From Tenacibaculum sp. 190130A14a (GTDB lineage: Bacteria > Bacteroidota > Bacteroidia > Flavobacteriales > Flavobacteriaceae): 64,000 nt of DNA. Positions 1-64,000 of this stretch are shown here, piece by piece (positions within the stretch are counted from its first letter, which is position 1; every line of letters begins with the position of its first letter). The stretch covers positions 3,636,501 through 3,700,500 of the forward strand of contig NZ_OZ040189.1 in the NCBI RefSeq assembly GCF_964048965.1, written 5' to 3'. Under the pieces are notes generated by a model that did no database searches, was not told where the DNA came from, and was given only the letters and a program-made list of their open reading frames with translations. Both the position numbers and the translations under genes were made by a program.

Positions 1-15
1 TATAAGCTTATATTC

Positions 16-1116
16 ATGATCAAAGATTTTTTCCTCTTATGCTCTGGTGTGGATCAGAATTTAATAAATGATTGTTCTAACGGAGAGCAAAACAAGTACG
101 CCGGTATTGGTGCTACTGTTTTTTTTACAGCCTTAATGGCAACCATAGCATGTAGCTATGCCCTTTATACCGTTTTTGATAATATATATACTTCCATCTT
201 TTTTGGTATTCTTTGGGGATTGCTCATTTTTAATCTAGATCGATTTATTGTTTCAACCATCAAAAAAAGAGACTCAAAACGACAAGAAATTCTACAAGTG
301 ATTCCACGTTTATTGCTTGCCATGATTATTGCGGTAGTTATTTCTAAACCCTTAGAGTTAAAAATTTTTGAAAAAGAAATCAATCAAGTGCTTCTTGCAG
401 AAAAAAACCAAATGACCTTGGACAATAAAACGCAAATCGCACAACAATTTACTCCAGAAATTAATAACCTTAACAATGAAATTACTTCTTTAAAAGACGA
501 AATAACCACTAAAGAAACAGCCGTAAATGCTTTGTACGAAACCTATATTGCCGAAGCAGAAGGAAGAAAAGGCACCAAACTTATTGGAAAAGGTCCAGTA
601 TACAAGGAAAAAAGAGACAAACACGATGCAGCTCTCAAAGAATTGAGTGAACTAAAAGCTGCCAATACTGAAAAAATAAAAACCAAAGAAGCCGCCATAG
701 CTGATTTAATTCAGCAACAAAAAAATTCAGAAGCAAATACCCAACCGATTATTTCTAATTTTGACGGTTTAATGGCAAGAGTCAATGCACTAAACAAATT
801 ACCTTGGTTACCATCGTTTTTTATTTTCTTACTGTTTTTAGCCATAGAAACAGCTCCTATTTTTGCAAAACTGATTAGCTCTAAAAGTGAATACGATTAT
901 AAATTAGAAAATCAAGAATCACTGGTAAAAACATGGATTCAACAACAGGTACATCAACGTGAAGTATTATTACAAACCGATGTTGATTTAAATGATAAGA
1001 TTTATGCCGACTTAAAAACTGAAGAGGAAATTTATAATTACAAGCAAAAAATGGCACGAAACTTAATGAAACTTCAAGCAGATTCATTTTATAAAAACCA
1101 ACAAAAGATTTTATAA
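16..1116 (+). CDS. DUF4407 domain-containing membrane protein
   Basis: This 366-residue protein matches the DUF4407 family by its N-terminus (CSGVDQ followed by hydrophobic segments) and overall architecture. Three membrane segments lie near residues 29-50, 57-76 and 93-112. A long charged coiled coil rich in Glu, Lys and Gln fills about residues 125-245, and a fourth membrane segment sits near 268-287 before a charged cytoplasmic tail. The ATG at 16 starts the conserved N-terminus. The family has no established biochemical role; the layout suggests a membrane-anchored scaffold with a large coiled-coil domain. The next gene starts 68 bases downstream behind its own promoter-like motif, so this looks like a separate unit. 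Confidence 0.85.
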   Translation: MIKDFFLLCSGVDQNLINDCSNGEQNKYAGIGATVFFTALMATIACSYALYTVFDNIYTSIFFGILWGLLIFNLDRFIVSTIKKRDSKRQEILQVIPRLLLAMIIAVVISKPLELKIFEKEINQVLLAEKNQMTLDNKTQIAQQFTPEINNLNNEITSLKDEITTKETAVNALYETYIAEAEGRKGTKLIGKGPVYKEKRDKHDAALKELSELKAANTEKIKTKEAAIADLIQQQKNSEANTQPIISNFDGLMARVNALNKLPWLPSFFIFLLFLAIETAPIFAKLISSKSEYDYKLENQESLVKTWIQQQVHQREVLLQTDVDLNDKIYADLKTEEEIYNYKQKMARNLMKLQADSFYKNQQKIL

Positions 1117-1149
1117 CTTATTGATATTTTAACTTTTTATCTTTTTTTT

Positions 1150-1157
1150 TATTTTTG
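1150..1157 (+). promoter_or_regulatory. Bacteroidota -7 promoter element
   Basis: TATTTTTG matches TAnnTTTG and ends 27 bases before the ATG at 1185. It probably drives the three DUF3857 genes. No convincing -33 TTTG was identified. Confidence 0.5.
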
Positions 1158-1184
1158 TTCTTGAAAACAAAATGAAATAATTGC

Positions 1185-3098
1185 ATGAAAAAAATGAAGT
1201 CCACCATTTTTATAATGGTGCTATTGCTATCTGCCAATATTTTAGCGCAAGACCAATTACAATTATCTGCCCTTTTTATTCCACAAGAATTAAAAGAAAA
1301 TGCCGATGCTGTTATTCGAAATAGCGAACTTATTGTTACAGTAGATGCTATCGATAAACTTATTGTTAGAGAAAAAAGAACCGTTACTGTTCTTAATAAA
1401 CAAGGAAAAAAGCACGTAAAGGCTTATGAACATTATAACGATGATACCAGAATTACGCGACTATCTGCAGTTGTTTATGATGCTTTAGGAAACAAGGTTA
1501 AAAAATATTCGAAAGGAGATTTTGAAGATGTGAGTGCCATTGATGACAACACCTTGTATTCAGATTCTCGTTTAAAATATTTAGAATACACTCCTACTTC
1601 GTATCCATACACCGTAGTATTTGAATCAGAATACAAAAACGGAACTACTGGTTTTATTCCAAGTTGGTTTCCTATTAGAACATATAATGTATCCGTTCAA
1701 AAGAGTTCTTATACACTGAACAATCCAACCCATATTTCTTTCAGAAAAAGAGAAAAGAATCTTGAAGGGTATACGATTGAACAAAACAATACCGACTCAA
1801 ACTTAACGTACGAACTTACCAATCAGAAAGCTATAAAACCTGAGCATTACACGGTAAACTTTGAAGATTTCATTCCAAATGTGGCTGTTTCTTTTGACTC
1901 TTTTAGTTATAAAGGAATTAAAGGGAATGCTAAAAACTGGGAAGAGTTTGGTTTATGGATGTACGACAATTTAATCAAAGGAAGAAATGAGTTGTCTCCA
2001 GCTACTATAGCTAAAATTCAAGGTCTTGTTAAGGATGCTAAAACCCCTGAAGAAAAAGCAAAAATTGTATATGAATACGTACAAAATAAAACAAGATACA
2101 TCAGCGTACAGGTTGATATAGGTGGATGGGAACCTATTGCAGCAAACAAAGTAGATGCGGTTGGATATGGAGATTGTAAAGGACTAACCAATTACACCAA
2201 AGCATTGTTAGATGCTGTTGGAGTAAAATCTCACCATGTAATTGTTTTTGGTAGTGATAAGAAAAACGTTGATAAAGATTTTACGGCTTTGCAAGGAAAC
2301 CATATGATCTTAAACATTCCGAATGAAAAAGAAGACATATGGTTAGAATGTACTAGCCAAACAATGCCTTTTGGTTTTTTAGGTGATTTTACAGATGATA
2401 GAGATGTATTAGTTGTTACTCCAGAAGGAGGTGTTATTAAAAGAACTCCTGCTTACAAAAACAACAACAATTTACAAGTAACAAAAGCGGCTATCAAACT
2501 ATTGCCAAACAAAAATGTTATAGCCTCAGTGGAGCGTACGTCTTACGGAACGCAATACGATGACAAATACCAAATAGAAGATTATACAAAGGAAGAACTG
2601 AACAAGTACTATAAATCATATTTGTGGGATTATAACAACAATTTAGATGTTGAAAATATTCGCCATACAAACAATAAAGACAACGTTGAATTCACAGAAA
2701 AACTTGATGTAAAAATTGCTGACTTTGCTACCGCAACCGAACAGAACTATTTATTTAAACTGAATGTCTTTAACAGAATTACAGGAATTCCAAAGAAGTA
2801 CAGAAATAGGCAAAATCCTTTAGAAATTAAAAGAGGATTTACCGATAAAGATGAATTTATATTTACAATTCCTGAAGGATATAGCATCAATATATTACCA
2901 GAAAACAAAAACATCACCAATAAATTTGGCGTATATGCATTGACTTTTGAAAAAATAGACGATGCTACATTTAAATACACACGAGAGTTTTCCTTAAAAA
3001 AAGGAGTTCATCCAAAAGAAGATTACAAAGCTTATAGAAAATTTAGAAAAACAGTAGTAAAGTACGATAACCTCAGAACAGAATTAACGAAAAAATAA
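1185..3098 (+). CDS. DUF3857/transglutaminase-like exported protein, catalytic residues present
   Basis: The 637-residue protein has a signal peptide (residues 1-22, ending ILAQ), an N-terminal DUF3857 beta domain (about 45-230), a transglutaminase-like core (about 270-400) and a C-terminal DUF2569/DUF3858-like beta region. The papain-like triad is visible: Cys331 in YGDCKG, His373 in GNHMIL, and an acidic residue at Glu388 in WLECTS. It is therefore probably the active member of a tandem trio continuing at 3107 and 5101. The location is probably periplasmic or surface. The substrate is unknown; the fold suggests peptide cleavage or cross-linking, but no assignment is justified. Confidence 0.9.
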   Translation: MKKMKSTIFIMVLLLSANILAQDQLQLSALFIPQELKENADAVIRNSELIVTVDAIDKLIVREKRTVTVLNKQGKKHVKAYEHYNDDTRITRLSAVVYDALGNKVKKYSKGDFEDVSAIDDNTLYSDSRLKYLEYTPTSYPYTVVFESEYKNGTTGFIPSWFPIRTYNVSVQKSSYTLNNPTHISFRKREKNLEGYTIEQNNTDSNLTYELTNQKAIKPEHYTVNFEDFIPNVAVSFDSFSYKGIKGNAKNWEEFGLWMYDNLIKGRNELSPATIAKIQGLVKDAKTPEEKAKIVYEYVQNKTRYISVQVDIGGWEPIAANKVDAVGYGDCKGLTNYTKALLDAVGVKSHHVIVFGSDKKNVDKDFTALQGNHMILNIPNEKEDIWLECTSQTMPFGFLGDFTDDRDVLVVTPEGGVIKRTPAYKNNNNLQVTKAAIKLLPNKNVIASVERTSYGTQYDDKYQIEDYTKEELNKYYKSYLWDYNNNLDVENIRHTNNKDNVEFTEKLDVKIADFATATEQNYLFKLNVFNRITGIPKKYRNRQNPLEIKRGFTDKDEFIFTIPEGYSINILPENKNITNKFGVYALTFEKIDDATFKYTREFSLKKGVHPKEDYKAYRKFRKTVVKYDNLRTELTKK

Positions 3099-3106
3099 AA
3101 ATCACT

Positions 3107-5101
3107 ATGAAAAAATTATTAATCCTATGTGCTATACTTTTTACAGTAGGAAGTACGGCGCAAGAAATAAAATTTGGAAAAGTTTCAAAACAAGAATTAG
3201 AAGAGACTTCTTATCTCCTAGATGCAACAGCAGATGCCGCGTATTTGTTTAAAAAGAGAGAAACATATTTTAGATTTGATCAACAACGAGAAATATTTTT
3301 AGTTGAAACTGAATATCATGATCGAATTAAAATATATACCAAAGAAGGGTTGGATTATGCCACCAAAAAAATAAATTACTACAATCCTAAAACTGGAAAA
3401 AGAGAAGAAATTCAGTCGTTAAAAGCTTATGTTTTTAATTTAGAAGATGGTAAGGTGGCTAAAACAAAATTATCTAAAAAAGATATTTTTACAGAACAAT
3501 TGAATAAATACAGAAGCCAAAAGAAAATTACATTTCCTAATGTTAAAGAAGGAAGTATTATTGACTTTAAATATCGATTGTCATCTCCATATGGGGATAT
3601 TAAAACATTAAACTTCCAATATGAAATTCCTGTAGTACAGTTAGACTATAGAGTAAAGATTCCTGAATATTATATTTTCAATAAAACATCTAAAGGATTT
3701 TATAACGTTCCTATTAGAGAATCTAGTAAAAGAGATCAAATTAGTTTTAGGGGAGGTGGAAATTTAGCTCATAATGCGAAAATTTACAAATTCACTCAAA
3801 AAAACATTCCAGCCTTAAAAGATGATGAACCATACTCTGGTAATCTAAACAATTATAGAGGAGGTATGGAGTTTGAACTTGCAGGAACTCGCTTTCCTGG
3901 ATCAACTTATAAAAACATAGCCACAACCTGGAAAGATGTTTGTAAAACCATTTATGAATCTCCAAGTTTCGGTGATGAATTGAAGAGAACAAACCACTTT
4001 AAAAACGATTTATTACCATTGATTGCCAATGTAAAAAATGATTTTGAAAAGACTGCCATGGTATTTCAGTTTGTAAAATCTAAAATAAAGTGGAATGAAT
4101 ACCATGGATACTCTGTAGATGAAGGAGTAAAAAAAGCCTATAAAGAAGGGGTAGGAAATGTAGCAGAAATAAATCTTAACCTAACTTCAATGTTACGTGC
4201 TGCCGGACTTAATGCCAATCCTGTATTAGTAAGTACTAGAGATCATGGTGTTCCATTATTTCCAACAAGAGATGGTTTTAACTATGTAATTACCAAAGTT
4301 AATTACCCTAGCGGTAGTTATATTTTGTTAGATGCCACAGACCCATATTCTTTCTTTAACACACTTCCTTTTAGAGCTTTAAACTGGTACGGAAGAGAAC
4401 TTTTAGAAAATGGATTTTCTCGTGAAGTGAAATTAGTTCCATCTAAACACGCTACAGAAAATAACATTTTAAATGTAAAAATTGATGATTTAGGAGAAGC
4501 ACAAGGAATGTATATGAGATCTTTAGATGGTCATGTAGCGATGTTTTCTCGTCAAAAAAACAACTTAAAAAAAGAAGAAGATCTCATTACTGCTATTGAA
4601 GAAAAGCATAATATTGAAATTGAAGATTTTAAAATTTCAAACAAAGACAATCTTTCAAAAAGCTTAACACAAAGATTAAAGTTTACTAGTGAAGATTTAG
4701 TAGAAGAAATTAATGGAAAACTTTATTTCTCTTCGTTCTTATTCCTAGGAAGTACAGAGAATCCATTTAAATCAGAGAAAAGAAACTTCCCTATTGAATT
4801 TGGAATGCCTTGGAAAGATAAATTTTCTATAGCCATTAGCATTCCTAATGGATATACAGTTGAATCATACCCAAAAGAATTGGCAATTGGATTACCAGAC
4901 AACTTAGGTTTTTTTAAATACAAAGCCTTAGTACAAGGAAATAAAATTAAAATCTCTGCCATAACTCAATTGAATACGAATATGATTGCCCCTCAATACT
5001 ATACAGAAGTAAAAGAATTTTATAAGCAAATGGTTGAGAAGCAAACAGAAAAAATTGTATTAGTAAAAAGCGAATTAAACTCTGGAGAAAGTAAAAACTA
5101 A
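3107..5101 (+). CDS. DUF3857/transglutaminase-like exported protein, catalytic residues lost
   Basis: This is the second of three consecutive DUF3857 paralogues, 664 residues with a signal peptide ending near STAQE. The transglutaminase-like region is recognisable (VFQFVKSKIKWN, then LTSMLRAAGLNANPVLVSTR). The catalytic Cys position reads GNVAEIN and the His position reads FNYVITK, so neither nucleophile nor His is present. I infer a non-catalytic binding or structural role, perhaps partnering the active paralogue upstream. It starts 8 bases after the previous stop, and its stop overlaps the next ATG by one base (TAATG), so the three genes are probably co-transcribed and translationally coupled. 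Confidence 0.88.
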   Translation: MKKLLILCAILFTVGSTAQEIKFGKVSKQELEETSYLLDATADAAYLFKKRETYFRFDQQREIFLVETEYHDRIKIYTKEGLDYATKKINYYNPKTGKREEIQSLKAYVFNLEDGKVAKTKLSKKDIFTEQLNKYRSQKKITFPNVKEGSIIDFKYRLSSPYGDIKTLNFQYEIPVVQLDYRVKIPEYYIFNKTSKGFYNVPIRESSKRDQISFRGGGNLAHNAKIYKFTQKNIPALKDDEPYSGNLNNYRGGMEFELAGTRFPGSTYKNIATTWKDVCKTIYESPSFGDELKRTNHFKNDLLPLIANVKNDFEKTAMVFQFVKSKIKWNEYHGYSVDEGVKKAYKEGVGNVAEINLNLTSMLRAAGLNANPVLVSTRDHGVPLFPTRDGFNYVITKVNYPSGSYILLDATDPYSFFNTLPFRALNWYGRELLENGFSREVKLVPSKHATENNILNVKIDDLGEAQGMYMRSLDGHVAMFSRQKNNLKKEEDLITAIEEKHNIEIEDFKISNKDNLSKSLTQRLKFTSEDLVEEINGKLYFSSFLFLGSTENPFKSEKRNFPIEFGMPWKDKFSIAISIPNGYTVESYPKELAIGLPDNLGFFKYKALVQGNKIKISAITQLNTNMIAPQYYTEVKEFYKQMVEKQTEKIVLVKSELNSGESKN

Positions 5102-7056
5102 TGAGACATTTATTCTTCATACTTTTTTTATTTGTTTTTACCAATGGATTTTCTCAGAAAAGGAAATCGAGTAGAACAGGAAATGTGGCTATAGATGAGC
5201 TTACAATGAAACAATATTCTAAAGATACAACGGCTACAGCCGTTGTTCTTTATGAACATGGGAACTACTATATAAATGAAAACAAAAACTATAATAATAC
5301 TACCGACTATTATTTTAAAATAAAGATTTTAAAAAAAGAAGGAGTTGCAAAGGCTACTATAGAAATTCCTTTATATGAAAAAGAGACTATTCATGATATC
5401 AAAGGAATTACTTATAATCTTTCTGAAGGTAATTCCATTCAGAAAACTCATTTATTAGACAGTAAAATTTACACAAAAGACATAAACAAACATTGGAAAG
5501 AAGTAACCTTTACCCTACCCAATATAAAAGTTGGAAGCGTAATTGAATATGTATATTCAGTAACCTCTCCCTACTCTCAAATAGATGATTGGTTTTTTCA
5601 ATCAGATATTCCAAAAGCTCAAAGCGATTTTACTGCAGCTATTTTAGGAAACTACAAATACAATGTTAGAATGGTTGGCTTTTTAAAACTAAAAAGAGAT
5701 AACCCATCCGTTAAAAGAGGCTGTATTAATATACCTGGTTTAGGTGAAGGAGGTTGCTTGTTATTAGATTACAGTATGGAAAATATTCCTGTTTTTAAGG
5801 AAGAAGACTATATGTTAAGTAAAGACAACTTTCTATCTAAACTAGCTTTTGATTTAAAATCATATACAAGTCCCAAAGGTCTAGTAAAAAAGTATACTAA
5901 AACATGGAAAGATGCTGATAGAAGTTTAAAGTTAGATTTTTTAGACAATCAAAGCACTAAAAAAAAGTTCTTTAAAAAACAATTAGATCCGGCCATTCTT
6001 TCCAATGCAAATGAATTGGAAAAAGCAACACAGATTTATCAATTTATACAACGTCATTTTACTTGGAATGATAAATACTGGCCATCAAAAAAGGTAAGAG
6101 TTAAAGAAGCTTTCCAAAACAGATCAGGTAATATTTTTGATATAAACTTAGCCTTGTATAATTCTTTACAAGCTGCCAATATTGAAAGCTATTTAGTACT
6201 TACTTCAACAAGAAATAGAGCCATCCCGACAAGATTACACCCAATTGTAAATGATTTTAATTATTTACTAGTTAAAACTATTATCAACGAGAAAACTTAT
6301 TTCCTTGATGCTTCTAGTAGTTATGTACCATTTGGTTTAGTTCGATACAATGCTTTAAATGGAGATGGTAGAGTAATGGACTTTAAAAAAGGAAGTTATT
6401 GGGAACCTATTCAACTCAACAAAAAAACATATAAAAACATTAAAACGCAATTAGCTTTTAATGAAGATGGTGAACTTACTGGAAACTTAACTATAGCAAC
6501 CGATGGTTATTTTGCAGTGAACGAAAGAGCCAAAATACACTCGAAAGGAGATGATACTTACATTGAAGATTTTGAATCTAAATATCCAAACTTGTCAGTT
6601 GAAGATTTTAAATTTAGAAACCTTAAGCAGAATAGTAAACCGTTACATCAGGTATATAAAGTTACCTTTGATGAAATAGACTTAAGTAATGATCATATTA
6701 GAATTAACCCTTTCTTGATTGATAAAAGTACAAGAAACCCATTTAAATTGGATAAAAGAGAATATCCTGTAGATTATGGTTACCCAAGTAAAAACTCGTA
6801 CTTATTATCCTTAAAAATTCCAAGTGGATTTGCTGTAAAGGAACTTCCTCAAAACAAAGCGTTTTCTTTACCTAATAATGGGGGAAGATATCGTTTAGTA
6901 TTCAGCAAAACAGACGATAAAATTAATATCTACGCGCAAACTAGCATTCACAAAAAACTTTATAGTACTGAAGAATATCATTATTTAAAAGAATTTTACA
7001 AGCAAATTATAAGCTCTCAAGATGTTTTTATTGAATTTGAAAAGGTGAACAAATAA
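5101..7056 (+). CDS. DUF3857/transglutaminase-like exported protein, catalytic residues lost
   Basis: This is the third paralogue of the tandem set, 651 residues, with a signal peptide (MRHLFFILFLFVFTNGFSQ). It shares the DUF3857 beta domain, the core helix (IYQFIQRHFTWNDKYW) and the C-terminal region with its neighbours. Phe stands at the Cys position (GNIFDIN) and Asn at the His position (DFNYLLVK), so catalysis is unlikely. The ATG shares its A with the preceding stop codon. The coding end and stop form the left arm of a terminator hairpin reaching the convergent Lrp gene. Specific function is unknown. Confidence 0.88.
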   Translation: MRHLFFILFLFVFTNGFSQKRKSSRTGNVAIDELTMKQYSKDTTATAVVLYEHGNYYINENKNYNNTTDYYFKIKILKKEGVAKATIEIPLYEKETIHDIKGITYNLSEGNSIQKTHLLDSKIYTKDINKHWKEVTFTLPNIKVGSVIEYVYSVTSPYSQIDDWFFQSDIPKAQSDFTAAILGNYKYNVRMVGFLKLKRDNPSVKRGCINIPGLGEGGCLLLDYSMENIPVFKEEDYMLSKDNFLSKLAFDLKSYTSPKGLVKKYTKTWKDADRSLKLDFLDNQSTKKKFFKKQLDPAILSNANELEKATQIYQFIQRHFTWNDKYWPSKKVRVKEAFQNRSGNIFDINLALYNSLQAANIESYLVLTSTRNRAIPTRLHPIVNDFNYLLVKTIINEKTYFLDASSSYVPFGLVRYNALNGDGRVMDFKKGSYWEPIQLNKKTYKNIKTQLAFNEDGELTGNLTIATDGYFAVNERAKIHSKGDDTYIEDFESKYPNLSVEDFKFRNLKQNSKPLHQVYKVTFDEIDLSNDHIRINPFLIDKSTRNPFKLDKREYPVDYGYPSKNSYLLSLKIPSGFAVKELPQNKAFSLPNNGGRYRLVFSKTDDKINIYAQTSIHKKLYSTEEYHYLKEFYKQIISSQDVFIEFEKVNK

Positions 7057-7069
7057 TCGTTCACCTTTT
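7040..7069. terminator. bidirectional intrinsic terminator
   Basis: AAAAGGTGAAC (7040-7050) and GTTCACCTTTT (7059-7069) form an 11-bp stem with an 8-base loop. It is flanked by T-runs on both strands, spans the stop codon of the upstream gene and abuts the stop of the convergent Lrp gene. Confidence 0.75.
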
Positions 7070-7527
7070 TATAATACAATAGTATTCGAATTTTTTACTT
7101 CTCCTATAGTAAATGTACTATGGGTACTTCCAATATGTTTTAACGCTGTAAGTTTATTTACCATAAATTCTCTGTATTCATCCATATCACTTACATAAAT
7201 CTTTAAAATATAATCGTACTCTCCACTTACGTGAAAACACTCTGTTACTTCCTCTAATTTGTTTATTTCACGCTCAAAAACGGCAATATATTCTTTCGTA
7301 TGTTTCTCTAATTTAATATGACAAAAAACCAAAAAAGATTTGTCTATCTTATTTTTGTTGATGAGCGCAACATAACCTTTAATAACATTCTCTTTCTCCA
7401 ACTTTTTAATACGCTCATAAACCGCTGTCACCGATAAATTTAATTGTAACGATAACTGCTTTGTTGTTTGTTTACTATTCTCCTGTAGTAAGTTTATTAG
7501 TTTTTTATCCTTATCATCTAACTTCAT
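7069..7527 (-). CDS. Lrp/AsnC family transcriptional regulator
   Basis: The 152-residue protein has the family's usual size and layout. An N-terminal winged helix-turn-helix spans about residues 4-50 (LSLQLNLSVTAVYERIKKLE), followed by a RAM ligand-sensing domain at about 65-145 (FHVSGEYDYILKIYVSD). It is transcribed divergently from a PLP-dependent methionine gamma-lyase-like gene across a 165-base gap, the classic arrangement for a local regulator responding to an amino acid. I infer control of that lyase and of itself; the effector, perhaps methionine, is not visible from sequence. Confidence 0.92.
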   Translation of the reverse strand: MKLDDKDKKLINLLQENSKQTTKQLSLQLNLSVTAVYERIKKLEKENVIKGYVALINKNKIDKSFLVFCHIKLEKHTKEYIAVFEREINKLEEVTECFHVSGEYDYILKIYVSDMDEYREFMVNKLTALKHIGSTHSTFTIGEVKNSNTIVL

Positions 7528-7594
7528 TCTGAAATATTTTCTGCAATGACACTTCTTTTTTTAATTAAAGGCAATTTTAAACCACCAATTCAAT

Positions 7595-7602
7595 CAAATA
7601 TA
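7595..7602 (-). promoter_or_regulatory. -7 promoter element for the Lrp gene
   Basis: On the minus strand this reads TATATTTG, a full TAnnTTTG match, 67 bases upstream of the regulator ATG. The surrounding AT-rich divergent region (7528-7692) is a plausible Lrp-binding stretch. Confidence 0.4.
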
Positions 7603-7692
7603 GAAAAATAATCCAATTTAATTATATATAGTTGATTTTAATTCATGTTTTTTGAAATTTAGTAGTCTCAAAAACAACAAAACAAACACATT

Positions 7693-8910
7693 ATGGATTT
7701 TAAGCCTGCTAATAATATTCAAGACCTACAATACTTTGGAGAGTTTGGGGGAGTTAACCCTTCAATTTCAGACTCTTCTACTTATACTTTCCTAGAAGCA
7801 AAAACCATGTTTGATACCTTTGAAGGAAATACAGATGGATGCTACCTATATTCACGTCATACATCTCCTTCTAATTTATACTTGGGAGAGGCTTTAGCTG
7901 CTATGGAAGGAACGGAAACAGCAAATGTAGCAGGTTCAGGAATGGGAGCTATTACACCAACCATTTTACAAATTTGTGGTAATGGAGATCACTTAGTATC
8001 TAGTAGAACAATTTATGGAGGGACTTATGCTTTTTTAAAGAATTTTACACCAAGAATGGGAATAGAGACTTCTTTTGTAGACATTACCAAATTAGACATA
8101 GTTGAAGCTTCTATTAATGAAAACACCAAAATGATTTACTGCGAAACCGTAAGTAATCCTCTATTAGAAGTCGCAGACATTAAAGGTTTAGCCGATTTAG
8201 CTAAAAAATATAATCTAAAACTAGTAGTTGACAACACCTTTTCTCCATTGTCTATTTCTCCAGCGCAATTAGGAGCTGATGTAGTAATTCATAGTTTAAC
8301 AAAATTTATCAATGGTTCTTCAGATACTATGGGAGGTGTAGTATGTGGATCTGCTGAATTCGTTAATTCTCAAAAAAGTGTCATTGATGGTGCTAGCATG
8401 TTATTGGGTTCTTCAATGGATTCATTGCGTTCTTCTTCCATTTTAAAAAATATGAGAACATTGCACATTCGTATGAAACAACACAGTAAGAATGCAGCTT
8501 ACCTAGCTGAAAAGTTTGAAGCCGACGGATTAAAAACTGTGTATCCTGGCTTAAGATCACATCCATCACACGAAATATTTAAATCAATGATGAATAAAGA
8601 ATATGGGTTCGGAGGAATGCTTACCATTGATGCAGGTTCTTTAGATAAAGCAAATGCTCTTATGGAATTAATGCAAGAGCGTAACCTAGGATACTTAGCC
8701 GTGAGTTTAGGTTTTTATAAAACCTTATTCTCTGCTCCAGGTACCTCAACTTCATCTGAAATTCCAGAGGAGGAACAAGTTGAAATGGGTTTAACCGACG
8801 GATTGATTCGTTTTTCAATTGGATTAGATAACGATATTGAACGCACTTACCAAATGATGAAAGAATGTATGTTTGAAGTGGGTGTTTTAAAAGCTGAAAC
8901 AACTGTATAG
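7693..8910 (+). CDS. Cys/Met metabolism PLP enzyme, probable methionine gamma-lyase
   Basis: This 405-residue fold-type I PLP enzyme belongs to the trans-sulfuration family. Lys204 in HSLTKFINGSSDTMGG is the Schiff-base lysine. Asp180 in VVDNTFSPL contacts the pyridine nitrogen, the phosphate-binding residues lie in GSGMGAI (81-87), and YSRHTSPS (53-60) supplies the neighbouring-subunit loop. The divergent Lrp-type regulator favours methionine gamma-lyase (methionine to methanethiol, ammonia and 2-oxobutanoate). Cystathionine gamma-synthase or gamma-lyase activity cannot be excluded without residue-level comparison. A strong bidirectional terminator follows. Confidence 0.85.
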   Translation: MDFKPANNIQDLQYFGEFGGVNPSISDSSTYTFLEAKTMFDTFEGNTDGCYLYSRHTSPSNLYLGEALAAMEGTETANVAGSGMGAITPTILQICGNGDHLVSSRTIYGGTYAFLKNFTPRMGIETSFVDITKLDIVEASINENTKMIYCETVSNPLLEVADIKGLADLAKKYNLKLVVDNTFSPLSISPAQLGADVVIHSLTKFINGSSDTMGGVVCGSAEFVNSQKSVIDGASMLLGSSMDSLRSSSILKNMRTLHIRMKQHSKNAAYLAEKFEADGLKTVYPGLRSHPSHEIFKSMMNKEYGFGGMLTIDAGSLDKANALMELMQERNLGYLAVSLGFYKTLFSAPGTSTSSEIPEEEQVEMGLTDGLIRFSIGLDNDIERTYQMMKECMFEVGVLKAETTV

Positions 8911-8930
8911 AATATCTTACAAAACAAAAA

Positions 8931-8949
8931 GCCAGCTTTTAAAGCTGGC
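8931..8949. terminator. bidirectional intrinsic terminator
   Basis: GCCAGCTTT and AAAGCTGGC form a 9-bp stem with a minimal loop, flanked by A-run and T-run. It separates the convergent lyase and DUF457 genes. Confidence 0.85.
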
Positions 8950-8953
8950 TTTT

Positions 8954-9976
8954 TTATTTTCCGTAAATTCTATTTATAAACTTATTAAAATCTTCTTTAG
9001 AGGGTGGTTTACCATACAACGGAAGTATATCCCACCTTTTACCTGATTTGGCCAATTCAAAACTAAATACAGAAGAACTTGCGTCTTCTTCGTTTAACAG
9101 AGGATATCTCAAATCATTGTACTTGATTCGATTGGTAGAATCTACTGCCACTAAATTAAAGTATTGATTACTAAACCAAGACAATCGTTTAATATCTGGA
9201 TGCTTCACATCAATTAAACTATGATTCTTAGGAATTGTTAAAATAGAATCAATTTCACTTTTAGAATCCAACAAGGAATAAAAACCAACTTTATAATCAT
9301 CTTTTGTCTCGGCAATACCATACCAAAGTATATTATTTAGAATAGTTGGTTGCGTAGAAAATCGCTCATATGCTACTTCTGCTTTTTCAAAAGATTTTTT
9401 AAAAACACTGTCTATATATATTTTATTACCAATCGTAAACAACATATAAGCGGAGCTAATATAAATTCCTGCTTTGGCCCACCAATTTCTACGATTACTT
9501 TTCCTATTAAAAAACATCGCAATAATCAAGCACACTAAAAATGGTAAAGTATATGCTGGATCTGCAACAGAAATATTATTCAAGGCTACCCTATAATCTG
9601 AAAAAGGTAAAAATAATTGTGTTCCATAAGGTGTAAAGCTATCCAATATGGGATGTGTAAAAATAGACAGGAAAAATAACCAAATCCAATCTCTTTGTAT
9701 AGTGGTATTCTTCCGTTTTCCCGTATCGTAAGCTTTAAAAAACAAAAATCCAAACACAAACGCTCCTAAAAAAGCAAAAACAATAGAATGCATAAAACCA
9801 CGATGAAAAGACATTGCATCAATCTCATTTCCATACAACCAACTCCCAATAAAGACATCTAAATCGGGTATGGTACCACCAATAGCACCAAAAAGCATGG
9901 CTTTATTACCTATCTTTTTTCCCAATGCTACTTCTCCACATGCAGCACCTAAAACAATTTGAGTTAATGAATCCAT
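8954..9976 (-). CDS. metal-dependent hydrolase, DUF457/YdjM-like membrane protein
   Basis: The 340-residue membrane protein begins MDSLTQIVLGAACGEVALG, the hallmark of the DUF457 'inner membrane metal-dependent hydrolase' family. Conserved GGTIPDLDVF and FHRGFMHS motifs carry candidate metal ligands (Asp, His). About four or five membrane segments occupy the first 200 residues, followed by a soluble C-terminal half. I chose the ATG at 9976 rather than a TTG at 9985 because a TACATTTG promoter motif ends at 9983, leaving no room for the upstream start. The function in this group is not established; lipid-related hydrolysis has been suggested from homology only. Confidence 0.85.
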   Translation of the reverse strand: MDSLTQIVLGAACGEVALGKKIGNKAMLFGAIGGTIPDLDVFIGSWLYGNEIDAMSFHRGFMHSIVFAFLGAFVFGFLFFKAYDTGKRKNTTIQRDWIWLFFLSIFTHPILDSFTPYGTQLFLPFSDYRVALNNISVADPAYTLPFLVCLIIAMFFNRKSNRRNWWAKAGIYISSAYMLFTIGNKIYIDSVFKKSFEKAEVAYERFSTQPTILNNILWYGIAETKDDYKVGFYSLLDSKSEIDSILTIPKNHSLIDVKHPDIKRLSWFSNQYFNLVAVDSTNRIKYNDLRYPLLNEEDASSSVFSFELAKSGKRWDILPLYGKPPSKEDFNKFINRIYGK

Positions 9977-9982
9977 AGATAA

Positions 9983-9990
9983 CAAATGTA
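9983..9990 (-). promoter_or_regulatory. -7 promoter element, possible leaderless transcript
   Basis: The minus strand reads TACATTTG, an exact TAnnTTTG match, with six bases between it and the ATG at 9976. Usual spacing would put transcription start at or next to the start codon. Confidence 0.45.
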
Positions 9991-10057
9991 GTAAACTGAT
10001 TCTACTTGTATAATTCTTTGCAAAATCGTAACATTACACTTCGAAAAACACTACACA

Positions 10058-11593
10058 ATGCAAGACGATAAAAATTTATCTGAAATTAAAATTGAAGACC
10101 AAAAAATTATTGATAACAAAGAGCTAAGTATATGGGAAGCTTTAATCCCTGTTTTAGCATTAATAGGAATGTTAGCTTATAATGTTTATGTTTTTGGTGA
10201 CGACGCCTTAAGTGGAACTAATCAATTCATTTTAATACTTGGTGGTGCTATTGCCGCAATTGTTGGTTTTAAAAATAAAGTTTCCTACAAAGTAATGATT
10301 GAGGAAGTTGCAGAAAATATTAAATCTACAGCAGGAGCAATTTTAATATTATTAATGGTTGGTGCATTAGCGGGAACTTGGCTAATTAGTGGAATAATCC
10401 CTTCTATGATTTATTATGGCTTACAAATATTGAATCCAACAATATTTTTAGCTGCTTGTTTAATTATTTGTGCAGTAATCTCTATTGCTACAGGTAGTTC
10501 CTGGACAACCGCTGCAACTGTAGGTATTGCTTTAATAGGTATTGGAGAAGCTTTAGGGATTTCTCTTGGAATGACGGCAGGAGCAGTATTATCTGGAGCT
10601 TATTTTGGTGATAAAATGTCTCCAATGTCTGATACAACGAACTTGGCTCCTGCAATGGCTGGTACCGATTTATTTACTCACATCAAATACATGGCATATA
10701 CTACTGTGCCAACAATAATAGTTACTTTAATATTTTTTGTCATTTTAGGTTTTACCCAAAATGCTACTGGAAATGCTGACACAGAGCAAATGCTTAATGA
10801 CATAAATAAGGCTTTTAATATCAACCCTATTCTATTTGTAGTACCCCTTGCAGTAGTTATTTTAATAATGAAAAAAACTCCACCACTAATTGCGTTATTG
10901 GCAGGAACATTATTAGGCGGAATTTTTGCTCTGATCTTTCAACCTGAAGTGGTAAAAGAAGTTGTAGCCACTTATCTAGCTAGTTTAGATGACAAATTAA
11001 CTCCAAATGAAGTTTTAGCCACATTAGATTATGATTTTAAGACTATGTACATGGGAGTAATGCAAGCAATAACTGTTAAAACTTCAATCGCTACAGAAAA
11101 TGAAGTTTTAGCTGATTTATTTACAGCTGGAGGGATGGTAAAAATGCTCGGTACCATATGGTTAATTCTTTGTGCAATGGTTTTTGGAGGTATTATGGAT
11201 GCTATTGGAGCTTTGGCAAGAATTAGTAGCTTCTTGTTAAATTTATTTGATTCTGTATTTGGACTTTTTGCAAGTACAGTAGCAACCTGTATTGGACTTA
11301 ATTTTACTGCTTCAGATCAATACTTAGCTTTAGTAGTACCGGGAAAAATGTATGCAAAAGCATATAAGGATAAGGGGTTAGCTCCAGAAAACCTAAGTAG
11401 AACTTTAGAAGATTCTGGTACTGTAACTTCGGTATTAATTCCTTGGAATACTTGCGGAGCATATCATTCAGGAGTACTAGGTGTACCTGTTATAGACTAT
11501 GCCTTTTATGCAATGTTTAACTGGCTTAGTCCTTTTATGACTTTATTATTCGCTGCTTTTAGAATAAAAATTAGACAATTAACCACAAAATAA
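10058..11593 (+). CDS. nhaC: Na+/H+ antiporter, NhaC family
   Basis: A 511-residue polytopic inner-membrane protein with about eleven or twelve hydrophobic segments. The NhaC/ion-transporter superfamily signature is clear in GSSWTTAATVGIALIGIGEALG, GAYFGDKMSPMSDTTNLAPA and a C-terminal repeat-like VTSVLIPWNTCGAYHSGVLG. The family exchanges cytoplasmic Na+ (in some members also metabolites such as malate or lactate) for protons. The charged N-terminal stretch of about 25 residues is cytoplasmic. It stands alone with a terminator directly after it. Na+/H+ exchange suits a marine lifestyle and the Na+-type pyrophosphatase at 38.8 kb; exact substrate is inference. Confidence 0.88.
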   Translation: MQDDKNLSEIKIEDQKIIDNKELSIWEALIPVLALIGMLAYNVYVFGDDALSGTNQFILILGGAIAAIVGFKNKVSYKVMIEEVAENIKSTAGAILILLMVGALAGTWLISGIIPSMIYYGLQILNPTIFLAACLIICAVISIATGSSWTTAATVGIALIGIGEALGISLGMTAGAVLSGAYFGDKMSPMSDTTNLAPAMAGTDLFTHIKYMAYTTVPTIIVTLIFFVILGFTQNATGNADTEQMLNDINKAFNINPILFVVPLAVVILIMKKTPPLIALLAGTLLGGIFALIFQPEVVKEVVATYLASLDDKLTPNEVLATLDYDFKTMYMGVMQAITVKTSIATENEVLADLFTAGGMVKMLGTIWLILCAMVFGGIMDAIGALARISSFLLNLFDSVFGLFASTVATCIGLNFTASDQYLALVVPGKMYAKAYKDKGLAPENLSRTLEDSGTVTSVLIPWNTCGAYHSGVLGVPVIDYAFYAMFNWLSPFMTLLFAAFRIKIRQLTTK

Positions 11594-11600
11594 ACTCACA

Positions 11601-11619
11601 ACCTCTCTTTCTGAGAGGT
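11601..11619 (+). terminator. intrinsic terminator after nhaC
   Basis: ACCTCTC and GAGAGGT form a 7-bp stem followed by TTTTTTATT. The T-run overlaps the upstream region of the GNAT gene, whose ATG is at 11628, so that gene's promoter must lie close by or readthrough must occur. Confidence 0.75.
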
Positions 11620-11627
11620 TTTTTATT

Positions 11628-12080
11628 ATGATAGTTTCTGCTACCCAAAACGACGCCAAAGAACTTACTCAAATTGCTTTAATTTCAAAAGCTTATTGGG
11701 GATATACCGAAGAACAAATTCAATCATGGACAGAAGACCTTACCGTTACTCCTCAAATGATTGAAAACATGATGGTTTATAAATTTATTTTAAATCAAAA
11801 AACCTTAGGATTCTATATTCTTAATCAACCTCAAAAAACCAACATAGAATTAGAGTTTTTATTTGTACGTCCAGATGCAATAGGACAAAAAATTGGCAAA
11901 CAACTTTTAACACATGCCACTAAAAAAGCCAGGGAGTTCCATATTGAATCTATGACCTTATTGGCCGACCCTAATGCACAACCTTTTTATGAAAGTCAAG
12001 GTTTTGTATTTGTAGACAAAAAAGAAAGTGCTATTCCGAATCGTTTTTTACCAGTAATGAAAAAAGATTTAACAGTATAG
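11628..12080 (+). CDS. GNAT family N-acetyltransferase
   Basis: This 150-residue single-domain acetyltransferase has the GNAT core: strand beta4 ELEFLFVRPDAIGQ, then the acetyl-CoA pyrophosphate loop GQKIGKQLLTHA (R/Q-x-x-G-x-G/A type), then beta5 and the PFYESQGF motif near the C-terminus. The acceptor substrate is unknown. The ATG at 11628 gives the normal N-terminus. Its last 50 bases overlap the 3' end of a convergent small membrane protein gene. Confidence 0.88.
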   Translation: MIVSATQNDAKELTQIALISKAYWGYTEEQIQSWTEDLTVTPQMIENMMVYKFILNQKTLGFYILNQPQKTNIELEFLFVRPDAIGQKIGKQLLTHATKKAREFHIESMTLLADPNAQPFYESQGFVFVDKKESAIPNRFLPVMKKDLTV

Positions 12081-12285
12081 AAGTTAAAAGTAGTAGCCAA
12101 GGAAATCCATGTAAGAATACATCAAAAAAGTCTTGACCTGTCATTGCATTTTCTCCAGAAAACGCATTTCCTCCAGCAATCCATTTTAACTTCCCTACGA
12201 TATGAGGCGGGTTAAATGGTGCTAAACCTAAAGTTAAACTCACTATCAGAAAAAGCTTCCAGTTTCTTTTAATTTGATGTATCAT
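12031..12285 (-). CDS. small conserved membrane protein, function unknown
   Basis: An 84-residue protein with one hydrophobic segment near residues 11-27 (LFLIVSLTLGLAPFNPPH) and a second near 62-77 (PWLLLLTSILLNLFSLL). It resembles a small protein family common in flavobacteria that carries the LAPF-PPHIVGK motif; I know no established function. The 3' end overlaps the convergent GNAT gene by 50 bases. The conserved motif and clear membrane segments support a real gene. Confidence 0.7.
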   Translation of the reverse strand: MIHQIKRNWKLFLIVSLTLGLAPFNPPHIVGKLKWIAGGNAFSGENAMTGQDFFDVFLHGFPWLLLLTSILLNLFSLLVKNDSE

Positions 12286-12316
12286 TTTCTAAGCTAATAA
12301 CGAACAATAGGAAACG

Positions 12317-14278
12317 CTATATAAACCAATTCCAAACTACACCAAAACGGATTACAAAATCTCTATAAGGATAATTTGGTGCAGAGAAATAATTCTTTTT
12401 TAGGAAAAAAGAACTAATATTATCTGCTTTAAAATAAATACGCGTCCTACGCACTCTTCCACTAAAAAACAAATCAATGGTTGGGTAACCAATTTCAGTA
12501 TCATCTTGTAAAGTAAATTCTGCTAACAATGGATTATAAGCATTGGCTTTGTATTTAGAAAAATACTTGAATGTAGCTCCAATATTCACCAACAATGGCT
12601 TTCCTTTAAACCATTCATCAGTATAGTACAATGTATTTCTTGATACAAACTCAGGAACTCGAAAAACTTCACTTCCACTGGCTACTTTTTGATACATAAT
12701 AGTATTATCTAAAGCAAACTTACCTACTCTAAATTCTTTTGAAACTTTTGCTTTTAAATAATTAATGTTTCCTGCATATTGTTTTGGTAAGTTAGTTGCA
12801 TCAAAATAAGTGTAATTATCAATATTGGTAATATCAACTGAAGCATTTCCCCATTTTGAATCTATTTGTCCTCCTAAAACCCTTGTACCAACAGAGGCAA
12901 AATTATTTTCCCAATTATAATCGTTATAACTACTCTGGTGTAAAAGGAAATTGAAATTTGGAAGCTTATTATTAATTCCTAAGTAAGCTTTTGCTGTAAA
13001 AACACTGTCTTTTTTATACAATGCTTCTGCGTATAAATTATTTCCAGATAAACGCCCAGACCCAGGAGTGATTGTTCCTGTTGCATTCACTTGAAAATTC
13101 TTTACTCTTCCGTTCCAATCTGCTCCAAAAGAAATAGCATTTCCTTTCAGTTTATTCTTGGTAATTCCAACTACATTGTTTTGTAAACTTTCGTATCCGT
13201 AGCTATAATTGGTATAATCCGCCTTCACTCTAAAATTACCCAACACATACTTTGAATTAAAATCTAAAAACACTTGATTATTATACAGTATAAAATTTGT
13301 TCTATCATTAATACCTCCTGTAGCATTGACATCTCCAAAAGTTGCTGTGGTAGCGGTACCTTGCACAAAACGATAAAACTTAGAATCTCTCGTAAATGAA
13401 TGTCCTAACTTTAAATTTGTAAAATCTTTTTGACTCAAACTATCTTTAGAAGATAATAATTTAAACGTATGTTCGAAATAAATTCGCTTTCCTTCAAAAT
13501 TATTTTCAGCATCATTCAAGTTTACATCCATTCTTCCTCTATTCCCGCTAAAATTAGGATCATCATTAATAAACCCTTCCAATGAAGTTGGTGTTAACCC
13601 TCCATTTTCTTGATTAAAGAAATCTTGATTAGCCGCATGTCCTCGTATAGCATATTGCCCTTCTTTGGTTTCATAATGAAAACTAAATCTAAAATTACCT
13701 GTACTTGCTAAAGAACGACGATACGCTCCTAACGAACGTAAACCTCTATAAGAAACAGCTACATTAAATCTTTTCGAAAAGTTTGTAGTAAATAATGCAT
13801 CTAACACCTGCCCTTGTTCTAAACCTGTGCGATACATTATTTCAGTTGTAGGAGTTGGAACTTGATAATACTTTACATCTTCAATATTGAAGTAATTAAA
13901 TTGTTTAGCTCTAAAACCAATATCTGGAAATTGAGATACTCTTCTAAAATCGTAGCCTAAATTATTAAACGTTTGTCCTTGATTATGAAAAGCCAATAAT
14001 TCAAAATTATCTTTTCTCAAAAAGTTAAATTTATACTCCTTCTGTATAGTAAGTGTGGTATCTACAATAGTCGTATCATTCTTATGAGAAATAATTTTAT
14101 AATCTGTGTATTTTGTTTTCCCACTTAACTTAACCTGTATTTCATTTCTAGATACTGTATCTAATCTAGCTCCTCTTGTATTAATAACCCCTCCAGATGT
14201 ACCATCAGATCTTCTGTTTTGAGAAAAAAGTGCTTGGACACTTAACAAACAAAAAAAGATTACAAAAATTTTCTTCAT
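12317..14278 (-). CDS. putative porin, outer-membrane beta-barrel
   Basis: About 653 residues starting MKKIFVIFFCLLSVQALFSQN, a signal peptide cleaved after the Ala/Phe-Ser-Gln region. The mature part alternates polar and aromatic residues in many amphipathic strands and ends in VVWNWFI, consistent with a C-terminal beta-signal. It belongs to the 'putative porin' family of Bacteroidota, often next to rnhB as here. The substrate is unknown. I chose the ATG at 14278 over an in-frame upstream codon at 14350 because it starts the signal peptide and lies just after a TACTTTTG promoter motif. Confidence 0.85.
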   Translation of the reverse strand: MKKIFVIFFCLLSVQALFSQNRRSDGTSGGVINTRGARLDTVSRNEIQVKLSGKTKYTDYKIISHKNDTTIVDTTLTIQKEYKFNFLRKDNFELLAFHNQGQTFNNLGYDFRRVSQFPDIGFRAKQFNYFNIEDVKYYQVPTPTTEIMYRTGLEQGQVLDALFTTNFSKRFNVAVSYRGLRSLGAYRRSLASTGNFRFSFHYETKEGQYAIRGHAANQDFFNQENGGLTPTSLEGFINDDPNFSGNRGRMDVNLNDAENNFEGKRIYFEHTFKLLSSKDSLSQKDFTNLKLGHSFTRDSKFYRFVQGTATTATFGDVNATGGINDRTNFILYNNQVFLDFNSKYVLGNFRVKADYTNYSYGYESLQNNVVGITKNKLKGNAISFGADWNGRVKNFQVNATGTITPGSGRLSGNNLYAEALYKKDSVFTAKAYLGINNKLPNFNFLLHQSSYNDYNWENNFASVGTRVLGGQIDSKWGNASVDITNIDNYTYFDATNLPKQYAGNINYLKAKVSKEFRVGKFALDNTIMYQKVASGSEVFRVPEFVSRNTLYYTDEWFKGKPLLVNIGATFKYFSKYKANAYNPLLAEFTLQDDTEIGYPTIDLFFSGRVRRTRIYFKADNISSFFLKKNYFSAPNYPYRDFVIRFGVVWNWFI

Positions 14279-14283
14279 AAAAG

Positions 14284-14291
14284 CAAAAGTA
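14284..14291 (-). promoter_or_regulatory. -7 promoter element, possible leaderless transcript
   Basis: TACTTTTG on the minus strand ends five bases before the porin ATG at 14278, so the mRNA may begin at or very near the start codon. Confidence 0.45.
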
Positions 14292-14348
14292 AAATAATTA
14301 AACGACAAAAATTGTGAATAATTTCTTTGAAAACTGTTAATTTGTAGC

Positions 14349-14948
14349 ATGTTGAAATTAAACTATAGCGGATTTACTTTAGAAGCCGGAACAGATGAAG
14401 CAGGAAGAGGTTGTTTATCTGGTCCTGTTGTGGCTGCCGCTGTTATTTTACCAGAAGATTTTCAACATGAATTACTCAATGATTCTAAACAGCTTTCAGA
14501 AAAAAAAAGAAAGGAGTTACGCCCCTATATAGAAGAACATGCGCTTGCTTATGGCGTTTCTTTTATTCACCAAGATGAAGTAGATGAACTCAATGTTTTA
14601 CAAGCTTCTATAGCAGGAATGCATCGTTCAATTGCACAATTGAACATAGCTCCAGAATTTATCATTGTAGATGGAAATAAGTTTAAACCTTATAAAGAAG
14701 TTCCACACCAAACTATTGTAAAAGGTGATGCAAAATTTATGAGTATTGCTGCTGCGTCTGTGTTGGCAAAAACTTACAGGGATGAATTCATGGAAAAAAT
14801 CCACCAGGAATTCCCACAATACAATTGGAAAAAAAACAAAGGTTACCCCACTAAAGAACATCGAAATGCTATTCGTAATCATGGAGCAACCTTATATCAT
14901 AGAAAATCGTTTAAGTTGTTACCTGAACAGTTAAAATTAGAACTTTAA
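14349..14948 (+). CDS. rnhB: ribonuclease HII
   Basis: A 199-residue RNase HII that removes ribonucleotides and RNA from RNA-DNA hybrids in the cytoplasm. The catalytic N-terminal motif is [17 protein letters not shown], giving Asp16 and Glu17. The second acidic region is IIVDGNKF (Asp about 109), and the [12 protein letters not shown] motif provides the fourth metal-binding Asp. Length matches the family. It is divergent from the putative porin with 70 bases between the start codons. Confidence 0.95.
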
Positions 14949-14960
14949 CTAATAGCTACC

Positions 14961-15488
14961 TTATTTAGACTTTGCTCCAACAAAGTTATCTGACTTTACC
15001 TTAAAAAGCACATTAAACGTTGTTAAGCTACCATAGATTCTTGTAATATATTGTTGTAAATCTATTTTTTCTTGATCATCTAAACTCTTACTTGAATTAA
15101 TCTTCTGTTCCATTACTCGAATTCGATCACGAACCATTACTATTTTATGAAAAAAAGTATCTATGGGTATTTCTTTCGAAGCTAAACTTGTATCAGCTGG
15201 TTCAATTATCAACTTTCCTCCTTTAAATTTATCTGCTATTGGAACAATTTCAGAAACATCGCTCCACTGCTTTAAAATTTTACGTAGAGAACTCTCTATT
15301 TCAAAAAAACTTACAGAGTCTACTTCTTGATCTACAGCTTCAATCACCTCAAAATCATCATTTAAAGAAATGGTTTCTAATCCATTCTCCTGAAAAGTCA
15401 CCCAATACTGTCTACTATCTACGTTGGTTACTACACCAAAACCATAAGTTACATGATTAATTCTTGATCCTATTCCTAATAATTTCAT
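14961..15488 (-). CDS. conserved hypothetical protein with an N-terminal small beta-barrel motif
   Basis: A 175-residue soluble protein. The first 45 residues (GSRINHVTYGFGVVTNVD, then a strand pattern) resemble the Tudor/KOW-like barrel with a G-x-R-V-x-H-x-x-F-G-x-G-x-V motif found, for example, at the C-terminus of UvrD-type helicases. The rest is mostly helical with a charged region at residues 110-150. It converges on rnhB with 12 bases between the stops. The motif hints at protein or nucleic-acid binding, but I assign no function. Confidence 0.72.
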   Translation of the reverse strand: MKLLGIGSRINHVTYGFGVVTNVDSRQYWVTFQENGLETISLNDDFEVIEAVDQEVDSVSFFEIESSLRKILKQWSDVSEIVPIADKFKGGKLIIEPADTSLASKEIPIDTFFHKIVMVRDRIRVMEQKINSSKSLDDQEKIDLQQYITRIYGSLTTFNVLFKVKSDNFVGAKSK

Positions 15489-15519
15489 ATATGTTTATTT
15501 TTTACGACACTAAAATACT

Positions 15520-15527
15520 TATTTTTG
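15520..15527 (+). promoter_or_regulatory. -7 promoter element for the nucleoid-associated protein
   Basis: TATTTTTG matches TAnnTTTG and ends 19 bases before the ATG at 15547. Confidence 0.5.
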
Positions 15528-15546
15528 TGCTCCAATTTTTGAGAAG

Positions 15547-16602
15547 ATGATTAAAAGAACACGTACAGAAATTAACAAGTGTATCATTCACAAAGTAGCC
15601 AATAAGTATAACAGCGGACAAAATTCGTTGTCTGAAAGTTTAGTTCGTTTCGATGAAGAAAGTTACGAGTTATTAATGCCTTTTTTACTTAAGCCATTCG
15701 GTTCGGTTACACAAAGTTATCGATTTAGTCATCACGCAGATGTTCGTTTAAATGAGTTAAATAAATACACTTCAGACATTTTTGAAGATGATAGTAACGA
15801 AGTATTTATAGACCATTCTAAGAATATTGTAAATCACTTGTACGAGCAATCAAATTCTGCCAATATAAAAACAGGTGATGTTATTGTTGCTTACTTTGAA
15901 GGGATTGAATATAAAGATGTGCTAACAGAAGCTGTAGGTGTTTTTAAAATTGAAAGTAAAGTTGATTTCTTTCAAACTTACTTAGATGATGATAGTTTTG
16001 ATGTAGTAGTTCAAAAAGGAATCTCTACAAAAAGATTAGATAAAGGTTGTTTAATTTTAAATTCTACTGATGCTGAAGGAACGGTAGTTTTATCGGTAGA
16101 CAACAATAACTATGATGCTCAATATTGGATTAAAAATTTCTTAAGTGTAAAGTATGCAGATGACCGAAATTTACATACTCAAAACTATTTGGAAATGTGT
16201 AAGGAGTTTTCTGAAGAGGTAATTAAACCAGAATACGGAAAACAAGAACAAAGTGCTTTTTTAGCAAATACTGTAGATTACTTTAAAGAACATGAAAGTG
16301 TAGACTATCATTCTTTTAAAGATGAGATATTTGAAGAAGACAAACACAAAGATTTATTTGAAGACTACAAACAACATTTTGAGAAACTCAATGATGTTTT
16401 AATTAGAAATAATTTCGAAGTATCTGATGCTGTTTTAAAGAAAGAAAAAAGTAAGTTTAAAACAGAAATAAAATTAGATACTAATATTCAAATTAAAATT
16501 GATGTAGACGCGCCAGATGCTCCTTCTGAATATTTAGAAAGAGGATACGATGAAGATAAAAAAATGAAGTTTTATAAAGTTTATTATAATGCTGAAAAAT
16601 AA
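15547..16602 (+). CDS. nucleoid-associated protein, NdpA/YejK family
   Basis: A 351-residue protein of the 37-kDa nucleoid-associated (NdpA/YejK) family, cytoplasmic and chromosome-associated. Features are the N-terminal IHKVANKYN segment, a central barrel region with DVIVAYFEGIEYKD, GVFKIESK and GCLILNS, and a long helical Glu/Lys-rich region at about residues 215-300. The family is described as a nucleoid component of unclear mechanism. It is monocistronic: its own promoter motif lies upstream and a strong terminator follows directly. Confidence 0.88.
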   Translation: MIKRTRTEINKCIIHKVANKYNSGQNSLSESLVRFDEESYELLMPFLLKPFGSVTQSYRFSHHADVRLNELNKYTSDIFEDDSNEVFIDHSKNIVNHLYEQSNSANIKTGDVIVAYFEGIEYKDVLTEAVGVFKIESKVDFFQTYLDDDSFDVVVQKGISTKRLDKGCLILNSTDAEGTVVLSVDNNNYDAQYWIKNFLSVKYADDRNLHTQNYLEMCKEFSEEVIKPEYGKQEQSAFLANTVDYFKEHESVDYHSFKDEIFEEDKHKDLFEDYKQHFEKLNDVLIRNNFEVSDAVLKKEKSKFKTEIKLDTNIQIKIDVDAPDAPSEYLERGYDEDKKMKFYKVYYNAEK

Positions 16603-16607
16603 AAAAA

Positions 16608-16627
16608 GCTGAGTATTAAACTCAGCT
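16608..16627. terminator. bidirectional intrinsic terminator
   Basis: AGCTGAGT (16608-16615) pairs with ACTCAGCT (16620-16627) around a 4-base loop, with A-run and T-run flanks. It sits between convergent genes. Confidence 0.85.
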
Positions 16628-16639
16628 TTTTTGTTTTTA

Positions 16640-17218
16640 TTAAAATCTTAACCCAACTCCAATCTTTAACAAATTAAAATTGGTATTATATGCTGTATCA
16701 GGAGCATCACCAGAATTCAATTTAGAAAAATCGTATTGAATTTGTAAAAACACCCTCGATAAAATATCATAGCTCACTCCTAATCCCATATTTATACCAC
16801 TTACAGTATCTGATAGGTCAGAAACATTTTGCCCGTTATTAGAACCTGAAAGATCAATTCTCACAAAAGAATACCCCAAATTCACAAAAGGATGTAACTT
16901 AGTAACATTTGGTAAATTAAACTCTCCAAAAACTTTGGGTTGAATCGTGTAAATAGTTCTTTGAAAATCTGAAGAAAAATTTGCTTGATTGGTATTATCA
17001 ACCAACACTCCTCCATTAATCCCTACCCCCAGTTTTACAATTTCTAGGTGTACTGCTCTATATTTTACTCCAAGATCGATTACCCCAAAAGATCGATCTC
17101 CAATAAAATTATTGTCAATCGTTACTGGATAATTCGCTTCTAAACTAAACTTCTTGTTTTGTGAAAATAAACTCACTCCACAAAACAACATTGTAATCAA
17201 TAAAAATCTGTATTTCAT
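16640..17218 (-). CDS. outer-membrane beta-barrel protein, OmpA/OmpX-like size
   Basis: A 192-residue protein with a signal peptide (MKYRFLLITMLFCGVSLFSQN) and about eight amphipathic strands ending GVGLRF, a typical terminal aromatic signal. Segments such as GVKYRAVHLEIVKLGVGIN and VFLQIQYDFSK alternate as in small eight-stranded porin-family barrels. The role is unknown and probably structural or adhesive. It is followed by a terminator and lies 9 bases downstream of the PhnA gene, so the two may be co-transcribed. Confidence 0.8.
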   Translation of the reverse strand: MKYRFLLITMLFCGVSLFSQNKKFSLEANYPVTIDNNFIGDRSFGVIDLGVKYRAVHLEIVKLGVGINGGVLVDNTNQANFSSDFQRTIYTIQPKVFGEFNLPNVTKLHPFVNLGYSFVRIDLSGSNNGQNVSDLSDTVSGINMGLGVSYDILSRVFLQIQYDFSKLNSGDAPDTAYNTNFNLLKIGVGLRF

Positions 17219-17227
17219 ATCTATTTT

Positions 17228-17818
17228 CTATTCTTTTTCTGCCATCTTTTTTACATAATCGGTAATAATTACTATTTGAGTAGCACCAACTTTACCCTCT
17301 ATATATTTTGCATTTTCAGGATCTAACGAAATTCTACGTACTGCTGTTCCTTGTTTCGCAACCATACTAGACCCTTTTACCTTTAAGTCTTTAATAAGCA
17401 CCACACTATCTCCTGCTTGTAAAATAGCACCATTACAATCTCTATGAATTACCTTCTCACTTTCATCTAAATGATCTCCTGTTACTTCTGCAAAGCGTAA
17501 CTCTTCATCTTCTAAATACATCATATCTAACAAATCCTGTGACCATCCATCTTTTTTTAATCGATGTAGCATTCTCCAAGCAACTACTTTTACAGCTCTA
17601 AACTCACTCCACATACTATCATTTAAACAACGCCAATGGTTTGAATCTACATTCTCTGGGTGCTCAATCTGATCTATACAAGTTGTACAAGCTAATAAAC
17701 TTCCATCAACTCCACCTGTTGAAATTGGTGGTACTTCGTAAATTTTCAAATCATTCTTTGAAGCACATAACTCACATTGATTTCCACTTCTATCCTGTAA
17801 CTCTTGTAATAAACTCAT
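17228..17818 (-). CDS. PhnA domain-containing zinc-ribbon protein
   Basis: A 196-residue protein. The N-terminal zinc ribbon has CELC (Cys15, Cys18) and CTTC (about Cys44, Cys47). The C-terminal PhnA domain (residues 125-195) reads DCNGAILQAGDSVVLIKDLKVKG then GTAVRRISL. Despite the historical name, PhnA family proteins are not shown to act in phosphonate uptake, and no phosphonate genes are nearby. The protein is probably cytoplasmic and zinc-binding. A TACTTTTG promoter motif lies 20 bases before the ATG. Confidence 0.88.
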   Translation of the reverse strand: MSLLQELQDRSGNQCELCASKNDLKIYEVPPISTGGVDGSLLACTTCIDQIEHPENVDSNHWRCLNDSMWSEFRAVKVVAWRMLHRLKKDGWSQDLLDMMYLEDEELRFAEVTGDHLDESEKVIHRDCNGAILQAGDSVVLIKDLKVKGSSMVAKQGTAVRRISLDPENAKYIEGKVGATQIVIITDYVKKMAEKE

Positions 17819-17838
17819 TTAATTGTTTTTTTGCTTCG

Positions 17839-17846
17839 CAAAAGTA
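17839..17846 (-). promoter_or_regulatory. -7 promoter element for the PhnA gene
   Basis: The minus strand reads TACTTTTG, an exact match to TAnnTTTG, 20 bases upstream of the ATG at 17818. Confidence 0.5.
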
Positions 17847-17869
17847 CATTTTTAATTTATCTTTAAACC

Positions 17870-18373
17870 ATGTTGTTAGAAAGTGAAAGATTAATTATTA
17901 GAGAGGCTAAGGTTAGTGACGCTCCTTTTTATTTTAAGCTATTCAATGATCCTGATTGGATTGAAAACATTAGTGACAAAGGCTTGAAAACGATTGAAGA
18001 AACAAAAACCTATTTAAAAGATATATTGCCAAAAAATCAAAAACTCGGAGGACTTGGTTTTTTTACTGTGTTACTAAAGGATACCAATGAACCTATTGGA
18101 ACCTCTACCGCATTGCAAAGAGATAAATTAGAATATATTGATATTGGTTATGCCTTTTTACCAGTAGCTAGAAGAAAAGGCTATGCCACTGAGGCCACAA
18201 AATTAATTATCGAATACGTTCGTACTACTTTCAAACAAAAAAAAGTATACGCTTTTACAATACCCAAAAACACAGCTTCGCAAAACCTTTTAAAAAAACT
18301 TGGATTTACCTATATTGGAATGAAAAGTATATATGAAGGTGAAGAAGATTATGTTTTTGAATATGTTTTTTAA
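17870..18373 (+). CDS. GNAT family N-acetyltransferase, RimJ/RimL-like
   Basis: A 167-residue acetyltransferase of the Acetyltransf_3 type, beginning MLLESERLIIREAKVSD. Beta4 is IDIGYAFLPVARRKGYATEA, containing the acetyl-CoA loop RRKGYA, and the C-terminal NTASQNLLKKLGF is the usual alpha4 motif. Homologues acetylate ribosomal-protein N-termini or small molecules; the substrate here cannot be assigned. The stop lies 13 bases before the start of the next secreted-protein gene, so the two may be co-transcribed. Confidence 0.88.
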   Translation: MLLESERLIIREAKVSDAPFYFKLFNDPDWIENISDKGLKTIEETKTYLKDILPKNQKLGGLGFFTVLLKDTNEPIGTSTALQRDKLEYIDIGYAFLPVARRKGYATEATKLIIEYVRTTFKQKKVYAFTIPKNTASQNLLKKLGFTYIGMKSIYEGEEDYVFEYVF

Positions 18374-18386
18374 CGATTATATCTAC

Positions 18387-18875
18387 ATGAAAAAAATTAT
18401 TATTTTATTTATCATTCTGATTGCTACCGACGGATTTGCTTGTTCTTGCATAAAACTTAGCAATAATTTCAAAGAAAACATTGCTAGTGAGTTTAAATCT
18501 TCCGTTGTAATTTTCTACGGGAAAGTAATTCAAAAGAAAATATACAAAGCACAAGAGACAGACGATTATATTTCTAACTCAGATATTATTTTTTACACGT
18601 TTGAAATATCTAAAGTTTATAAAGGAGAAATTACCCAAAAGAGAATTATTATAAAATCTAACAATGATGGCGGCTCTTGTGGTTATCCTTTTGAAGTAAA
18701 TAAAAAATATTTAGTTTATTCCAATTACTATGGAGTAAATCAAGCGAATGTTTCTAAGAACGATTTATTTACTTCTATTTGTCACAGAACAAACCTGCTG
18801 AAAAACGTAAAAAGTAAAGAACTTAGATTATTAAAAAGACATTCAAAAAAGAGAAAAAAACGTTTAGACACCTAA
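18387..18875 (+). CDS. small secreted Cys-rich protein, TIMP/netrin-module-like
   Basis: A 162-residue protein with a signal peptide (residues 1-17) cleaved before CSC, leaving an N-terminal Cys-x-Cys. The pattern CSC, then a strand VVIFYGKVIQKK, then TFEISKVYKGEITQKRIIIKS and GGSCGYPFEVNKKYLVYS matches the netrin/TIMP-like OB-fold module seen in small bacterial secreted proteins. I chose the ATG at 18387 because it starts the signal peptide; an earlier in-frame codon overlaps the GNAT gene. Whether it inhibits a protease is unknown. Its 3' end is overlapped by the likely start of the cytochrome gene. Confidence 0.72.
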   Translation: MKKIIILFIILIATDGFACSCIKLSNNFKENIASEFKSSVVIFYGKVIQKKIYKAQETDDYISNSDIIFYTFEISKVYKGEITQKRIIIKSNNDGGSCGYPFEVNKKYLVYSNYYGVNQANVSKNDLFTSICHRTNLLKNVKSKELRLLKRHSKKRKKRLDT

Positions 18876-18889
18876 ATCTAATTCTATTT

Positions 18890-19276
18890 TTGAGTTTGAT
18901 TTTTGTCTCACTTCCTTTTGTTATACTCATTCAAACAGGAGGAACATATACTCCTACGTCTCAAACTAAGTTAATTGCTATCAATAAAACTCAATCTATT
19001 CTAAGAGGTAAAACGATTTTTAAGAAAGAGCAATGTATCAACTGTCATAAACTTGATAAAACATGTCGCCAACTTTTGAATAACCTACGAGATCGATATG
19101 AAAAAGAATTTCTATATAATTTTATTCGAAATGAAGACTCATTACTTAAAGCAAAACATCCAGAAGTTATTTCTTTAAAAAAATCATATAACGGCGCTAA
19201 TGGTTTACATGATAAGAAACACTTATCAGATACTCAAATTGAAGACTTACTTGACTTTATAGCTAGTTTTGACTAA
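18890..19276 (+). CDS. small cytochrome c-like protein with uncertain start
   Basis: At least 128 residues, starting TTG at 18890 in this call. A single c-type haem site (CINCH) lies in an N-terminal region followed by helices, and LSDTQIEDLLDFIASF is the classic C-terminal cytochrome c helix. The same frame is open upstream back to 18827 and encodes a basic stretch (KKTFKKRKKTFRHLN) then a hydrophobic segment, exactly what a signal anchor needs, but there is no ATG, GTG or TTG before 18890. The only earlier candidates are ATT codons at 18827 and 18830. No Met is present after the haem site to act as the sixth ligand. It is probably an exported membrane-anchored electron carrier. Confidence 0.65.
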   Translation: MSLIFVSLPFVILIQTGGTYTPTSQTKLIAINKTQSILRGKTIFKKEQCINCHKLDKTCRQLLNNLRDRYEKEFLYNFIRNEDSLLKAKHPEVISLKKSYNGANGLHDKKHLSDTQIEDLLDFIASFD

Positions 19277-19378
19277 TTTATCGTCAATTAAAAAATTAAC
19301 TTTTATTTTTGTATAATAATTTATAATATTTGCACTATCCTCTTATTATATGACCATAACTACTATACCCTACAAAAC

Positions 19379-19555
19379 ATGAAAATTAATTTTTCAAAAA
19401 AGAGAGCAATAAAATCAAGTAAAATAAAAACTAAAAAGTTTTTGTTTCTACCTATGTTTCATAATGGATCTATGTACTGGTTAGAAAATGTAATTGTTAA
19501 AAAGAATTTTAACGGAAAATACTATCAGGTAACAGACATTAAAAGATTCAAGTAA
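19379..19555 (+). CDS. small basic hypothetical protein
   Basis: A 58-residue open frame from ATG to TAA encodes a Lys-rich N-terminus (residues 1-20) followed by KFLFLPMFHNGSMYWLENVI and a YYQVTDIKRFK tail. Composition and codon use look coding, and it fills most of the 293-base gap between the cytochrome and rimM. I recognise no family; the second half looks like a short WLENV strand/helix unit seen in small uncharacterised flavobacterial proteins. Confidence 0.55.
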   Translation: MKINFSKKRAIKSSKIKTKKFLFLPMFHNGSMYWLENVIVKKNFNGKYYQVTDIKRFK

Positions 19556-19569
19556 ATAAGAGCAATTAA

Positions 19570-20097
19570 TTACCCTAAATACAAATCTATTAATCCTTCT
19601 GGAGTTGCTACTTCAATAATTTGATTCGCTCTATCTACCTTTTTGATAAAGTCATCAATCATAGGAATAAAGATTTCTTTTTCTTCTCTTTCTATTTCAA
19701 ATAAAGGTTGTGCAGAAGTATCATTAATATTCTTAATAACACCAACCTCTCCAAAAGAAGCATCTATAATTTTAAAACCAATTACTTCGTGGTAGTAAAA
19801 TTTGTTTCCTGTTAACTTAGGAAGTAATGATAAAGGTAAATAGATTCCAGCACGCATGATTGCATCTGCATCTTCTTCTGAAGACACATCTTCAAACTTT
19901 ACACGTAACATGGTACCTTTACTTAAAGAAGATTTTTCAATAAAAAATGGAACCAGGTTATTGCCTAATCCGACAAAAACTGATTCCATATTTCTATAAA
20001 GTTCGGGCTCATCGGTATCTAACTTAATAACCACCTCACCCTTAAAACTATGTTTTTTAACGATTTTACCTAAATAAAAGCAATCTTCAATACGCAT
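19570..20097 (-). CDS. rimM: ribosome maturation factor RimM
   Basis: A 175-residue protein. The N-terminal RimM barrel spans residues 1-85 (FYLGKIVKKHSFKGEVVIKLDTD) and the C-terminal PRC-barrel about 95-170 (FYYHEVIGFKIID, PLFEIEREEKEIFIPMIDDFI). It assists 16S rRNA processing and 30S head assembly, binding S19. It follows rpsP after 30 bases on the same strand, the common rpsP-rimM pairing, and is probably co-transcribed from the promoter near 20700. Confidence 0.95.
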   Translation of the reverse strand: MRIEDCFYLGKIVKKHSFKGEVVIKLDTDEPELYRNMESVFVGLGNNLVPFFIEKSSLSKGTMLRVKFEDVSSEEDADAIMRAGIYLPLSLLPKLTGNKFYYHEVIGFKIIDASFGEVGVIKNINDTSAQPLFEIEREEKEIFIPMIDDFIKKVDRANQIIEVATPEGLIDLYLG

Positions 20098-20127
20098 GTT
20101 ATCAATTTAAAATCGTTGGTATAGTTC

Positions 20128-20628
20128 TTATTCTTCGCTATCAGCTCCGTTTTCAGCAGCAGCATCTTCACTATCAGTAGCAGGTGCGTTTGCAGCAATA
20201 CGTGCTTCGTTAACAGCTTTTTCAGCTTCTAAAGCTTTTGCTTTAGCATCTTCTTTAGCTTTTGCTAAACCTTCAGCTTTACCAGCAACTTTACTAGCTT
20301 TTTCTTCTAACCATGCAGCAAATTTAGCATCTGCTTGCTCTTGAGTTAAAGCTCCTTTACGAACTCCTCCAGCTAAGTGATTCTTTAATAAAGCTCCTTT
20401 ATAAGATAAAATAGCTCTTGCAGTATCAGTTGGTTGAGCACCGTTTTGTAACCAAGCTACAGCTTTATCAACACTTAAATCGATAGTTGCAGGGTTAGTA
20501 TTTGGGTTATACGTTCCGATTTTCTCTAAAAAACGTCCATCTCTCTTAGCTCTTGAATCAGCAGCTACTACCCAATAAAATGGTTTTCCTTTTTTACCGT
20601 GTCTTTGTAATCTAATTTTTACAGGCAT
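20128..20628 (-). CDS. rpsP: 30S ribosomal protein S16 with extended C-terminus
   Basis: A 166-residue S16; the core ([38 protein letters not shown]) occupies the first 80 or so residues. Beyond it a helical Ala/Lys/Glu tail (about residues 95-166) ends in [15 protein letters not shown]. Such tails are usual in Bacteroidota S16, whereas other phyla have 80-90 residues. It is a structural 30S protein needed for early assembly. The gene leads the rpsP-rimM operon. Confidence 0.96.
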
Positions 20629-20695
20629 AATGTTAATTTTTAAGGTACGCGACCTTGATTATTAATAATTCTTACTATCTCGTAGTAAGTGGGCG

Positions 20696-20703
20696 CAAAA
20701 TTA
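20696..20703 (-). promoter_or_regulatory. -7 promoter element for rpsP-rimM
   Basis: The minus strand reads TAATTTTG followed by CGC, a TAnnTTTGC-type -7 element, 67 bases upstream of the rpsP ATG. A short inverted repeat (TTACTA with TAGTAA, 20671-20687) lies in the leader and could be regulatory. Confidence 0.5.
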
Positions 20704-20754
20704 TAAAATATTTTTCATTCTACCACAATAAAACTCATTTTATAAAAACAAAAA

Positions 20755-20777
20755 AAGAGCCTGATAAACAAGCTCTT
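20755..20777 (-). terminator. intrinsic terminator of the cold-shock gene
   Basis: AAGAGC (20755-20760) pairs with GCTCTT (20772-20777); on the minus strand the stem is followed by TTTTTTTG. Confidence 0.7.
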
Positions 20778-20801
20778 AAGAAAAATAAATTATACGGTAT
20801 A

Positions 20802-20993
20802 TTATAATACTCTAACGCTAACTGCGTTTAATCCTTTTCTTCCTTCTTTAAGTTCAAACTCTACAGTATCACCTTCTCTAACCTCATCGATTAAACCTGA
20901 TACGTGTACAAAATGTTCTTGGTTCGAACCTGTTTCAATAATAAATCCAAAACCTTTAGATTCATTGAAGAACTTTACTGTTCCTTCTTTCAT
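20802..20993 (-). CDS. cold-shock protein, CspA family
   Basis: A 63-residue single OB-fold cold-shock domain beginning MKEGTVKFFNESKGFGFI. The RNP1-like KGFGFI and RNP2-like HFVHV motifs that stack on single-stranded nucleic acid are both present. It binds RNA or ssDNA and is thought to melt mRNA structure. It is monocistronic with a terminator behind it. As is usual for csp genes, promoter copies lie in the long upstream region (20994-21186). Confidence 0.93.
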   Translation of the reverse strand: MKEGTVKFFNESKGFGFIIETGSNQEHFVHVSGLIDEVREGDTVEFELKEGRKGLNAVSVRVL

Positions 20994-21019
20994 TGTAAAA
21001 AATATTATATTAAAAAAAG

Positions 21020-21027
21020 CAAATGTA
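21020..21027 (-). promoter_or_regulatory. -7 promoter element for the cold-shock gene
   Basis: TACATTTG on the minus strand, 26 bases from the ATG at 20993. Confidence 0.4.
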
Positions 21028-21186
21028 ATCTTATTAATTGATTATCAACTACTTTTTCTGTAATTTATTTAAATCTTAACTTCTACGTAACATACAATTC
21101 TCTTACAACATCAGTAACACAGTTAGTTACATTTTTTGCATCCAACTCAGTTAATAACTTCTAAAACTAGAAAGTTAATTTCTTTG

Positions 21187-21194
21187 TATTTTTG
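21187..21194 (+). promoter_or_regulatory. -7 promoter element for dnaE
   Basis: TATTTTTG ends 45 bases before the ATG at 21240. A TTG start at 21192 would lie within this motif, which supports the downstream ATG. Confidence 0.5.
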
Positions 21195-21239
21195 TATTTG
21201 TTTTCACAAGAAAACAACTTCATAAAGAAAACCATATCG

Positions 21240-24200
21240 ATGTACTTAATTTTTGATACTGAAACAACGGGATTACCTAAAAGTTGGAACGCTCCAATTA
21301 CAGATACAGATAACTGGCCAAGAGCAATACAAATTGCATGGCAGTTACATGATGAAATGGGTAATTTAATTGAGCATAACGATTTTTTAATTAATCCGGA
21401 AGGGTTCAATATTCCATATGATGCAGAACGTATTCATGGAATTTCTACAGATTTAGCCATTGAGCAAGGTATTTCTTTAAACGAAGGGTTAGACCTTTTT
21501 AATGAAGCTTTAAAAAAAACCAAGTTTATTGTTGGACAAAATGTTGGCTTTGATGTCAACATCATGGGGTGTGAATTCCATCGTTTAGGCGTTGAAAACA
21601 ACTTAACCGAATTACCTGTATTAGATACCTGTACCGAACATACGGCTCAATTATGTCAAATACCTGGTGGTAGAGGAGGAAAATTTAAACTACCTACACT
21701 TACAGAATTACACAACCATTTATTCGGCACTGGTTTTGGAGAAGCACATAATGCAACTGCCGATGTAGAAGCTACCACTCGTTGTTTCTTAGAACTTATT
21801 AGGTTACGTCAATATACAGAAGAGCAACTAGACGTCCCTAATGATTATTTTCAGCGCTATTCGGAAGCCAACCCAATGCCTATTAAAGTTATCGGATTAA
21901 AACACTTAAATCTAAAAGAAGAAAGTGATAAAATTCGAAAACGAAAAGCGTCAGAATCAGATGCTGAAACTACGCATAGTACATCTGAAGGATTGGCTGC
22001 CTTAGAGGGTGCTCAGTTTGCACACCTTCATAACCACACGCAATATTCGGTGCTCCAATCAACCATTCAAATTGGAAACATTGTAAATGCCGCTGGAAAA
22101 GACAATATGTCTGCCGTAGCCATGACCGATACCGGTAATATGATGGCAGCGTTCCACTTTGTGCAGGCTGTATTTGGACATAACAAATCAGTAGAAGCCG
22201 CCAATAAAGAAGCTATTGAAAAAGGTGAAGAGCCTACGCAAAAACCTTTAAAACCTATTGTAGGTTGTGAATTTAATATCTGTGGAGATCATACTAACAA
22301 AAGCCAAAAAGACAACGGGTATCAAGTAGTTTTACTAGCAAAAAACAAAAACGGGTACCACAACTTAGCAAAAATGTCTTCCATTGCCTTTGTTGATGGA
22401 TTCTATTATGTTCCAAGAATTGACAAAGAGGTTGTAAAAAAATATAAAGAAGACGTAATTGTTTTAACAGGAAATTTATACGGAGAAGTTCCTAGTAAAA
22501 TATTAAATGTAGGAGAAGCTCAAGCAGAAGAAGCCTTACTATGGTGGAAAGAAGAGTTTGGAGATGATTTATATATTGAGTTAATGCGTCATAATCAGGA
22601 AGACGAGAACGTAGTTAACAAAACACTTTTAGAATTTTCAAAAAAGCACGATGTAAAAATTGTTGCCTCTAACAACACTTTTTATTTAGATAAAGAAGAT
22701 GCCAATGCACATGATATTTTATTATGTGTAAAAGATGGTGAAAAACAAGCTACCCCAATTGGTAGAGGACGTGGATATAGATACGGACTTCCAAACGACG
22801 AATACTACTTTAAGTCTACAGAAGAAATGAAGCATTTATTTGCTGATTTACCTGAAGCGATCCTTAATATTCAGGAAATTGTAGATAAAGTAGAACCTTT
22901 TACCCTAGCACGTGACGTATTATTACCTGCCTTCGATATTCCTGAAGAATTTAGAGATGATAAAGATTTAGAAGACGGAGGAAAACGAGGTGAAAATAAC
23001 TTCTTACGACACTTAACCTACGAAGGGGCTAAAATTCGTTATGGCGAGTTAACCGATAGTATTTGCGAACGTTTAGATTTTGAATTAGACGTTATTGCAA
23101 AAACAGGATATCCGGGTTATTTCTTAATTGTAGAAGACTTTATTAGAGAAGCTCGTAAAATGGATGTGTCGGTTGGACCCGGTCGTGGTTCTGCAGCAGG
23201 TTCTGTGGTAGCGTACTGTTTATGGATCACCAATATTGACCCAATTAAGTACGATTTACTTTTTGAGCGTTTCTTAAATCCTGAACGTGTATCCATGCCC
23301 GATATTGATATTGACTTTGATGATGAAGGACGAAGTCGTGTAATGGATTATGTAATTGATAAATACGGTGCCAATCAAGTAGCACAAATTATCACTTATG
23401 GTACCATGGCAGCAAAATCATCTATTCGTGATACTGCCCGTGTACTAGATTTACCATTATTTGAAGCCGATAGAATTGCCAAGTTAATCCCTGGTATGAA
23501 GCTTAAAAAAATCTTCTCTTTAGATGATGCCGGATTAAAAGCCAAGCTTCGTTCAGAAGAAATAGAAATGGTAAACGAGCTTAAATCTATTTCTAATGGA
23601 AATGGATTAGAAGCCGAAACTATTAATAAAGCCCGAATCTTAGAAGGTTCGGTTCGAAATACAGGAATTCATGCCTGTGGGGTAATTATTACTCCAGATG
23701 ATATTACCAAATTCGTACCTGTTTCTTTAGCCAAAGATTCCGACATGTATGTTACTCAGTTTGATAACTCGGTAGTGGAAAGTGCGGGATTACTAAAAAT
23801 GGATTTCTTGGGGTTAAAAACATTAACCCTTATCAAAGACACCGTAAAAATTGTAAAGGCACGTCATGGAGTAGAACTAGATCCAGAAAACTTCCCGATT
23901 GATGACGAAGAAACCTATGCATTATTCCAACGTGGAGAAACCGTAGGGATATTCCAATATGAATCTCCCGGAATGCAGAAATACATGCGTGAATTAAAAC
24001 CAACAGTTTTTGCCGATTTAATTGCCATGAACGCCCTGTATCGTCCAGGTCCGTTAGAATATATTCCTTCCTTCATTAGAAGAAAGCATGGAGACGAAGA
24101 AATTACCTATGACTTACCGGCCTTAGAAGAATATTTAGCAGAAACCTACGGAATTACGGTATACCAAGAGCAGGTAATGCTACTTTCTCAAAAGTTAGCA

Positions 24201-25613
24201 GATTTTACCAAAGGTGAGGCCGATGTACTTCGTAAGGCAATGGGTAAAAAACAAATTGCCGTACTAGCGAAAATGAAGCCTAAGTTTGTAGAACAAGCTA
24301 TGGCAAATGGACATGATGAAAAAGCGCTTGAAAAGATTTGGAAAGACTGGGAGGCATTTGCATCTTATGCCTTTAACAAATCGCACTCTACCTGTTATGC
24401 ATGGATTGCATATCAAACAGCATATTTAAAAGCACATTACCCTGCTGAATATATGGCTGCAGTACTATCTAACAACATGAACGATATTAAATCGGTTTCT
24501 TTCTTTATGGAAGAATGTAAACGTATGGGATTAGAAGTACTTGGACCAGATATTAACGAATCTTTCTCTAAATTCTCCGTAAATAAAGAAGGAGCTGTTC
24601 GTTTTGGAATGGCAGCAATCAAAGGAGTTGGAGCCTCTGCCGTAAAGGCTATTATTGATGAACGTAAAGAAAACGGAAACTTTACTTCTGTTTTTGATGT
24701 TGCTAAGCGAGTAGACCTAAGGGTTGCCAATAAAAAAGCCTTTGAAGGTTTAATCTTAGCAGGTGGATTTGATTCTTTTGCCAATACTCATAGGGCACAA
24801 TACTTTGAAGAAGATGAGAAGAGTCAAAAATTCATAGAAAAAGCCTTGCGTTTTGGTAATAAGTTTCAGGAAAACCAAAACTCATCACAAGTATCGTTGT
24901 TTGGAGAAGCTTCCGCAGTAGACTTACCGGAGCCTATCATTCCAGAATGTGAAACATGGGGTACCATGGAACTCTTAGCACGAGAAAAGGAAGTGGTAGG
25001 AATGTATATTTCTGCACATCCGTTAGATGACTTTAAAAACGAAATGAAGTTTTGTAACGCTACCTTAACTCACTTTAAAGATTTAGCTAAATATGAAGGT
25101 TTAGCTCTTTCATTTGGAGGTATTATAACTGATGTACAACACCGTGTATCTAAAGCAGGAAAAGGTTGGGCTTCTTTTATTATTGAAGATTATACCGACA
25201 GTTTTGAGTTTAGAATTTTTGGAGAAGAATATTTAAAGTTCAAACACTTCTTAGTACCAAGTTCATTCCTATTTGTAAAAACTACGGTGAAACCAGGATG
25301 GACTAACAAAGAAGGTGTAAAAGGAGACCCAAGAGTTAGTTTTATTGAGTTTAACTTACTTCACGACATTATGGATAAAATGTGTAAGAAAATTACCATT
25401 AAAATGCCTTTAAATGAAGTGAATGAAAATAGAATTAAAGAACTACAACATTTATTTGCTACCAATAAAGGAAGTCAGAATTTAAACTTTACCATTTGGG
25501 ATGCTGAAGAGAAGATCGAATTGAGTTTACCTAGTAGAACTACTAAAATTAAAATATCTAACGAGTTCTTAAAAGCATTAGACGAACAGTTCATTAATTA
25601 CAAACTGAACTAA
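21240..25613 (+). CDS. dnaE: DNA polymerase III subunit alpha with fused 3'-5' exonuclease
   Basis: A 1457-residue replicative polymerase. The first 200 or so residues form a DEDDh proofreading exonuclease (YLIFDTETTG with Asp6 and Glu8, then EAHNATADVEAT). Next come the PHP domain (FAHLHNHTQYSVL), the C-family polymerase core with GPGRGSAAGSVVAYC and PDIDIDFDDEGR (catalytic aspartates), a helix-hairpin-helix region and a C-terminal OB fold (GLALSFGGIITDV). It synthesises DNA at the chromosomal fork. Exonuclease-DnaE fusion is known in flavobacteria and replaces a separate DnaQ. The start is the ATG at 21240 that opens the exonuclease motif. Confidence 0.96.
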   Translation: MYLIFDTETTGLPKSWNAPITDTDNWPRAIQIAWQLHDEMGNLIEHNDFLINPEGFNIPYDAERIHGISTDLAIEQGISLNEGLDLFNEALKKTKFIVGQNVGFDVNIMGCEFHRLGVENNLTELPVLDTCTEHTAQLCQIPGGRGGKFKLPTLTELHNHLFGTGFGEAHNATADVEATTRCFLELIRLRQYTEEQLDVPNDYFQRYSEANPMPIKVIGLKHLNLKEESDKIRKRKASESDAETTHSTSEGLAALEGAQFAHLHNHTQYSVLQSTIQIGNIVNAAGKDNMSAVAMTDTGNMMAAFHFVQAVFGHNKSVEAANKEAIEKGEEPTQKPLKPIVGCEFNICGDHTNKSQKDNGYQVVLLAKNKNGYHNLAKMSSIAFVDGFYYVPRIDKEVVKKYKEDVIVLTGNLYGEVPSKILNVGEAQAEEALLWWKEEFGDDLYIELMRHNQEDENVVNKTLLEFSKKHDVKIVASNNTFYLDKEDANAHDILLCVKDGEKQATPIGRGRGYRYGLPNDEYYFKSTEEMKHLFADLPEAILNIQEIVDKVEPFTLARDVLLPAFDIPEEFRDDKDLEDGGKRGENNFLRHLTYEGAKIRYGELTDSICERLDFELDVIAKTGYPGYFLIVEDFIREARKMDVSVGPGRGSAAGSVVAYCLWITNIDPIKYDLLFERFLNPERVSMPDIDIDFDDEGRSRVMDYVIDKYGANQVAQIITYGTMAAKSSIRDTARVLDLPLFEADRIAKLIPGMKLKKIFSLDDAGLKAKLRSEEIEMVNELKSISNGNGLEAETINKARILEGSVRNTGIHACGVIITPDDITKFVPVSLAKDSDMYVTQFDNSVVESAGLLKMDFLGLKTLTLIKDTVKIVKARHGVELDPENFPIDDEETYALFQRGETVGIFQYESPGMQKYMRELKPTVFADLIAMNALYRPGPLEYIPSFIRRKHGDEEITYDLPALEEYLAETYGITVYQEQVMLLSQKLADFTKGEADVLRKAMGKKQIAVLAKMKPKFVEQAMANGHDEKALEKIWKDWEAFASYAFNKSHSTCYAWIAYQTAYLKAHYPAEYMAAVLSNNMNDIKSVSFFMEECKRMGLEVLGPDINESFSKFSVNKEGAVRFGMAAIKGVGASAVKAIIDERKENGNFTSVFDVAKRVDLRVANKKAFEGLILAGGFDSFANTHRAQYFEEDEKSQKFIEKALRFGNKFQENQNSSQVSLFGEASAVDLPEPIIPECETWGTMELLAREKEVVGMYISAHPLDDFKNEMKFCNATLTHFKDLAKYEGLALSFGGIITDVQHRVSKAGKGWASFIIEDYTDSFEFRIFGEEYLKFKHFLVPSSFLFVKTTVKPGWTNKEGVKGDPRVSFIEFNLLHDIMDKMCKKITIKMPLNEVNENRIKELQHLFATNKGSQNLNFTIWDAEEKIELSLPSRTTKIKISNEFLKALDEQFINYKLN

Positions 25614-25970
25614 ATGCTTCAAGAATATCAAAATAGTATGTCCTTATTAACCCAAGTGGTTGATAAGGATTTATACATTCAACTCATACATCAATTAAAT
25701 AAAGATTTTGAATTAGTAAGTTTAGATATAGCCTTTGATACAGAAAGTACGCCTTTAGAACTAAAAAACACATTACAAGAAACGGTGAAAAACTTATTAT
25801 TAAATGATTCCGACGGGTATTACAATTTGCTATACCGTATAGACGTTTCTGAAACCATCATAAAGAGTATTGACACCTCAAGCATGGATAATTATTCTGA
25901 AGAAGTTACTTTCTTAATCTTAAAAAGAGTCTGGCAAAAGGTGTATTATAAGAATAAGTTTTCTAGCTAA
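25614..25970 (+). CDS. conserved hypothetical protein downstream of dnaE
   Basis: A 118-residue acidic soluble protein whose ATG follows the dnaE stop with no gap, implying co-translation. It has no signal peptide or membrane segment. Predicted helices dominate, with the motifs DGYYNLLYRIDVSE and LILKRVWQKVYYKNKF at the end. I do not recognise a characterised family. Small genes of this size behind dnaE occur in flavobacteria, but no role can be assigned. Confidence 0.72.
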   Translation: MLQEYQNSMSLLTQVVDKDLYIQLIHQLNKDFELVSLDIAFDTESTPLELKNTLQETVKNLLLNDSDGYYNLLYRIDVSETIIKSIDTSSMDNYSEEVTFLILKRVWQKVYYKNKFSS

Positions 25971-25972
25971 TC

Positions 25973-25989
25973 ATTGCAAGAGAAGCAAT
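25973..25989 (+). terminator. weak terminator-like hairpin after the dnaE unit
   Basis: ATTGC and GCAAT form a 5-bp stem followed by CTGTTGTTTTT. Short, so uncertain. Confidence 0.35.
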
Positions 25990-25998
25990 CTGTTGTTT

Positions 25999-26856
25999 TT
26001 AAAATGGTTTAACCAATTCATTAACATACTCCTTAAAAGTATCTTCCTTCATCTTTTCATTCTTTAAATAATCACTAAAAAAATGACTCGGCCAAACCAC
26101 TATATCGTCCCTCATTAGTTTACAAGTAACACGATTAGCTCCTATATTAAAATAACTATAAACTCCTTCCCAAGAAAAACCATATAATCTACAAAGGGTC
26201 TCCCCAAAATACGCTGTCAATTCTGCCTCAAGTATATGGTTCTGCTCAGAAATAGAATCTGTTTTCTCATTGATTAAAATAAGATCTATTTCTTCTTGCA
26301 AACTCTTTAAAGAAAAATCTAGACAATAACCTTTCTCCCCATATTTTCTTGAAGTTTGTAAGGCTACTTTCTCAGGGTTTCTTACCTCTAATGTATCAGG
26401 TGTTTTAAGAAATTGAAACAAAACTCCTGGAGCTACTATTTTTCTTTCACCAATTGTCGAATATTGATAGTGCAAATAGTCTTTAAAGTGTTTTTTACTA
26501 AAATCATAAATAGGAAGTCTACGGTCAAAAAAGTGAGATGGATGAAAACGTTCTCTTCCTTTTTCAATAAAATAAGAATAGTAATTAACTCCATTTCGAT
26601 CTCCTCCTGCAAAATATTGCCCAGGGTCTTCTGCATCAAAAATTCTACAAAACGTTTCCCCTACATAAGCACTTAATTCTGCCTTTAGTAATTCTGTATT
26701 CCCTTCTTTATAAGTATCGGGGTTATTGATAATTTTATCAATTTCCTCTTCTAAACTTTGTAAGGAAAAATCCAACTTATAACCTTTCGCAATGAACTTT
26801 TTAGCAACCTCTTCTGCTATTAAAGATGGATTACTATCTCCTGGCATATTAAACAT
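25999..26856 (-). CDS. hypothetical protein with an internal domain duplication
   Basis: A 285-residue soluble protein made of two related halves. The first has LDFSLQSLEEEIDKIINN (residues about 28-46) and LKAELSAYVGETFCRIFD. The second repeats LDFSLKSLQEEIDLILIN (about 180-197) and LEAELTAYFGETLCRLYG. Each is followed by a Tyr-rich segment and an H/WPSHFF motif (FHPSHFFDRRL; VWPSHFFSDYL). I recognise no named family. It ends the gldA strand block; its start is 12 bases after the gldA stop, so it is probably expressed with gldA. Confidence 0.75.
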   Translation of the reverse strand: MFNMPGDSNPSLIAEEVAKKFIAKGYKLDFSLQSLEEEIDKIINNPDTYKEGNTELLKAELSAYVGETFCRIFDAEDPGQYFAGGDRNGVNYYSYFIEKGRERFHPSHFFDRRLPIYDFSKKHFKDYLHYQYSTIGERKIVAPGVLFQFLKTPDTLEVRNPEKVALQTSRKYGEKGYCLDFSLKSLQEEIDLILINEKTDSISEQNHILEAELTAYFGETLCRLYGFSWEGVYSYFNIGANRVTCKLMRDDIVVWPSHFFSDYLKNEKMKEDTFKEYVNELVKPF

Positions 26857-26868
26857 ATACTTATGCTA

Positions 26869-27762
26869 TTATGAAGTCAACTCTCTAAATAAACTTTCTA
26901 AATTCTTATTTTCAGTATTCAACCCAAGAATCTTTAAACCATTTTCTTGTGCGAAGTCAAAAATATGTGGACGCATATCTTCCGTAGTATCAAAAACTAA
27001 GGTCCAATTATTTTCAGAAGTATTTTTATAGGAAACCACATTAAGCATACGCTTTATAAACTGCTCTTCTAACTTATAATCAAAGGTTACATGAATAACT
27101 TGCTCGGTAGATGTTTTTAATTCATTTATTTTTTTATCGGTAACAATTTCTCCTTTATTGATAATAATAACACGATCGCACACCGCTTCTACCTCTTGCA
27201 TTATATGGGTAGAAAGTAACACTATTTTATCTTTTCCTAATTCCTTTATCAATCCACGTATTTCTACCAATTGATTCGGATCTAATCCTGTGGTAGGTTC
27301 ATCTAAAATCAACACTTCTGGATCATGCAAAATAGCTGCTGCCAATCCAACTCGTTGTCGATATCCCTTTGAAAGCTGCCCTATTTTCTTATGCGCTTCT
27401 AAAGTCAGCCCTACTTTTGCAATTACTTCTTCTACTTTTTCAATACCTACTTGATGAACCGATGCTTGAAACTGTAAATACTCCCTTACGTACATATCTA
27501 AATACAAGGGATTATGTTCTGGTAAATACCCTATTTGCTTCTGCGCTTCTATAGAATTTTTAACCACATCAATTCCACCAACCATAACAGTTCCTTCAGA
27601 AGGCTGAATAAACCCAGTTAACATTTTCATCGTAGTTGATTTCCCTGCTCCATTTGGCCCCAAAAAACCAATAATCTCACCCTTCTCTCCAGAAAAAGAA
27701 ATGGCATTTACTGCTTTTTGAGCTCCGTACATTTTTGATACCGATGTTAGTACTATTGACAT
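26869..27762 (-). CDS. gldA: gliding-motility ABC transporter ATP-binding subunit GldA
   Basis: A 297-residue ABC ATPase with Walker A GPNGAGKS (about residues 34-41), Q-loop, signature LSKGYRQRVGLA and Walker B VLILDEP. Length and sequence (IVLTSVSKMYGAQKAVNAIS) fit GldA of Flavobacterium gliding motility, which works with GldF and GldG. Neither partner lies in this window. Strict proof against other DrrA-like exporters would need a tree, but the family resemblance is strong. A short hypothetical gene follows in the same direction. Confidence 0.85.
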   Translation of the reverse strand: MSIVLTSVSKMYGAQKAVNAISFSGEKGEIIGFLGPNGAGKSTTMKMLTGFIQPSEGTVMVGGIDVVKNSIEAQKQIGYLPEHNPLYLDMYVREYLQFQASVHQVGIEKVEEVIAKVGLTLEAHKKIGQLSKGYRQRVGLAAAILHDPEVLILDEPTTGLDPNQLVEIRGLIKELGKDKIVLLSTHIMQEVEAVCDRVIIINKGEIVTDKKINELKTSTEQVIHVTFDYKLEEQFIKRMLNVVSYKNTSENNWTLVFDTTEDMRPHIFDFAQENGLKILGLNTENKNLESLFRELTS

Positions 27763-27847
27763 TGTTTTGATTGATATATTTTAGATGGTATAATCAAACG
27801 TAATCTCTATTAGATTAAATCTAGCCTTCAACTAATAATTAATAAAA

Positions 27848-28336
27848 TTACATTCTCTGATAAGAAACGAAACTATAATCGTATTTATTTTTCTCATCTG
27901 CTTTAAAATCTTCACGAGAAACTTCTTTCCAAACAGTTGCATCTATTGCTGGAAAAAACACATCTGCTTCAAACGTTTCATGAACAATGGTAATATCTAA
28001 TTGATCTACCAATCCTTTATCCATTACTTGTTTATAAATCTGAGCTCCTCCAATAATAAAAACTTCCGAATCTTCTTTGGCTAATTCTAAAGCTTCCTCT
28101 ACAGAATTAGCGACCAAACATCCATCTACAAAATAATCATTGTTTCTCGTTATGATTACCGTAGTTCTATTAGGCAAAGGCTTCCCTATACTTTCATAAG
28201 TATTTCGACCCATTAAAATATGATGCCCTGAGGTAACCTTTTTAAAACGTTTTAAATCGGCAGGTAAATGCCATATTAGGTCATTATCTTTTCCTAAAGC
28301 ATTATTTTTTGCAATAGCTGCAATCAGTGTAATCAT
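27848..28336 (-). CDS. folA: dihydrofolate reductase
   Basis: A 162-residue DHFR (MITLIAAIAKNNALGKDNDL) reducing dihydrofolate to tetrahydrofolate with NADPH. The Met20-like loop contains LIWHLPADLKRFKK, the NADPH site GRNTYESIG, and FIIGGAQIYKQ the second cofactor loop. Its ATG overlaps the stop of the DinB gene by one base (TAATG), so the two are translationally coupled. Thymidylate synthase lies 700 bases upstream on the same strand, linking both halves of the thymidylate cycle. Confidence 0.96.
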   Translation of the reverse strand: MITLIAAIAKNNALGKDNDLIWHLPADLKRFKKVTSGHHILMGRNTYESIGKPLPNRTTVIITRNNDYFVDGCLVANSVEEALELAKEDSEVFIIGGAQIYKQVMDKGLVDQLDITIVHETFEADVFFPAIDATVWKEVSREDFKADEKNKYDYSFVSYQRM

Positions 28337-28797
28337 TATCTTAGGATTTGTTGTGCATGATGATTAAAGTGCCCAATATAATCATCTAACATTTCTTGAA
28401 AGGAATAAATCTCTACTTTTTCTATTTCTTTGGAAACATTTATCGATGCTTCGAATTTATCTTCCGGAAAATTATGCCAAACATGTGCAATCTGGGTGTT
28501 TAAACTTTTCCATAAAGTAACTATTTCAGCTATAGAAACTTGTTGCCAATGTTGTGCCGCAACCCATTCATTTTGATGATACACCACATGTGGTATTTCC
28601 TGATACTGAACTCGAATATAGCGTTGTAAATTGTTAAGAGCTGAATCTACTAAATGTCCTAAAATTTCCTTTTTACTCCATTTACCAGCTTCTTTTACGT
28701 TCCAATCAGCCTCAGAAAGAACCGATATTCTCTTTGGGAAAGTCTCTAATACTTCTTCTAAAGCAACAATATGTTTTGTTACATATTCTTTACCCAT
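28336..28797 (-). CDS. DinB family protein
   Basis: A 153-residue four-helix protein of the DinB/YfiT-like superfamily. The metal-binding histidines appear in KEILGHLVDSALNN (about His47) and YIGHFNHHAQQIL near the C-terminus. Members act as thiol-dependent S-transferases or metal-dependent enzymes; the substrate is unknown. It overlaps the small gene upstream by 19 bases and the folA start by one base, so the three form one operon. Confidence 0.87.
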   Translation of the reverse strand: MGKEYVTKHIVALEEVLETFPKRISVLSEADWNVKEAGKWSKKEILGHLVDSALNNLQRYIRVQYQEIPHVVYHQNEWVAAQHWQQVSIAEIVTLWKSLNTQIAHVWHNFPEDKFEASINVSKEIEKVEIYSFQEMLDDYIGHFNHHAQQILR

Positions 28798-28961
28798 TCT
28801 TTTATATATCCGTTGAAATCTTCTTTTTGTGTCACTTTATTCACGGCATCAACTTCCAAATTATTAATGATTGTTTTAATGGCCTCAAGCACATTTTCAT
28901 CATCAATTTTTTCAATCTTATCGTAAATCTCTTCTTTTATTAAATCTATTGAGGCTGTCAT
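28779..28961 (-). CDS. small hypothetical protein, antitoxin-like helical pattern
   Basis: A 60-residue acidic helical protein (MTASIDLIKEEIYDKIEKID, then NVLEAIKTIINNLE) leading the DinB-folA unit. It overlaps the DinB start by 19 bases. Its N-terminal helix pattern resembles small Bacteroidota addiction-module-type proteins, but no toxin gene is next to it. A TAACTTTG promoter motif lies 53 bases upstream, so it is at least transcribed. I treat it as probably real, with function unknown. Confidence 0.58.
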   Translation of the reverse strand: MTASIDLIKEEIYDKIEKIDDENVLEAIKTIINNLEVDAVNKVTQKEDFNGYIKEWVKNM

Positions 28962-29014
28962 AATATTGGTTATTAGCTATTGAAACACTAATTTACTAAC
29001 AAAACAACAAAACT

Positions 29015-29022
29015 CAAAGTTA
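29015..29022 (-). promoter_or_regulatory. -7 promoter element for the small ORF-DinB-folA operon
   Basis: TAACTTTG on the minus strand, 53 bases upstream of the 28961 start. Confidence 0.4.
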
Positions 29023-29045
29023 GATTTATCTAAAAGTACGTTAAA

Positions 29046-29870
29046 TTATACTGCTACGACACCTTTGATATGTGGATGCGGATTATAATCAATCAATTCG
29101 AAATCATTAAATGTGAAGTCTTCTATATTTTTAATTTCTGGATTGATCTTCATCTTTGGTAATGGTCTTGGCTCACGAGATAATTGCAATTCTAACTGCT
29201 CCATATGATTATTATAAATATGTGCATCTCCAAACGTGTGAATAAACTCTCCTACTTCATAACCACATACCTGAGCAATCATCATTGTAAACAATGCATA
29301 ACTTGCAATATTAAAAGGAACTCCTAAAAAGATATCAGCACTACGTTGATACAATTGACAAGACAACTTCCCATCTGCTACATAAAACTGAAAGAAAGCA
29401 TGACATGGAGGCAATGCAGCTTTTCCATTGGCTACATTTTCTGAAAAAGAAACCGAAGTATCTGGCAACACAGAAGGATTCCAAGCTGACACTAACATTC
29501 TACGACTATTTGGATTCTTTTTCAAGGTTTCTATCACCTCTTTCAACTGATCTATCTCGTCACTGTTCCAATTACGCCATTGATGACCGTACACAGGACC
29601 TAAATCACCATTCTCATCGGCCCATTCATTCCATATACGTACACCATTTTCTTGTAAATACTTGATATTGGTATCCCCTTTAATAAACCACAACAATTCA
29701 TAAATAATCGATTTCAAGTGCAGTTTTTTGGTAGTTACCATTGGGAAACCTTCGTTTAAATCAAATCGCATCTGATACCCAAAAACACTTTTAGTACCCG
29801 TACCTGTTCTATCTCCTTTTTCGTTTCCGCTCTCTAATACATGTTTTACTAAATCGTGATATTGCTTCAT
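29046..29870 (-). CDS. thyA: thymidylate synthase
   Basis: A 274-residue ThyA converting dUMP and methylene-THF to dTMP and DHF. The catalytic cysteine is in [13 protein letters not shown]. The phosphate-binding arginines appear in [18 protein letters not shown] and [11 protein letters not shown], and the substrate loop is [20 protein letters not shown] take the ATG at 29870 ([13 protein letters not shown]), the usual N-terminus, rather than an upstream in-frame codon at 29894 that lies beside the preceding terminator. It pairs functionally with folA downstream. Confidence 0.96.
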
Positions 29871-29900
29871 TTTTTCCCCTTTTGATTTTTCCAAAAATAA

Positions 29901-29931
29901 AAAAGCTCCAACATAAAATGTTCGAGCTTTT
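29901..29931 (-). terminator. intrinsic terminator between the nucleoside transporter gene and thyA
   Basis: AAAAGCTC (29901-29908) and GAGCTTTT (29924-29931) form the stem, with inner AACAT/ATGTT pairing; on the minus strand it is followed by TTTTATTTTT. Confidence 0.72.
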
Positions 29932-29980
29932 CAAAATAATATTAATAAGTTATTAACTATCTGTTTGTTCTAGAAATTTA

Positions 29981-31708
29981 CTATCCGATGATCATTCCTG
30001 CGATAGTAGCTGACATTAATGAAGCAATTGTACCTCCAATTAATGCTTTCATACCAAACTCCGATAATGTTTTACGTTGCCCTGGAGCTAATGAACCAAT
30101 TCCTCCAATTTGAATACCAATAGAAGCAAAATTTGCAAATCCACATAGCATATAGGTTGCCATGATAACAGATTTATTATATGTTAAATGTGTTGCAGAT
30201 GCCACGTTCTTTAATTCGGCTAATTGGATATATCCCACAAACTCACTTGCTGCTAATTTGATTCCTAATAATTGTCCCATTAAGGCCATATCTTCACTAG
30301 GCACACCAATTAACCACATTAATGGTGCGAATATATATCCTAAAATCGCCTCTAATGAAAACTTAGGATACGGTGTGTTTGCTGCCATCCATTCATTTAA
30401 TGTTGTAATATCTCCTATCCAACCTAAAATTCCATTTAACATAGCTATAAAAGCAATAAACACTAATAACATTGCAGCTACATTCATTGCTAAGTTTAAT
30501 CCTTCTGTAGTTCCGTTAGCAATTGCATCTAAAATATTAGAACCTATTTTTTCTGAAGATACTTTTACATCGGTATTTACTTCTTCTGTTTGTGGATATA
30601 AGATTTTAGAAATAATAATAGCTCCAGGTGCTGCCATTACTGAGGCTGCTAATAAGTGTTTTGCATATAATAAACGTAAGGCTTCATCATCTCCTCCTAA
30701 GAATCCGATATAGGCTGCTAATACTGCCCCAGCAACCGTTGCCATTCCTCCAATCATTACTAATAAGATTTCAGAACGATTCATTTTTTCTAAGTAGGCC
30801 TTAATCAATAAAGGCGCTTCTGTTTGTCCTAAGAAAATATTTCCTGCCACTGATAAACTTTCTGCTCCTGAAATTTTTAGACTCTTCGATAATAACCAAG
30901 CTAATCCTTTTACAACCTTTTGGATTAGTCCTAAGTAGAATAACAATGAAGTTAAGGCTGAGAAAAATATAATCGTAGGTAAAACCTGAAATGCAAAAAT
31001 AAATCCAAACGAATCCATATCTGCTACTAATCCGCTAAATAAAAATTCACTTCCCGCTCTTGTAAAATCTAGTACACTTACAAAAATACTTCCTACAAAT
31101 TCAAAGGCTTTTTGTACAAAAGGTACTTTTAAAACTCCAACAGCAATTAACAACTGAAATCCTAAACCTAAACCAACTGTCTTCCAATCAACCCCTCTTC
31201 TATTAGAGCTAAATAAAAATGCAATTACAATTAAAGAAGCCATCCCTAAAACCCCTCTTAAAAAGCTATTTAGAGAAAAATCTTCACTAGGTTTAATCCC
31301 TGTTGCTTTTGGTTCTTCTTTAACTTCTGCTACTTCCGCCTTTTGCTCCGCAGCAACAGGTACGTTCTCAGTAGCAAATGAATACACCACATTATTCTCT
31401 GCTATTGTTAGTTTATCTTCAGATAGCTCAACAATATTATAATAACGAACCGTATCTTTTGGTTGTTTATAATTAAAAATTAATAAATTGTTTTGTCGGA
31501 TATAGTTTCCTGAAGCTTGTAGATTCTCTTTCGCTTCTAATGTGTAGTTAAAGTTACCTTCTGATAAGGTAAAAACATCATTCGGGTTGATTTGAAATAA
31601 TTCATTTCCGTTTGAAGTAATTGATGAAAAATTCCACTTTTTTTCTATGCTTTGTCCAAAAATTGTTACAGATGCGCAAAGCACAATAAGCGTAAATAAT
31701 TTCTTCAT
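29981..31708 (-). CDS. concentrative nucleoside transporter (NupC/CNT) with extra N-terminal exported domain
   Basis: A 575-residue protein in two parts. Residues 1-19 are a signal peptide (ASVTIFGQ), followed by a lipocalin-like beta domain (about 20-115: KKWNFSSITSNGNELFQI, then NYIRQNNLLIFNY) and a linker of Glu/Lys/Ala. From about residue 145 a standard CNT core follows, with GRRGVDWKTVGLGLG-type start, GNIFLGQTEAPLLIKAYL (the nucleoside-binding motif) and a C-terminal GFANFASIGIQIGGIGSLAP. CNT proteins import nucleosides with Na+ or H+. The extra domain faces the periplasm and might aid capture; that is inference. It lies 18 bases after the bifunctional nuclease gene. Confidence 0.88.
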   Translation of the reverse strand: MKKLFTLIVLCASVTIFGQSIEKKWNFSSITSNGNELFQINPNDVFTLSEGNFNYTLEAKENLQASGNYIRQNNLLIFNYKQPKDTVRYYNIVELSEDKLTIAENNVVYSFATENVPVAAEQKAEVAEVKEEPKATGIKPSEDFSLNSFLRGVLGMASLIVIAFLFSSNRRGVDWKTVGLGLGFQLLIAVGVLKVPFVQKAFEFVGSIFVSVLDFTRAGSEFLFSGLVADMDSFGFIFAFQVLPTIIFFSALTSLLFYLGLIQKVVKGLAWLLSKSLKISGAESLSVAGNIFLGQTEAPLLIKAYLEKMNRSEILLVMIGGMATVAGAVLAAYIGFLGGDDEALRLLYAKHLLAASVMAAPGAIIISKILYPQTEEVNTDVKVSSEKIGSNILDAIANGTTEGLNLAMNVAAMLLVFIAFIAMLNGILGWIGDITTLNEWMAANTPYPKFSLEAILGYIFAPLMWLIGVPSEDMALMGQLLGIKLAASEFVGYIQLAELKNVASATHLTYNKSVIMATYMLCGFANFASIGIQIGGIGSLAPGQRKTLSEFGMKALIGGTIASLMSATIAGMIIG

Positions 31709-31726
31709 TTTAAAAAATTTAAATTG

Positions 31727-32335
31727 TTAAGAACGTTTGCTAATTTCGTCGCGAATTTTAGCTGCTAATTCATAGTTTTCATTTGCAACTGCCTCATCTA
31801 GTTGCTCATGCAATTCCTTTATTGATAAATTTGAAAACCCTCCTTTTTCCTCTAGGCTTTCTTCTAAATCAATCTCATATTCATCTTCTTCTAACTCATC
31901 TTCAAATTCAAGCTCTTCTTCCATTTTTAAATAAATACCTGCTTTATCTAAAATGTTTTCATAGGTATAAATAGGCGCTTGAAAACGTACTGCTAATGCA
32001 ATGGCATCAGAAGTTCTTGTATCTATGGTCTCTTCAACTCCGTCTCTTTCACATACTAAGCTTGAAAAGAATACACCATCTACCAATTTATGAATGATTA
32101 CCTGCTTGATTTTAATCACAAAACGATCAGCAAAAGTTTTAAACAAATCATGAGTTAAGGGTCTCGGTGGTCTGATCTCCTTTTCCAAAGCGATTGCTAT
32201 TGACTGTGCTTCAAATGCACCAATAATTATAGGTAAAGTTCTTTTACCTCCTATTTCGCTCAATACCAAAGCGTACGCTCCGCTTTGCGTTTGACTATAC
32301 GAAATACCCTTAATAGTTAGTTGTATTAAACTCAT
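31727..32335 (-). CDS. bifunctional nuclease (DUF151) family protein with UVR motif
   Basis: A 202-residue protein. The DUF151/bifunctional nuclease domain spans residues 1-130 (LPIIIGAFEAQSIAIALE, RPLTHDLFKTF, RTSDAIALAVRFQAPIYT). A very acidic linker follows (about 138-160), then a C-terminal UVR-type helix hairpin (LHEQLDEAVANENYELAAKI), as in UvrB/UvrC. Family members have been reported to degrade DNA or RNA; the role here is uncertain. It leads a unit with the nucleoside transporter. A strong hairpin lies only 25 bases before its start. Confidence 0.88.
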   Translation of the reverse strand: MSLIQLTIKGISYSQTQSGAYALVLSEIGGKRTLPIIIGAFEAQSIAIALEKEIRPPRPLTHDLFKTFADRFVIKIKQVIIHKLVDGVFFSSLVCERDGVEETIDTRTSDAIALAVRFQAPIYTYENILDKAGIYLKMEEELEFEDELEEDEYEIDLEESLEEKGGFSNLSIKELHEQLDEAVANENYELAAKIRDEISKRS

Positions 32336-32359
32336 TTATCAGTCTTCATAAAAGAAAAA

Positions 32360-32399
32360 GGCTGTCTAATTTTAGGGTTTTCCTGATAATTAGACAGCC
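32360..32399 (-). terminator. strong intrinsic terminator after etfA, close before the nuclease gene
   Basis: GGCTGTCTAATT (32360-32371) and AATTAGACAGCC (32388-32399) give a 12-bp stem with a 16-base loop. The minus strand continues TTTTTCTTTT; the plus strand also has a T-run. Confidence 0.82.
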
Positions 32400-32477
32400 C
32401 TTTTTTGCGGGCACAATTTACTAAAAATTATGAGTCGACATCTTAATTTTCTAAAAAGAAAATTCTGCCCTAAAAAA

Positions 32478-33431
32478 TTATGCTTGTTTAAAGGCCTTTA
32501 ATTTTTCGATTAATTGTGGAACAACTTCAAAAGCATCACCAACAATACCATAATCTGCTGCCTTAAAGAAAGGTGCTTCTGGGTCATTATTGATTACAAC
32601 TTTTACTTTCGAAGCATTCACTCCAGCTAAATGCTGAATTGCTCCTGAAATCCCTATTGCAATATATAAGTTAGATGCTACTGGCTTACCAGTTTGCCCA
32701 ACGTGCTCGCTATGAGGTCTCCATCCTAAATCAGACACTGGCTTAGAACATGCAGTTGCAGCTCCTAAAACATCTGCTAACTCCTCTACCATTCCCCAGT
32801 TCTCTGGTCCTTTTAATCCACGTCCAGCTGAAACTACTACATCAGCATCTGCAATAGTAACTTTTCCTGTTGCTCTACTAATGCTTTCAGACTTTACTCC
32901 TAAACCTGGTAAAGAAGCTTCAAAACTTTCAGCTGCTCCAGACACTGGGTTCTCATGAACTCCAAATGAGTTTTTAGCTACTCCAACTACTTTCTTTTCA
33001 GTTGAAATTTCAGTATTGTTAAACCCTTTGTTAGAAAACGCTTTTCTCTTCACTACAAATGGACTCGTACTACTTGGTAACGCTACTGCATTTGATGCAT
33101 AACCTGCATCTAATCCAACAGCTACTAGAGGACCAACAGATAATCCATCAATACTTGAATCTACAACAACTACCTCAGCTCCATTGGCTTCAGCTACTTG
33201 CTTAATAATAGCAGCATACGCTTTCGCTTCAAAAGAACCTAAGTCATTTTTAACCTCTACTACTTTTTCAGCACCATACGTGTATAATTCAGAAGCATCA
33301 CCACCATTGATTGATAAAACAACCATATTGCTTCCCATTTGCTCTGCTACTTTCTTTCCGTATGAAACTACTTCAAAAGCAGTTTTCTTGAATTTTCCTT
33401 CCGATGAATCGGCAAAAACTAATACAGACAT
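32478..33431 (-). CDS. etfA: electron transfer flavoprotein subunit alpha
   Basis: A 317-residue EtfA. The N-terminal ETF domain is followed by the FAD-binding C-terminal domain: GRGLKGPENWGMVEELADV, then SDLGWRPHSEHVGQTGK, ISGAIQHLAG and NNDPEAPFFKAADYGIVGD. With EtfB it carries electrons from acyl-CoA and other dehydrogenases to the ETF:quinone oxidoreductase. It follows etfB after 58 bases on the same strand, and a terminator follows it. Confidence 0.96.
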   Translation of the reverse strand: MSVLVFADSSEGKFKKTAFEVVSYGKKVAEQMGSNMVVLSINGGDASELYTYGAEKVVEVKNDLGSFEAKAYAAIIKQVAEANGAEVVVVDSSIDGLSVGPLVAVGLDAGYASNAVALPSSTSPFVVKRKAFSNKGFNNTEISTEKKVVGVAKNSFGVHENPVSGAAESFEASLPGLGVKSESISRATGKVTIADADVVVSAGRGLKGPENWGMVEELADVLGAATACSKPVSDLGWRPHSEHVGQTGKPVASNLYIAIGISGAIQHLAGVNASKVKVVINNDPEAPFFKAADYGIVGDAFEVVPQLIEKLKAFKQA

Positions 33432-33489
33432 ATTTTAATATTTTTTGACTTTAGAAATAAGATTTCTAAAAAGTGATTTTTAATTTTAA

Positions 33490-34230
33490 TTAAATTGCTT
33501 TTGCTTCGTTATGTAATAAGTTGATTAAATCATCAACATTATCAACTAACTTAACAGCTCCTTTTGCTGCAGGCTTCTCAAAATTTTGAGTTGACGATGC
33601 AGATGCAGCTCCTGAAGCTTCAACAACATTCAATGGCTTCTTACGAGCCATCATAATTCCACGCATGTTAGGAATACGTAAATCTTTTTCTTCTACGATT
33701 CCTTTTTGACCTGCTACTACCATTGGTAAAGAAGAAGATAATTTTTCTTCACCACCATCAATTTCTCTATCTAAAGTTACATTCGTTCCTTCAACTTCCA
33801 TTCCAACACAAGCATTCACAAAGTTGAAATCTAATAATGAAGCTAACATTCCTGGAACCATTTGACCATTATAATCTGCAGATTCTTTTCCTGCCAATAC
33901 TAAATCAAACCCTCCATCTTTAACAACTGCTGCTAATTCTTTCGCTACTAACATTCCGTCTGTTGGATTTGTATTTACTCGAATTGCATTATCTGCTCCA
34001 ATTGCCAATGCCTTACGCAAAGTTGGTTCTGTTTCAGCTCCTCCTACATTTACTACTGTTACTGAAGCTCCTTGCTTTTCTTTAAACCACATTGCTCTCG
34101 TTAATACAAACTCGTCATAAGGATTAATTACAAACTGCACTCCGTTTGTATCAAACTTAGTATCATTATCTGTAAAATTAATTTTTGAAGTGGTATCAGG
34201 CACGTGACTGATACAAACTAATATTTTCAT
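33490..34230 (-). CDS. etfB: electron transfer flavoprotein subunit beta
   Basis: A 246-residue EtfB with the family opening MKILVCISHVPDTTSKINF, the AMP-binding region LAGKESADYNGQMVPGMLAS, and the recognition-loop sequence RIPNMRGIMMARKKPL (the latter contacts partner dehydrogenases). It forms the heterodimer with EtfA encoded directly downstream. A perfect palindrome lies 56-81 bases upstream of its start codon, overlapping the expected -33 position, suggesting control by a dimeric repressor. Confidence 0.96.
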   Translation of the reverse strand: MKILVCISHVPDTTSKINFTDNDTKFDTNGVQFVINPYDEFVLTRAMWFKEKQGASVTVVNVGGAETEPTLRKALAIGADNAIRVNTNPTDGMLVAKELAAVVKDGGFDLVLAGKESADYNGQMVPGMLASLLDFNFVNACVGMEVEGTNVTLDREIDGGEEKLSSSLPMVVAGQKGIVEEKDLRIPNMRGIMMARKKPLNVVEASGAASASSTQNFEKPAAKGAVKLVDNVDDLINLLHNEAKAI

Positions 34231-34265
34231 ATATCGTTGTTTTTAAGAAACTTAATTTTGAGCGA

Positions 34266-34273
34266 CGAAGTTA
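34266..34273 (-). promoter_or_regulatory. candidate -7 element for etfBA
   Basis: The minus strand reads TAACTTCG, one mismatch from TAnnTTTG, 35 bases upstream of the etfB ATG and just downstream of the palindrome. Confidence 0.3.
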
Positions 34274-34285
34274 CACTTTTTTTTT

Positions 34286-34311
34286 AATTTATTATGCGTG
34301 CATAATAAATT
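34286..34311. promoter_or_regulatory. perfect 12-bp-arm palindrome, candidate repressor operator
   Basis: AATTTATTATGC and GCATAATAAATT are exact inverted repeats separated by GT. It overlaps the expected -33 position of the etfBA promoter and lies 142 bases before the E1-beta start on the other strand. Without a T-run pattern matching either gene end, an operator is more likely than a terminator. The size fits a TetR-like dimer; no regulator gene is adjacent. Confidence 0.6.
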
Positions 34312-34413
34312 TTTTACGCTCTTTTTTACTCTTTGTAAAAGTAATCATTATAAAAGGAATATAATATATAAGTTAAAGCAATTTATCTGCTTTAAAAAAT
34401 AAACAAAATTGTT

Positions 34414-34421
34414 TACTTTTG
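34414..34421 (+). promoter_or_regulatory. -7 promoter element for the E1-beta gene
   Basis: TACTTTTG followed by C, an exact TAnnTTTGC match, ending 31 bases before the ATG at 34453. Confidence 0.55.
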
Positions 34422-34452
34422 CACTCTTGATGAACAACTACTTATAAAACGT

Positions 34453-35433
34453 ATGAAAACAGTACAATTTAGAGAAGCTATCTGCGAAGCGATGAGCGAA
34501 GAAATGCGCAGAGATGAAAGCATATATTTAATGGGAGAAGAAGTTGCCGAATACAACGGTGCTTATAAGGCTTCAAAAGGAATGTTAGATGAGTTTGGTG
34601 CGAAACGAGTTATAGATACCCCTATTGCTGAATTAGGTTTTGGTGGTATTGCGGTTGGTTCTGCGATGAATGGTAACAGACCTATTGTTGAATATATGAC
34701 CTTTAATTTCTCTTTAGTTGGTATTGACCAAATTATAAACAACGCGGCAAAAATCCGTCAAATGAGTGGTGGACAGTTTAATTGCCCAATCGTTTTTAGA
34801 GGTCCTACTGCTTCTGCTGGTCAATTAGCGGCAACGCACTCACAAGCTTTTGAAAGCTGGTATGCTAACTGTCCAGGATTAAAAGTGATTGTTCCTTCCA
34901 ATCCATATGACGCAAAAGGATTATTAAAAGCTGCTATTAGAGATGACGATCCGGTTATTTTCATGGAGTCTGAGCAAATGTATGGTGATAAGATGGAAAT
35001 TCCTGAAGGAGAATACATCATCCCAATCGGTGTAGCAGATATTAAAAGAGAAGGTTCAGATGTTACTGTAGTTTCTTTCGGAAAAATCATCAAAGAAGCT
35101 TATAAAGCAGCTGATGAACTAGCGAAAGAAGGTATTTCTATTGAAGTAATCGATTTACGTACAGTTAGACCAATGGATCATAAAACAATTTTAGAATCTG
35201 TTAAGAAAACTAATCGTTTAGTAATCTTAGAAGAAGCTTGGCCATTTGGAAGTGTTTCTTCTGAAATTACATTTAGAGTACAAGATGAAGCATTTGATTA
35301 TTTAGATGCACCTATTAAAAGAATTACAACATCTGATACTCCAGCACCATATTCTCCTGCATTGTTAGAGAAATGGTTACCAAACGCCAATGACGTAATA
35401 CAAGCTGTTAAAGATGTTATGTACATCAAATAA
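34453..35433 (+). CDS. pdhB: pyruvate/2-oxo acid dehydrogenase E1 component subunit beta
   Basis: A 326-residue E1-beta transketolase-like subunit beginning MKTVQFREAICEAMSEEMRRD. It contains the ThDP-pocket residues ELGFGGIAVGSAMNG, EYMTFNF and the HSQAFESWYANCPG segment conserved in E1-beta chains. The C-terminal transketolase-C domain starts near residue 200 (VTVVSFGKI). With an E1-alpha and E2 it decarboxylates pyruvate (or a branched 2-oxo acid) for acetyl-CoA formation. The alpha and E2 genes are not in the window. I prefer pyruvate on family resemblance. Confidence 0.9.
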   Translation: MKTVQFREAICEAMSEEMRRDESIYLMGEEVAEYNGAYKASKGMLDEFGAKRVIDTPIAELGFGGIAVGSAMNGNRPIVEYMTFNFSLVGIDQIINNAAKIRQMSGGQFNCPIVFRGPTASAGQLAATHSQAFESWYANCPGLKVIVPSNPYDAKGLLKAAIRDDDPVIFMESEQMYGDKMEIPEGEYIIPIGVADIKREGSDVTVVSFGKIIKEAYKAADELAKEGISIEVIDLRTVRPMDHKTILESVKKTNRLVILEEAWPFGSVSSEITFRVQDEAFDYLDAPIKRITTSDTPAPYSPALLEKWLPNANDVIQAVKDVMYIK

Positions 35434-35457
35434 GAGGTATAACAAAAAAAATAACTA

Positions 35458-35494
35458 CAAAATCCTTTCTATTTTATTAGTAGAAAGGATTTTG
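35458..35494. terminator. 14-bp perfect hairpin after the E1-beta gene
   Basis: CAAAATCCTTTCTA (35458-35471) and TAGAAAGGATTTTG (35481-35494) pair perfectly around a 9-base loop. The T-run is contained in the arm (ATTTTG). It ends 15 bases before the next ATG. Confidence 0.6.
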
Positions 35495-35509
35495 GCATAA
35501 GAAAAAGTA

Positions 35510-38014
35510 ATGAAACTCAGAATAACCCTACTACTATTAATCCTAACTACCTCTATTAGAGCGCAGTTAACTTTACAAGGAAGAATTGTTGATGAATTTA
35601 ACAATCCTTTACCTTTTGTTAATGTAGTAATGAAAAAGACCATTCATGGAACTACCACAGATGATGATGGTAAGTTTTATTTAAAAACTAAAAAGTACAG
35701 AGGTACTTTAGAAATTTCTTTTATTGGATTTCAAACACAAACATTTAGCGTTAGTGAAAACACAAAGTTCTTAAACATTGTATTAAAAGAAGAAAGCAAT
35801 CAATTAGATGAAGTAGTAGTGGTTACAAGACCTAAAAAAAGGTTGAAAAAGAAAGAAAATCCGGCTTATAGAATTTTAAAAGAAATATGGAAACGAAAAA
35901 GGAAAAACGGATTAGAATTAGTTGATCACTATCAATACAAAAAACACAAGTCTATTGAAATAGGACTTAACAATTTAGACACAGTTTTTTTAAAAAGGAT
36001 TTTCAAAAAGGAATACGAACAGGCGATCAAAGAAGTTAAATACGATGAAGATGGTGTTAACTACTACATCCCTATATATATTAACGAAGAGGTTTCAAAA
36101 ATATATGGTAACAATATCTCCAAAGAAGTTAGAACAGATATTGAAGCTGAAAAATCTGAAGGGTTAGGCGCCCAAGGTTTTATTTTTGATAGAATGGCCA
36201 TGACTTTTCAAAACATCGATGTTTTTAAAAACAACATTACCTTACTTCAACGATCTTTTGTAAGTCCGCTTTCTTCTGACGGTTTTGCTACTTATGACTA
36301 TGTTTTATACGATAGTATTACCAATAATGATAAAAAACTTTACAACATTTACTTTTTTCCTATTAGAGAAGGAGACTTAGCTTTTGAAGGTAATTTTTGG
36401 GTAGCAGATAAAAATTTCTCTATCAAAAAAATCAAAATGAAAGTACGTAAAGAAATCAATTTGAATTTTGTGAGAGGTCTTTCTTTTGAAAAAGAGTATG
36501 AAGTTCAAAATGACTCTATTTATCTTCCTACGAGAAATGCTTATGATGGTGATTTTACTTTTATTGATAAAAGTGAAACCAATAAAGGGTTAACCATCAA
36601 AAAAACGATCACGTTTAAAGATTACGTTTTAAACAAACCTTTAGCAGATAACTTTTACAAAGACGAAGTTGTTAAGATTAGACCTGATCAGTTTGAAAAG
36701 GATAGCACTTATTGGGCTTCTACCGATTCTGAAGAAACAAAATCTACATACCAACTTATTGAAAAGGTTAAAAAGAAAAAACAAATCAAAAATCTAACTG
36801 GGGTTATCAATACAGTATCTAGTGGATATATAAACACAAAAGTTGGTGTGCAATTTGGTCCTTTTTGGACTGCCTTTGCTCAAAACGAAATTGAAGGTTT
36901 CAGAACACGTCTTGGGTTTAGAACATTCAAAACAAAAGACGATAGGTTTAGACTAAATGGTCATGTTGCTTATGGTTTTAAAGATAAAAAAGCTAAATAT
37001 GGCCTTGAAGGAAGGTACCTTCTTTCCTATAAACCACGAATAGCAGTTGGTTTAGCACACCAAAATGATATTGAACAATTGGGAAGTGTCCTTTTTAACA
37101 CAACACAACTTTTAGGAAATAGTTTTGGTACTTCAGCATTATTTACTCGTGGTAACAACCGTTTTCTTTCTAAAGTTAACAAGGTAGCCACCAATGTTGA
37201 TTTACAAATTAAAAACAACCTTCATGTTGGTATTAATTTAACGCGATCTGACATTACCTCAGCTGATCCAAATTTATTCTCTATCAATTATCTAGATGGT
37301 AATGGAAATATTCGAGATAGAGTTGTAGACGTTTCCTCAGATGTATATATTTCTTTTACTCCAGGAAGATTTGTATATGGTTATGGTGTAGAAAGACGCT
37401 TCGGAAGAAATATTTTTCCAACATTGATCTTAAACTATAAAAAAGGGCATAGCGGAATTTTAGATGGTACTCACGACTATCATAAACTTCAATTTCAATA
37501 CAACCAACCTTTACTACTAGGTAAATTTGGTGTTTTAGATGCTACGTTTGAAGCTGGTAAAACCTTTGGAACGGTACCTTTAAGTTTACTAAATCCAGTA
37601 CCTGCCAACCAGTCTTTTTCTTTAGTTAGAAATACCTTTAGTTTGTTAAACTTCTACGATTTTGTAACAGATACTTATACAGCAACGCACTTAGAGCATC
37701 ACTTTAACGGATTCTTTTTAAACAGAATCCCGTTAATCAAGAAATTAAAACTAAGAAGTTTAGTTACGTTTAGAGCAGCCTATGGTACAATATCAGATAG
37801 TAATCGAGCTATAAATCAATCTGACATTAACTATAATACACCAGAAAAACTGTATTATGAATATGGGTTTGGAATTGAAAATATTGGTTATGGAAACCTA
37901 CGTTTTTTGAGAATTGATGCCATTTGGAGATCTGATTATTCTTTACCTGTTGGTTCTACAATAGCGCCAACACCTAAGTTTGCTATTCGAATAGGTATTA
38001 AACCAGGTTTATAA
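35510..38014 (+). CDS. DUF5686 and carboxypeptidase-regulatory-like outer-membrane protein
   Basis: An 834-residue outer-membrane protein with a signal peptide (residues 1-18, ILTTSIRAQ). A CarboxypepD-reg-like Ig fold spans about 20-100 (LQGRIVDEFNNPLPFVNVVM, TTTDDDGKFYLK). The long DUF5686 region then runs into C-terminal beta-strands ending FAIRIGIKPGL. The plug-like domain resembles that of TonB-dependent receptors, but there is no TonB box or typical receptor barrel length. Function is unknown; surface transport or assembly is a guess. Confidence 0.88.
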   Translation: MKLRITLLLLILTTSIRAQLTLQGRIVDEFNNPLPFVNVVMKKTIHGTTTDDDGKFYLKTKKYRGTLEISFIGFQTQTFSVSENTKFLNIVLKEESNQLDEVVVVTRPKKRLKKKENPAYRILKEIWKRKRKNGLELVDHYQYKKHKSIEIGLNNLDTVFLKRIFKKEYEQAIKEVKYDEDGVNYYIPIYINEEVSKIYGNNISKEVRTDIEAEKSEGLGAQGFIFDRMAMTFQNIDVFKNNITLLQRSFVSPLSSDGFATYDYVLYDSITNNDKKLYNIYFFPIREGDLAFEGNFWVADKNFSIKKIKMKVRKEINLNFVRGLSFEKEYEVQNDSIYLPTRNAYDGDFTFIDKSETNKGLTIKKTITFKDYVLNKPLADNFYKDEVVKIRPDQFEKDSTYWASTDSEETKSTYQLIEKVKKKKQIKNLTGVINTVSSGYINTKVGVQFGPFWTAFAQNEIEGFRTRLGFRTFKTKDDRFRLNGHVAYGFKDKKAKYGLEGRYLLSYKPRIAVGLAHQNDIEQLGSVLFNTTQLLGNSFGTSALFTRGNNRFLSKVNKVATNVDLQIKNNLHVGINLTRSDITSADPNLFSINYLDGNGNIRDRVVDVSSDVYISFTPGRFVYGYGVERRFGRNIFPTLILNYKKGHSGILDGTHDYHKLQFQYNQPLLLGKFGVLDATFEAGKTFGTVPLSLLNPVPANQSFSLVRNTFSLLNFYDFVTDTYTATHLEHHFNGFFLNRIPLIKKLKLRSLVTFRAAYGTISDSNRAINQSDINYNTPEKLYYEYGFGIENIGYGNLRFLRIDAIWRSDYSLPVGSTIAPTPKFAIRIGIKPGL

Positions 38015-38072
38015 CGAGATACTTAACAGTAAAATAACTTGTATTTATACTATAAAAACGTATAGAAATCAC

Positions 38073-38080
38073 TACTTTTG
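38073..38080 (+). promoter_or_regulatory. -7 promoter element for ppa
   Basis: TACTTTTG followed by C, ending 39 bases before the ATG at 38120. Confidence 0.5.
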
Positions 38081-38119
38081 CAGTCCGATTTTAGAAACGA
38101 AGAAAAGTAATTAAGAAAT

Positions 38120-38647
38120 ATGACTGCAAAAGAAAGAAAAGTAGTAGATGTTTTAATTGAAATTCCAAAAGGAAGTAGAAACAAATACGAATATGATTTC
38201 GATTTAAAGAAAATACGTTTCGACAGAATGTTATTTTCTTCTATGATGTATCCTGGTGATTACGGATTTATCCCAGAAACATTGGCATTAGACGGTGACC
38301 CGTTAGATGTTTTAGTATTAGGAGCTGAGCCAACATTTCCAATGTGTGTAATGGAAGTAAAGCCAATTGGTGTATTCCACATGGCAGATGAAAAAGGTCC
38401 AGACGAAAAGATCGTATGTGTACCAGTATCTGATCCAATTTGGAACAAATACAACGATTTATCTGACTTAAATCCACACCGTCAACAAGAAATCACTCAC
38501 TTCTTCCAAGTTTATAAAGATTTAGAGAAGAAAAAAGTAGATATTGGAGATTGGGGAGATGCTAATGAAGCATACGACATCTTACAAAAATGTTTAGATC
38601 GTTACGAAGCTAGCGAACACAAAAAGACAGGAGCGTTTGCAATCTAA
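38120..38647 (+). CDS. ppa: inorganic pyrophosphatase, soluble family I
   Basis: A 175-residue cytoplasmic enzyme hydrolysing PPi to two phosphates. Conserved residues include IEIPKGSRNKYEYD, YPGDYGFIPETLALDGDPLDVLVLG (the metal-binding aspartates) and DEKIVCVPVSDP. It stands directly before the membrane-bound pyrophosphatase gene, so the cell has both a heat-releasing and an ion-pumping route for PPi. A terminator lies between them. Confidence 0.96.
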   Translation: MTAKERKVVDVLIEIPKGSRNKYEYDFDLKKIRFDRMLFSSMMYPGDYGFIPETLALDGDPLDVLVLGAEPTFPMCVMEVKPIGVFHMADEKGPDEKIVCVPVSDPIWNKYNDLSDLNPHRQQEITHFFQVYKDLEKKKVDIGDWGDANEAYDILQKCLDRYEASEHKKTGAFAI

Positions 38648-38676
38648 TTTGTAAAGCACCATCCATATTTATAAAG

Positions 38677-38708
38677 AAAATCCTCTTAATGCCAATTAAG
38701 GGGATTTT
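38677..38708 (+). terminator. intrinsic terminator after ppa
   Basis: AAAATCCTCTTAAT (38677-38690) and ATTAAGGGGATTTT (38695-38708) form a 14-bp stem with one G-T pair and a 4-base loop, followed by TCTTTCT. Confidence 0.72.
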
Positions 38709-38766
38709 TCTTTCTCATTGATTTTGTTATATTTACAACAACTATTACTAATCAAATAACTTAAAT

Positions 38767-41172
38767 ATGGAACAAAACATAATGTATGTGCCAATTATTT
38801 TGGCACTATTAGGACTTGTTTTTATGTATGTAAAAATGGTCTGGGTAAAAAAACAAGATGCTGGAAATGACAAAATGCAATCCATTTCAAAAAGTATCAA
38901 AGAAGGAGCTCTTGCTTTTTTATCTGCTGAATATCGATTACTACTTATTTTCGCTATCATTGCCTCGGTAGCACTCTTCATAATATCATATATAGTTCCT
39001 ACCACACACTGGATGATTGTTCCAGCTTTTATTATTGGAGCTATTTTTTCTGCCTTAGCGGGAAATATCGGAATGCGTATTGCAACTGATGCAAATGCTC
39101 GTACTGCAGAAGCGGCTAAAACAAGTTTACCAAAAGCTTTGCAAGTATCTTTCGGTGGAGGAACCGTAATGGGACTTGGAGTAGCGGGATTAGCCGTTTT
39201 AGGTTTGAGTTTATTCTTTATGTTCTTTGTTAATATGTTTATTACCGGAGAAGGAAGTTTTTACAATGAAATGACCATTGCTTTAGAAGCTTTAGCAGGG
39301 TTCTCTTTAGGTGCTGAATCTATTGCTTTATTTGCACGTGTGGGAGGTGGAATTTACACCAAAGCTGCCGATGTAGGTGCAGATTTAGTTGGTAAGGTAG
39401 AAGCAGGAATTCCAGAAGATGACCCTCGTAATCCAGCTACGATTGCTGACAACGTAGGTGATAACGTAGGAGATGTTGCTGGTATGGGAGCCGATTTATT
39501 CGGATCGTATGTAGCAACAGTATTAGCTGCCATGGTTTTAGGAAACTATTTAATTAGAGACATGTCTGCTAACGGAGCATTTACAGATGCATTTAGCAAT
39601 ATGGGGCCTATCTTATTACCACTAGTAATTGCTGGTGTGGGAGTACTTGCTTCAATATTAGGAACCTTCTTAGTAAAAATTAAAGATAATACGGCTAAAG
39701 AGGCGCAAGTTCAGTCGGCATTAGATTTAGGAAATTGGGTATCGATTGGATTGACATTAATAGCGAGTTTCTTCTTAATTAAATGGATGTTACCAGAAAC
39801 CATGCAAATGAGTTTCTTTGGAGAAGGTTTAAGAGACGTTTCTTCAATGAATGTATTCTATGCAGCATGTATTGGTTTAGCAGTAGGAGCGTTAATTTCT
39901 ATTGTAACTGCTTACTATACAAGTTTAGGTAAAAAACCAGTATTAGATATTGTACAAAACAGTTCTACAGGAGCTGCTACAAATATTATTGCAGGATTAG
40001 CTGTAGGAATGAAATCTACTTTCTTATCAGTTATTTTATTTGCTGCAGCTATTTACGGATCATATGCGTTGGCAGGGTTCTACGGAGTAGCTTTAGCGGC
40101 TTCTGCAATGATGGCAACTACCGCAATGCAATTAGCCATTGATGCTTTCGGACCAATAGCCGATAACGCAGGGGGAGTTGCTGAAATGAGTGAATTAGAA
40201 GACCACGTACGTGAGCGTACTGACATTTTAGATTCTGTAGGAAATACGACAGCTGCCGTTGGAAAAGGGTTTGCTATTGCTTCTGCAGCTTTAACAGCTT
40301 TAGCATTGTTTGCTGCTTATGTAACTTTTACAGGAATTGACGGTATTAATATTTTTAAAGCCGATGTATTAGCCATGTTATTTGTTGGAGGAATGATTCC
40401 AGTAATCTTCTCTGCATTGGCAATGGAATCTGTGGGAAAAGCAGCTATGGAAATGGTACAAGAGGTGCGTAGACAGTTTAGAGAAATTCCAGGGATTATG
40501 GAAGGAACTGGAACACCAGATTATGCGAAGTGTGTAGACATTTCTACTCAGGCAGCTTTAAAACAGATGATTTTACCAGGTTTAATAACTATTATTACAC
40601 CAATTATTATCGGATTGTTATTTGGAGCTGAACCATTAGGTGGATATATGGCAGGAGTTTGTGTATCTGGTGTAATGTGGGCTATTTTCCAAAACAACGC
40701 AGGTGGTGCATGGGACAATGCTAAAAAATCGTTTGAAGCAGGTGTAGAAATTGATGGAGAAATGACGTATAAAGGTTCTGATGCTCATAAAGCAGCCGTT
40801 ACAGGTGATACTGTAGGAGATCCTTTTAAAGATACTTCTGGACCCTCTATGAACATCTTAATTAAATTAACTTGTTTAGTTGGATTGGTCATTGCTCCTA
40901 TTTTAGGAGGACATACTTCTGAAAGCCACGCTACCAATGAAATTAAAAAAGAGATTAAAGTAGAAATGAAATCTCCAGATGGTGAAATGGCAACTGCTGT
41001 GGTAACGACCACTAAAACCGAAAATGGTGAAACCGTTTCTGAAACGGAAACTATTGAAGGTACTGTAGAAGAGGTAAAACAAAAAGTAGAAGAAACTACA
41101 GATAAGAACGCTACAGTAGAAGTAAAAAAAGTAATCAAAAAGATAGAAGAGAAAGCAGAGAAAAAAGAATAG
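38767..41172 (+). CDS. hppA: membrane-bound pyrophosphatase, K+-dependent ion-pumping type
   Basis: An 801-residue polytopic membrane protein that couples PPi hydrolysis to Na+ and/or H+ export. The catalytic region [39 protein letters not shown] and the later [15 protein letters not shown] carry the Mg-PPi-binding aspartates. [10 protein letters not shown] has Ala where K+-independent enzymes have Lys, indicating the K+-dependent class, commonly Na+-pumping. About residues 715-801 form an unusual highly charged Glu/Lys/Thr tail beyond the normal C-terminus. It ends at a strong bidirectional terminator. Confidence 0.94.
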
Positions 41173-41201
41173 CTTTCTTCTTATTACATATATTATAAAC
41201 T

Positions 41202-41230
41202 AAAAACCTCACAGTAACTGTGAGGTTTTT
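41202..41230. terminator. bidirectional intrinsic terminator
   Basis: AAAAACCTCACAGT and ACTGTGAGGTTTTT pair almost end to end, with T-runs in both directions. It serves the pyrophosphatase gene and the convergent TPR lipoprotein gene. Confidence 0.88.
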
Positions 41231-41258
41231 TCAAAAGAAAAAATCAGCAAAAATTAAG

Positions 41259-41879
41259 CTACTGATTTAACTCCTTCAGAACTTTTTTTAACTCTATAAT
41301 ATCTTCTCTTACAGCTGGAAGTTTTACTATATCCAAAGCAAGATTGTTAAGTTCATTTGATTTTTTATAATCCTTTTTTTTATAATAAGCGTTTGCCAAA
41401 TTATAATAGAAATACCCTTTTCTCTCTAAGTCATTTTCCAATTTAAGACCTTTATCAAGTACTTTAATCGATTTGTCAAAATTATTTAACCTATTAAAAG
41501 CTGCTCCATAGTTCATATACGTAGTACCATCCAAGCTATCTACTTCAATAGATTTATCAAAATACATGATACAATCTTTCTCCTCTTTTAAATCTGCAGA
41601 TAAGATTCCTAATGCACTAAGAATATATTTATTATTTGGTTCAATTTCGTTCGATTTCTGATAAAACCTTTTAGCTTTTTTATATTCACCTTTAGCAGAA
41701 TATTCAGAACCTAAATCAAAACTAACTGAAGCAATTGAATCTTTAATTAACCCTATCTTAAATAGATTTTTATAATAAATACTTGTATCCTTTGAGTGTT
41801 TAGATATCTCTTTATCAGAACTTCCTTTGCAGCTCACTAGTATACAAAAAAATAGTACAGCGATTACTACGTTTTTCAT
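41259..41879 (-). CDS. TPR-repeat lipoprotein
   Basis: A 206-residue protein with a lipobox (FFCILVSC, Cys at about residue 17) and tandem tetratricopeptide repeats from about residue 45 (GSEYSAKGEYKKAKRFYQKS, then NYGAAFNRLNNFDKSIKVLD and YYNLANAYYKKKDYKKSNEL). It is probably anchored to a periplasmic membrane face and mediates protein contacts. I start at the ATG at 41879, which begins the signal sequence; an upstream in-frame codon at 41933 would overlap the preceding gene. It lies third in a cluster of lipoprotein genes of unknown role. Confidence 0.78.
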   Translation of the reverse strand: MKNVVIAVLFFCILVSCKGSSDKEISKHSKDTSIYYKNLFKIGLIKDSIASVSFDLGSEYSAKGEYKKAKRFYQKSNEIEPNNKYILSALGILSADLKEEKDCIMYFDKSIEVDSLDGTTYMNYGAAFNRLNNFDKSIKVLDKGLKLENDLERKGYFYYNLANAYYKKKDYKKSNELNNLALDIVKLPAVREDIIELKKVLKELNQ

Positions 41880-41922
41880 AGTACGTTTCCATTTTCTAAG
41901 GTAAAGAAAGTTATCAATCATA

Positions 41923-42828
41923 TTATTTATCAATCTTATTCAACACCTCCTCTTTCGTCAAAGAAGAATTTATTTTAGTGTTATTTTTCCAATATTCATA
42001 CATTTCTTTATGAATTTCATAAGCTTGTTTTCTTAACTCTGATAATTCTTCTCCATTCTTTTCAGCAAGTTTAATTTCTTCCATAATACTCTTGGACTCC
42101 ATAGCGTTCTGATCTCCATAAAAATAAAGTTCTCTTTTTTGACTAAATTCTTCTAGTACATCATTTAAACAATACGCAATACTTCCATTTCTTAAATCAA
42201 AAATTACGGGCTTATCAGCTGGTAGATTATTCAAAAAATCAATAAATTCTTCATTATCTTCTCTACATCCTGATATTGATCCCCAAACTCTATATTCAAG
42301 AGGTTCTTTATCCATTTTTTTTATTGGCAATCCGTAATAAAAATAGTCTTGAATATTTTCTAATCCAGAAACCCCGTCATAATCATTAATTGATTGATAT
42401 GCTAGATCAAAAAAAGCATCTAACATTTTATATTCTAATCCAGACTCTTCATTTCTACGAGTAAGATTACTTGTCAAAGAAATTGTATCTCCTCTATTAT
42501 ATATCTTACTAATTCTATAACCTATTCCATCTAATATATCTTTTCGATGAGTTATTGTTGAATCCAATTTACTTTCTTTTAAGTCCCTTAAAAACTTATC
42601 GAAAACAACACTACCAATTGGGAATTCCTTTTCATATAATACAGTAAAAGTGTCCTCACTATTTATTTGATAATTATATTGTAAAATGGTTTTTTCTTTA
42701 ATATCAATTGTGAATTTCGTTGGATTAAGAAATGAAGGTCCAAAAAGAATTTGAATTTCTTTTAATTCATTATTCTTAGAACAAGAGATTAAACCTCCCA
42801 ATAAAAGTAATAATATTAGTTTTTTCAT
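41923..42828 (-). CDS. hypothetical lipoprotein
   Basis: A 301-residue protein with a clear lipobox (LLLGGLISC, Cys at about residue 16). The mature part has no membrane segment, and alternates strands and helices (EIQILFGPSFLNPTKFTI, later LDAFFDLAYQSIND and a Lys/Glu-rich C-terminal helix). I recognise no family. The ATG at 42828 begins the signal sequence. It sits between two other lipoprotein genes on the same strand. Confidence 0.72.
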   Translation of the reverse strand: MKKLILLLLLGGLISCSKNNELKEIQILFGPSFLNPTKFTIDIKEKTILQYNYQINSEDTFTVLYEKEFPIGSVVFDKFLRDLKESKLDSTITHRKDILDGIGYRISKIYNRGDTISLTSNLTRRNEESGLEYKMLDAFFDLAYQSINDYDGVSGLENIQDYFYYGLPIKKMDKEPLEYRVWGSISGCREDNEEFIDFLNNLPADKPVIFDLRNGSIAYCLNDVLEEFSQKRELYFYGDQNAMESKSIMEEIKLAEKNGEELSELRKQAYEIHKEMYEYWKNNTKINSSLTKEEVLNKIDK

Positions 42829-42860
42829 AAACAATATTTTCATCTCTTGAATCTCAATAT

Positions 42861-43271
42861 TTAATTCAAGAAAACATTTCCTTTAGTCTGTTTGGATTGA
42901 ACAAAGAAAACCAAACTTTTTGATGGTTCTATTACCTCACCTTGTTTATTGAAAAATTTCCATTTATTCAAATCGACCCTATTTTCAAAATATTCAAATG
43001 GACATCCTCCAGAACTATCATTCTTTTTAAGCATCACATCATATTCTCCCTCTGCAATTTTATATTTATCCTCAGTCAAAATTGTCCATTTACCAGTTCG
43101 ATATGTATAATTAACTTCTGAAGGGACAAACCCACAAAAAATATAGCTACCATTATTAATATTTCCATAGGAGTTTACAATAACAAGCTCTCTATTCTTT
43201 TTATTTTTACAATTATAAATGATACTACTCAGGAGTAATATACATATAAGAAAATTCCACTTTGTCTTCAT
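42861..43271 (-). CDS. small hypothetical lipoprotein
   Basis: A 136-residue protein starting MKTKWNFLICILLLSSIIYN with a Cys directly after it, a lipobox-like site. The mature domain is beta-rich (RELVIVNSYGNINNGSYIFC, RTGKWTILTEDKYKIAEGEYD, GGCPFEYFE) with two further cysteines. It resembles no family I can name. The cluster 41259-43271 looks like a co-directional set of accessory lipoproteins. Confidence 0.68.
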   Translation of the reverse strand: MKTKWNFLICILLLSSIIYNCKNKKNRELVIVNSYGNINNGSYIFCGFVPSEVNYTYRTGKWTILTEDKYKIAEGEYDVMLKKNDSSGGCPFEYFENRVDLNKWKFFNKQGEVIEPSKSLVFFVQSKQTKGNVFLN

Positions 43272-43327
43272 TGCAATTTGATTTTTATAACAGTTCATTA
43301 AAATAGAAAAAATAAATCAACTTCCTT

Positions 43328-44173
43328 TTATTCAAACACAAACCTCAACCTATCCCCTGTAGTTTTTTGGGCTAGGATATTGATAGCATGTTCAGAAAGT
43401 TGTAGTACTCGAGGATAGCCTCCTGTAACCTGACAGTCGCGCATTAACACAATTAATTTTCCAGAAGGTGTAAGTTGTACTGTGCCTGGGAGCACTCCAG
43501 AAGTAAGCATTGAGTTAAAAGTATTGGGTATTGCTTCATTTAATCGGTAGCCCATACGACTATTGTCTTGAGAAATACTAAACGAAGTTTCTTGTAGCAG
43601 TGTAACTTGCTCAGGAGATAGTAAGTCGAATTCAGGTCCTTTAAAGCACTGAATATCTTCTGAAGAAAAATGTGACTCATTCACTTTCACCTTTGCAAAA
43701 CTTTGTTGTAAATTACTATTTACAGTAGCAATAGGTAATACATCTCCTTTATGCAGGATAAAATCGGGTGTGATTCCTTTGTAAAAACTGCGGCTATTTA
43801 AAAATTGTTCGGTTTGTATTCCTCCTAAAACACCAATATACGTGCGTACACCATAATTTCTTTTTCCAAAAGATACTACACTTCCTTTGGCTACTTTTTG
43901 CACTGAATTTAATTGGATGCGCGTATCATTAAGTTTAGGAGAAAAATCTGCACCAGTAATACATATTAATGTATCTGTTAAAAATTCTAGTTTACATCCT
44001 CCAAAAGTAAGTTCAATCAATGCTGCTACTTCATCATTATGCAACAAATGGTTTGCTAATTGTGCCGAGTAAGTATCCATTGCTCCTGATACAGGAACTC
44101 CTATTTTCCGATAATCTTTTCTACCGTTATCTTGTATGGTGCTATAAATCCCTGGATTCAGTACTTTAATCAT
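43328..44173 (-). CDS. pxpC: 5-oxoprolinase subunit C, biotin-dependent carboxyltransferase family
   Basis: A 281-residue CT_A_B domain protein (IKVLNPGIYSTIQDNGRKDY, PVSGAMDTYSAQLANHLL, SRMGYRLNEAIP, TSGVLPGTVQLTPSGK). PxpA, PxpB and PxpC together hydrolyse 5-oxoproline to glutamate with ATP. Its start overlaps the end of pxpB by 8 bases, as the other pairs do, so the operon is tightly coupled. Older annotations call it urea amidolyase-like or allophanate hydrolase subunit 2. Confidence 0.92.
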   Translation of the reverse strand: MIKVLNPGIYSTIQDNGRKDYRKIGVPVSGAMDTYSAQLANHLLHNDEVAALIELTFGGCKLEFLTDTLICITGADFSPKLNDTRIQLNSVQKVAKGSVVSFGKRNYGVRTYIGVLGGIQTEQFLNSRSFYKGITPDFILHKGDVLPIATVNSNLQQSFAKVKVNESHFSSEDIQCFKGPEFDLLSPEQVTLLQETSFSISQDNSRMGYRLNEAIPNTFNSMLTSGVLPGTVQLTPSGKLIVLMRDCQVTGGYPRVLQLSEHAINILAQKTTGDRLRFVFE

Positions 44174-44885
44174 GGAGTAGCGTTTTAGTTATTTGATAGT
44201 CTTCCTTTTGAGCCGTTATCTTTTCATATTCGAAAAGACTAATAGGTACAAATTGAATTTTATCGCCAGATTTAGCAAAACAGGGAGTTTCTTTATGCAC
44301 GTCAAACAAGGAAATAGGCGTATTTCCTATAATATTCCATCCTCCAGCACTTTGCTGGGGATAAATTCCTGTTTGACTTCCACCTATAGCCACCGATCCT
44401 TTGGGTACCTGTAATCTTGGTGTTGCTTTTCTAGGAAAATGCAAACATTTTTCTAAACCACCTAAATAGAGAAACCCTGGTAAAAAGCCTATAAAAAACA
44501 CATTGTATATTGTACTACAATGTTTTTGTATCAACTCTTCGGACGTTAACTGCAATCCTTTGGTCAACTCTTCTAAATCTACACCAAATTGGGTATCATA
44601 ACATACGGGTATTTCCCACAAAGTACTTTCTGTCTTGATAGCTGCACTTTTGCTTTGATAAAGTGTTTGCAACTCTTCTATTTCGGTCTTTGAGGGTACT
44701 TCTTTATAAATGAGCATTAACGAATGATAACCAATAATGCTATCTTCAAGCTCTGCTGATTTGACCTTTATTATCAGCTCCTCAAACTGGATAATGTCTT
44801 GTATAATTACTTCGGACATTACAGCTTCCCATTCTATTAAAATAGCACGCTCCCCAAATAGTTTATATGTTGGTTTTTTAAGCAA
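44166..44885 (-). CDS. pxpB: 5-oxoprolinase subunit B
   Basis: A 239-residue CT_C_D domain protein (formerly KipI/allophanate hydrolase subunit 1). Key segments are YKLFGERAILIEWE, VCYDTQFGVDLEELTKG, FLPGFLYLGGLE, RLQVPKGSVAIGGSQTGIYP and SAGGWNIIGNTP. It forms the 5-oxoprolinase complex with PxpA and PxpC and overlaps both neighbouring genes by 8 bases. Confidence 0.92.
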   Translation of the reverse strand: MLKKPTYKLFGERAILIEWEAVMSEVIIQDIIQFEELIIKVKSAELEDSIIGYHSLMLIYKEVPSKTEIEELQTLYQSKSAAIKTESTLWEIPVCYDTQFGVDLEELTKGLQLTSEELIQKHCSTIYNVFFIGFLPGFLYLGGLEKCLHFPRKATPRLQVPKGSVAIGGSQTGIYPQQSAGGWNIIGNTPISLFDVHKETPCFAKSGDKIQFVPISLFEYEKITAQKEDYQITKTLLHD

Positions 44886-45618
44886 TGGTTATCTCGTTTT
44901 CTTCTAGTTTTGCATGAATATAAGCCACCAATTCTATCGCGTTCTCGGTATCTCCATGTACACAAATCGTATCCGCCGTAATATACTTAACTCCTCCAAC
45001 CGTTTGCACTTGTTGTGCTACAATCATTCTTTTAACATGAGAAAACACAGCTTCTTTATTGGTTATAAGTGCATTTTCTTGACTTCTAGACACTAAGGTT
45101 AAGTCTTCATTGTAATTTCTATCGGCAAAAGCTTCGTATTGTATTGATAAATTACTCTTCAAAGCTTCTTCAGCGATTATAGAGTTATAAGGCACATATA
45201 AAAAAAGATTCGGACAAGTATTTTGAACAGCTCGTATCATCAATTGTGCTGTCTCTTTGTCTTTTGCTATCAAATTATACAAAGCTCCATGTGGTTTTAT
45301 ATGATGTAAGCTTACCCCTTGAAAATCGGCTCTTTCTTTTAGTAACAGTATTTGCTCTTCGATACTTTTTTGCAACGTTTCTGGAGCAATATCCATTTCC
45401 ATTCTTCCAAAGTTTTCTCTATCTGGAAAAGAGGGATGAGCTCCTATTTTTACGTTATACTCTACTGCCAAACCAATCACTTCATCCATCACAGTAATAC
45501 TTCCAGCATGAGCTCCGCAAGCAATATTACACGAAGAAATATAGGGCATTAGTAATTTTTCATTTCCTACTCCTTCCCCTACGTCACAATTGATATCTAT
45601 GCGATGTTTAGAATACAT
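44878..45618 (-). CDS. pxpA: 5-oxoprolinase subunit A, LamB/YcsF family
   Basis: A 246-residue LamB/YcsF protein with the opening IDINCDVGEGVGNEKLLMPY, then CNIACGAHAGS, GAHPSFPDRENFGR and LHHIKPHGALYNL, all conserved in PxpA. The complex recycles 5-oxoproline formed spontaneously from glutamine or glutamate. It overlaps pxpB downstream by 8 bases and the end of the Nramp-like transporter gene upstream by 11 bases, so all are one operon with the DUF2891 gene. Confidence 0.93.
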   Translation of the reverse strand: MYSKHRIDINCDVGEGVGNEKLLMPYISSCNIACGAHAGSITVMDEVIGLAVEYNVKIGAHPSFPDRENFGRMEMDIAPETLQKSIEEQILLLKERADFQGVSLHHIKPHGALYNLIAKDKETAQLMIRAVQNTCPNLFLYVPYNSIIAEEALKSNLSIQYEAFADRNYNEDLTLVSRSQENALITNKEAVFSHVKRMIVAQQVQTVGGVKYITADTICVHGDTENAIELVAYIHAKLEENEITIA

Positions 45619-46834
45619 TAAATACTTTTAAAATACTTTTCAATCCTAAGAATATACTTATCGTTAAAATAAACAACCCTATAAAGTTTTGCCATTTGGT
45701 ATTACTATAATTTCCTAATACCGATTTCTTGTTCATAATCCATAATAAGATTCCAGCAACAACTGGTAATAACATTCCGTTCGCTACTTGGGCAAATTTG
45801 ATAATTTCAATAGGTTTAATTCCAATAGAGGAAAACACTACTCCAATAACCAAAATAATCATCCATACAGCTCGAAAGCGTTTTGATTTTAATCCATCTT
45901 TCCATCCTAAACATCCTTTAGCTACATAGGCTGCCGCTAGAGGCGCAGTGATTGCTGAGGTAATTCCTGCTGCAAACAATCCTAATGCTAAGAAGTATTT
46001 CGAAAAACTTCCATATAAAGGCTCAAGTCCCTTCCCTAAATCGGCTGCATTATTAATTTCTGAAGAATTGATTGCTGCTGCTGATATGATAATGGCCATA
46101 GAAACCAACCCTCCTAAGACAATAGAAATAATTGTATCTTTTTTTGCAAAGGATAAATCATCCGATGTTTTCCATTTTTCTTTTACCAAAGAGGCATGTA
46201 AAAATAAATTATATGGCACTACCGTTGTACCAATTAATCCAATAATTGTGAGTAAACTTTTCTCAGGAAATTTAGGAATGAACATTCCTTTAAAAATCGC
46301 TACTAAATTCGGTTTTGTAACAATGGCTGTAATTAGAAAAGAAATACTCATCAGTAATACCAAAGCAACTAACGTTCTTTCTAAAAACTTATAGTTTCCA
46401 ATATACAATAAAGCAAAGGCAATAATCCCAATAATCAAACTCATCACATTCACAGTGAAACCTCCAAAAGAAATTAACCAGCTTCCAAATACAGTTTCTA
46501 GTCCTAAAATACCTCCACTAATATTTCCTGCTTCATACGAAGCATTTCCTATTACAATGGCTGAAAGAATCAATACTGTGATAAATTGTCTAAAAAAAGG
46601 CGATTGTATTTCTTCACGAATTACCTCTGACAATCCTTTTTGCGAAATGATTCCTAATCGTGCTGCCATTTCTTGTAAAACAATGGTTGCTATGATCGAT
46701 AATAACATTGCCCACAACAAATTCATTCCAAAGTTTACTCCTGCAAGCGTACATAAGGTTACTGTTCCAGGACCAATAAAAGCAGCTGCTACCAACGTAC
46801 CTGGACCAATATTTTTAAACCAGCTCTTTATCAT
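45608..46834 (-). CDS. Nramp-family transporter with altered metal-binding motifs
   Basis: A 408-residue protein with about eleven membrane segments and the Nramp fold. In transmembrane segment 1 the canonical DPGN metal-binding motif reads GPGT (FIGPGTVTLCTLAG), and in segment 6 the MPHN motif reads VPYN (GTTVVPYNLFLHASLV). The main ligands of Mn2+/Fe2+ transport (Asp, Asn, Met) are therefore missing. Its position directly before pxpABC, with overlapping genes, suggests a different substrate, perhaps linked to 5-oxoproline. The start is the ATG at 46834, overlapping the DUF2891 stop by 4 bases. Confidence 0.85.
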   Translation of the reverse strand: MIKSWFKNIGPGTLVAAAFIGPGTVTLCTLAGVNFGMNLLWAMLLSIIATIVLQEMAARLGIISQKGLSEVIREEIQSPFFRQFITVLILSAIVIGNASYEAGNISGGILGLETVFGSWLISFGGFTVNVMSLIIGIIAFALLYIGNYKFLERTLVALVLLMSISFLITAIVTKPNLVAIFKGMFIPKFPEKSLLTIIGLIGTTVVPYNLFLHASLVKEKWKTSDDLSFAKKDTIISIVLGGLVSMAIIISAAAINSSEINNAADLGKGLEPLYGSFSKYFLALGLFAAGITSAITAPLAAAYVAKGCLGWKDGLKSKRFRAVWMIILVIGVVFSSIGIKPIEIIKFAQVANGMLLPVVAGILLWIMNKKSVLGNYSNTKWQNFIGLFILTISIFLGLKSILKVFNVF

Positions 46835-47934
46835 TTTTTTGTAGCATTTAAGGCGTAAATAGCAAAGCTCCCTAGCCAATGTCCGCCTTCATAACTATCA
46901 CCTACTAAATTTGGTAATGAATAATTGATATGCTCATTGGCAATATTTTTTAAATGCTTTAATTCTGGCATTCCATCAACAATTTTATACAAAGCCCAAG
47001 CTCTTGAAAAGTTTACACCATCTAAATGCACTAATTTTCCATCTTTTCTATCAGACACCTCTCCTACATTCAATCTAAAATCTTTATTTTTTAACTGCGG
47101 AAGAAAATCTGCAAACCAAAGTCTAAATTCAGCTGCCGACATAATACGTTTCATAATAGCTGCTTCTTGTAAACATGGCGATAAGAAATCGTATCCACTT
47201 GGCTCCCATGACAACGGACAATGTGCATCTTTTAAGTAAAAATCTCTTGCTCTCTTTTTAATCAAATCTTTTAGCTTATTATTCCCTACAGTATTCGCAT
47301 AATCCCAAGCAAAAGTCAGTCCGAATGCCGTATTGGTATGCTCTCCTACTCTAATTGGATAATTCAGTTTTGGTAAAAACTCCATATACTTTGTTACCAT
47401 GAGATCGGTTAGCGGTTGTAAATTTTCTTCTAATTGTTTTGCTACTGGGTTGTCCCAAGTATGTAACTCTTCTGCTAATTTTAACAACCAAGCCCATCCA
47501 TAGGTTCTTTCCCAAGATTTATTATGTTTTCCATGAAAATACGCTACTTCCTTTTCTATATTTTCTTTCGAAATATTAGCCAATAATTGTTGTTTAATCG
47601 ACTCAGCATTATTCAAATTCGGAAATTGTTTCAGTAAAGAAACTAAACTCCAATGTCCATGAACAGAAGAATGCCAATCAAAACATCCATAAAAAGCAGG
47701 ATGCAACTCTTTAGGAGATTGTAAGTCTTCGACACCTCCAATAACTTGATTTAATTTATTCGGATATTCAACATTAATACAACTTACTGGTAAAAAGGCT
47801 AATTTATTTGCTTGCGCTAAATTTAACTCAGGAGCAGTTACTTCCTTTACCTCTTTTGCCTCATCACTTTTATTATCAACCTGTTTACATGCGATACCTA
47901 AACAAATCAATCCTAGGAGATATATTTTTTTCAT
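46831..47934 (-). CDS. DUF2891 domain-containing lipoprotein
   Basis: A 367-residue protein with a lipobox (GLICLGIAC, Cys16) and a predicted all-helical (alpha/alpha-toroid-like) DUF2891 domain. Signature segments include HPAFYGCFDWHSSVHGHWSL, TYGWAWLLKLAEELH, GEHTNTAFGLTFAWDYA and EPSGYDFLSPCLQEAAIM. DUF2891 proteins have an unresolved function; the conserved His/Trp/Asp cluster suggests an enzyme. It leads the Nramp-pxpABC operon (4-base ATGA overlap), so a link to 5-oxoproline or peptide-derived substrates is possible but unproven. Confidence 0.88.
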   Translation of the reverse strand: MKKIYLLGLICLGIACKQVDNKSDEAKEVKEVTAPELNLAQANKLAFLPVSCINVEYPNKLNQVIGGVEDLQSPKELHPAFYGCFDWHSSVHGHWSLVSLLKQFPNLNNAESIKQQLLANISKENIEKEVAYFHGKHNKSWERTYGWAWLLKLAEELHTWDNPVAKQLEENLQPLTDLMVTKYMEFLPKLNYPIRVGEHTNTAFGLTFAWDYANTVGNNKLKDLIKKRARDFYLKDAHCPLSWEPSGYDFLSPCLQEAAIMKRIMSAAEFRLWFADFLPQLKNKDFRLNVGEVSDRKDGKLVHLDGVNFSRAWALYKIVDGMPELKHLKNIANEHINYSLPNLVGDSYEGGHWLGSFAIYALNATKK

Positions 47935-47999
47935 TGGGTTTGAATACTTAATTTTTTATAAAAGTAACAAAAGAAAACAGGAATATTCTCTTCATTTTC

Positions 48000-48007
48000 T
48001 ATTTTTG
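48000..48007 (+). promoter_or_regulatory. -7 promoter element, possible leaderless transcript
   Basis: TATTTTTG ends four bases before the ATG at 48012, so transcription would start at or next to the start codon. Confidence 0.45.
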
Positions 48008-48011
48008 TCGC

Positions 48012-49319
48012 ATGTCTAAAAGAACACAGCGTAACTTTTCGGTAGACGATATTCAAGTGTTTCAAGAAAAACTTTTTGCTTGGGCTCAACAATATGAAAC
48101 CATTGTTTGGTTAGATTCTAACAACTATGAACAAGAATATTCTTCGTTTCAATGTGCTGTTGCCTTGGATGAGTTTACTTCTATCAAAACAGATTATCAT
48201 AATGCTTTTGATAAGTTAAAAGAGTATCAATCATATACCAAAGATTACCTTTTCGGATATATTAGCTACGATGTTAAAAACGATACCGAGCAATTAAGTT
48301 CAAGTAATTTTGATGGACTTCATTTTCCTGATTTGTATTTTTTTCAACCTCAAAAATTAATATTCATAAAAGGAAATATTGTAGAGTTTCATTATTTACA
48401 AATGATTGATGATGAACTGGAAGAAGATTTTGAAGATATTATAGAAACGAATCCGAATATTCAACAGTGCCCAGAAACAACCGATGAGGTAAAAATAAAA
48501 CTTCGTATTCACAAAGATGAATACCACGAAAAAGTTGGAAAGGTATTAGAACATATTCATAGAGGTGATATTTATGAAGCCAATTTTTGTCAAGAATTTT
48601 ATGCTGAAAACACTTCAATTAATCCATTTAAGATTTATCAACATCTAAATAAAATATCCGAACCGCCTTTTGCGACTTTCTTTAAAAACGAGGAGCATTA
48701 TTTATTATCGGCTACTCCAGAACGTTATATCAGAAAACAAAGCAATAAAATAATATCTCAACCCATTAAGGGAACTGCTAAACGACTTGTGAGTTCAATT
48801 GAAGATGAAAAAATAGCTTTTGATTTAGCTAGAGATGAAAAAGAACGTTCTGAAAACATTATGATTGTTGATTTAGTGCGTAATGATTTATCAAGAACAG
48901 CTAAAAAAGGAAGTGTACAAGTTGAAGAACTATGTAAGGTATACTCTTTTAAACAGGTACACCAATTAATTTCTACGGTTGTTTCAGAAATTGAAAACAC
49001 TACCCACCCCGTAGATGTTATAAAAGACACCTTTCCTATGGGGAGCATGACAGGAGCTCCTAAAATTTCTGCCATGAAAATCATTGAAGAATTGGAAGAA
49101 ACCAAACGCGGTTTATATTCTGGAACTATGGGCTATTTTACTCCAGAAGGTGATTTCGATTTCAATGTAATTATTAGAAGTATTTTATACAATGCCGAAG
49201 AAAAATACGTTTCTTATTCAGTAGGTGGTGCCATTACTGCAAAGTCTACTCCAGAAAAAGAATATGAGGAATGTCTTTTAAAAGCAAAAGCCATGAAATA
49301 TGTTCTTTTAAACAACTAA
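48012..49319 (+). CDS. pabB: chorismate-binding enzyme, aminodeoxychorismate synthase component I-like
   Basis: A 435-residue chorismate-utilising enzyme of the TrpE/PabB family. The catalytic C-terminal domain carries HRGDIYEANFCQEF, LSATPERYIR, PIKGTAKR, MIVDLVRNDLSR, DTFPMGSMTGAPK and SVGGAITAKSTPEKEYEE. The PIKGT motif (rather than PIAGT) is typical of aminodeoxychorismate synthases making the folate precursor ADC with PabA, so I favour PabB over TrpE. No partner amidotransferase gene is next to it. Downstream genes follow in the same direction. Confidence 0.82.
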   Translation: MSKRTQRNFSVDDIQVFQEKLFAWAQQYETIVWLDSNNYEQEYSSFQCAVALDEFTSIKTDYHNAFDKLKEYQSYTKDYLFGYISYDVKNDTEQLSSSNFDGLHFPDLYFFQPQKLIFIKGNIVEFHYLQMIDDELEEDFEDIIETNPNIQQCPETTDEVKIKLRIHKDEYHEKVGKVLEHIHRGDIYEANFCQEFYAENTSINPFKIYQHLNKISEPPFATFFKNEEHYLLSATPERYIRKQSNKIISQPIKGTAKRLVSSIEDEKIAFDLARDEKERSENIMIVDLVRNDLSRTAKKGSVQVEELCKVYSFKQVHQLISTVVSEIENTTHPVDVIKDTFPMGSMTGAPKISAMKIIEELEETKRGLYSGTMGYFTPEGDFDFNVIIRSILYNAEEKYVSYSVGGAITAKSTPEKEYEECLLKAKAMKYVLLNN

Positions 49320-49342
49320 GAAAACTTAACTATATTTATCCT

Positions 49343-49855
49343 ATGAAAAACATTCTTAAAACCATAACCTTAGTAGCATTATTAATTGTTGGTGTTTCTT
49401 GTAAAACTAACAAATATTCTTTTGTAAATGAATATCCTGTAAAAAATGTACCATTAGTAGATAGTACTAATTTTAGTAATCATGTAGAAGGAAAACTTTT
49501 GAGTAAAGAAGAACAAGCATTACTAAAACTTCCTTCAATTTTTGAAGAGCAATTAGAGAATGAAAAAGCCAAAATAGGAATTTCATATATCCCTAAAATA
49601 TCAAACAATTTTCAATCTGTAGTATATTATTTTTATCCAAGTAACACAGAGGTGATTTCAATGTTAGTAAATTACGACAAGGATTTTACGATTATCAATA
49701 GTCAAATTTTAGCCTATGATGAAATTGCAGATGGTATTTTACAAACTACTTCTAAATTAGATAAAAACCGTATCGAGTTAACAGAGTATGTTTCTGATAA
49801 CCCATCTACCTTATTCTTTAAAATTTTAGATAACGGAGATATTACAAGAGAATAA
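49343..49855 (+). CDS. hypothetical lipoprotein
   Basis: A 170-residue protein whose signal ends in LIVGVSC, a lipobox with Cys near residue 20. The mature part has strands and a Glu/Lys-rich region (LSKEEQALLKLPSIFEEQLE) without a named motif. I chose the ATG at 49343 since it starts the signal sequence; the earlier in-frame codon at 49271 overlaps pabB. It ends one base before the hydrolase gene, so they are co-transcribed. Function unknown. Confidence 0.72.
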   Translation: MKNILKTITLVALLIVGVSCKTNKYSFVNEYPVKNVPLVDSTNFSNHVEGKLLSKEEQALLKLPSIFEEQLENEKAKIGISYIPKISNNFQSVVYYFYPSNTEVISMLVNYDKDFTIINSQILAYDEIADGILQTTSKLDKNRIELTEYVSDNPSTLFFKILDNGDITRE

Positions 49856-49856
49856 T

Positions 49857-50678
49857 ATGACAAACAATACATTTACCTTTAATTTTCATAAAACTACTTT
49901 TTTTGGTCAGTATTGGCAACCAGAAACCGTAAAAGCTGTAGTGGTTTTAGTGCATGGAATGGGGGAGCATTCTGATAGATATCATCATGTTGCTGAAAAA
50001 TTAACAGCGCATCATTTTGGCGTAATTGCTTTTGATCACTTTGGACATGGAAAGACCATTGGAAAACGCGGACACAACCCTGGATTTGACGCAGTTTTAG
50101 AAAGTGTCTCTAAATTAATAGAAGAGGCAAAAAGTGTTTTTGGAGATAAACCTATGTTCTTGTATGGACATTCAATGGGTGGTAATGCTGTAATCAACTA
50201 CACCCTTCGCAAAGAGCACAATTTAAAAGGTACTATTGCAACGAGCCCAATGTTAAAATTAGCGTTCCAACCTCCAGCTTGGAAATTATCTATTGGAAAA
50301 TTTATGCAAAAGATTGCACCATCAATTACTTTACCTAGTGAATTAGAAACAACTCACATTTCACGTATTCCAGAAGAAGTAAAAAAATATGAAGATGATT
50401 CTTTAGTACACGATAAAATAAGTCCGAACTTCTCCTTGTCATTTTTTGATGCAGCTGATTGGGCAATTGAAAATGCAGCCTCTTTAAAAACTCCAATGTA
50501 TTTATTACACGGGACTGAAGATAAAATTATTGATTACAAAGGAACCGAATCATTTGCTAGCAAAACAAACAACGCGACTCTAAAACTTTATGATGGAGGA
50601 TATCATGAACTTCATAATGATTTGTGTAAAGAAGAGATGCTACAAGATTTGGTAAACTGGTTAGACAGTCAGGTATAA
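49857..50678 (+). CDS. alpha/beta hydrolase, monoacylglycerol lipase-like
   Basis: A 273-residue serine hydrolase. The oxyanion region is VLVHGMGEHSDRY, the nucleophile Ser lies in LYGHSMGGNAVI (G-H-S-M-G), the acid is probably Asp in HGTEDKIIDYKG, and the His in GGYHELHNDL completes the triad. Sequence resembles the monoacylglycerol lipase/lysophospholipase group. No signal peptide, so it is cytoplasmic or membrane-associated. It is tightly linked to the lipoprotein gene upstream. Confidence 0.88.
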   Translation: MTNNTFTFNFHKTTFFGQYWQPETVKAVVVLVHGMGEHSDRYHHVAEKLTAHHFGVIAFDHFGHGKTIGKRGHNPGFDAVLESVSKLIEEAKSVFGDKPMFLYGHSMGGNAVINYTLRKEHNLKGTIATSPMLKLAFQPPAWKLSIGKFMQKIAPSITLPSELETTHISRIPEEVKKYEDDSLVHDKISPNFSLSFFDAADWAIENAASLKTPMYLLHGTEDKIIDYKGTESFASKTNNATLKLYDGGYHELHNDLCKEEMLQDLVNWLDSQV

Positions 50679-50693
50679 CCTATATTGATTTGA

Positions 50694-52010
50694 ATGTTTC
50701 AGGAATTTCAACAACATATTGAAAAGAACCTTCCTTTTTTAAAGGGTAAACAGCTTTTAATTGCTATTTCGGGAGGTATTGATAGTGTTGTTTTAACTTA
50801 TTTATTAAGTGAGTTACCTGACGTATCAGTTTCTTTAGCACATTGCAATTTTCAATTAAGAGGAATTGAAAGTGATTTGGACGAGGAATTTGTAAAAAAT
50901 TTAGGTCAAAAGTTACACCTAGAAACACATACTACTGCGTTTCAAACAAACACCTACGCTCAAGAACATAAATTATCTACACAATTAGCAGCAAGATCTT
51001 TACGATACGATTGGTTTCACAAACTGTTAAAAAACTATGATTTTGACTACGTTTTAACAGCACATCATGCAGATGATAATTTGGAAACCTTTCTTATCAA
51101 TTTATCTCGAGGAACTGGACTAGATGGTTTAATCGGTATTCCTGAAGTAAATAATACCATTGTTCGTCCACTTTTACCTTTTACTAGAGATGAAATTGAG
51201 GCATATGCAGCAAAAAAAGGTTACCAATGGAGAGAAGATAAGAGCAATAAAGAGACCAAGTATTTACGAAATAAATTAAGACTTGAAGTCATTCCAATGC
51301 TGAAAGAAATCAGTCCTAATATGTTAAAATCCTTTAAAAAGACTGTACATTTTCTAAAGGAAGACAAAAAAATAGTGGATGAAAATGTTAAAAAATTAGC
51401 TTCTGAAATTCTCACCCAAGAAGGTGATTTAATTAAGATTAACATTAAGAAAACACTAGCTTTACGTAACCCTAAAGCCTATTTATATCGATTCTTAAAA
51501 GATTATAACTTTACTGAATGGGAAGATGTTTACGCACTTTTACATGCACAATCTGGTAAGCAAATAGCAACAAAATCGCACATATTGTTGAAAGACAGAG
51601 ATTTTTTATTACTTTTACGCACTAATAAAAACTCCGAAATACAAAATAAAACAATTTTTATTGATAAAGGAGTTAAAGAAATCACAAAACCCATTCATTT
51701 GAGTTTTGACAACGTTCTTAAAACAGAGAAATTAGGAAAAAACATTATCTATGTTGATAAAAAATCATTAAATTTCCCACTCATTCTTAGGAAATGGAAA
51801 GAAGGAGATTACTTCTATCCAACAGGAATGAAAGGCAAGAAAAAAGTGAGTAAGTATTTTAAAGACGAAAAGCTGTCTATGTTTGAAAAACAAAATACTT
51901 GGTTACTTTGCTCAAAGGAAAACGAAGTGATTTGGATTATCAATAAAAGACAAGATCGACGTTTTTTACCAACCAATAATACAACTGAATTATTAAAAAT
52001 AATTACATAA
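50694..52010 (+). CDS. tilS: tRNA(Ile)-lysidine synthase
   Basis: A 438-residue TilS that converts the wobble C34 of tRNA-Ile(CAU) to lysidine. The N-type ATP-pyrophosphatase loop is AISGGIDSVVLTYLL, followed by AHCNFQLRG, LTAHHADDNLETFL and NKETKYLRNKLRLEVIP. The C-terminal TilS domain starts near residue 355 (RKWKEGDYFYPTGMKGKKKV). It is an essential enzyme in bacteria with this tRNA. It starts 15 bases after the lipase-like gene. Confidence 0.95.
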   Translation: MFQEFQQHIEKNLPFLKGKQLLIAISGGIDSVVLTYLLSELPDVSVSLAHCNFQLRGIESDLDEEFVKNLGQKLHLETHTTAFQTNTYAQEHKLSTQLAARSLRYDWFHKLLKNYDFDYVLTAHHADDNLETFLINLSRGTGLDGLIGIPEVNNTIVRPLLPFTRDEIEAYAAKKGYQWREDKSNKETKYLRNKLRLEVIPMLKEISPNMLKSFKKTVHFLKEDKKIVDENVKKLASEILTQEGDLIKINIKKTLALRNPKAYLYRFLKDYNFTEWEDVYALLHAQSGKQIATKSHILLKDRDFLLLLRTNKNSEIQNKTIFIDKGVKEITKPIHLSFDNVLKTEKLGKNIIYVDKKSLNFPLILRKWKEGDYFYPTGMKGKKKVSKYFKDEKLSMFEKQNTWLLCSKENEVIWIINKRQDRRFLPTNNTTELLKIIT

Positions 52011-52040
52011 AACTATAAACCCCTATAAACCAACTACAGA

Positions 52041-54017
52041 ATGAAAAGACTTTTTACTTTAATTTTATTTTTCGTAGGTTTAGTTACATACTCACAGTCA
52101 GATGACAATCCCTTGTTAGTAACCCCTACTGTTGAAAAAGTATCAGATACTGAATACGATTTAATATTTGATATTCAAATTGCTGAAGATTGGCATTTAT
52201 ATTCACAATACAATCCTGAAGGAGCTTCTTTACCAATGTCTATTGCACCTGCTGAAGGTGAGACTGGCTATGTTTTAAATGGTAAAGCTACAGAGAGCGA
52301 AACTGAAACTGAATTTAGTGAGATTTGGGGAATGGACGAAACTTTCTTCGTTGAAGAAGCAAGGTTAGTTCAAAGAATTACTATTGAAAACCCAGAATTA
52401 ACTCAAGTAACTTTAAACTTAGACGCACAAGTTTGTAAAGAATATTGTTTACCTTTTGATGAAGACTTTACTTTTTCTTTAACAGGAGAAGTAGTTTCTC
52501 AAACAGTTACAGAAGTAGATGAAAAAAGTGAAGCTTTATCTCAAAGCTTAAACTTAGATTTAAAGAATACCATTTTATTAAAAAGCACTGCTGATAATTC
52601 AGAAGGAGATGAAAAAGAAGGTAAAACCTTAACAAACATCTTCTTATTAGGTTTCGTAGGAGGTTTATTAGCGCTTTTAACACCATGTGTATTCCCAATG
52701 ATACCATTAACAGTATCTTTCTTTACTAAAAAATCAGAAAAGAAAAGCGGAGGAATTGGTAGCGCTGTATTATATGGGTTCTTTATTGTTTTAATTTATG
52801 CTTTGTTAAGTTTACCTTTCCATTACTTAGATACTTTAGATCCAGAGATTTTAAATAGCATTTCAACGAACGTATGGTTAAACGTATTTTTCTTTGTTGT
52901 ATTAATTGTTTTTGCTGGTTCTTTCTTTGGTTTCTATGAATTAACATTACCGAGCTCTTGGAGTAACAAAGCTGATAGCGCTTCTGGTATTGGAGGGTTC
53001 ATCGGTATATTCTTTATGGCTTTAACTTTAGCAATTGTATCTTTCTCTTGTACTGGACCAATTTTAGGTTCTTTATTAGCAGGATCTTTAACTTCTGCTG
53101 GTGGAGCAATGCAATTAACAGCTGGTATGACTGGATTTGGTTTAGCGTTAGCATTACCATTTGCATTATTCGCAATGTTCCCAGGTTGGTTAAACTCTTT
53201 ACCAAAGTCTGGTGGGTGGTTAAACACAGTAAAAGTTATCTTAGGTTTCTTAGAATTAGCATTTGCATTTAAATTCTTATCTAATGCTGACTTAGTAGGA
53301 CACTGGGGATTATTAAAGCGTGAGATTTTCATCGGATTATGGGCATTCATCGCTTTATTAATGGCATTGTACTTATTTGGATTTATTGGTAAGAAATATG
53401 GGAAAATTTCTTTCTTCAGAGTTTTATTAGGACTTATTGCTTTAGCAGGAGCTGTATATTTAGCACCTGGTGTATTACAAAAAGAAAAGCAACCATGGAA
53501 CCAAGGAGATTTATTAAGTGGATTCGCACCACCTCAATTCCATAGTATCTATCAAACAAATAATAACTGTCCTCTAAACTTAAACTGTTTTAAAGACTTT
53601 GAAGAAGGTATTGAGTATGCTAAATCAGTGAACAAACCTGTTTTATTAGACTTTACAGGATGGGCTTGTGTAAACTGTCGTAAAATGGAAGAGACTATTT
53701 GGAGTCAACCAGATATTTACTCTTTAATTAACGATGATTACGTATTGATTTCATTATACGTTGATGATAACGAGCGTATGTTACCAGATGCTGAGCAATT
53801 TGATTTTATTAAGCCTAATGGTAAAGTAAAAAGAATTAGAACTTATGGAGATAAGTGGGCTACATTACAAGCTGCTAACTTCAAAACAGCTTCTCAACCT
53901 TTCTATGTATTAATGAGTCCGAATTTAGAGGTATTAAATTCTCCTCAACAATACACTGACAGAGATACATACTACAATTGGTTAAAAGTAGGATTAGATC
54001 GTTTTAACAGTAACTAA
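52041..54017 (+). CDS. dsbD: thiol:disulfide interchange protein DsbD
   Basis: A 658-residue three-part DsbD with signal peptide. The N-terminal DsbD-alpha domain (to about 165) carries CKEYC. The membrane region (about 195-480) has the two CcdA cysteines in LTPCVFPMIPLT and VSFSCTGPIL. The C-terminal thioredoxin domain has GWACVNCRKME. It passes electrons from cytoplasmic thioredoxin outward to reduce periplasmic disulfides. It lies only about 0.7 kb from the disulfide-forming peptide cluster, though it faces the other direction and ends at a strong terminator. Confidence 0.93.
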   Translation: MKRLFTLILFFVGLVTYSQSDDNPLLVTPTVEKVSDTEYDLIFDIQIAEDWHLYSQYNPEGASLPMSIAPAEGETGYVLNGKATESETETEFSEIWGMDETFFVEEARLVQRITIENPELTQVTLNLDAQVCKEYCLPFDEDFTFSLTGEVVSQTVTEVDEKSEALSQSLNLDLKNTILLKSTADNSEGDEKEGKTLTNIFLLGFVGGLLALLTPCVFPMIPLTVSFFTKKSEKKSGGIGSAVLYGFFIVLIYALLSLPFHYLDTLDPEILNSISTNVWLNVFFFVVLIVFAGSFFGFYELTLPSSWSNKADSASGIGGFIGIFFMALTLAIVSFSCTGPILGSLLAGSLTSAGGAMQLTAGMTGFGLALALPFALFAMFPGWLNSLPKSGGWLNTVKVILGFLELAFAFKFLSNADLVGHWGLLKREIFIGLWAFIALLMALYLFGFIGKKYGKISFFRVLLGLIALAGAVYLAPGVLQKEKQPWNQGDLLSGFAPPQFHSIYQTNNNCPLNLNCFKDFEEGIEYAKSVNKPVLLDFTGWACVNCRKMEETIWSQPDIYSLINDDYVLISLYVDDNERMLPDAEQFDFIKPNGKVKRIRTYGDKWATLQAANFKTASQPFYVLMSPNLEVLNSPQQYTDRDTYYNWLKVGLDRFNSN

Positions 54018-54038
54018 ACCTATTCGATATAAATATTC

Positions 54039-54063
54039 AAAAGCCTCTTTTTAAGAGGCTTTT
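54039..54063 (+). terminator. intrinsic terminator after dsbD
   Basis: AAAAGCCTCTT and AAGAGGCTTTT pair around TTT, followed by a run of T. Confidence 0.88.
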
Positions 54064-54093
54064 TTTATTTTTAGTATCTTACCAATAAAATCT

Positions 54094-54666
54094 ATGATGA
54101 CAGTAGAAACGATAGTAAGTGTTTTTTTAGGAATTGGATTAGCAGCTTCGGTTGGGTTCAGAGTATTTGTTCCGCTATTTGTACTAAGTTTGGTTGGACA
54201 TTATAATGTTATTCCATTAAATGAAAACTGGATGTGGATATCAAGTACCCCCGCCATAATCACTTTGGGTATTGCTACTTTAGCTGAAATTTTTGCTTAT
54301 TATATTCCTTGGGTAGATAATTTATTAGACACCATTGCTATTCCAATGGCCGCCATTGCCGGAACTGCTGTAATGGTATCTACTTCTATGAATTTATCAC
54401 CAATAATTACTTGGTCCTTGGCAATCATTGCAGGAGGGGGAACAGCAACCGCTATAAAAGCCTCTAGTTCATCTGCAAGACTAGCTTCCACCGCTACCAC
54501 TGGAGGAATTGCAAATCCGATTGTTTCAACCGTTGAAACAGGTTCATCTATAGTAATTAGTGTCTTAGCTATTTTCATTCCGTTAATAGCCATTATATTA
54601 GTTTTAGTAATACTCTTCTTTATTAGAAAAATGTTTGTTAAAATAAAAAAGACCACTAATTCATAG
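54094..54666 (+). CDS. DUF4126 domain-containing membrane protein
   Basis: A 190-residue membrane protein of the DUF4126 family. Four hydrophobic segments lie at about residues 5-35, 50-72, 85-115 and 150-180, with GFRVFVPLFVLSLVGHYNVI and the motif YIPWVDNLLDTIAIP, conserved in the family. Function is unknown. It is followed by a terminator overlapping its stop codon and separates dsbD from the convergent peptide cluster. Confidence 0.85.
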   Translation: MMTVETIVSVFLGIGLAASVGFRVFVPLFVLSLVGHYNVIPLNENWMWISSTPAIITLGIATLAEIFAYYIPWVDNLLDTIAIPMAAIAGTAVMVSTSMNLSPIITWSLAIIAGGGTATAIKASSSSARLASTATTGGIANPIVSTVETGSSIVISVLAIFIPLIAIILVLVILFFIRKMFVKIKKTTNS

Positions 54667-54673
54667 TGGTCTT
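54649..54673. terminator. bidirectional terminator
   Basis: AAGACCACTA and TAGTGGTCTT pair around five bases, overlapping the DUF4126 stop codon. On the minus strand the stem is followed by TTTTTTATTTT, so it can also end the peptide transcript. Confidence 0.8.
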
Positions 54674-54700
54674 ATAATTTATCTAGTTAAAAGGTTTGTT

Positions 54701-54886
54701 TTAATAATAAAAACAAGTTCCCCATCTAGTACATATTCCAGGTTCACAAAAAGGTCCCCAAGAAGTTCCTGTATCTCTACAACACATACTTCCTTGTTGG
54801 TAACAAGCTCCTAAGCCTCCACCATTGATTCCCTTTTGGTCATCTTTATCTAACTCTTTTCCTAAGTTTAAAATCCTATTTTTCAT
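54701..54886 (-). CDS. GG-leader Cys-rich peptide precursor (6 Cys), last of unit A
   Basis: A 61-residue precursor with a 23-residue leader (MKNRILNLGK ... INGG) and a 38-residue core holding six cysteines (C-x6-CC-x10-C-x4-C-x5-C). The core shares the C...CC...WG-FC-x3-(I/R)CTR-x-G-C pattern with the 55090-55263 peptide, so they are paralogues. The leader fits cleavage after GG by the C39 exporter at 58689-60875. No modification enzyme is visible, so a disulfide-bonded bacteriocin-like product is inferred. It lies 13 bases after its neighbour's stop. Confidence 0.8.
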   Translation of the reverse strand: MKNRILNLGKELDKDDQKGINGGGLGACYQQGSMCCRDTGTSWGPFCEPGICTRWGTCFYY

Positions 54887-54899
54887 AATTTTTTAAAAA

Positions 54900-55067
54900 T
54901 TATAAGCAAACAGAATTCATAGGCAAAGCACATAACGGAGCTTCCCATTCACCTCCACACAACATACATTGTTCTTTTGTGGTAGGCCAAAATCCGAATC
55001 CTCCAGTAACATTCTTTTGTTGAGATTTGTTTAAAATCTTACCTAAATTTTCTATATGATTTTTCAT
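54900..55067 (-). CDS. GG-leader Cys-rich peptide precursor (4 Cys)
   Basis: A 55-residue precursor with the leader MKNHIENLGK ... VTGG (23 residues), the most diverged of the set. The 32-residue core has four cysteines, with CMLCGG and Trp residues. I start at the ATG at 55067; a longer frame reaching 55199 would run over the neighbouring precursor gene on the same strand. It sits between the two paralogous six-Cys peptides in unit A. Confidence 0.75.
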   Translation of the reverse strand: MKNHIENLGKILNKSQQKNVTGGFGFWPTTKEQCMLCGGEWEAPLCALPMNSVCL

Positions 55068-55089
55068 AATTTGAAAACTGGCTTTAAGA

Positions 55090-55263
55090 TTAATACCAAA
55101 TACAACCAAATCTTGTACATCTACCTGCATCACAGAATTCTCCCCATTGAGTTTGTACACAACATCTGCTTCCGCTTCCGGTACAAGATCCCCAACCACC
55201 GTTTACTTCTTTTTGTTCTGCATTAGTTAACGCTTTTCCTAAGTTTAAAATTGATTTTTTCAT
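55090..55263 (-). CDS. GG-leader Cys-rich peptide precursor (6 Cys), first of unit A
   Basis: A 57-residue precursor translated directly from the sequence. Leader MKKSILNLGK then AEQKEVNGG; core of 34 residues with six cysteines (GSC, RCC, EFC, GRCTRFGC). It is paralogous to the core at 54701-54886. It is the first gene after pseudoknot copy A, whose last base lies 30 bases upstream of the ATG. It overlaps in position with part of a longer open frame of the next gene, which I reject. Confidence 0.82.
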   Translation of the reverse strand: MKKSILNLGKALTNAEQKEVNGGWGSCTGSGSRCCVQTQWGEFCDAGRCTRFGCIWY

Positions 55264-55293
55264 AATAATAAAGTTTAATTAGTTTGATTAAAC

Positions 55294-55340
55294 CCCTGAA
55301 CTATTTAAAGACACTCAAGGTTTATGTCTACTCTTCGCGA
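55294..55340 (-). promoter_or_regulatory. pseudoknot-like leader element, copy A
   Basis: On the minus strand, stem 1 is AGACAT (55324-55329) with GTGTCT (55309-55314). Loop 1 is AAA, stem 2 is CCTTGA (55315-55320) with TCAGGG (55294-55299), and loop 3 is TTAAATAGT. The TCGCGAAGAGT box (55330-55340) precedes it. It lies upstream of the first unit A gene. Confidence 0.6.
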
Positions 55341-55479
55341 TAAAGTATCATTCAAAAACTCATTATATGCAATACATACAATAGTTAAGGAAGAGAGAAA
55401 TTACTATATAAAAGCTAGCATCATATATGACATATAATTAGCTCTCTTCCTATAACCTTTTTATGAGCTTTTATGTTTT

Positions 55480-55653
55480 TTAATATGCTCTACATCTTCC
55501 TGTTAGACAAATCAAAACGCAATCTTTAGGACCACAATCCTGATTAGAACTACATCTTTCCATATGTCTACAGTCAAGGCTCTTACTTCCGTTAATAGCT
55601 TTTTGTTCTGCTCTATTAAGAACTTTCCCTAAGCTTAACATCGATTTTTTCAT
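55480..55653 (-). CDS. GS-type leader Cys-rich peptide precursor (6 Cys)
   Basis: A 57-residue precursor read directly from sequence. Leader MKKSMLSLGK then AEQKAINGS: the double-glycine is replaced by Gly-Ser, a variant some C39 peptidases accept. The 34-residue core has six cysteines (DC, RC, DC, DC, IC, RC) and a basic GRCRAY end. It is the second gene of unit B. Upstream of it lies a decayed version of the leader element (55664-55715), with a TTCAGG half-site. Confidence 0.75.
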   Translation of the reverse strand: MKKSMLSLGKVLNRAEQKAINGSKSLDCRHMERCSSNQDCGPKDCVLICLTGRCRAY

Positions 55654-55715
55654 AATAATATGATTGTATTAATTCAGTTAAGTTCCTGAATTATTATCAA
55701 CAGTAATTAAAGAGA

Positions 55716-55904
55716 TTACTGTAATATTCCCGTTAAACAAGCATGTGTTTGCATCGTACCTAAACAACATCCATTAGACAATGGAAAACCACCACAAGCA
55801 AGACATCTGCTTGGTTCATAAGTTGGACATCCAGTTCCTCCATTGATTTGTTTTTGGGCTTCCTTATTCAACTTCTGACCTAAGTTTAAAATTGATTTTT
55901 TCAT
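55716..55904 (-). CDS. GG-leader Cys-rich peptide precursor (6 Cys), first of unit B
   Basis: A 62-residue precursor. Leader MKKSILNLGQ ... INGG; 39-residue core with six cysteines (TGC, SRC, LACGG, GCC, HAC) and a hydrophobic end. It directly follows pseudoknot copy B, which lies between it and the HlyD gene. Its leader DNA is nearly identical to those of its paralogues. Confidence 0.82.
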   Translation of the reverse strand: MKKSILNLGQKLNKEAQKQINGGTGCPTYEPSRCLACGGFPLSNGCCLGTMQTHACLTGILQ

Positions 55905-55934
55905 AATAATAAGATTTAATTAATTTGATTAAAT

Positions 55935-55981
55935 CCTTGAACAGTTTAAAGACACTCAAGGTTTTTGTCTATCCTTCGCGA
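55935..55981 (-). promoter_or_regulatory. pseudoknot-like leader element, copy B
   Basis: On the minus strand, stem 1 is AGACA (within 55965-55970) with TGTCT (55950-55954). Stem 2 is CCTTGA (55956-55961) with TCAAGG (55935-55940), loop 1 AAA, loop 3 TTAAACTGT. The TCGCGAAGGAT box (55971-55981) lies 5'. It starts 9 bases after the HlyD stop. Confidence 0.6.
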
Positions 55982-55989
55982 AAGGTTTT

Positions 55990-57279
55990 TTATTTGATAA
56001 TATTCTTAAGTTGATAGAAAAATCTCTCTATCAAACGTAAATCTTCTGTTACAATATCAGCTGTCCCCTGCATTTCTTGTCGAAATGCTATTTCTTTTCC
56101 GTAGGTTGTTTTTAAATCTTGTGGTAAATCAACATCTATTAAATAATTGCCTTTTTCATCTGGCAACAACGAAATAAACTTCACTTTTCCATTGAGTTCT
56201 CCAAATTCATCTGAAGGATAGTTCAATAGTTTTATTTGTACTTTTTGTCCTTTTTTAATTTTTCCTGAATTGGCTGCAGGTGCTGTTATTTTTCCTATGT
56301 AAGAAGTACTTATATCTGGAATAATTGTAAAAATCAAATCACCTTGTTGTACATTTTGATTTTTATTCCAATATGATAAAAAAGATACTTTCCCATCTAT
56401 AGAACTAGTTAAGGCATACTGTCTTTCCCAATCTTTAATAGCCTTTCTTAAATATAAAAATGATTGGATTGCCTTCTTTTGCAATCGAATATCATTTTGC
56501 GTCTTCTTAATCGATGTTCCCTTTAAGTTTCTATTAGAATTACTAATAAGTTCACGCATTTGAGAAATGGAAGTTTCTAAACTTTGATGTGCTCTTTGAG
56601 CTTGTAAAAAAGCCACTTCTCTCAGTCCCTTTTCTTTAGCAGAAATAACTCCCTTTTCATACATTTTACGGCTTCGTTCTAAATCACTTTCTTTTATAAG
56701 GAGCTCCTTGCTACTTATTTCTCTTTGAGACAAAAGGATTTGTAGCCTACTCCTTGATTCAAACACAGACATTTGATTAGCAAGACTCTCAGATTTATAT
56801 GGAGTTAGTTCTTTATTTAAAATATACTCAGAGTAATCGTTTTCAAATTGCGCATAACTAGTAGTAATATCTCCTAAAATCATAGGAGGTATTTCATCTA
56901 TAGGAAACTTGAATTTATCAGAATGAATTTTAATGGTATCTACGATACTTTTTAATAACAAAACATCTTTATAAGAAGCACTGTTTTCTATAACAGCTAA
57001 TATTTCTCCAGACTTTACTTTACTGTCATCAGTAGTTAAAAAAGTTTCAAATCTTCCCTTTGCATTGGCATATATCTTTTCTGGAGGAAATGAAGTGGTT
57101 ACCATTACCTGTGAAGAAATAACATCTGGATACCTCACAAACCAAGAGATAAACAATAACATTAAAATTAACAAAAGAAACAAGGTATTCCCCCAACGAA
57201 TCATCCAATTGGGCATTTGAGTTAAAATCTCCTGTACTTCTTCACTTCGAATTTCTATTTCTGAATTACTTTGTGGCAT
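55990..57279 (-). CDS. HlyD-family periplasmic adaptor for peptide export
   Basis: A 429-residue membrane fusion protein. A short cytoplasmic N-terminus is followed by one membrane helix (about residues 29-48, LFLLLILMLLFISWFV). Then come a biotinyl-lipoyl/beta-barrel region and a long coiled-coil hairpin (about 150-290: ISSKELLIKESDLERSRKMY). The barrel ends GKVSFLSYWNKNQNVQQGDL. It joins the inner-membrane ABC exporter to an outer-membrane channel, which is not in the window. It follows four peptide genes in unit C, after a terminator-like hairpin. Confidence 0.9.
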   Translation of the reverse strand: MPQSNSEIEIRSEEVQEILTQMPNWMIRWGNTLFLLLILMLLFISWFVRYPDVISSQVMVTTSFPPEKIYANAKGRFETFLTTDDSKVKSGEILAVIENSASYKDVLLLKSIVDTIKIHSDKFKFPIDEIPPMILGDITTSYAQFENDYSEYILNKELTPYKSESLANQMSVFESRSRLQILLSQREISSKELLIKESDLERSRKMYEKGVISAKEKGLREVAFLQAQRAHQSLETSISQMRELISNSNRNLKGTSIKKTQNDIRLQKKAIQSFLYLRKAIKDWERQYALTSSIDGKVSFLSYWNKNQNVQQGDLIFTIIPDISTSYIGKITAPAANSGKIKKGQKVQIKLLNYPSDEFGELNGKVKFISLLPDEKGNYLIDVDLPQDLKTTYGKEIAFRQEMQGTADIVTEDLRLIERFFYQLKNIIK

Positions 57280-57298
57280 AAATTTTAGATAAAATGTA

Positions 57299-57328
57299 AA
57301 AGAGGAGGGATCATAATTCCTCCTCTTT
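57299..57328 (-). terminator. hairpin between the last unit C peptide and the HlyD gene
   Basis: AAAGAGGAGG and CCTCCTCTTT form a 10-bp stem; on the minus strand it continues TACATTTTAT. The weak T-run suggests partial readthrough, giving more peptide mRNA than adaptor mRNA. Confidence 0.6.
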
Positions 57329-57335
57329 GATATAA

Positions 57336-57527
57336 TTAATAAGCTACAATACAGCAGTTATTTCTACAAAATGTAGGTGCTCCTGGTAAAATATTATTTA
57401 CACAATCATTACAATTGTTTACATAATAAGAACCAAAACCTCCACAAGTGTTTCCAAAGCCTCCGTTAACGGCTTTTTGTTCTGCTTTATTCAAGCTTTT
57501 TCCTAAGTTTAATATTGACTTCTTCAT
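57336..57527 (-). CDS. GG-leader Cys-rich peptide precursor (6 Cys), last of unit C peptides
   Basis: A 63-residue precursor. Leader MKKSILNLGK ... VNGG; 40-residue core with six cysteines (NTCGG, NNC, DC, TFC, NCC) rich in Asn and Gly. The ATG at 57527 is chosen because it starts the shared leader; an in-frame codon at 57569 overlaps the preceding gene. It is followed by a hairpin and then the HlyD gene. Confidence 0.82.
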   Translation of the reverse strand: MKKSILNLGKSLNKAEQKAVNGGFGNTCGGFGSYYVNNCNDCVNNILPGAPTFCRNNCCIVAY

Positions 57528-57541
57528 TCTAGTACGTATTA

Positions 57542-57697
57542 TTAATGAGGCATATAGTAACAAATACAATCTATAATAATATAGTTTGACCCATCACATA
57601 TAGGAAGCACCTTGCACCCTTTAATCGATCCTCCATTAATATTCTTTTGATTGTCTTTATTAAGTACCTTCCCTAAGTTTAAAATTGACTTCTTCAT
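57542..57697 (-). CDS. GG-leader peptide precursor (4 Cys)
   Basis: A 51-residue precursor, the shortest. Leader MKKSILNLGK then NQKNINGG; 28-residue core with four cysteines (KGC, PIC, IIDC, IC) and a hydrophobic NYIIID stretch. It starts 5 bases after the previous gene's stop and ends 14 bases before the next ATG, so it is embedded in unit C. I found it by translating the gap, since it is shorter than 60 codons. Confidence 0.75.
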   Translation of the reverse strand: MKKSILNLGKVLNKDNQKNINGGSIKGCKVLPICDGSNYIIIDCICYYMPH

Positions 57698-57702
57698 AAC
57701 TA

Positions 57703-57903
57703 TTAAAATTCAATTCTGTTTCTACAAACTTCTGAAGTACATGTATAAAATGGGTCACTTGCTATAAAAGGATAATTACTTATCCAAAACCCTTGCGTTC
57801 TTGTACAACAAAATTGATATAATGTAGGAATAAACCCTCCATTAATTCGTTTTTGGTTTTCTCTATTTAACGCTTTCCCTAAGTTTAAAATTGACTTTTT
57901 CAT
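57703..57903 (-). CDS. GG-leader peptide precursor (4 Cys)
   Basis: A 66-residue precursor. Leader MKKSILNLGK ... INGG; 43-residue core with four cysteines (QFCC, YTC, EVC) and many aromatic residues, especially in GFWISNYPFIASDPFY. It is second in unit C, 12 bases after the stop of the first gene. It has the most aromatic core and may act on membranes, which is inference only. Confidence 0.8.
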   Translation of the reverse strand: MKKSILNLGKALNRENQKRINGGFIPTLYQFCCTRTQGFWISNYPFIASDPFYTCTSEVCRNRIEF

Positions 57904-57915
57904 TCTATATCTATT

Positions 57916-58113
57916 TTAAATTCCGAAACAATTAACGCTTACTAAAACTCTCATTTTACAGTTATCTGGAAGTGCATGATATTGCTCACAAGTACCACAT
58001 CCCATTCCAGGAATTCCATAGCAAATTGGCCCTGGGCAGCTACTTCCTCCATTAACTTGTTTTTGCTCAGCTTTATTTAAAGCCTTACCTAAGTTTAAAA
58101 TTGACTTTTTCAT
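57916..58113 (-). CDS. GG-leader Cys-rich peptide precursor (6 Cys), first of unit C
   Basis: A 65-residue precursor. Leader MKKSILNLGK ... VNGG; 42-residue core with six cysteines (SSC, PIC, MGCGTC, NC, NC) and Gly/Pro-rich first half. It follows pseudoknot copy C, whose 3' end lies 28 bases before the ATG. It heads a four-peptide run ending at the HlyD gene. Confidence 0.82.
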   Translation of the reverse strand: MKKSILNLGKALNKAEQKQVNGGSSCPGPICYGIPGMGCGTCEQYHALPDNCKMRVLVSVNCFGI

Positions 58114-58141
58114 TTTTTAAATGATTTATAATTTAATAAAT

Positions 58142-58188
58142 CCTCGAACAGTTTAAAGACACTCAAGGTTTGCGTCTATTCTTCGCGA
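58142..58188 (-). promoter_or_regulatory. pseudoknot-like leader element, copy C
   Basis: Minus strand: stem 1 AGACGC (58172-58177) with GTGTCT (58157-58162), one G-T pair. Stem 2 CCTTGA (58163-58168) with TCGAGG (58142-58147), one T-G pair. Loop 1 is AAA, loop 3 TTAAACTGT, with TCGCGAAGAAT upstream. The changes versus other copies keep pairing. Confidence 0.6.
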
Positions 58189-58263
58189 AAAAATTATTGA
58201 AACAAACAGACCTCTTATCTTTTATAAGGTAATCTATTTATTTGCTAAAGCATAAAACATGTT

Positions 58264-58288
58264 CATCACACGGCTAATTATTGTGATG
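58264..58288. repeat. inverted repeat in the gap before unit C
   Basis: CATCACA (58264-58270) and TGTGATG (58282-58288) are exact 7-base inverted repeats 11 bases apart, in the 211-base gap between the Gly-rich peptide gene and copy C. It may be an operator or a weak terminator; it has no long T-run. Confidence 0.35.
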
Positions 58289-58399
58289 TAAATATGATGC
58301 GTAAAATGCTTATTATTTTGATAAATTCTGATGAGCATACTTTACTGTTTTCATTAACTCATCTATTTATGTTTTGATTCTAATTTCAAACAATCACTA

Positions 58400-58618
58400 T
58401 TAAACCGGATCTACAGGACCTCCTCCTGAACCTCCATTTCCAGGATTTCCGTTTCCTCCTCCACCTGATCTACAACTACAAAAAAGTGGCTTTGCTATCA
58501 TACTTTGTGTTAATGGGTCTAATGCACACCATTCAAAACAAGGTATTCCACCTCCAGTAATTGTTTTTTGCTCAACTCTATTTAGGGCTTTTCCTAAAGT
58601 TAAAATTGATTTTTTCAT
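58400..58618 (-). CDS. GG-leader peptide precursor with Gly-rich tail (4 Cys), unit D
   Basis: A 72-residue precursor, the longest. Leader MKKSILTLGK ... ITGG; 49-residue core with four cysteines in the first half (IPC, EWC, FC, SC) and a low-complexity Gly/Asn/Pro tail from about residue 52 ending GGPVDPV. Such flexible tails are unlike the other cores and might be a receptor-binding or linker part. It is alone in unit D behind copy D, just downstream of the exporter gene. Confidence 0.78.
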   Translation of the reverse strand: MKKSILTLGKALNRVEQKTITGGGIPCFEWCALDPLTQSMIAKPLFCSCRSGGGGNGNPGNGGSGGGPVDPV

Positions 58619-58649
58619 AATTAAAAAATTTTAAGTTTGGTTAGTTGTT

Positions 58650-58685
58650 CCTTGAGCTATTTAAAGACATTCAAGGTTTATGTCT
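58650..58685 (-). promoter_or_regulatory. pseudoknot-like leader element, copy D
   Basis: Minus strand: stem 1 AGACAT (58680-58685) with ATGTCT (58665-58670), fully paired. Stem 2 CCTTGA (58671-58676) with TCAAGG (58650-58655), loop 3 TTAAATAGC. It lies three bases after the exporter stop and lacks the TCGCGAAGA box because coding sequence is there. Confidence 0.6.
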
Positions 58686-58688
58686 GTT

Positions 58689-60875
58689 TTATTTACCTAG
58701 GTCTAATTGATTCTTTACTAAGTGATAATAACTTCCTTTTAATTTGATTAACTCTTGATGAGTTCCTTTTTCAATGATCTTTCCTTTGTCTAATACCACA
58801 ATTTGATGTGCATTTTTTACCGTACTCAACCTATGGGCAATCACCACTGCAGTTTTATCTGCAAAAAAGGTGTTCAGTTTTCCCATAATTACCTTTTCAT
58901 TATTGGCATCTAAAGCACTAGTAGCTTCATCAAAGAATAAGAACTTCGGATTTTTATATACAGACCTAGCAATGAGTAAACGTTGCTTTTGTCCTGTACT
59001 TAGTCCATTACCTTCACTTCCTATCTTGGTATTGTATCCTAAAGGCAAGCTCTCTATATAATCAGAGATGTTTGCTACATCGATAGCATGTGCTAGCTTC
59101 TCTTTATCTACATAATCTTCTCCTACAGCAATGTTCTTAGCAATAGAATCATTAAAGATGTATCCTTCTTGCATCACCACTCCACAGTTTCTTCTCCATT
59201 CCTTTTGTGAGATATTCTTTAAATTGAAATTGTTAATCATAATATCTCCTTTGTCTACTTGGTAAAAGCCTAACAATAGTTTCATAAGTGTAGACTTTCC
59301 ACTACCACTAACTCCTACAATAGCGGTAGTCTTATTAGCCGGTATTTCAAGAGATAAATCTTTTAACACAGGTTCTAATCCTCCAGTATATCTAAAAGAG
59401 ATATTGTTGAGTTTGATGGCTGCATTTGGAGGAATTTGTGTTACTTTTTCATCTTCTGGTTTTTCCTCATCTTCCATGTTGTGTATTTCTCCTAACCTGT
59501 CTACCGATATTTGTGCATCTTGTACATCTCTCATAAAATTGATTAGCTGTGTAATAGGACCATTTAATTGTCCTACGATATAACTAATAGCCATCATCAT
59601 ACCTAGTGTGATGTTTCCATCAATTACTAGTTTGGCAGAGAGTATGGTAATGAACATGTTTTTAAGTTCGTTGATAAAGTTAGATCCTACACTTTGTGTT
59701 TGTTCTAAGGCTAAACTTTTGGTCGCTACTTTAAACAACCTGGCTTGTACATATTCCCAATTCCATCGCATACGTCTTTCGGCATTATGGAGTTTTATTT
59801 CCTGCATTCCATTGATCAGCTCAATCACTTTACTTTGTTCTTGACTTACTTGAGAGAATCGTTTGTAATCAAGCTCTTTTCGTTTCTTAAAGAAGAAAAG
59901 TACCCAACCGAAATACAAGACACTTCCCAGTACAAAAACACCAAATATTTGTAAGCTATAGTATGCCAGTACAAAACTGAATATGATTAAATTGAAAAAG
60001 GAGAACAATACTGTTAAAGAGGATGTCGTTAAGATTCTCTCAATACGTTTATGATCATTGATTCTTTGTAATAAATCTCCTGTCATTCTCACATCAAAAT
60101 AAGAAATAGGTAATTTCATTAACTTGATGAAAAAATCGGAAATCAAAGAAATATTGATTCTTGTACTAAGATGTAATAGAATCCAACTTCTAATAATCTC
60201 TAAAGAAGCTTTTCCAATAAACAAGAACAACTGTGCAAATAAGATTAAGTACACAAAGTTGATGTCTTGATTCTTAATACCAACATCTACCACACTTTGG
60301 GTTAAAAAAGGAAGAATTAATTGTAATAAACTTCCTGCTAATAGCCCAATGATTAACTGAACAACAAACTTTTTGTATTTAAAGAGATATCTGAAAATAA
60401 ATCCAAAGCCAAACTTTTCATCTTCTTCAAACTCCTCGCTGTAAAACTTAGGAGTAGGTTCAACAAGTAACGCAATACCTTCTTCTGTGTTTTCATCGGC
60501 ATTGTTACCTATCCAATGTTGAATGAATTCTTCTTTGGTAAAGGTGATGAGCCCATGAGCAGGATCAGAAATGTATACTGTATCCTTTTTGATTTTATAT
60601 AAAACTACATAGTGATTTTTATTCCAATGGATAATACACGGAAAAGGAGCTTCTTTAAGCTTATTAAACGCTAGTTTTATCCCTAAGGATTTGAATCCGA
60701 TTGATTCAACAGCCTCACTTAATCCTAATAAACTACTACCTTCTCTAGTGGTCTCACTTAATTTACGTAGTTGTTGTGTGTTAATTGTTTTACCATAATG
60801 TTTTGCAATGATCTTGATACATGTTGGACCACAATCTTTTGCTTCAGTTTGTCGATAGTTTGGAAATCTTTTCAA
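58689..60875 (-). CDS. peptidase-containing ABC exporter (C39 type)
   Basis: A 728-residue PCAT. The C39 peptidase (residues 1-140) has the oxyanion Gln9, catalytic Cys15 in AKDCGPTC, the His in NKNHYVVLY and the Asp in SDPAHG. Five or six membrane helices follow (about 165-440), then the ATPase with Walker A GVSGSGKST, signature LSTGQKQR and Walker B FLFFDEATSALDA. It would cleave the leaders after GG and export the cores. All catalytic residues are present, so it is predicted active. A perfect hairpin lies just upstream of its start. Confidence 0.93.
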   Translation of the reverse strand: MKRFPNYRQTEAKDCGPTCIKIIAKHYGKTINTQQLRKLSETTREGSSLLGLSEAVESIGFKSLGIKLAFNKLKEAPFPCIIHWNKNHYVVLYKIKKDTVYISDPAHGLITFTKEEFIQHWIGNNADENTEEGIALLVEPTPKFYSEEFEEDEKFGFGFIFRYLFKYKKFVVQLIIGLLAGSLLQLILPFLTQSVVDVGIKNQDINFVYLILFAQLFLFIGKASLEIIRSWILLHLSTRINISLISDFFIKLMKLPISYFDVRMTGDLLQRINDHKRIERILTTSSLTVLFSFFNLIIFSFVLAYYSLQIFGVFVLGSVLYFGWVLFFFKKRKELDYKRFSQVSQEQSKVIELINGMQEIKLHNAERRMRWNWEYVQARLFKVATKSLALEQTQSVGSNFINELKNMFITILSAKLVIDGNITLGMMMAISYIVGQLNGPITQLINFMRDVQDAQISVDRLGEIHNMEDEEKPEDEKVTQIPPNAAIKLNNISFRYTGGLEPVLKDLSLEIPANKTTAIVGVSGSGKSTLMKLLLGFYQVDKGDIMINNFNLKNISQKEWRRNCGVVMQEGYIFNDSIAKNIAVGEDYVDKEKLAHAIDVANISDYIESLPLGYNTKIGSEGNGLSTGQKQRLLIARSVYKNPKFLFFDEATSALDANNEKVIMGKLNTFFADKTAVVIAHRLSTVKNAHQIVVLDKGKIIEKGTHQELIKLKGSYYHLVKNQLDLGK

Positions 60876-60903
60876 TGAATGTTCTCTTATAATATTATAA
60901 CAA

Positions 60904-60937
60904 ATCTAAAGTCTATAATACCCCATAGACTTTAGAT
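60904..60937 (-). terminator. 13-bp perfect hairpin between the unit E peptides and the exporter
   Basis: ATCTAAAGTCTAT (60904-60916) and ATAGACTTTAGAT (60925-60937) pair fully around an 8-base loop, 28 bases upstream of the exporter ATG. On the minus strand the stem is followed by TTGTTATAATATT, a moderate T/A tract, so termination or mRNA stabilisation is possible. Confidence 0.62.
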
Positions 60938-61080
60938 CAAAATGCCTACTAATTTAAAGTTTATTTTTCTCGTTGACCTTATTTTCAACAAACAGCTACA
61001 AGCTCAAACTTACAACTGATAAAGAAAACCATATTCAAAAATTTATCCTTAAAATATGATTATCTATCTTCTAGGTGTTC

Positions 61081-61293
61081 TTAGATACAACAGCTTGAAG
61101 AAGGGTGATACTGACATCCAGAAATATATGTACCTCCACAACTAGGGTTGTTCAATGCTACATGACTTGTTGTACAACATCGCAGCGCTGGGTTACAGCA
61201 TCTAGTTGGTTTTAAAGGACCAAATCCACCATCAATCTTCTTTTGTTCTGTTCTATTTAAAACTTTTCCAAGGTTTAAAATTCTATTTTTCAT
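61081..61293 (-). CDS. GG-leader Cys-rich peptide precursor (8 Cys), second of unit E
   Basis: A 70-residue precursor. Leader MKNRILNLGK ... IDGG; 47-residue core with eight cysteines, including three CC pairs (TRCC, LRCC, SSCC), the most in the family. Four disulfides are possible. It follows the first unit E gene after 21 bases and precedes the hairpin before the exporter gene. Confidence 0.82.
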   Translation of the reverse strand: MKNRILNLGKVLNRTEQKKIDGGFGPLKPTRCCNPALRCCTTSHVALNNPSCGGTYISGCQYHPSSSCCI

Positions 61294-61314
61294 TGTACGT
61301 TATTTTTTCAATTA

Positions 61315-61506
61315 TTAATAACACGCCCAACATTGTCCGTTACAATAATCTGTACCGTACGTTCCCATTGAACAATGAGATGGGTTTACAATGATTCCAC
61401 CTGTTCCGCCACAACAAAACTTAAGAGATGGTCTAATACCTCCATCAATTCGCTTTTGTTCAGCCTTATTCAAGGCTTTTCCTAAATTCAAAATTGATTT
61501 TTTCAT
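61315..61506 (-). CDS. GG-leader Cys-rich peptide precursor (6 Cys), first of unit E
   Basis: A 63-residue precursor. Leader MKKSILNLGK ... IDGG; 40-residue core with six cysteines (KFCC, SHC, DYC, GQC, WAC). The ATG at 61506 starts the shared leader; an upstream in-frame codon at 61551 falls inside pseudoknot copy E. It is the first peptide gene downstream of the VKOR-thioredoxin gene. Confidence 0.82.
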   Translation of the reverse strand: MKKSILNLGKALNKAEQKRIDGGIRPSLKFCCGGTGGIIVNPSHCSMGTYGTDYCNGQCWACY

Positions 61507-61531
61507 AATTAAAATATTAAGGTTACTTTTG

Positions 61532-61577
61532 TGGCGAACATTTAAAGACACTCACCATATGTGTCTATTCTTCGCGA
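61532..61577 (-). promoter_or_regulatory. pseudoknot-like leader element, copy E
   Basis: Minus strand: stem 1 AGACAC (61561-61566) with GTGTCT (61546-61551), fully paired. Stem 2 TGGTGA (61552-61557) with TCGCCA (61532-61537). Here four of six stem 2 positions differ from the other copies yet still pair. Loop 3 is TTAAATGT, one base shorter. TCGCGAAGAAT lies 5'. Confidence 0.62.
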
Positions 61578-61596
61578 GAGAATATTGTTCAAAACG

Positions 61597-61618
61597 CAAA
61601 GCCCTTTTTAGGGCTTTG
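61597..61618. terminator. terminator after the VKOR gene
   Basis: CAAAGCCCT and AGGGCTTTG form a 9-bp stem with a 4-base loop. The better T-run is on the plus strand; on the minus strand it ends GCGTTTTG. Confidence 0.7.
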
Positions 61619-61626
61619 TTTTTATT

Positions 61627-63216
61627 TTATCGAATCGTTACCAATTCTTGATATTTTTCTTCTAGTTCTTCTATAAAGAAGATTAGGTCTGTTCTACTGT
61701 ATTCTTTAGGGAATGACCTTCCGTTTACTAATATTTCTGGAGTGAAATTAATTGAGTTATCTTGACACCAAGTATTTTCTCTTTCTAATTCTTCGATATA
61801 CAATTCTTTTTGATTGCAATTACCATAAGTTTGCAACCACTTTTCTGGCTTTTCTCCTCCATAAATGGCATCCATAGCTTTTAAACAAGCCTCACTTCCT
61901 TGGGTATGGTATATTTCTATGAGACGACTAGTAATTTTTACAGCATCACCTTCTTTGTCCTGAATATTGATATTGAACCTGATTTTGATCTTTACATTAT
62001 TTGCATAGCGATGTAAAATCTCATCAATATGCTCATGCACAGGCTTACAATGTCCACAAAATGGATTGGTTACAATGGTTAACTCTAAAGTTGAGTTAGG
62101 ATTTCCAAAAACAATCTCTTGACTGTTTGTTATTTGGGTATGTAATTGCGGTGATTTTTGTAATAAATTATCAAACAACGTAAAGTTTCTTTTAAACTTA
62201 ACATGTTCTATTTTTTCTTTTCTTAATTCAGTTACTTCTGCTACTAATGGTTTTATATAATACCAAGCTAACCAGGTTATTGAAGCAACGATACCAAAAG
62301 TAACAAAGCTGGTTGGTACAAATTCAGTGATATACGTATTGGTAATTAAAGGAACTGCTGCTTGTAACCATAAAACCCCTACAATACTCAAACATAACAT
62401 ACACCATTTTTTTACAACAGCATATTGATAATAGATAGAATATAAAGTAACTGGAATTGCTAATAAACTAATGGTATAGGCAATGGCAGGATTAGAAATT
62501 TGTGCTAACGTTAATAGAGTAAGTCCAGAAAAATATAACACACTTAAATCACTAAGTTTATATCCTTTTATAATTTCTGCTCCTTTAGAGGTTAATACAG
62601 CATCACAATCTTTCTTATCATCTGCTCCTGAACAAAAGGCATTTCCGATAGATGTTTTTAATCCTAATTCTTGTTTAACAATAGCAATACTTGTAACAAT
62701 TCCGACAACAGATAATACGAAATAGCCAAGTGTAAATAAATTAACTGAGCTTTGATATAAAGAGAAACCTGTTAAACCAATTAATAAACCAAGAGCTATA
62801 AATTTGATAAGATTAGATTTCTTCTCTGGCTGAACACTCTCACCTGTTTTTTCTACAGCAACAATAATTCCTGTAAACTTTTGAAGAAACTCTTCTTCGG
62901 TATATTTTTCTTTTTTGTTCTCAGAATTGTAAATAAAATAGTCTTGTTTCTTTCTTTCAACCACAATAAGGTCTTTTCCCTTATCTGTGGATATTTGCGC
63001 TAAGAAAGAATCAGGTAATTGTACCAAAGTTTCTTTATTAGCAGGAACATCTGCAGCAACATTTTCAATATTAAAATGATCTAACACACCAGTAATAGCA
63101 TGTAAACTTGGGTATGATGGATGACTTTGTATTTGGAACGCTAATTCGTCTTTATCAAATGAAATAGCATTGCTCTTTAATAATCTTTGAACTAAAATAA
63201 ATAATGTGTCTTGCAA
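61627..63216 (-). CDS. VKOR-thioredoxin fusion with N-terminal degenerate C39-like domain
   Basis: A 529-residue membrane protein in three parts. Residues 1-125 resemble a C39 peptidase fold (HPSYPSLHAITGVLDHFNIE) but lack the catalytic Cys, and the His/Asp region reads DYFIYNSENK. Residues about 140-320 form the VKOR domain, with paired cysteines in FCSGADDKKDCDAVL and the active-site CMLC (KWCMLCLSIVG). The C-terminal thioredoxin-like domain has NPFCGHCKPVHEH. VKOR-DsbA fusions oxidise thiols to disulfides in the envelope. Next to even-Cys peptides, this is the likely disulfide maker. Confidence 0.88.
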   Translation of the reverse strand: MQDTLFILVQRLLKSNAISFDKDELAFQIQSHPSYPSLHAITGVLDHFNIENVAADVPANKETLVQLPDSFLAQISTDKGKDLIVVERKKQDYFIYNSENKKEKYTEEEFLQKFTGIIVAVEKTGESVQPEKKSNLIKFIALGLLIGLTGFSLYQSSVNLFTLGYFVLSVVGIVTSIAIVKQELGLKTSIGNAFCSGADDKKDCDAVLTSKGAEIIKGYKLSDLSVLYFSGLTLLTLAQISNPAIAYTISLLAIPVTLYSIYYQYAVVKKWCMLCLSIVGVLWLQAAVPLITNTYITEFVPTSFVTFGIVASITWLAWYYIKPLVAEVTELRKEKIEHVKFKRNFTLFDNLLQKSPQLHTQITNSQEIVFGNPNSTLELTIVTNPFCGHCKPVHEHIDEILHRYANNVKIKIRFNINIQDKEGDAVKITSRLIEIYHTQGSEACLKAMDAIYGGEKPEKWLQTYGNCNQKELYIEELERENTWCQDNSINFTPEILVNGRSFPKEYSRTDLIFFIEELEEKYQELVTIR

Positions 63217-63255
63217 AATTGAAGTTTTTTAGAAGCGTTTTTTTTGTTGGGTTAC

Positions 63256-63263
63256 CAAATTTA
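63256..63263 (-). promoter_or_regulatory. -7 promoter element for the VKOR gene
   Basis: TAAATTTG on the minus strand, 39 bases upstream of the ATG at 63216 and just after the upstream terminator. Confidence 0.45.
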
Positions 63264-63299
63264 TCTTTTTAATTTTTTTAAAAAACTAAAAAAGCCATA

Positions 63300-63328
63300 A
63301 AAAAAGTAAGGTTATGCCATACTTTTTT
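63300..63328 (-). terminator. terminator between regulator and VKOR gene
   Basis: AAAAAAGTA and TACTTTTTT pair, with inner GG/CC, and the minus strand continues TTTTTTTATGG. Confidence 0.62.
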
Positions 63329-63336
63329 GGTCATTT

Positions 63337-64000
63337 TTATATAAATCCTTTCTCTCGTGCTTTTAATATGAGTTCTCTATCTCCTTTTTCTTTAACTCCA
63401 AAAACTTTTCGCAATTGGCGTTTTCTTTTCTCAATACTTGCTACGGAAAGAGGGATATAGTTTGGTAGATCTTTCATTCTAGACCCAATGGATAACTCGT
63501 ATAATATTTTTCTATCCATAGAATCCAATTGAAAGTTATTTGAAATTTCTTTTCGTAAAAGTTTTAAAACTGTTTGACTATAATATGGAGTATCATTACT
63601 CACCGATTTCACTGCATTTTTTAATGTTTCTGAAGTCAAATCAGATTTAATTAAAAAGCCTTCTGGGTTTAAATTTTTAAAAACTCCATGAACTAAATAA
63701 TTATCATTACAAGAAGTGATTACAATAATTTTTGTTGTTGGAAGTAATTTACGAACTAAAATACCAAAGTCTAATCCTGACAGTATTTTCTTATCCTTTG
63801 TTGGAGGCAGTTTCAATTCTAAAAGTATGAACTCTAAATACCTCTCCGTTTCAATAATCTTTTTTATAACATCAAAAGCACCTTCATTATTATAAGCTAC
63901 ATCGATGTTATAAATTTCATTTTTTGATTCTTTTCTAGACAGGGTTAATAGCTCTTTATATTTCTCACATATAAACGGACAACTATCCACTATTAAAGCA
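63337..64000 (-). CDS. response-regulator-like protein, partial (start beyond right edge)
   Basis: At least 221 residues; the frame stays open to the window edge and the visible edge reads ALIVDSCPF, a receiver-domain first strand, so the true start lies outside. The phosphoacceptor strand reads FILLELKLP, with Glu where receivers have Asp. The conserved Thr (VITS) and Lys (FLIKSD) remain. The C-terminal LuxR/GerE-like helix-turn-helix (about last 65 residues, LSIGSRMKDLPNYIPLSVAS) binds DNA. It is probably the local regulator of the peptide cluster; a kinase is not visible. Confidence 0.78.
   Translation of the reverse strand, partial: ALIVDSCPFICEKYKELLTLSRKESKNEIYNIDVAYNNEGAFDVIKKIIETERYLEFILLELKLPPTKDKKILSGLDFGILVRKLLPTTKIIVITSCNDNYLVHGVFKNLNPEGFLIKSDLTSETLKNAVKSVSNDTPYYSQTVLKLLRKEISNNFQLDSMDRKILYELSIGSRMKDLPNYIPLSVASIEKRKRQLRKVFGVKEKGDRELILKAREKGFI

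Follow-up and report, generated by a model that had tools for sequence, protein, structure and literature searches.

The window, a 64,000-nucleotide stretch of contig NZ_OZ040189.1 from Tenacibaculum sp. 190130A14a, carries on its minus strand a series of short genes for double-glycine-leader peptides. They lie at 61315..61506 (MKKSILNLGKALNKAEQKRIDGG..., ATG at 61506), 58400..58618, 57916..58113, 55716..55904 and 55090..55263, each behind one of five copies of a short repeated element, here numbered 1 to 5 in that order. Further peptides without an element of their own (57703-57903, 57542-57697 and within 57336-57569) follow the copy-3 peptide. The closest relatives of the window peptides are from Tenacibaculum and, where named at all, are mostly called "hypothetical protein". 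On the same strand, a C39-peptidase ABC exporter (58689..60875; PF03412, PF00664, PF00005) would be expected to cleave off the double-glycine leader, and a protein with VKOR, thioredoxin and C39-like parts (61627..63216; PF07884, PF13462, PF03412) may serve disulfide formation in the cysteine-rich peptides; an HlyD-type adaptor is encoded at 55990..57279 (PF13437).

Aligned copies revealed an element of 35-36 nt with the layout of an H-type pseudoknot, in which two helices interleave. In the commonest geometry, stem 1 and stem 2 have 6 bp each with 0 bases between them, loop 1 has 3 nt starting with A, and loop 3 has 8-9 nt with the AA fixed in UUAAAU-G. With boundaries drawn from the 5' arm of stem 1 to the 3' arm of stem 2, copy 1 (61532..61566) pairs AGACAC/GTGTCT in stem 1 (61561-61566/61546-61551) and TGGTGA/TCGCCA in stem 2 (61552-61557/61532-61537), its loop 1 being ATA (61558-61560) and its loop 3 TTAAATGT (61538-61545). 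Copy 2 (58650..58685), which has no TCGCGA box upstream and begins 3 nt past the stop codon of the C39 ABC transporter gene, pairs AGACAT/ATGTCT and CCTTGA/TCAAGG. The arms are AGACGC/GTGTCT (one wobble) and CCTTGA/TCGAGG in copy 3 (58142..58177), AGACAA/GTGTCT and CCTTGA/TCAAGG in copy 4 (55935..55970), and AGACAT/GTGTCT and CCTTGA/TCAGGG in copy 5 (55294..55329). The initial annotation had placed five such elements on the minus strand with this order of arms and loops, and all five were recovered: a 26-base core pattern with at most 3 mismatches matched 5 times in the window and 0 times in 100 dinucleotide shuffles. Its coordinates hold for 58650-58685, whereas the upper ends it gave for the other four take in the upstream TCGCGA box; stem 1 of copy 4 is a 5-bp form with an innermost A-G mismatch; and the five are only part of the genome's set of at least 13 copies. 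Nested folding of four window elements and one from locus L009, performed with a tool that has no pseudoknot model, gave no gain over shuffles (z -1.82 to 0.05). Five partly duplicated copies alone are weak evidence, and the wider alignments carry the case.

Models built from the copies of the window's genome found the element in many Flavobacteriaceae genomes, the richest of which hold 12 to 20 copies scattered over several sites, most of them preceding genes of one functional class; Chryseobacterium has a second form with other stem sequences and the same loop letters. The E-values of the genome searches are per genome, so that a cut-off of E <= 0.1 could let some 40 genomes out of 397 match by chance, and the searches over 40 genomes ran under stricter filters with weak matches lost. 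The matches in G005 (L094), G201 (L098), G793 (L120) and L150 were judged chance-like. Both stems covary already within the 13-copy alignment. Among 128 distinct aligned elements, 97.0% of the pair cells hold standard pairs and 12/12 pairs show two-sided changes, with 155 two-sided cells against 37.8 under a shuffle null that, like the one below, ignores kinship among rows; after two rows judged to be chance matches were dropped, the remaining 126 rows gave 151 two-sided cells, with 11/12 pairs two-sided. A second alignment of 137 rows gave 140 two-sided cells against 36.0 shuffled, a test mainly of the other stem 2 pairs, because loci L128-L207 had been fetched by a pattern in which stem 1 was largely fixed, as was the GA/TC end of stem 2. 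Stem 2 pairing was absent from the search model: the A3 model was fitted to stem 1, and the R1 and R2 models treat stem 2 letters as unpaired sequence. Under a fixed geometry, stem 2 paired 6/6 with its own partner in 88 of 135 distinct arm sets, compared with 24.7 on average (max 33) for swapped partners, and 51 distinct paired stem 2 helices were found, with different helices inside one genome. The ratio of G-U to A-C cells was 93:14 (38 of the 93 G-U at one pair) and 92:13 in 124 further rows, an excess expected of coding-strand RNA. Perfect parses were obtained in 252/273 contexts, a count that takes the best of many geometries and has no null. The search pattern for the Chryseobacterium form prescribed both stems, and similarity within that form is no covariation signal. 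Loop 1 A1 was kept in 206/207 elements, loop 3 A3 and A4 each in 207/207 and loop 3 G7 in 193/207, a near-invariance that selection by a sequence model favours. Judged by compensatory change in both helices (128 and 137 rows), the element is, at the level of sequence, an H-type RNA pseudoknot; this had been the reading of the initial annotation, and the covariation check that it proposed for a wider alignment returned a strong signal.

The placement of the element is similarly constrained. An ATG start codon lies 22-30 nt 3' of the core in 250 of 273 distinct contexts, and the downstream ORF is mostly a double-glycine-leader peptide (253/273 contexts, by a loose G-G/A/S motif). These leaders are of several types, suggesting that the element tracks function and not one gene line. 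The linker from knot to start codon is A/U-rich (90.5% A+T) and nearly fixed in length, with A at -3 in 88%, at -12 in 88% and at -6 in only 27%; A at -3, -12 and -6 is among the positive initiation determinants measured in F. johnsoniae (PMC6847099). In a peptide-first search, the knot was present at 69/120 genes (13/37 in the window's own genome and 56/83 in other genomes) against 0.4 in shuffles, with a leader profile that was free of RNA sequence but not of selection, since its 30 source leaders all stood behind a knot. The 51/120 peptide genes under the pseudoknot threshold comprised array-internal members, 11 dispersed same-genome singletons, and divergent, decayed or absent elements, indicating that membership of this gene class does not require the knot. 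Neighbour clustering at 81 loci of at most 8 kb (one being a 12-kb window end) identified the exporter at 27, VKOR at 24, HlyD at 19 and a TPR protein at 14; no clear trans factor emerged among these neighbours, with no family of at least 100 aa besides exporter, VKOR and HlyD in more than 14/81 loci. The sequence comparisons thus describe a conserved cassette before double-glycine precursor-peptide genes of Flavobacteriaceae, with a second form in Chryseobacterium.

Upstream of the element, a TCGCGA box occurs 5 nt 5' of stem 1 in the window (61572..61577, and likewise 58183-58188, 55976-55981 and 55335-55340, minus strand). An exact TCGCGA was found near 150/271 copies, 136 of which have it 5 nt before stem 1, and at 0/271 in a far-upstream control. 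The box is probably a DNA feature of its own, part of a promoter or an operator and not of the RNA element; the knot is kept in copies without the box that stand directly after an upstream stop codon. In Chryseobacterium, a perfect -7 box TAnnTTTG lies 17-22 nt upstream of the knot in 29/29 copies; for F. psychrophilum, PMC9723704 places this box at -12 to -5. The Chryseobacterium knot should therefore be transcribed, as predicted in silico. Only 1/271 copies of the main set has a perfect TAnnTTTG nearby (far control, 6/271), and no transcription starts are predicted there. The initial annotation had named starts downstream of the element as a sign of a DNA operator; the starts predicted for Chryseobacterium lie upstream of it.

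The initial annotation had also likened the geometry to that of frameshift pseudoknots. A programmed frameshift role was rejected on leader position, the start codon downstream, the lack of a place inside an ORF and the frames of the loop 3 ATG. This ATG, present in 161/244 elements, is spread over the three frames of the gene (56/51/47), and reading from it stops before, over or after the gene start in 69/29/56 cases; an upstream ORF or translational coupling was rejected as well. At the elements, no family of Rfam release 15 reached its gathering cut-off in searches of the whole window, of 55000-61800 or of 10 loci examined by E-value threshold, in agreement with the earlier statement that no family could be named; the sub-threshold matches were two to rimP, on the opposite strand, and one to ceN115, which spans copy 1 on its own strand at 18.8 bits where the cut-off is 44. 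A literature search recognised no description of the motif, which seems to be an RNA control element that the standard catalogue lacks.

We propose, at a probability of just under one half (about 0.48), that the element is a cis-acting leader RNA that acts on translation initiation of the short precursor genes by docking the 30S subunit. The bacteria concerned make little use of Shine-Dalgarno pairing. The knot, presumably transcribed and acting in cis on its mRNA, would border the ribosome site on its upstream side and most likely dock the 30S subunit by way of bS1 or a protein like it, so that translation of the short, abundant precursors would start strongly; the loop adenines that are conserved may provide tertiary contacts or a recognition surface. 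The ribosome or bS1 step is drawn by analogy with the tisB mRNA of E. coli, in which stem 2 of a 5' standby pseudoknot is needed for bS1 and 30S binding (PMC7708055). There too, an H-type pseudoknot precedes the gene of a small peptide in the mRNA leader, and it works with an unstructured stretch; the candidate counterpart here would be the A/U-rich linker of nearly fixed length, with a transcript start predicted only for Chryseobacterium. They differ in dimensions (S1 9, S2 5, L1 0, L2 2, L3 3 in tisB; 6, 6, 3, 0 and 8-9 here) and in distance, the tisB standby region lying ~100 nt from a sequestered ribosome site and the present element 22-30 nt from the start codon; no link of tisB to Bacteroidota was seen. 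A dedicated protein or ligand would account for the near-invariant loops equally well.

Such a partner would make the element a regulated switch, in which a trans signal (a small molecule, a dedicated RNA-binding protein, or a peptide or processed product) binds the pseudoknot and turns the precursor genes on or off. Loop letters that barely change while the stems vary, the repetition of the element before one functional class in the richest genomes, and the differing leader types downstream are consistent with this reading, which we nevertheless consider unlikely, if the most serious of the alternatives: stems that abut directly and a loop 1 of 3 nt would leave little room for a classic ligand pocket, no Rfam riboswitch was among the matches at the E-value threshold, and no clear partner family recurs in the 81 neighbourhoods. 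The preQ1-I riboswitch class also comprises very small H-type leader pseudoknots with an A-rich loop 3, but its genes are those of queuosine and not of exported peptides, and the element differs from it in this stem junction and loop 1 and has no Rfam match. The leader pseudoknot of phage gene 32 nucleates protein for translational autoregulation, and the candidate element resembles it in position but has no known protein partner. Flavo-1 RNA (RF01705), also unmatched at the elements, is a Bacteroidota motif widespread in Flavobacteriaceae, for which PMC9723704 gives sense and antisense matches to transcripts and no functional clue. STAXI, likewise a compact pseudoknot found by comparative genomics, is repeated two or three times near genes of DNA-handling proteins (PMC2864571), whereas the present elements stand singly before peptide genes.

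As far as we know, hardly any structured leader RNAs have been reported for the precursors of exported (bacteriocin or RiPP-like) peptides. The compact, multi-copy and strongly covarying element offers a way to spot precursor genes by sequence and a natural system in which to study how initiation rates are set where Shine-Dalgarno pairing is little used. It is a doubtful extension that one pseudoknot and a common trans factor (protein, peptide or ligand) form a genome-wide riboregulator class over many unlinked double-glycine genes in Flavobacteriia; if so, much of a bacterium's peptide arsenal would be under one RNA-level control.

That the knot instead stabilises a 5' end or marks a processing boundary, blocking decay or directing a cleavage that frees the peptide mRNA, strikes us as rather improbable. 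Copies a few nt after an upstream stop, such as the one at 58685 behind the ABC gene, would fit, and boxed copies would start a few nt 5' of stem 1 if TATTCTYTCG were their -7 box, but the near-fixed spacing to the start codon is not needed for such a role, and in Chryseobacterium the knot should be preceded by 13-18 nt of leader, so that it would not always form the extreme 5' end. Repeats of a DNA operator or promoter that merely mimic a pseudoknot are a very improbable explanation: the TCGCGA box may be such a DNA element, and the main set has no predicted starts, but interleaved two-stem covariation, the near-fixed start-codon distance, the G-U excess, the box-less copies and the predicted Chryseobacterium starts speak against it for the knot, and an operator alone was rejected. 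Likeness through mere duplication of peptide genes with their leaders, suggested by two gene clusters of the window's genome with near-identical exporter genes, is scarcely credible given the diverse stem 2 helices and the Chryseobacterium stems around the same loop letters. A few elements (L105:935, L188:429 and L061:866) stand before other genes.

Five copies of a 35–36 nt element lie on the minus strand of the window at 55294–61566. In each, AAA or ATA links the 5' arm of stem 1 to that of stem 2; the 3' arm of stem 1 comes next, and a loop of 8–9 nt containing TTAAA leads to the 3' arm of stem 2. In 100 shuffles of the window, nothing matched the core pattern. A peptide gene, with a leader such as MKKSILNLGKALNKAEQKxINGG, has its ATG 25–31 nt after each copy, and the cluster also codes for an ABC exporter with a C39 peptidase, an adaptor of HlyD type, and a VKOR-thioredoxin protein. 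Rfam 15 has no family at cut-off at any element in the window, and scans of ten loci and the element region with an E-value threshold returned sub-threshold matches only, including rimP (opposite strand) and ceN115 (across the copy at 61532–61566 (-)). No description of the motif was recognised in the literature searched, whose coverage of subscription papers is sparse; we rate the element as a new RNA family within a known kind, the leader pseudoknots.

The initial annotation had read the copies as an H-type pseudoknot, and alignments of matched elements revealed extensive covariation in both stems. In A3, an alignment fitted to stem 1 (146 matches, 128 distinct rows), 97.0% of cells were paired, with two-sided changes at 12 of 12 pairs and in 155 cells against 37.8 in shuffles, statistics that, as for A4 below, ignore kinship among the sequences; sliding the partners left at most 55.2% paired. 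Three of these 12 pairs each rest on one row, one such row being locus L094, judged to be a chance match, and removal of L094 and L098 gave 97.1% paired, with 151 two-sided cells at 11 of 12 pairs. Stem 2 was 95.4% paired in A3, though unpaired in the search model. A second alignment, A4 (137 distinct rows), in which stem 1 variation is restricted by the pattern used for fetching, was 97.4% paired, with seven two-sided pairs and 140 cells (36.0 in shuffles). The arm sets of fixed geometry, 135 of them distinct, comprise 19 different helices for stem 1 and 51 for stem 2 (22 of the latter purely Watson-Crick). Stem 2 was fully paired with its own partner in 88 of the 135, compared with a mean of 24.7 and a maximum of 33 for swapped partners (200 shuffles). 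The non-Watson-Crick cells of A3 comprised 93 G-U (38 at the innermost stem 1 pair), 14 A-C, and 30 others, the expectation for independent columns being 153 G-U and 81 A-C; the 124 A4 rows absent from A3 held 92, 13, and 25, respectively. This excess of G-U over A-C is as would be expected under selection on the coding-strand RNA rather than on the duplex. Among 207 copies with a 42-nt core, 206 have A as the first letter of loop 1, all have A at the third and fourth positions of loop 3, and 193 have G7, a conservation that selection of copies by a sequence model favours.

The own genome (3.94 Mb, one contig, C1) contains 14 core-pattern matches at up to two mismatches, against none in the reversed control. 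Five are those of the window, six belong to a second cluster (C1:3142572–3154463), one is at C1:3705493, and the remaining two look like chance. With a further, more divergent copy, the total comes to 13, as also given by search model R1, and in these 98.1% of cells are paired, with two-sided changes at five pairs (reached in 0 of 500 shuffles). The second peptide cluster (C1:3138500–3158000), about 540 kb from that at window 55000–63300, has two C39 ABC genes (728 aa each), an HlyD gene, and a VKOR gene that are near-identical to their counterparts in the window, suggesting recent duplication or gene conversion; it also encodes a response regulator of the LytTR type and what by eye is a histidine kinase.

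Among 397 genomes from the family, R1, in which stem 1 alone is modelled as paired, matched 68 (57 of 237 genera) at E <= 0.1, a threshold at which per-genome E-values predict about 40 such genomes by chance. At E < 0.001, 36 of 397 matched, including G005 and G201, whose matches look like chance. The richest genomes carry 12–14 copies each, and one congener 20. At E <= 0.01, order-wide and phylum-wide draws, whose genomes overlap mutually and with those of the own genus, gave matches in 12 of 296 and 8 of 296 genomes, respectively; the sole match beyond the order, in G793, seems due to chance. On named contigs, the core pattern occurs, among the matches listed, in Tenacibaculum, Aquimarina, Winogradskyella, Bizionia, Lacinutrix, Dokdonia, Olleya, and Psychroserpens; the element also precedes a double-glycine peptide in a few MAGs (L151, L159, L182) that are Bacteroidales, Cytophagales, and Cyclobacteriaceae by MAG label only. 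Matches of a second model, R2, at L111 and L112 led to a form in Chryseobacterium (genus from the names of peptide relatives), with stem 1 GTCAA/TTGAC, stem 2 CCTGA/TCAGG, mostly AAA or AAT in loop 1, and mostly TAAATG in loop 3. A search of 197 genomes of that family with its pattern gave 29 matches, spread over 19 genomes of a single genus, and the reversed control gave none; an ATG lies 23–28 nt downstream in 26 of 28 distinct copies.

Among 273 distinct contexts, 259 have an ATG within 60 nt that opens a reading frame 25 or more residues long; this ATG stands 22–30 nt past the core in 250, and, by a loose test, 253 encode G followed by G/A/S at residues 13–45. The leaders are of clearly different types, the KLxLxKxxI type among them. 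A leader-only profile, built from 30 leaders all behind a knot and searched against 159 genomes, found 120 genes, in 22 of the genomes. A sequence-free pseudoknot scoring at least 14 lay within 85 nt upstream of 69 of these genes (13 of 37 in the own genome, 56 of 83 elsewhere), whereas 20 rounds of shuffling gave a mean of 0.4 per set; 19 of the 22 genomes have one or more such knots. The 51 genes below threshold include array-internal genes, 11 dispersed own-genome singletons, and divergent, decayed, or absent elements. Although selection by a sequence model favours fixed loop letters, copies found through their peptides alone in genomes without an R1 match keep similar ones with new stems, such as GACAC/GTGTC with ACTGTAC/GTACAGT and GACTG/CAGTC with ACTTGA/TCAAGT. 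At L236 (G090:C4 near 139088–139250 (-)), the pseudoknot of one peptide gene is replaced by a simple, hairpin-like leader, AAATACCTATCTAAATTAGGTAGGTATTT. Knot copies at L105:935, L188:429, and L061:866 precede other genes; at L188 and L061 the next long frame begins further off, at 51–52 nt, which may reflect the loss of a peptide gene. Proteins of a TPR family (PF13424 just under cut-off) stand beside elements in 14 of 81 loci analysed; two others, one with sigma-70 region 2 and one repeat-like, do so in seven loci each.

Of 271 copies, 150 have the palindromic box TCGCGA directly before stem 1, 25 more have it there with one mismatch, and none has it far upstream. The box sits inside a wider consensus, TATTCTYTCGCGAAGAAT; in the window it lies 5 nt before stem 1 at 61572–61577, 58183–58188, 55976–55981, and 55335–55340 (-). 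Judged from sequence, it is probably promoter (an unusual one) or operator DNA. A codirectional stop codon stands no more than 30 nt upstream of 28 of the 93 copies that have neither TCGCGA nor TTGCA/G, and of 40 of the 146 boxed copies; the knot is thus kept where the box is absent. A perfect TAnnTTTG box occurs near only 1 of 271 main-set copies, so no start is predicted from it there, and 17–22 nt before stem 1 in 29 of 29 Chryseobacterium copies (distinct by a wider key; control region 0 of 29). Because PMC9723704 places this box at -12 to -5 in mapped F. psychrophilum promoters, 13–18 nt of predicted transcript should precede the Chryseobacterium knot.

The linker between knot and start codon is 90.5% A+T, with A at -3 and -12 in 88% each, at -11 in 76%, and at -6 in only 27%. 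Ribosome profiling in F. johnsoniae (PMC6847099) found that initiation is favoured by A at -3, -6, -12, and -13 and by low structure, and that the -14 to -11 region is close to bS1. By this comparison, the 3' edge of the knot directly precedes an initiation site that looks strong. The nearest worked example is tisB, whose knot is required for bS1 and 30S binding (PMC7708055). From this precedent and the strong-looking site, we infer that the knot would be a cis-acting translation element. Alternatively, the knot may be regulated by a partner or serve as a stabiliser.

A second shared DNA motif, CGGTnnnnCCTTACTTnnnnTAnGG, has a direct-repeat look and is presumably LytTR-operator-like. It has 10 own-genome sites at up to two mismatches (control 2): window 63295–63319 (-) and C1 1412661, 1517912, 1607392, 2052580, 86375, 1330853, 1515277, 1573170, and 3609874. 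Of the eight sites examined for context, seven lie upstream of dispersed singleton double-glycine peptide genes without a pseudoknot, and one upstream of the window's VKOR gene. The window also carries an S16-Flavobacteria ribosomal protein leader (RF03138) at 20632–20666 (-), scoring 48 bits.
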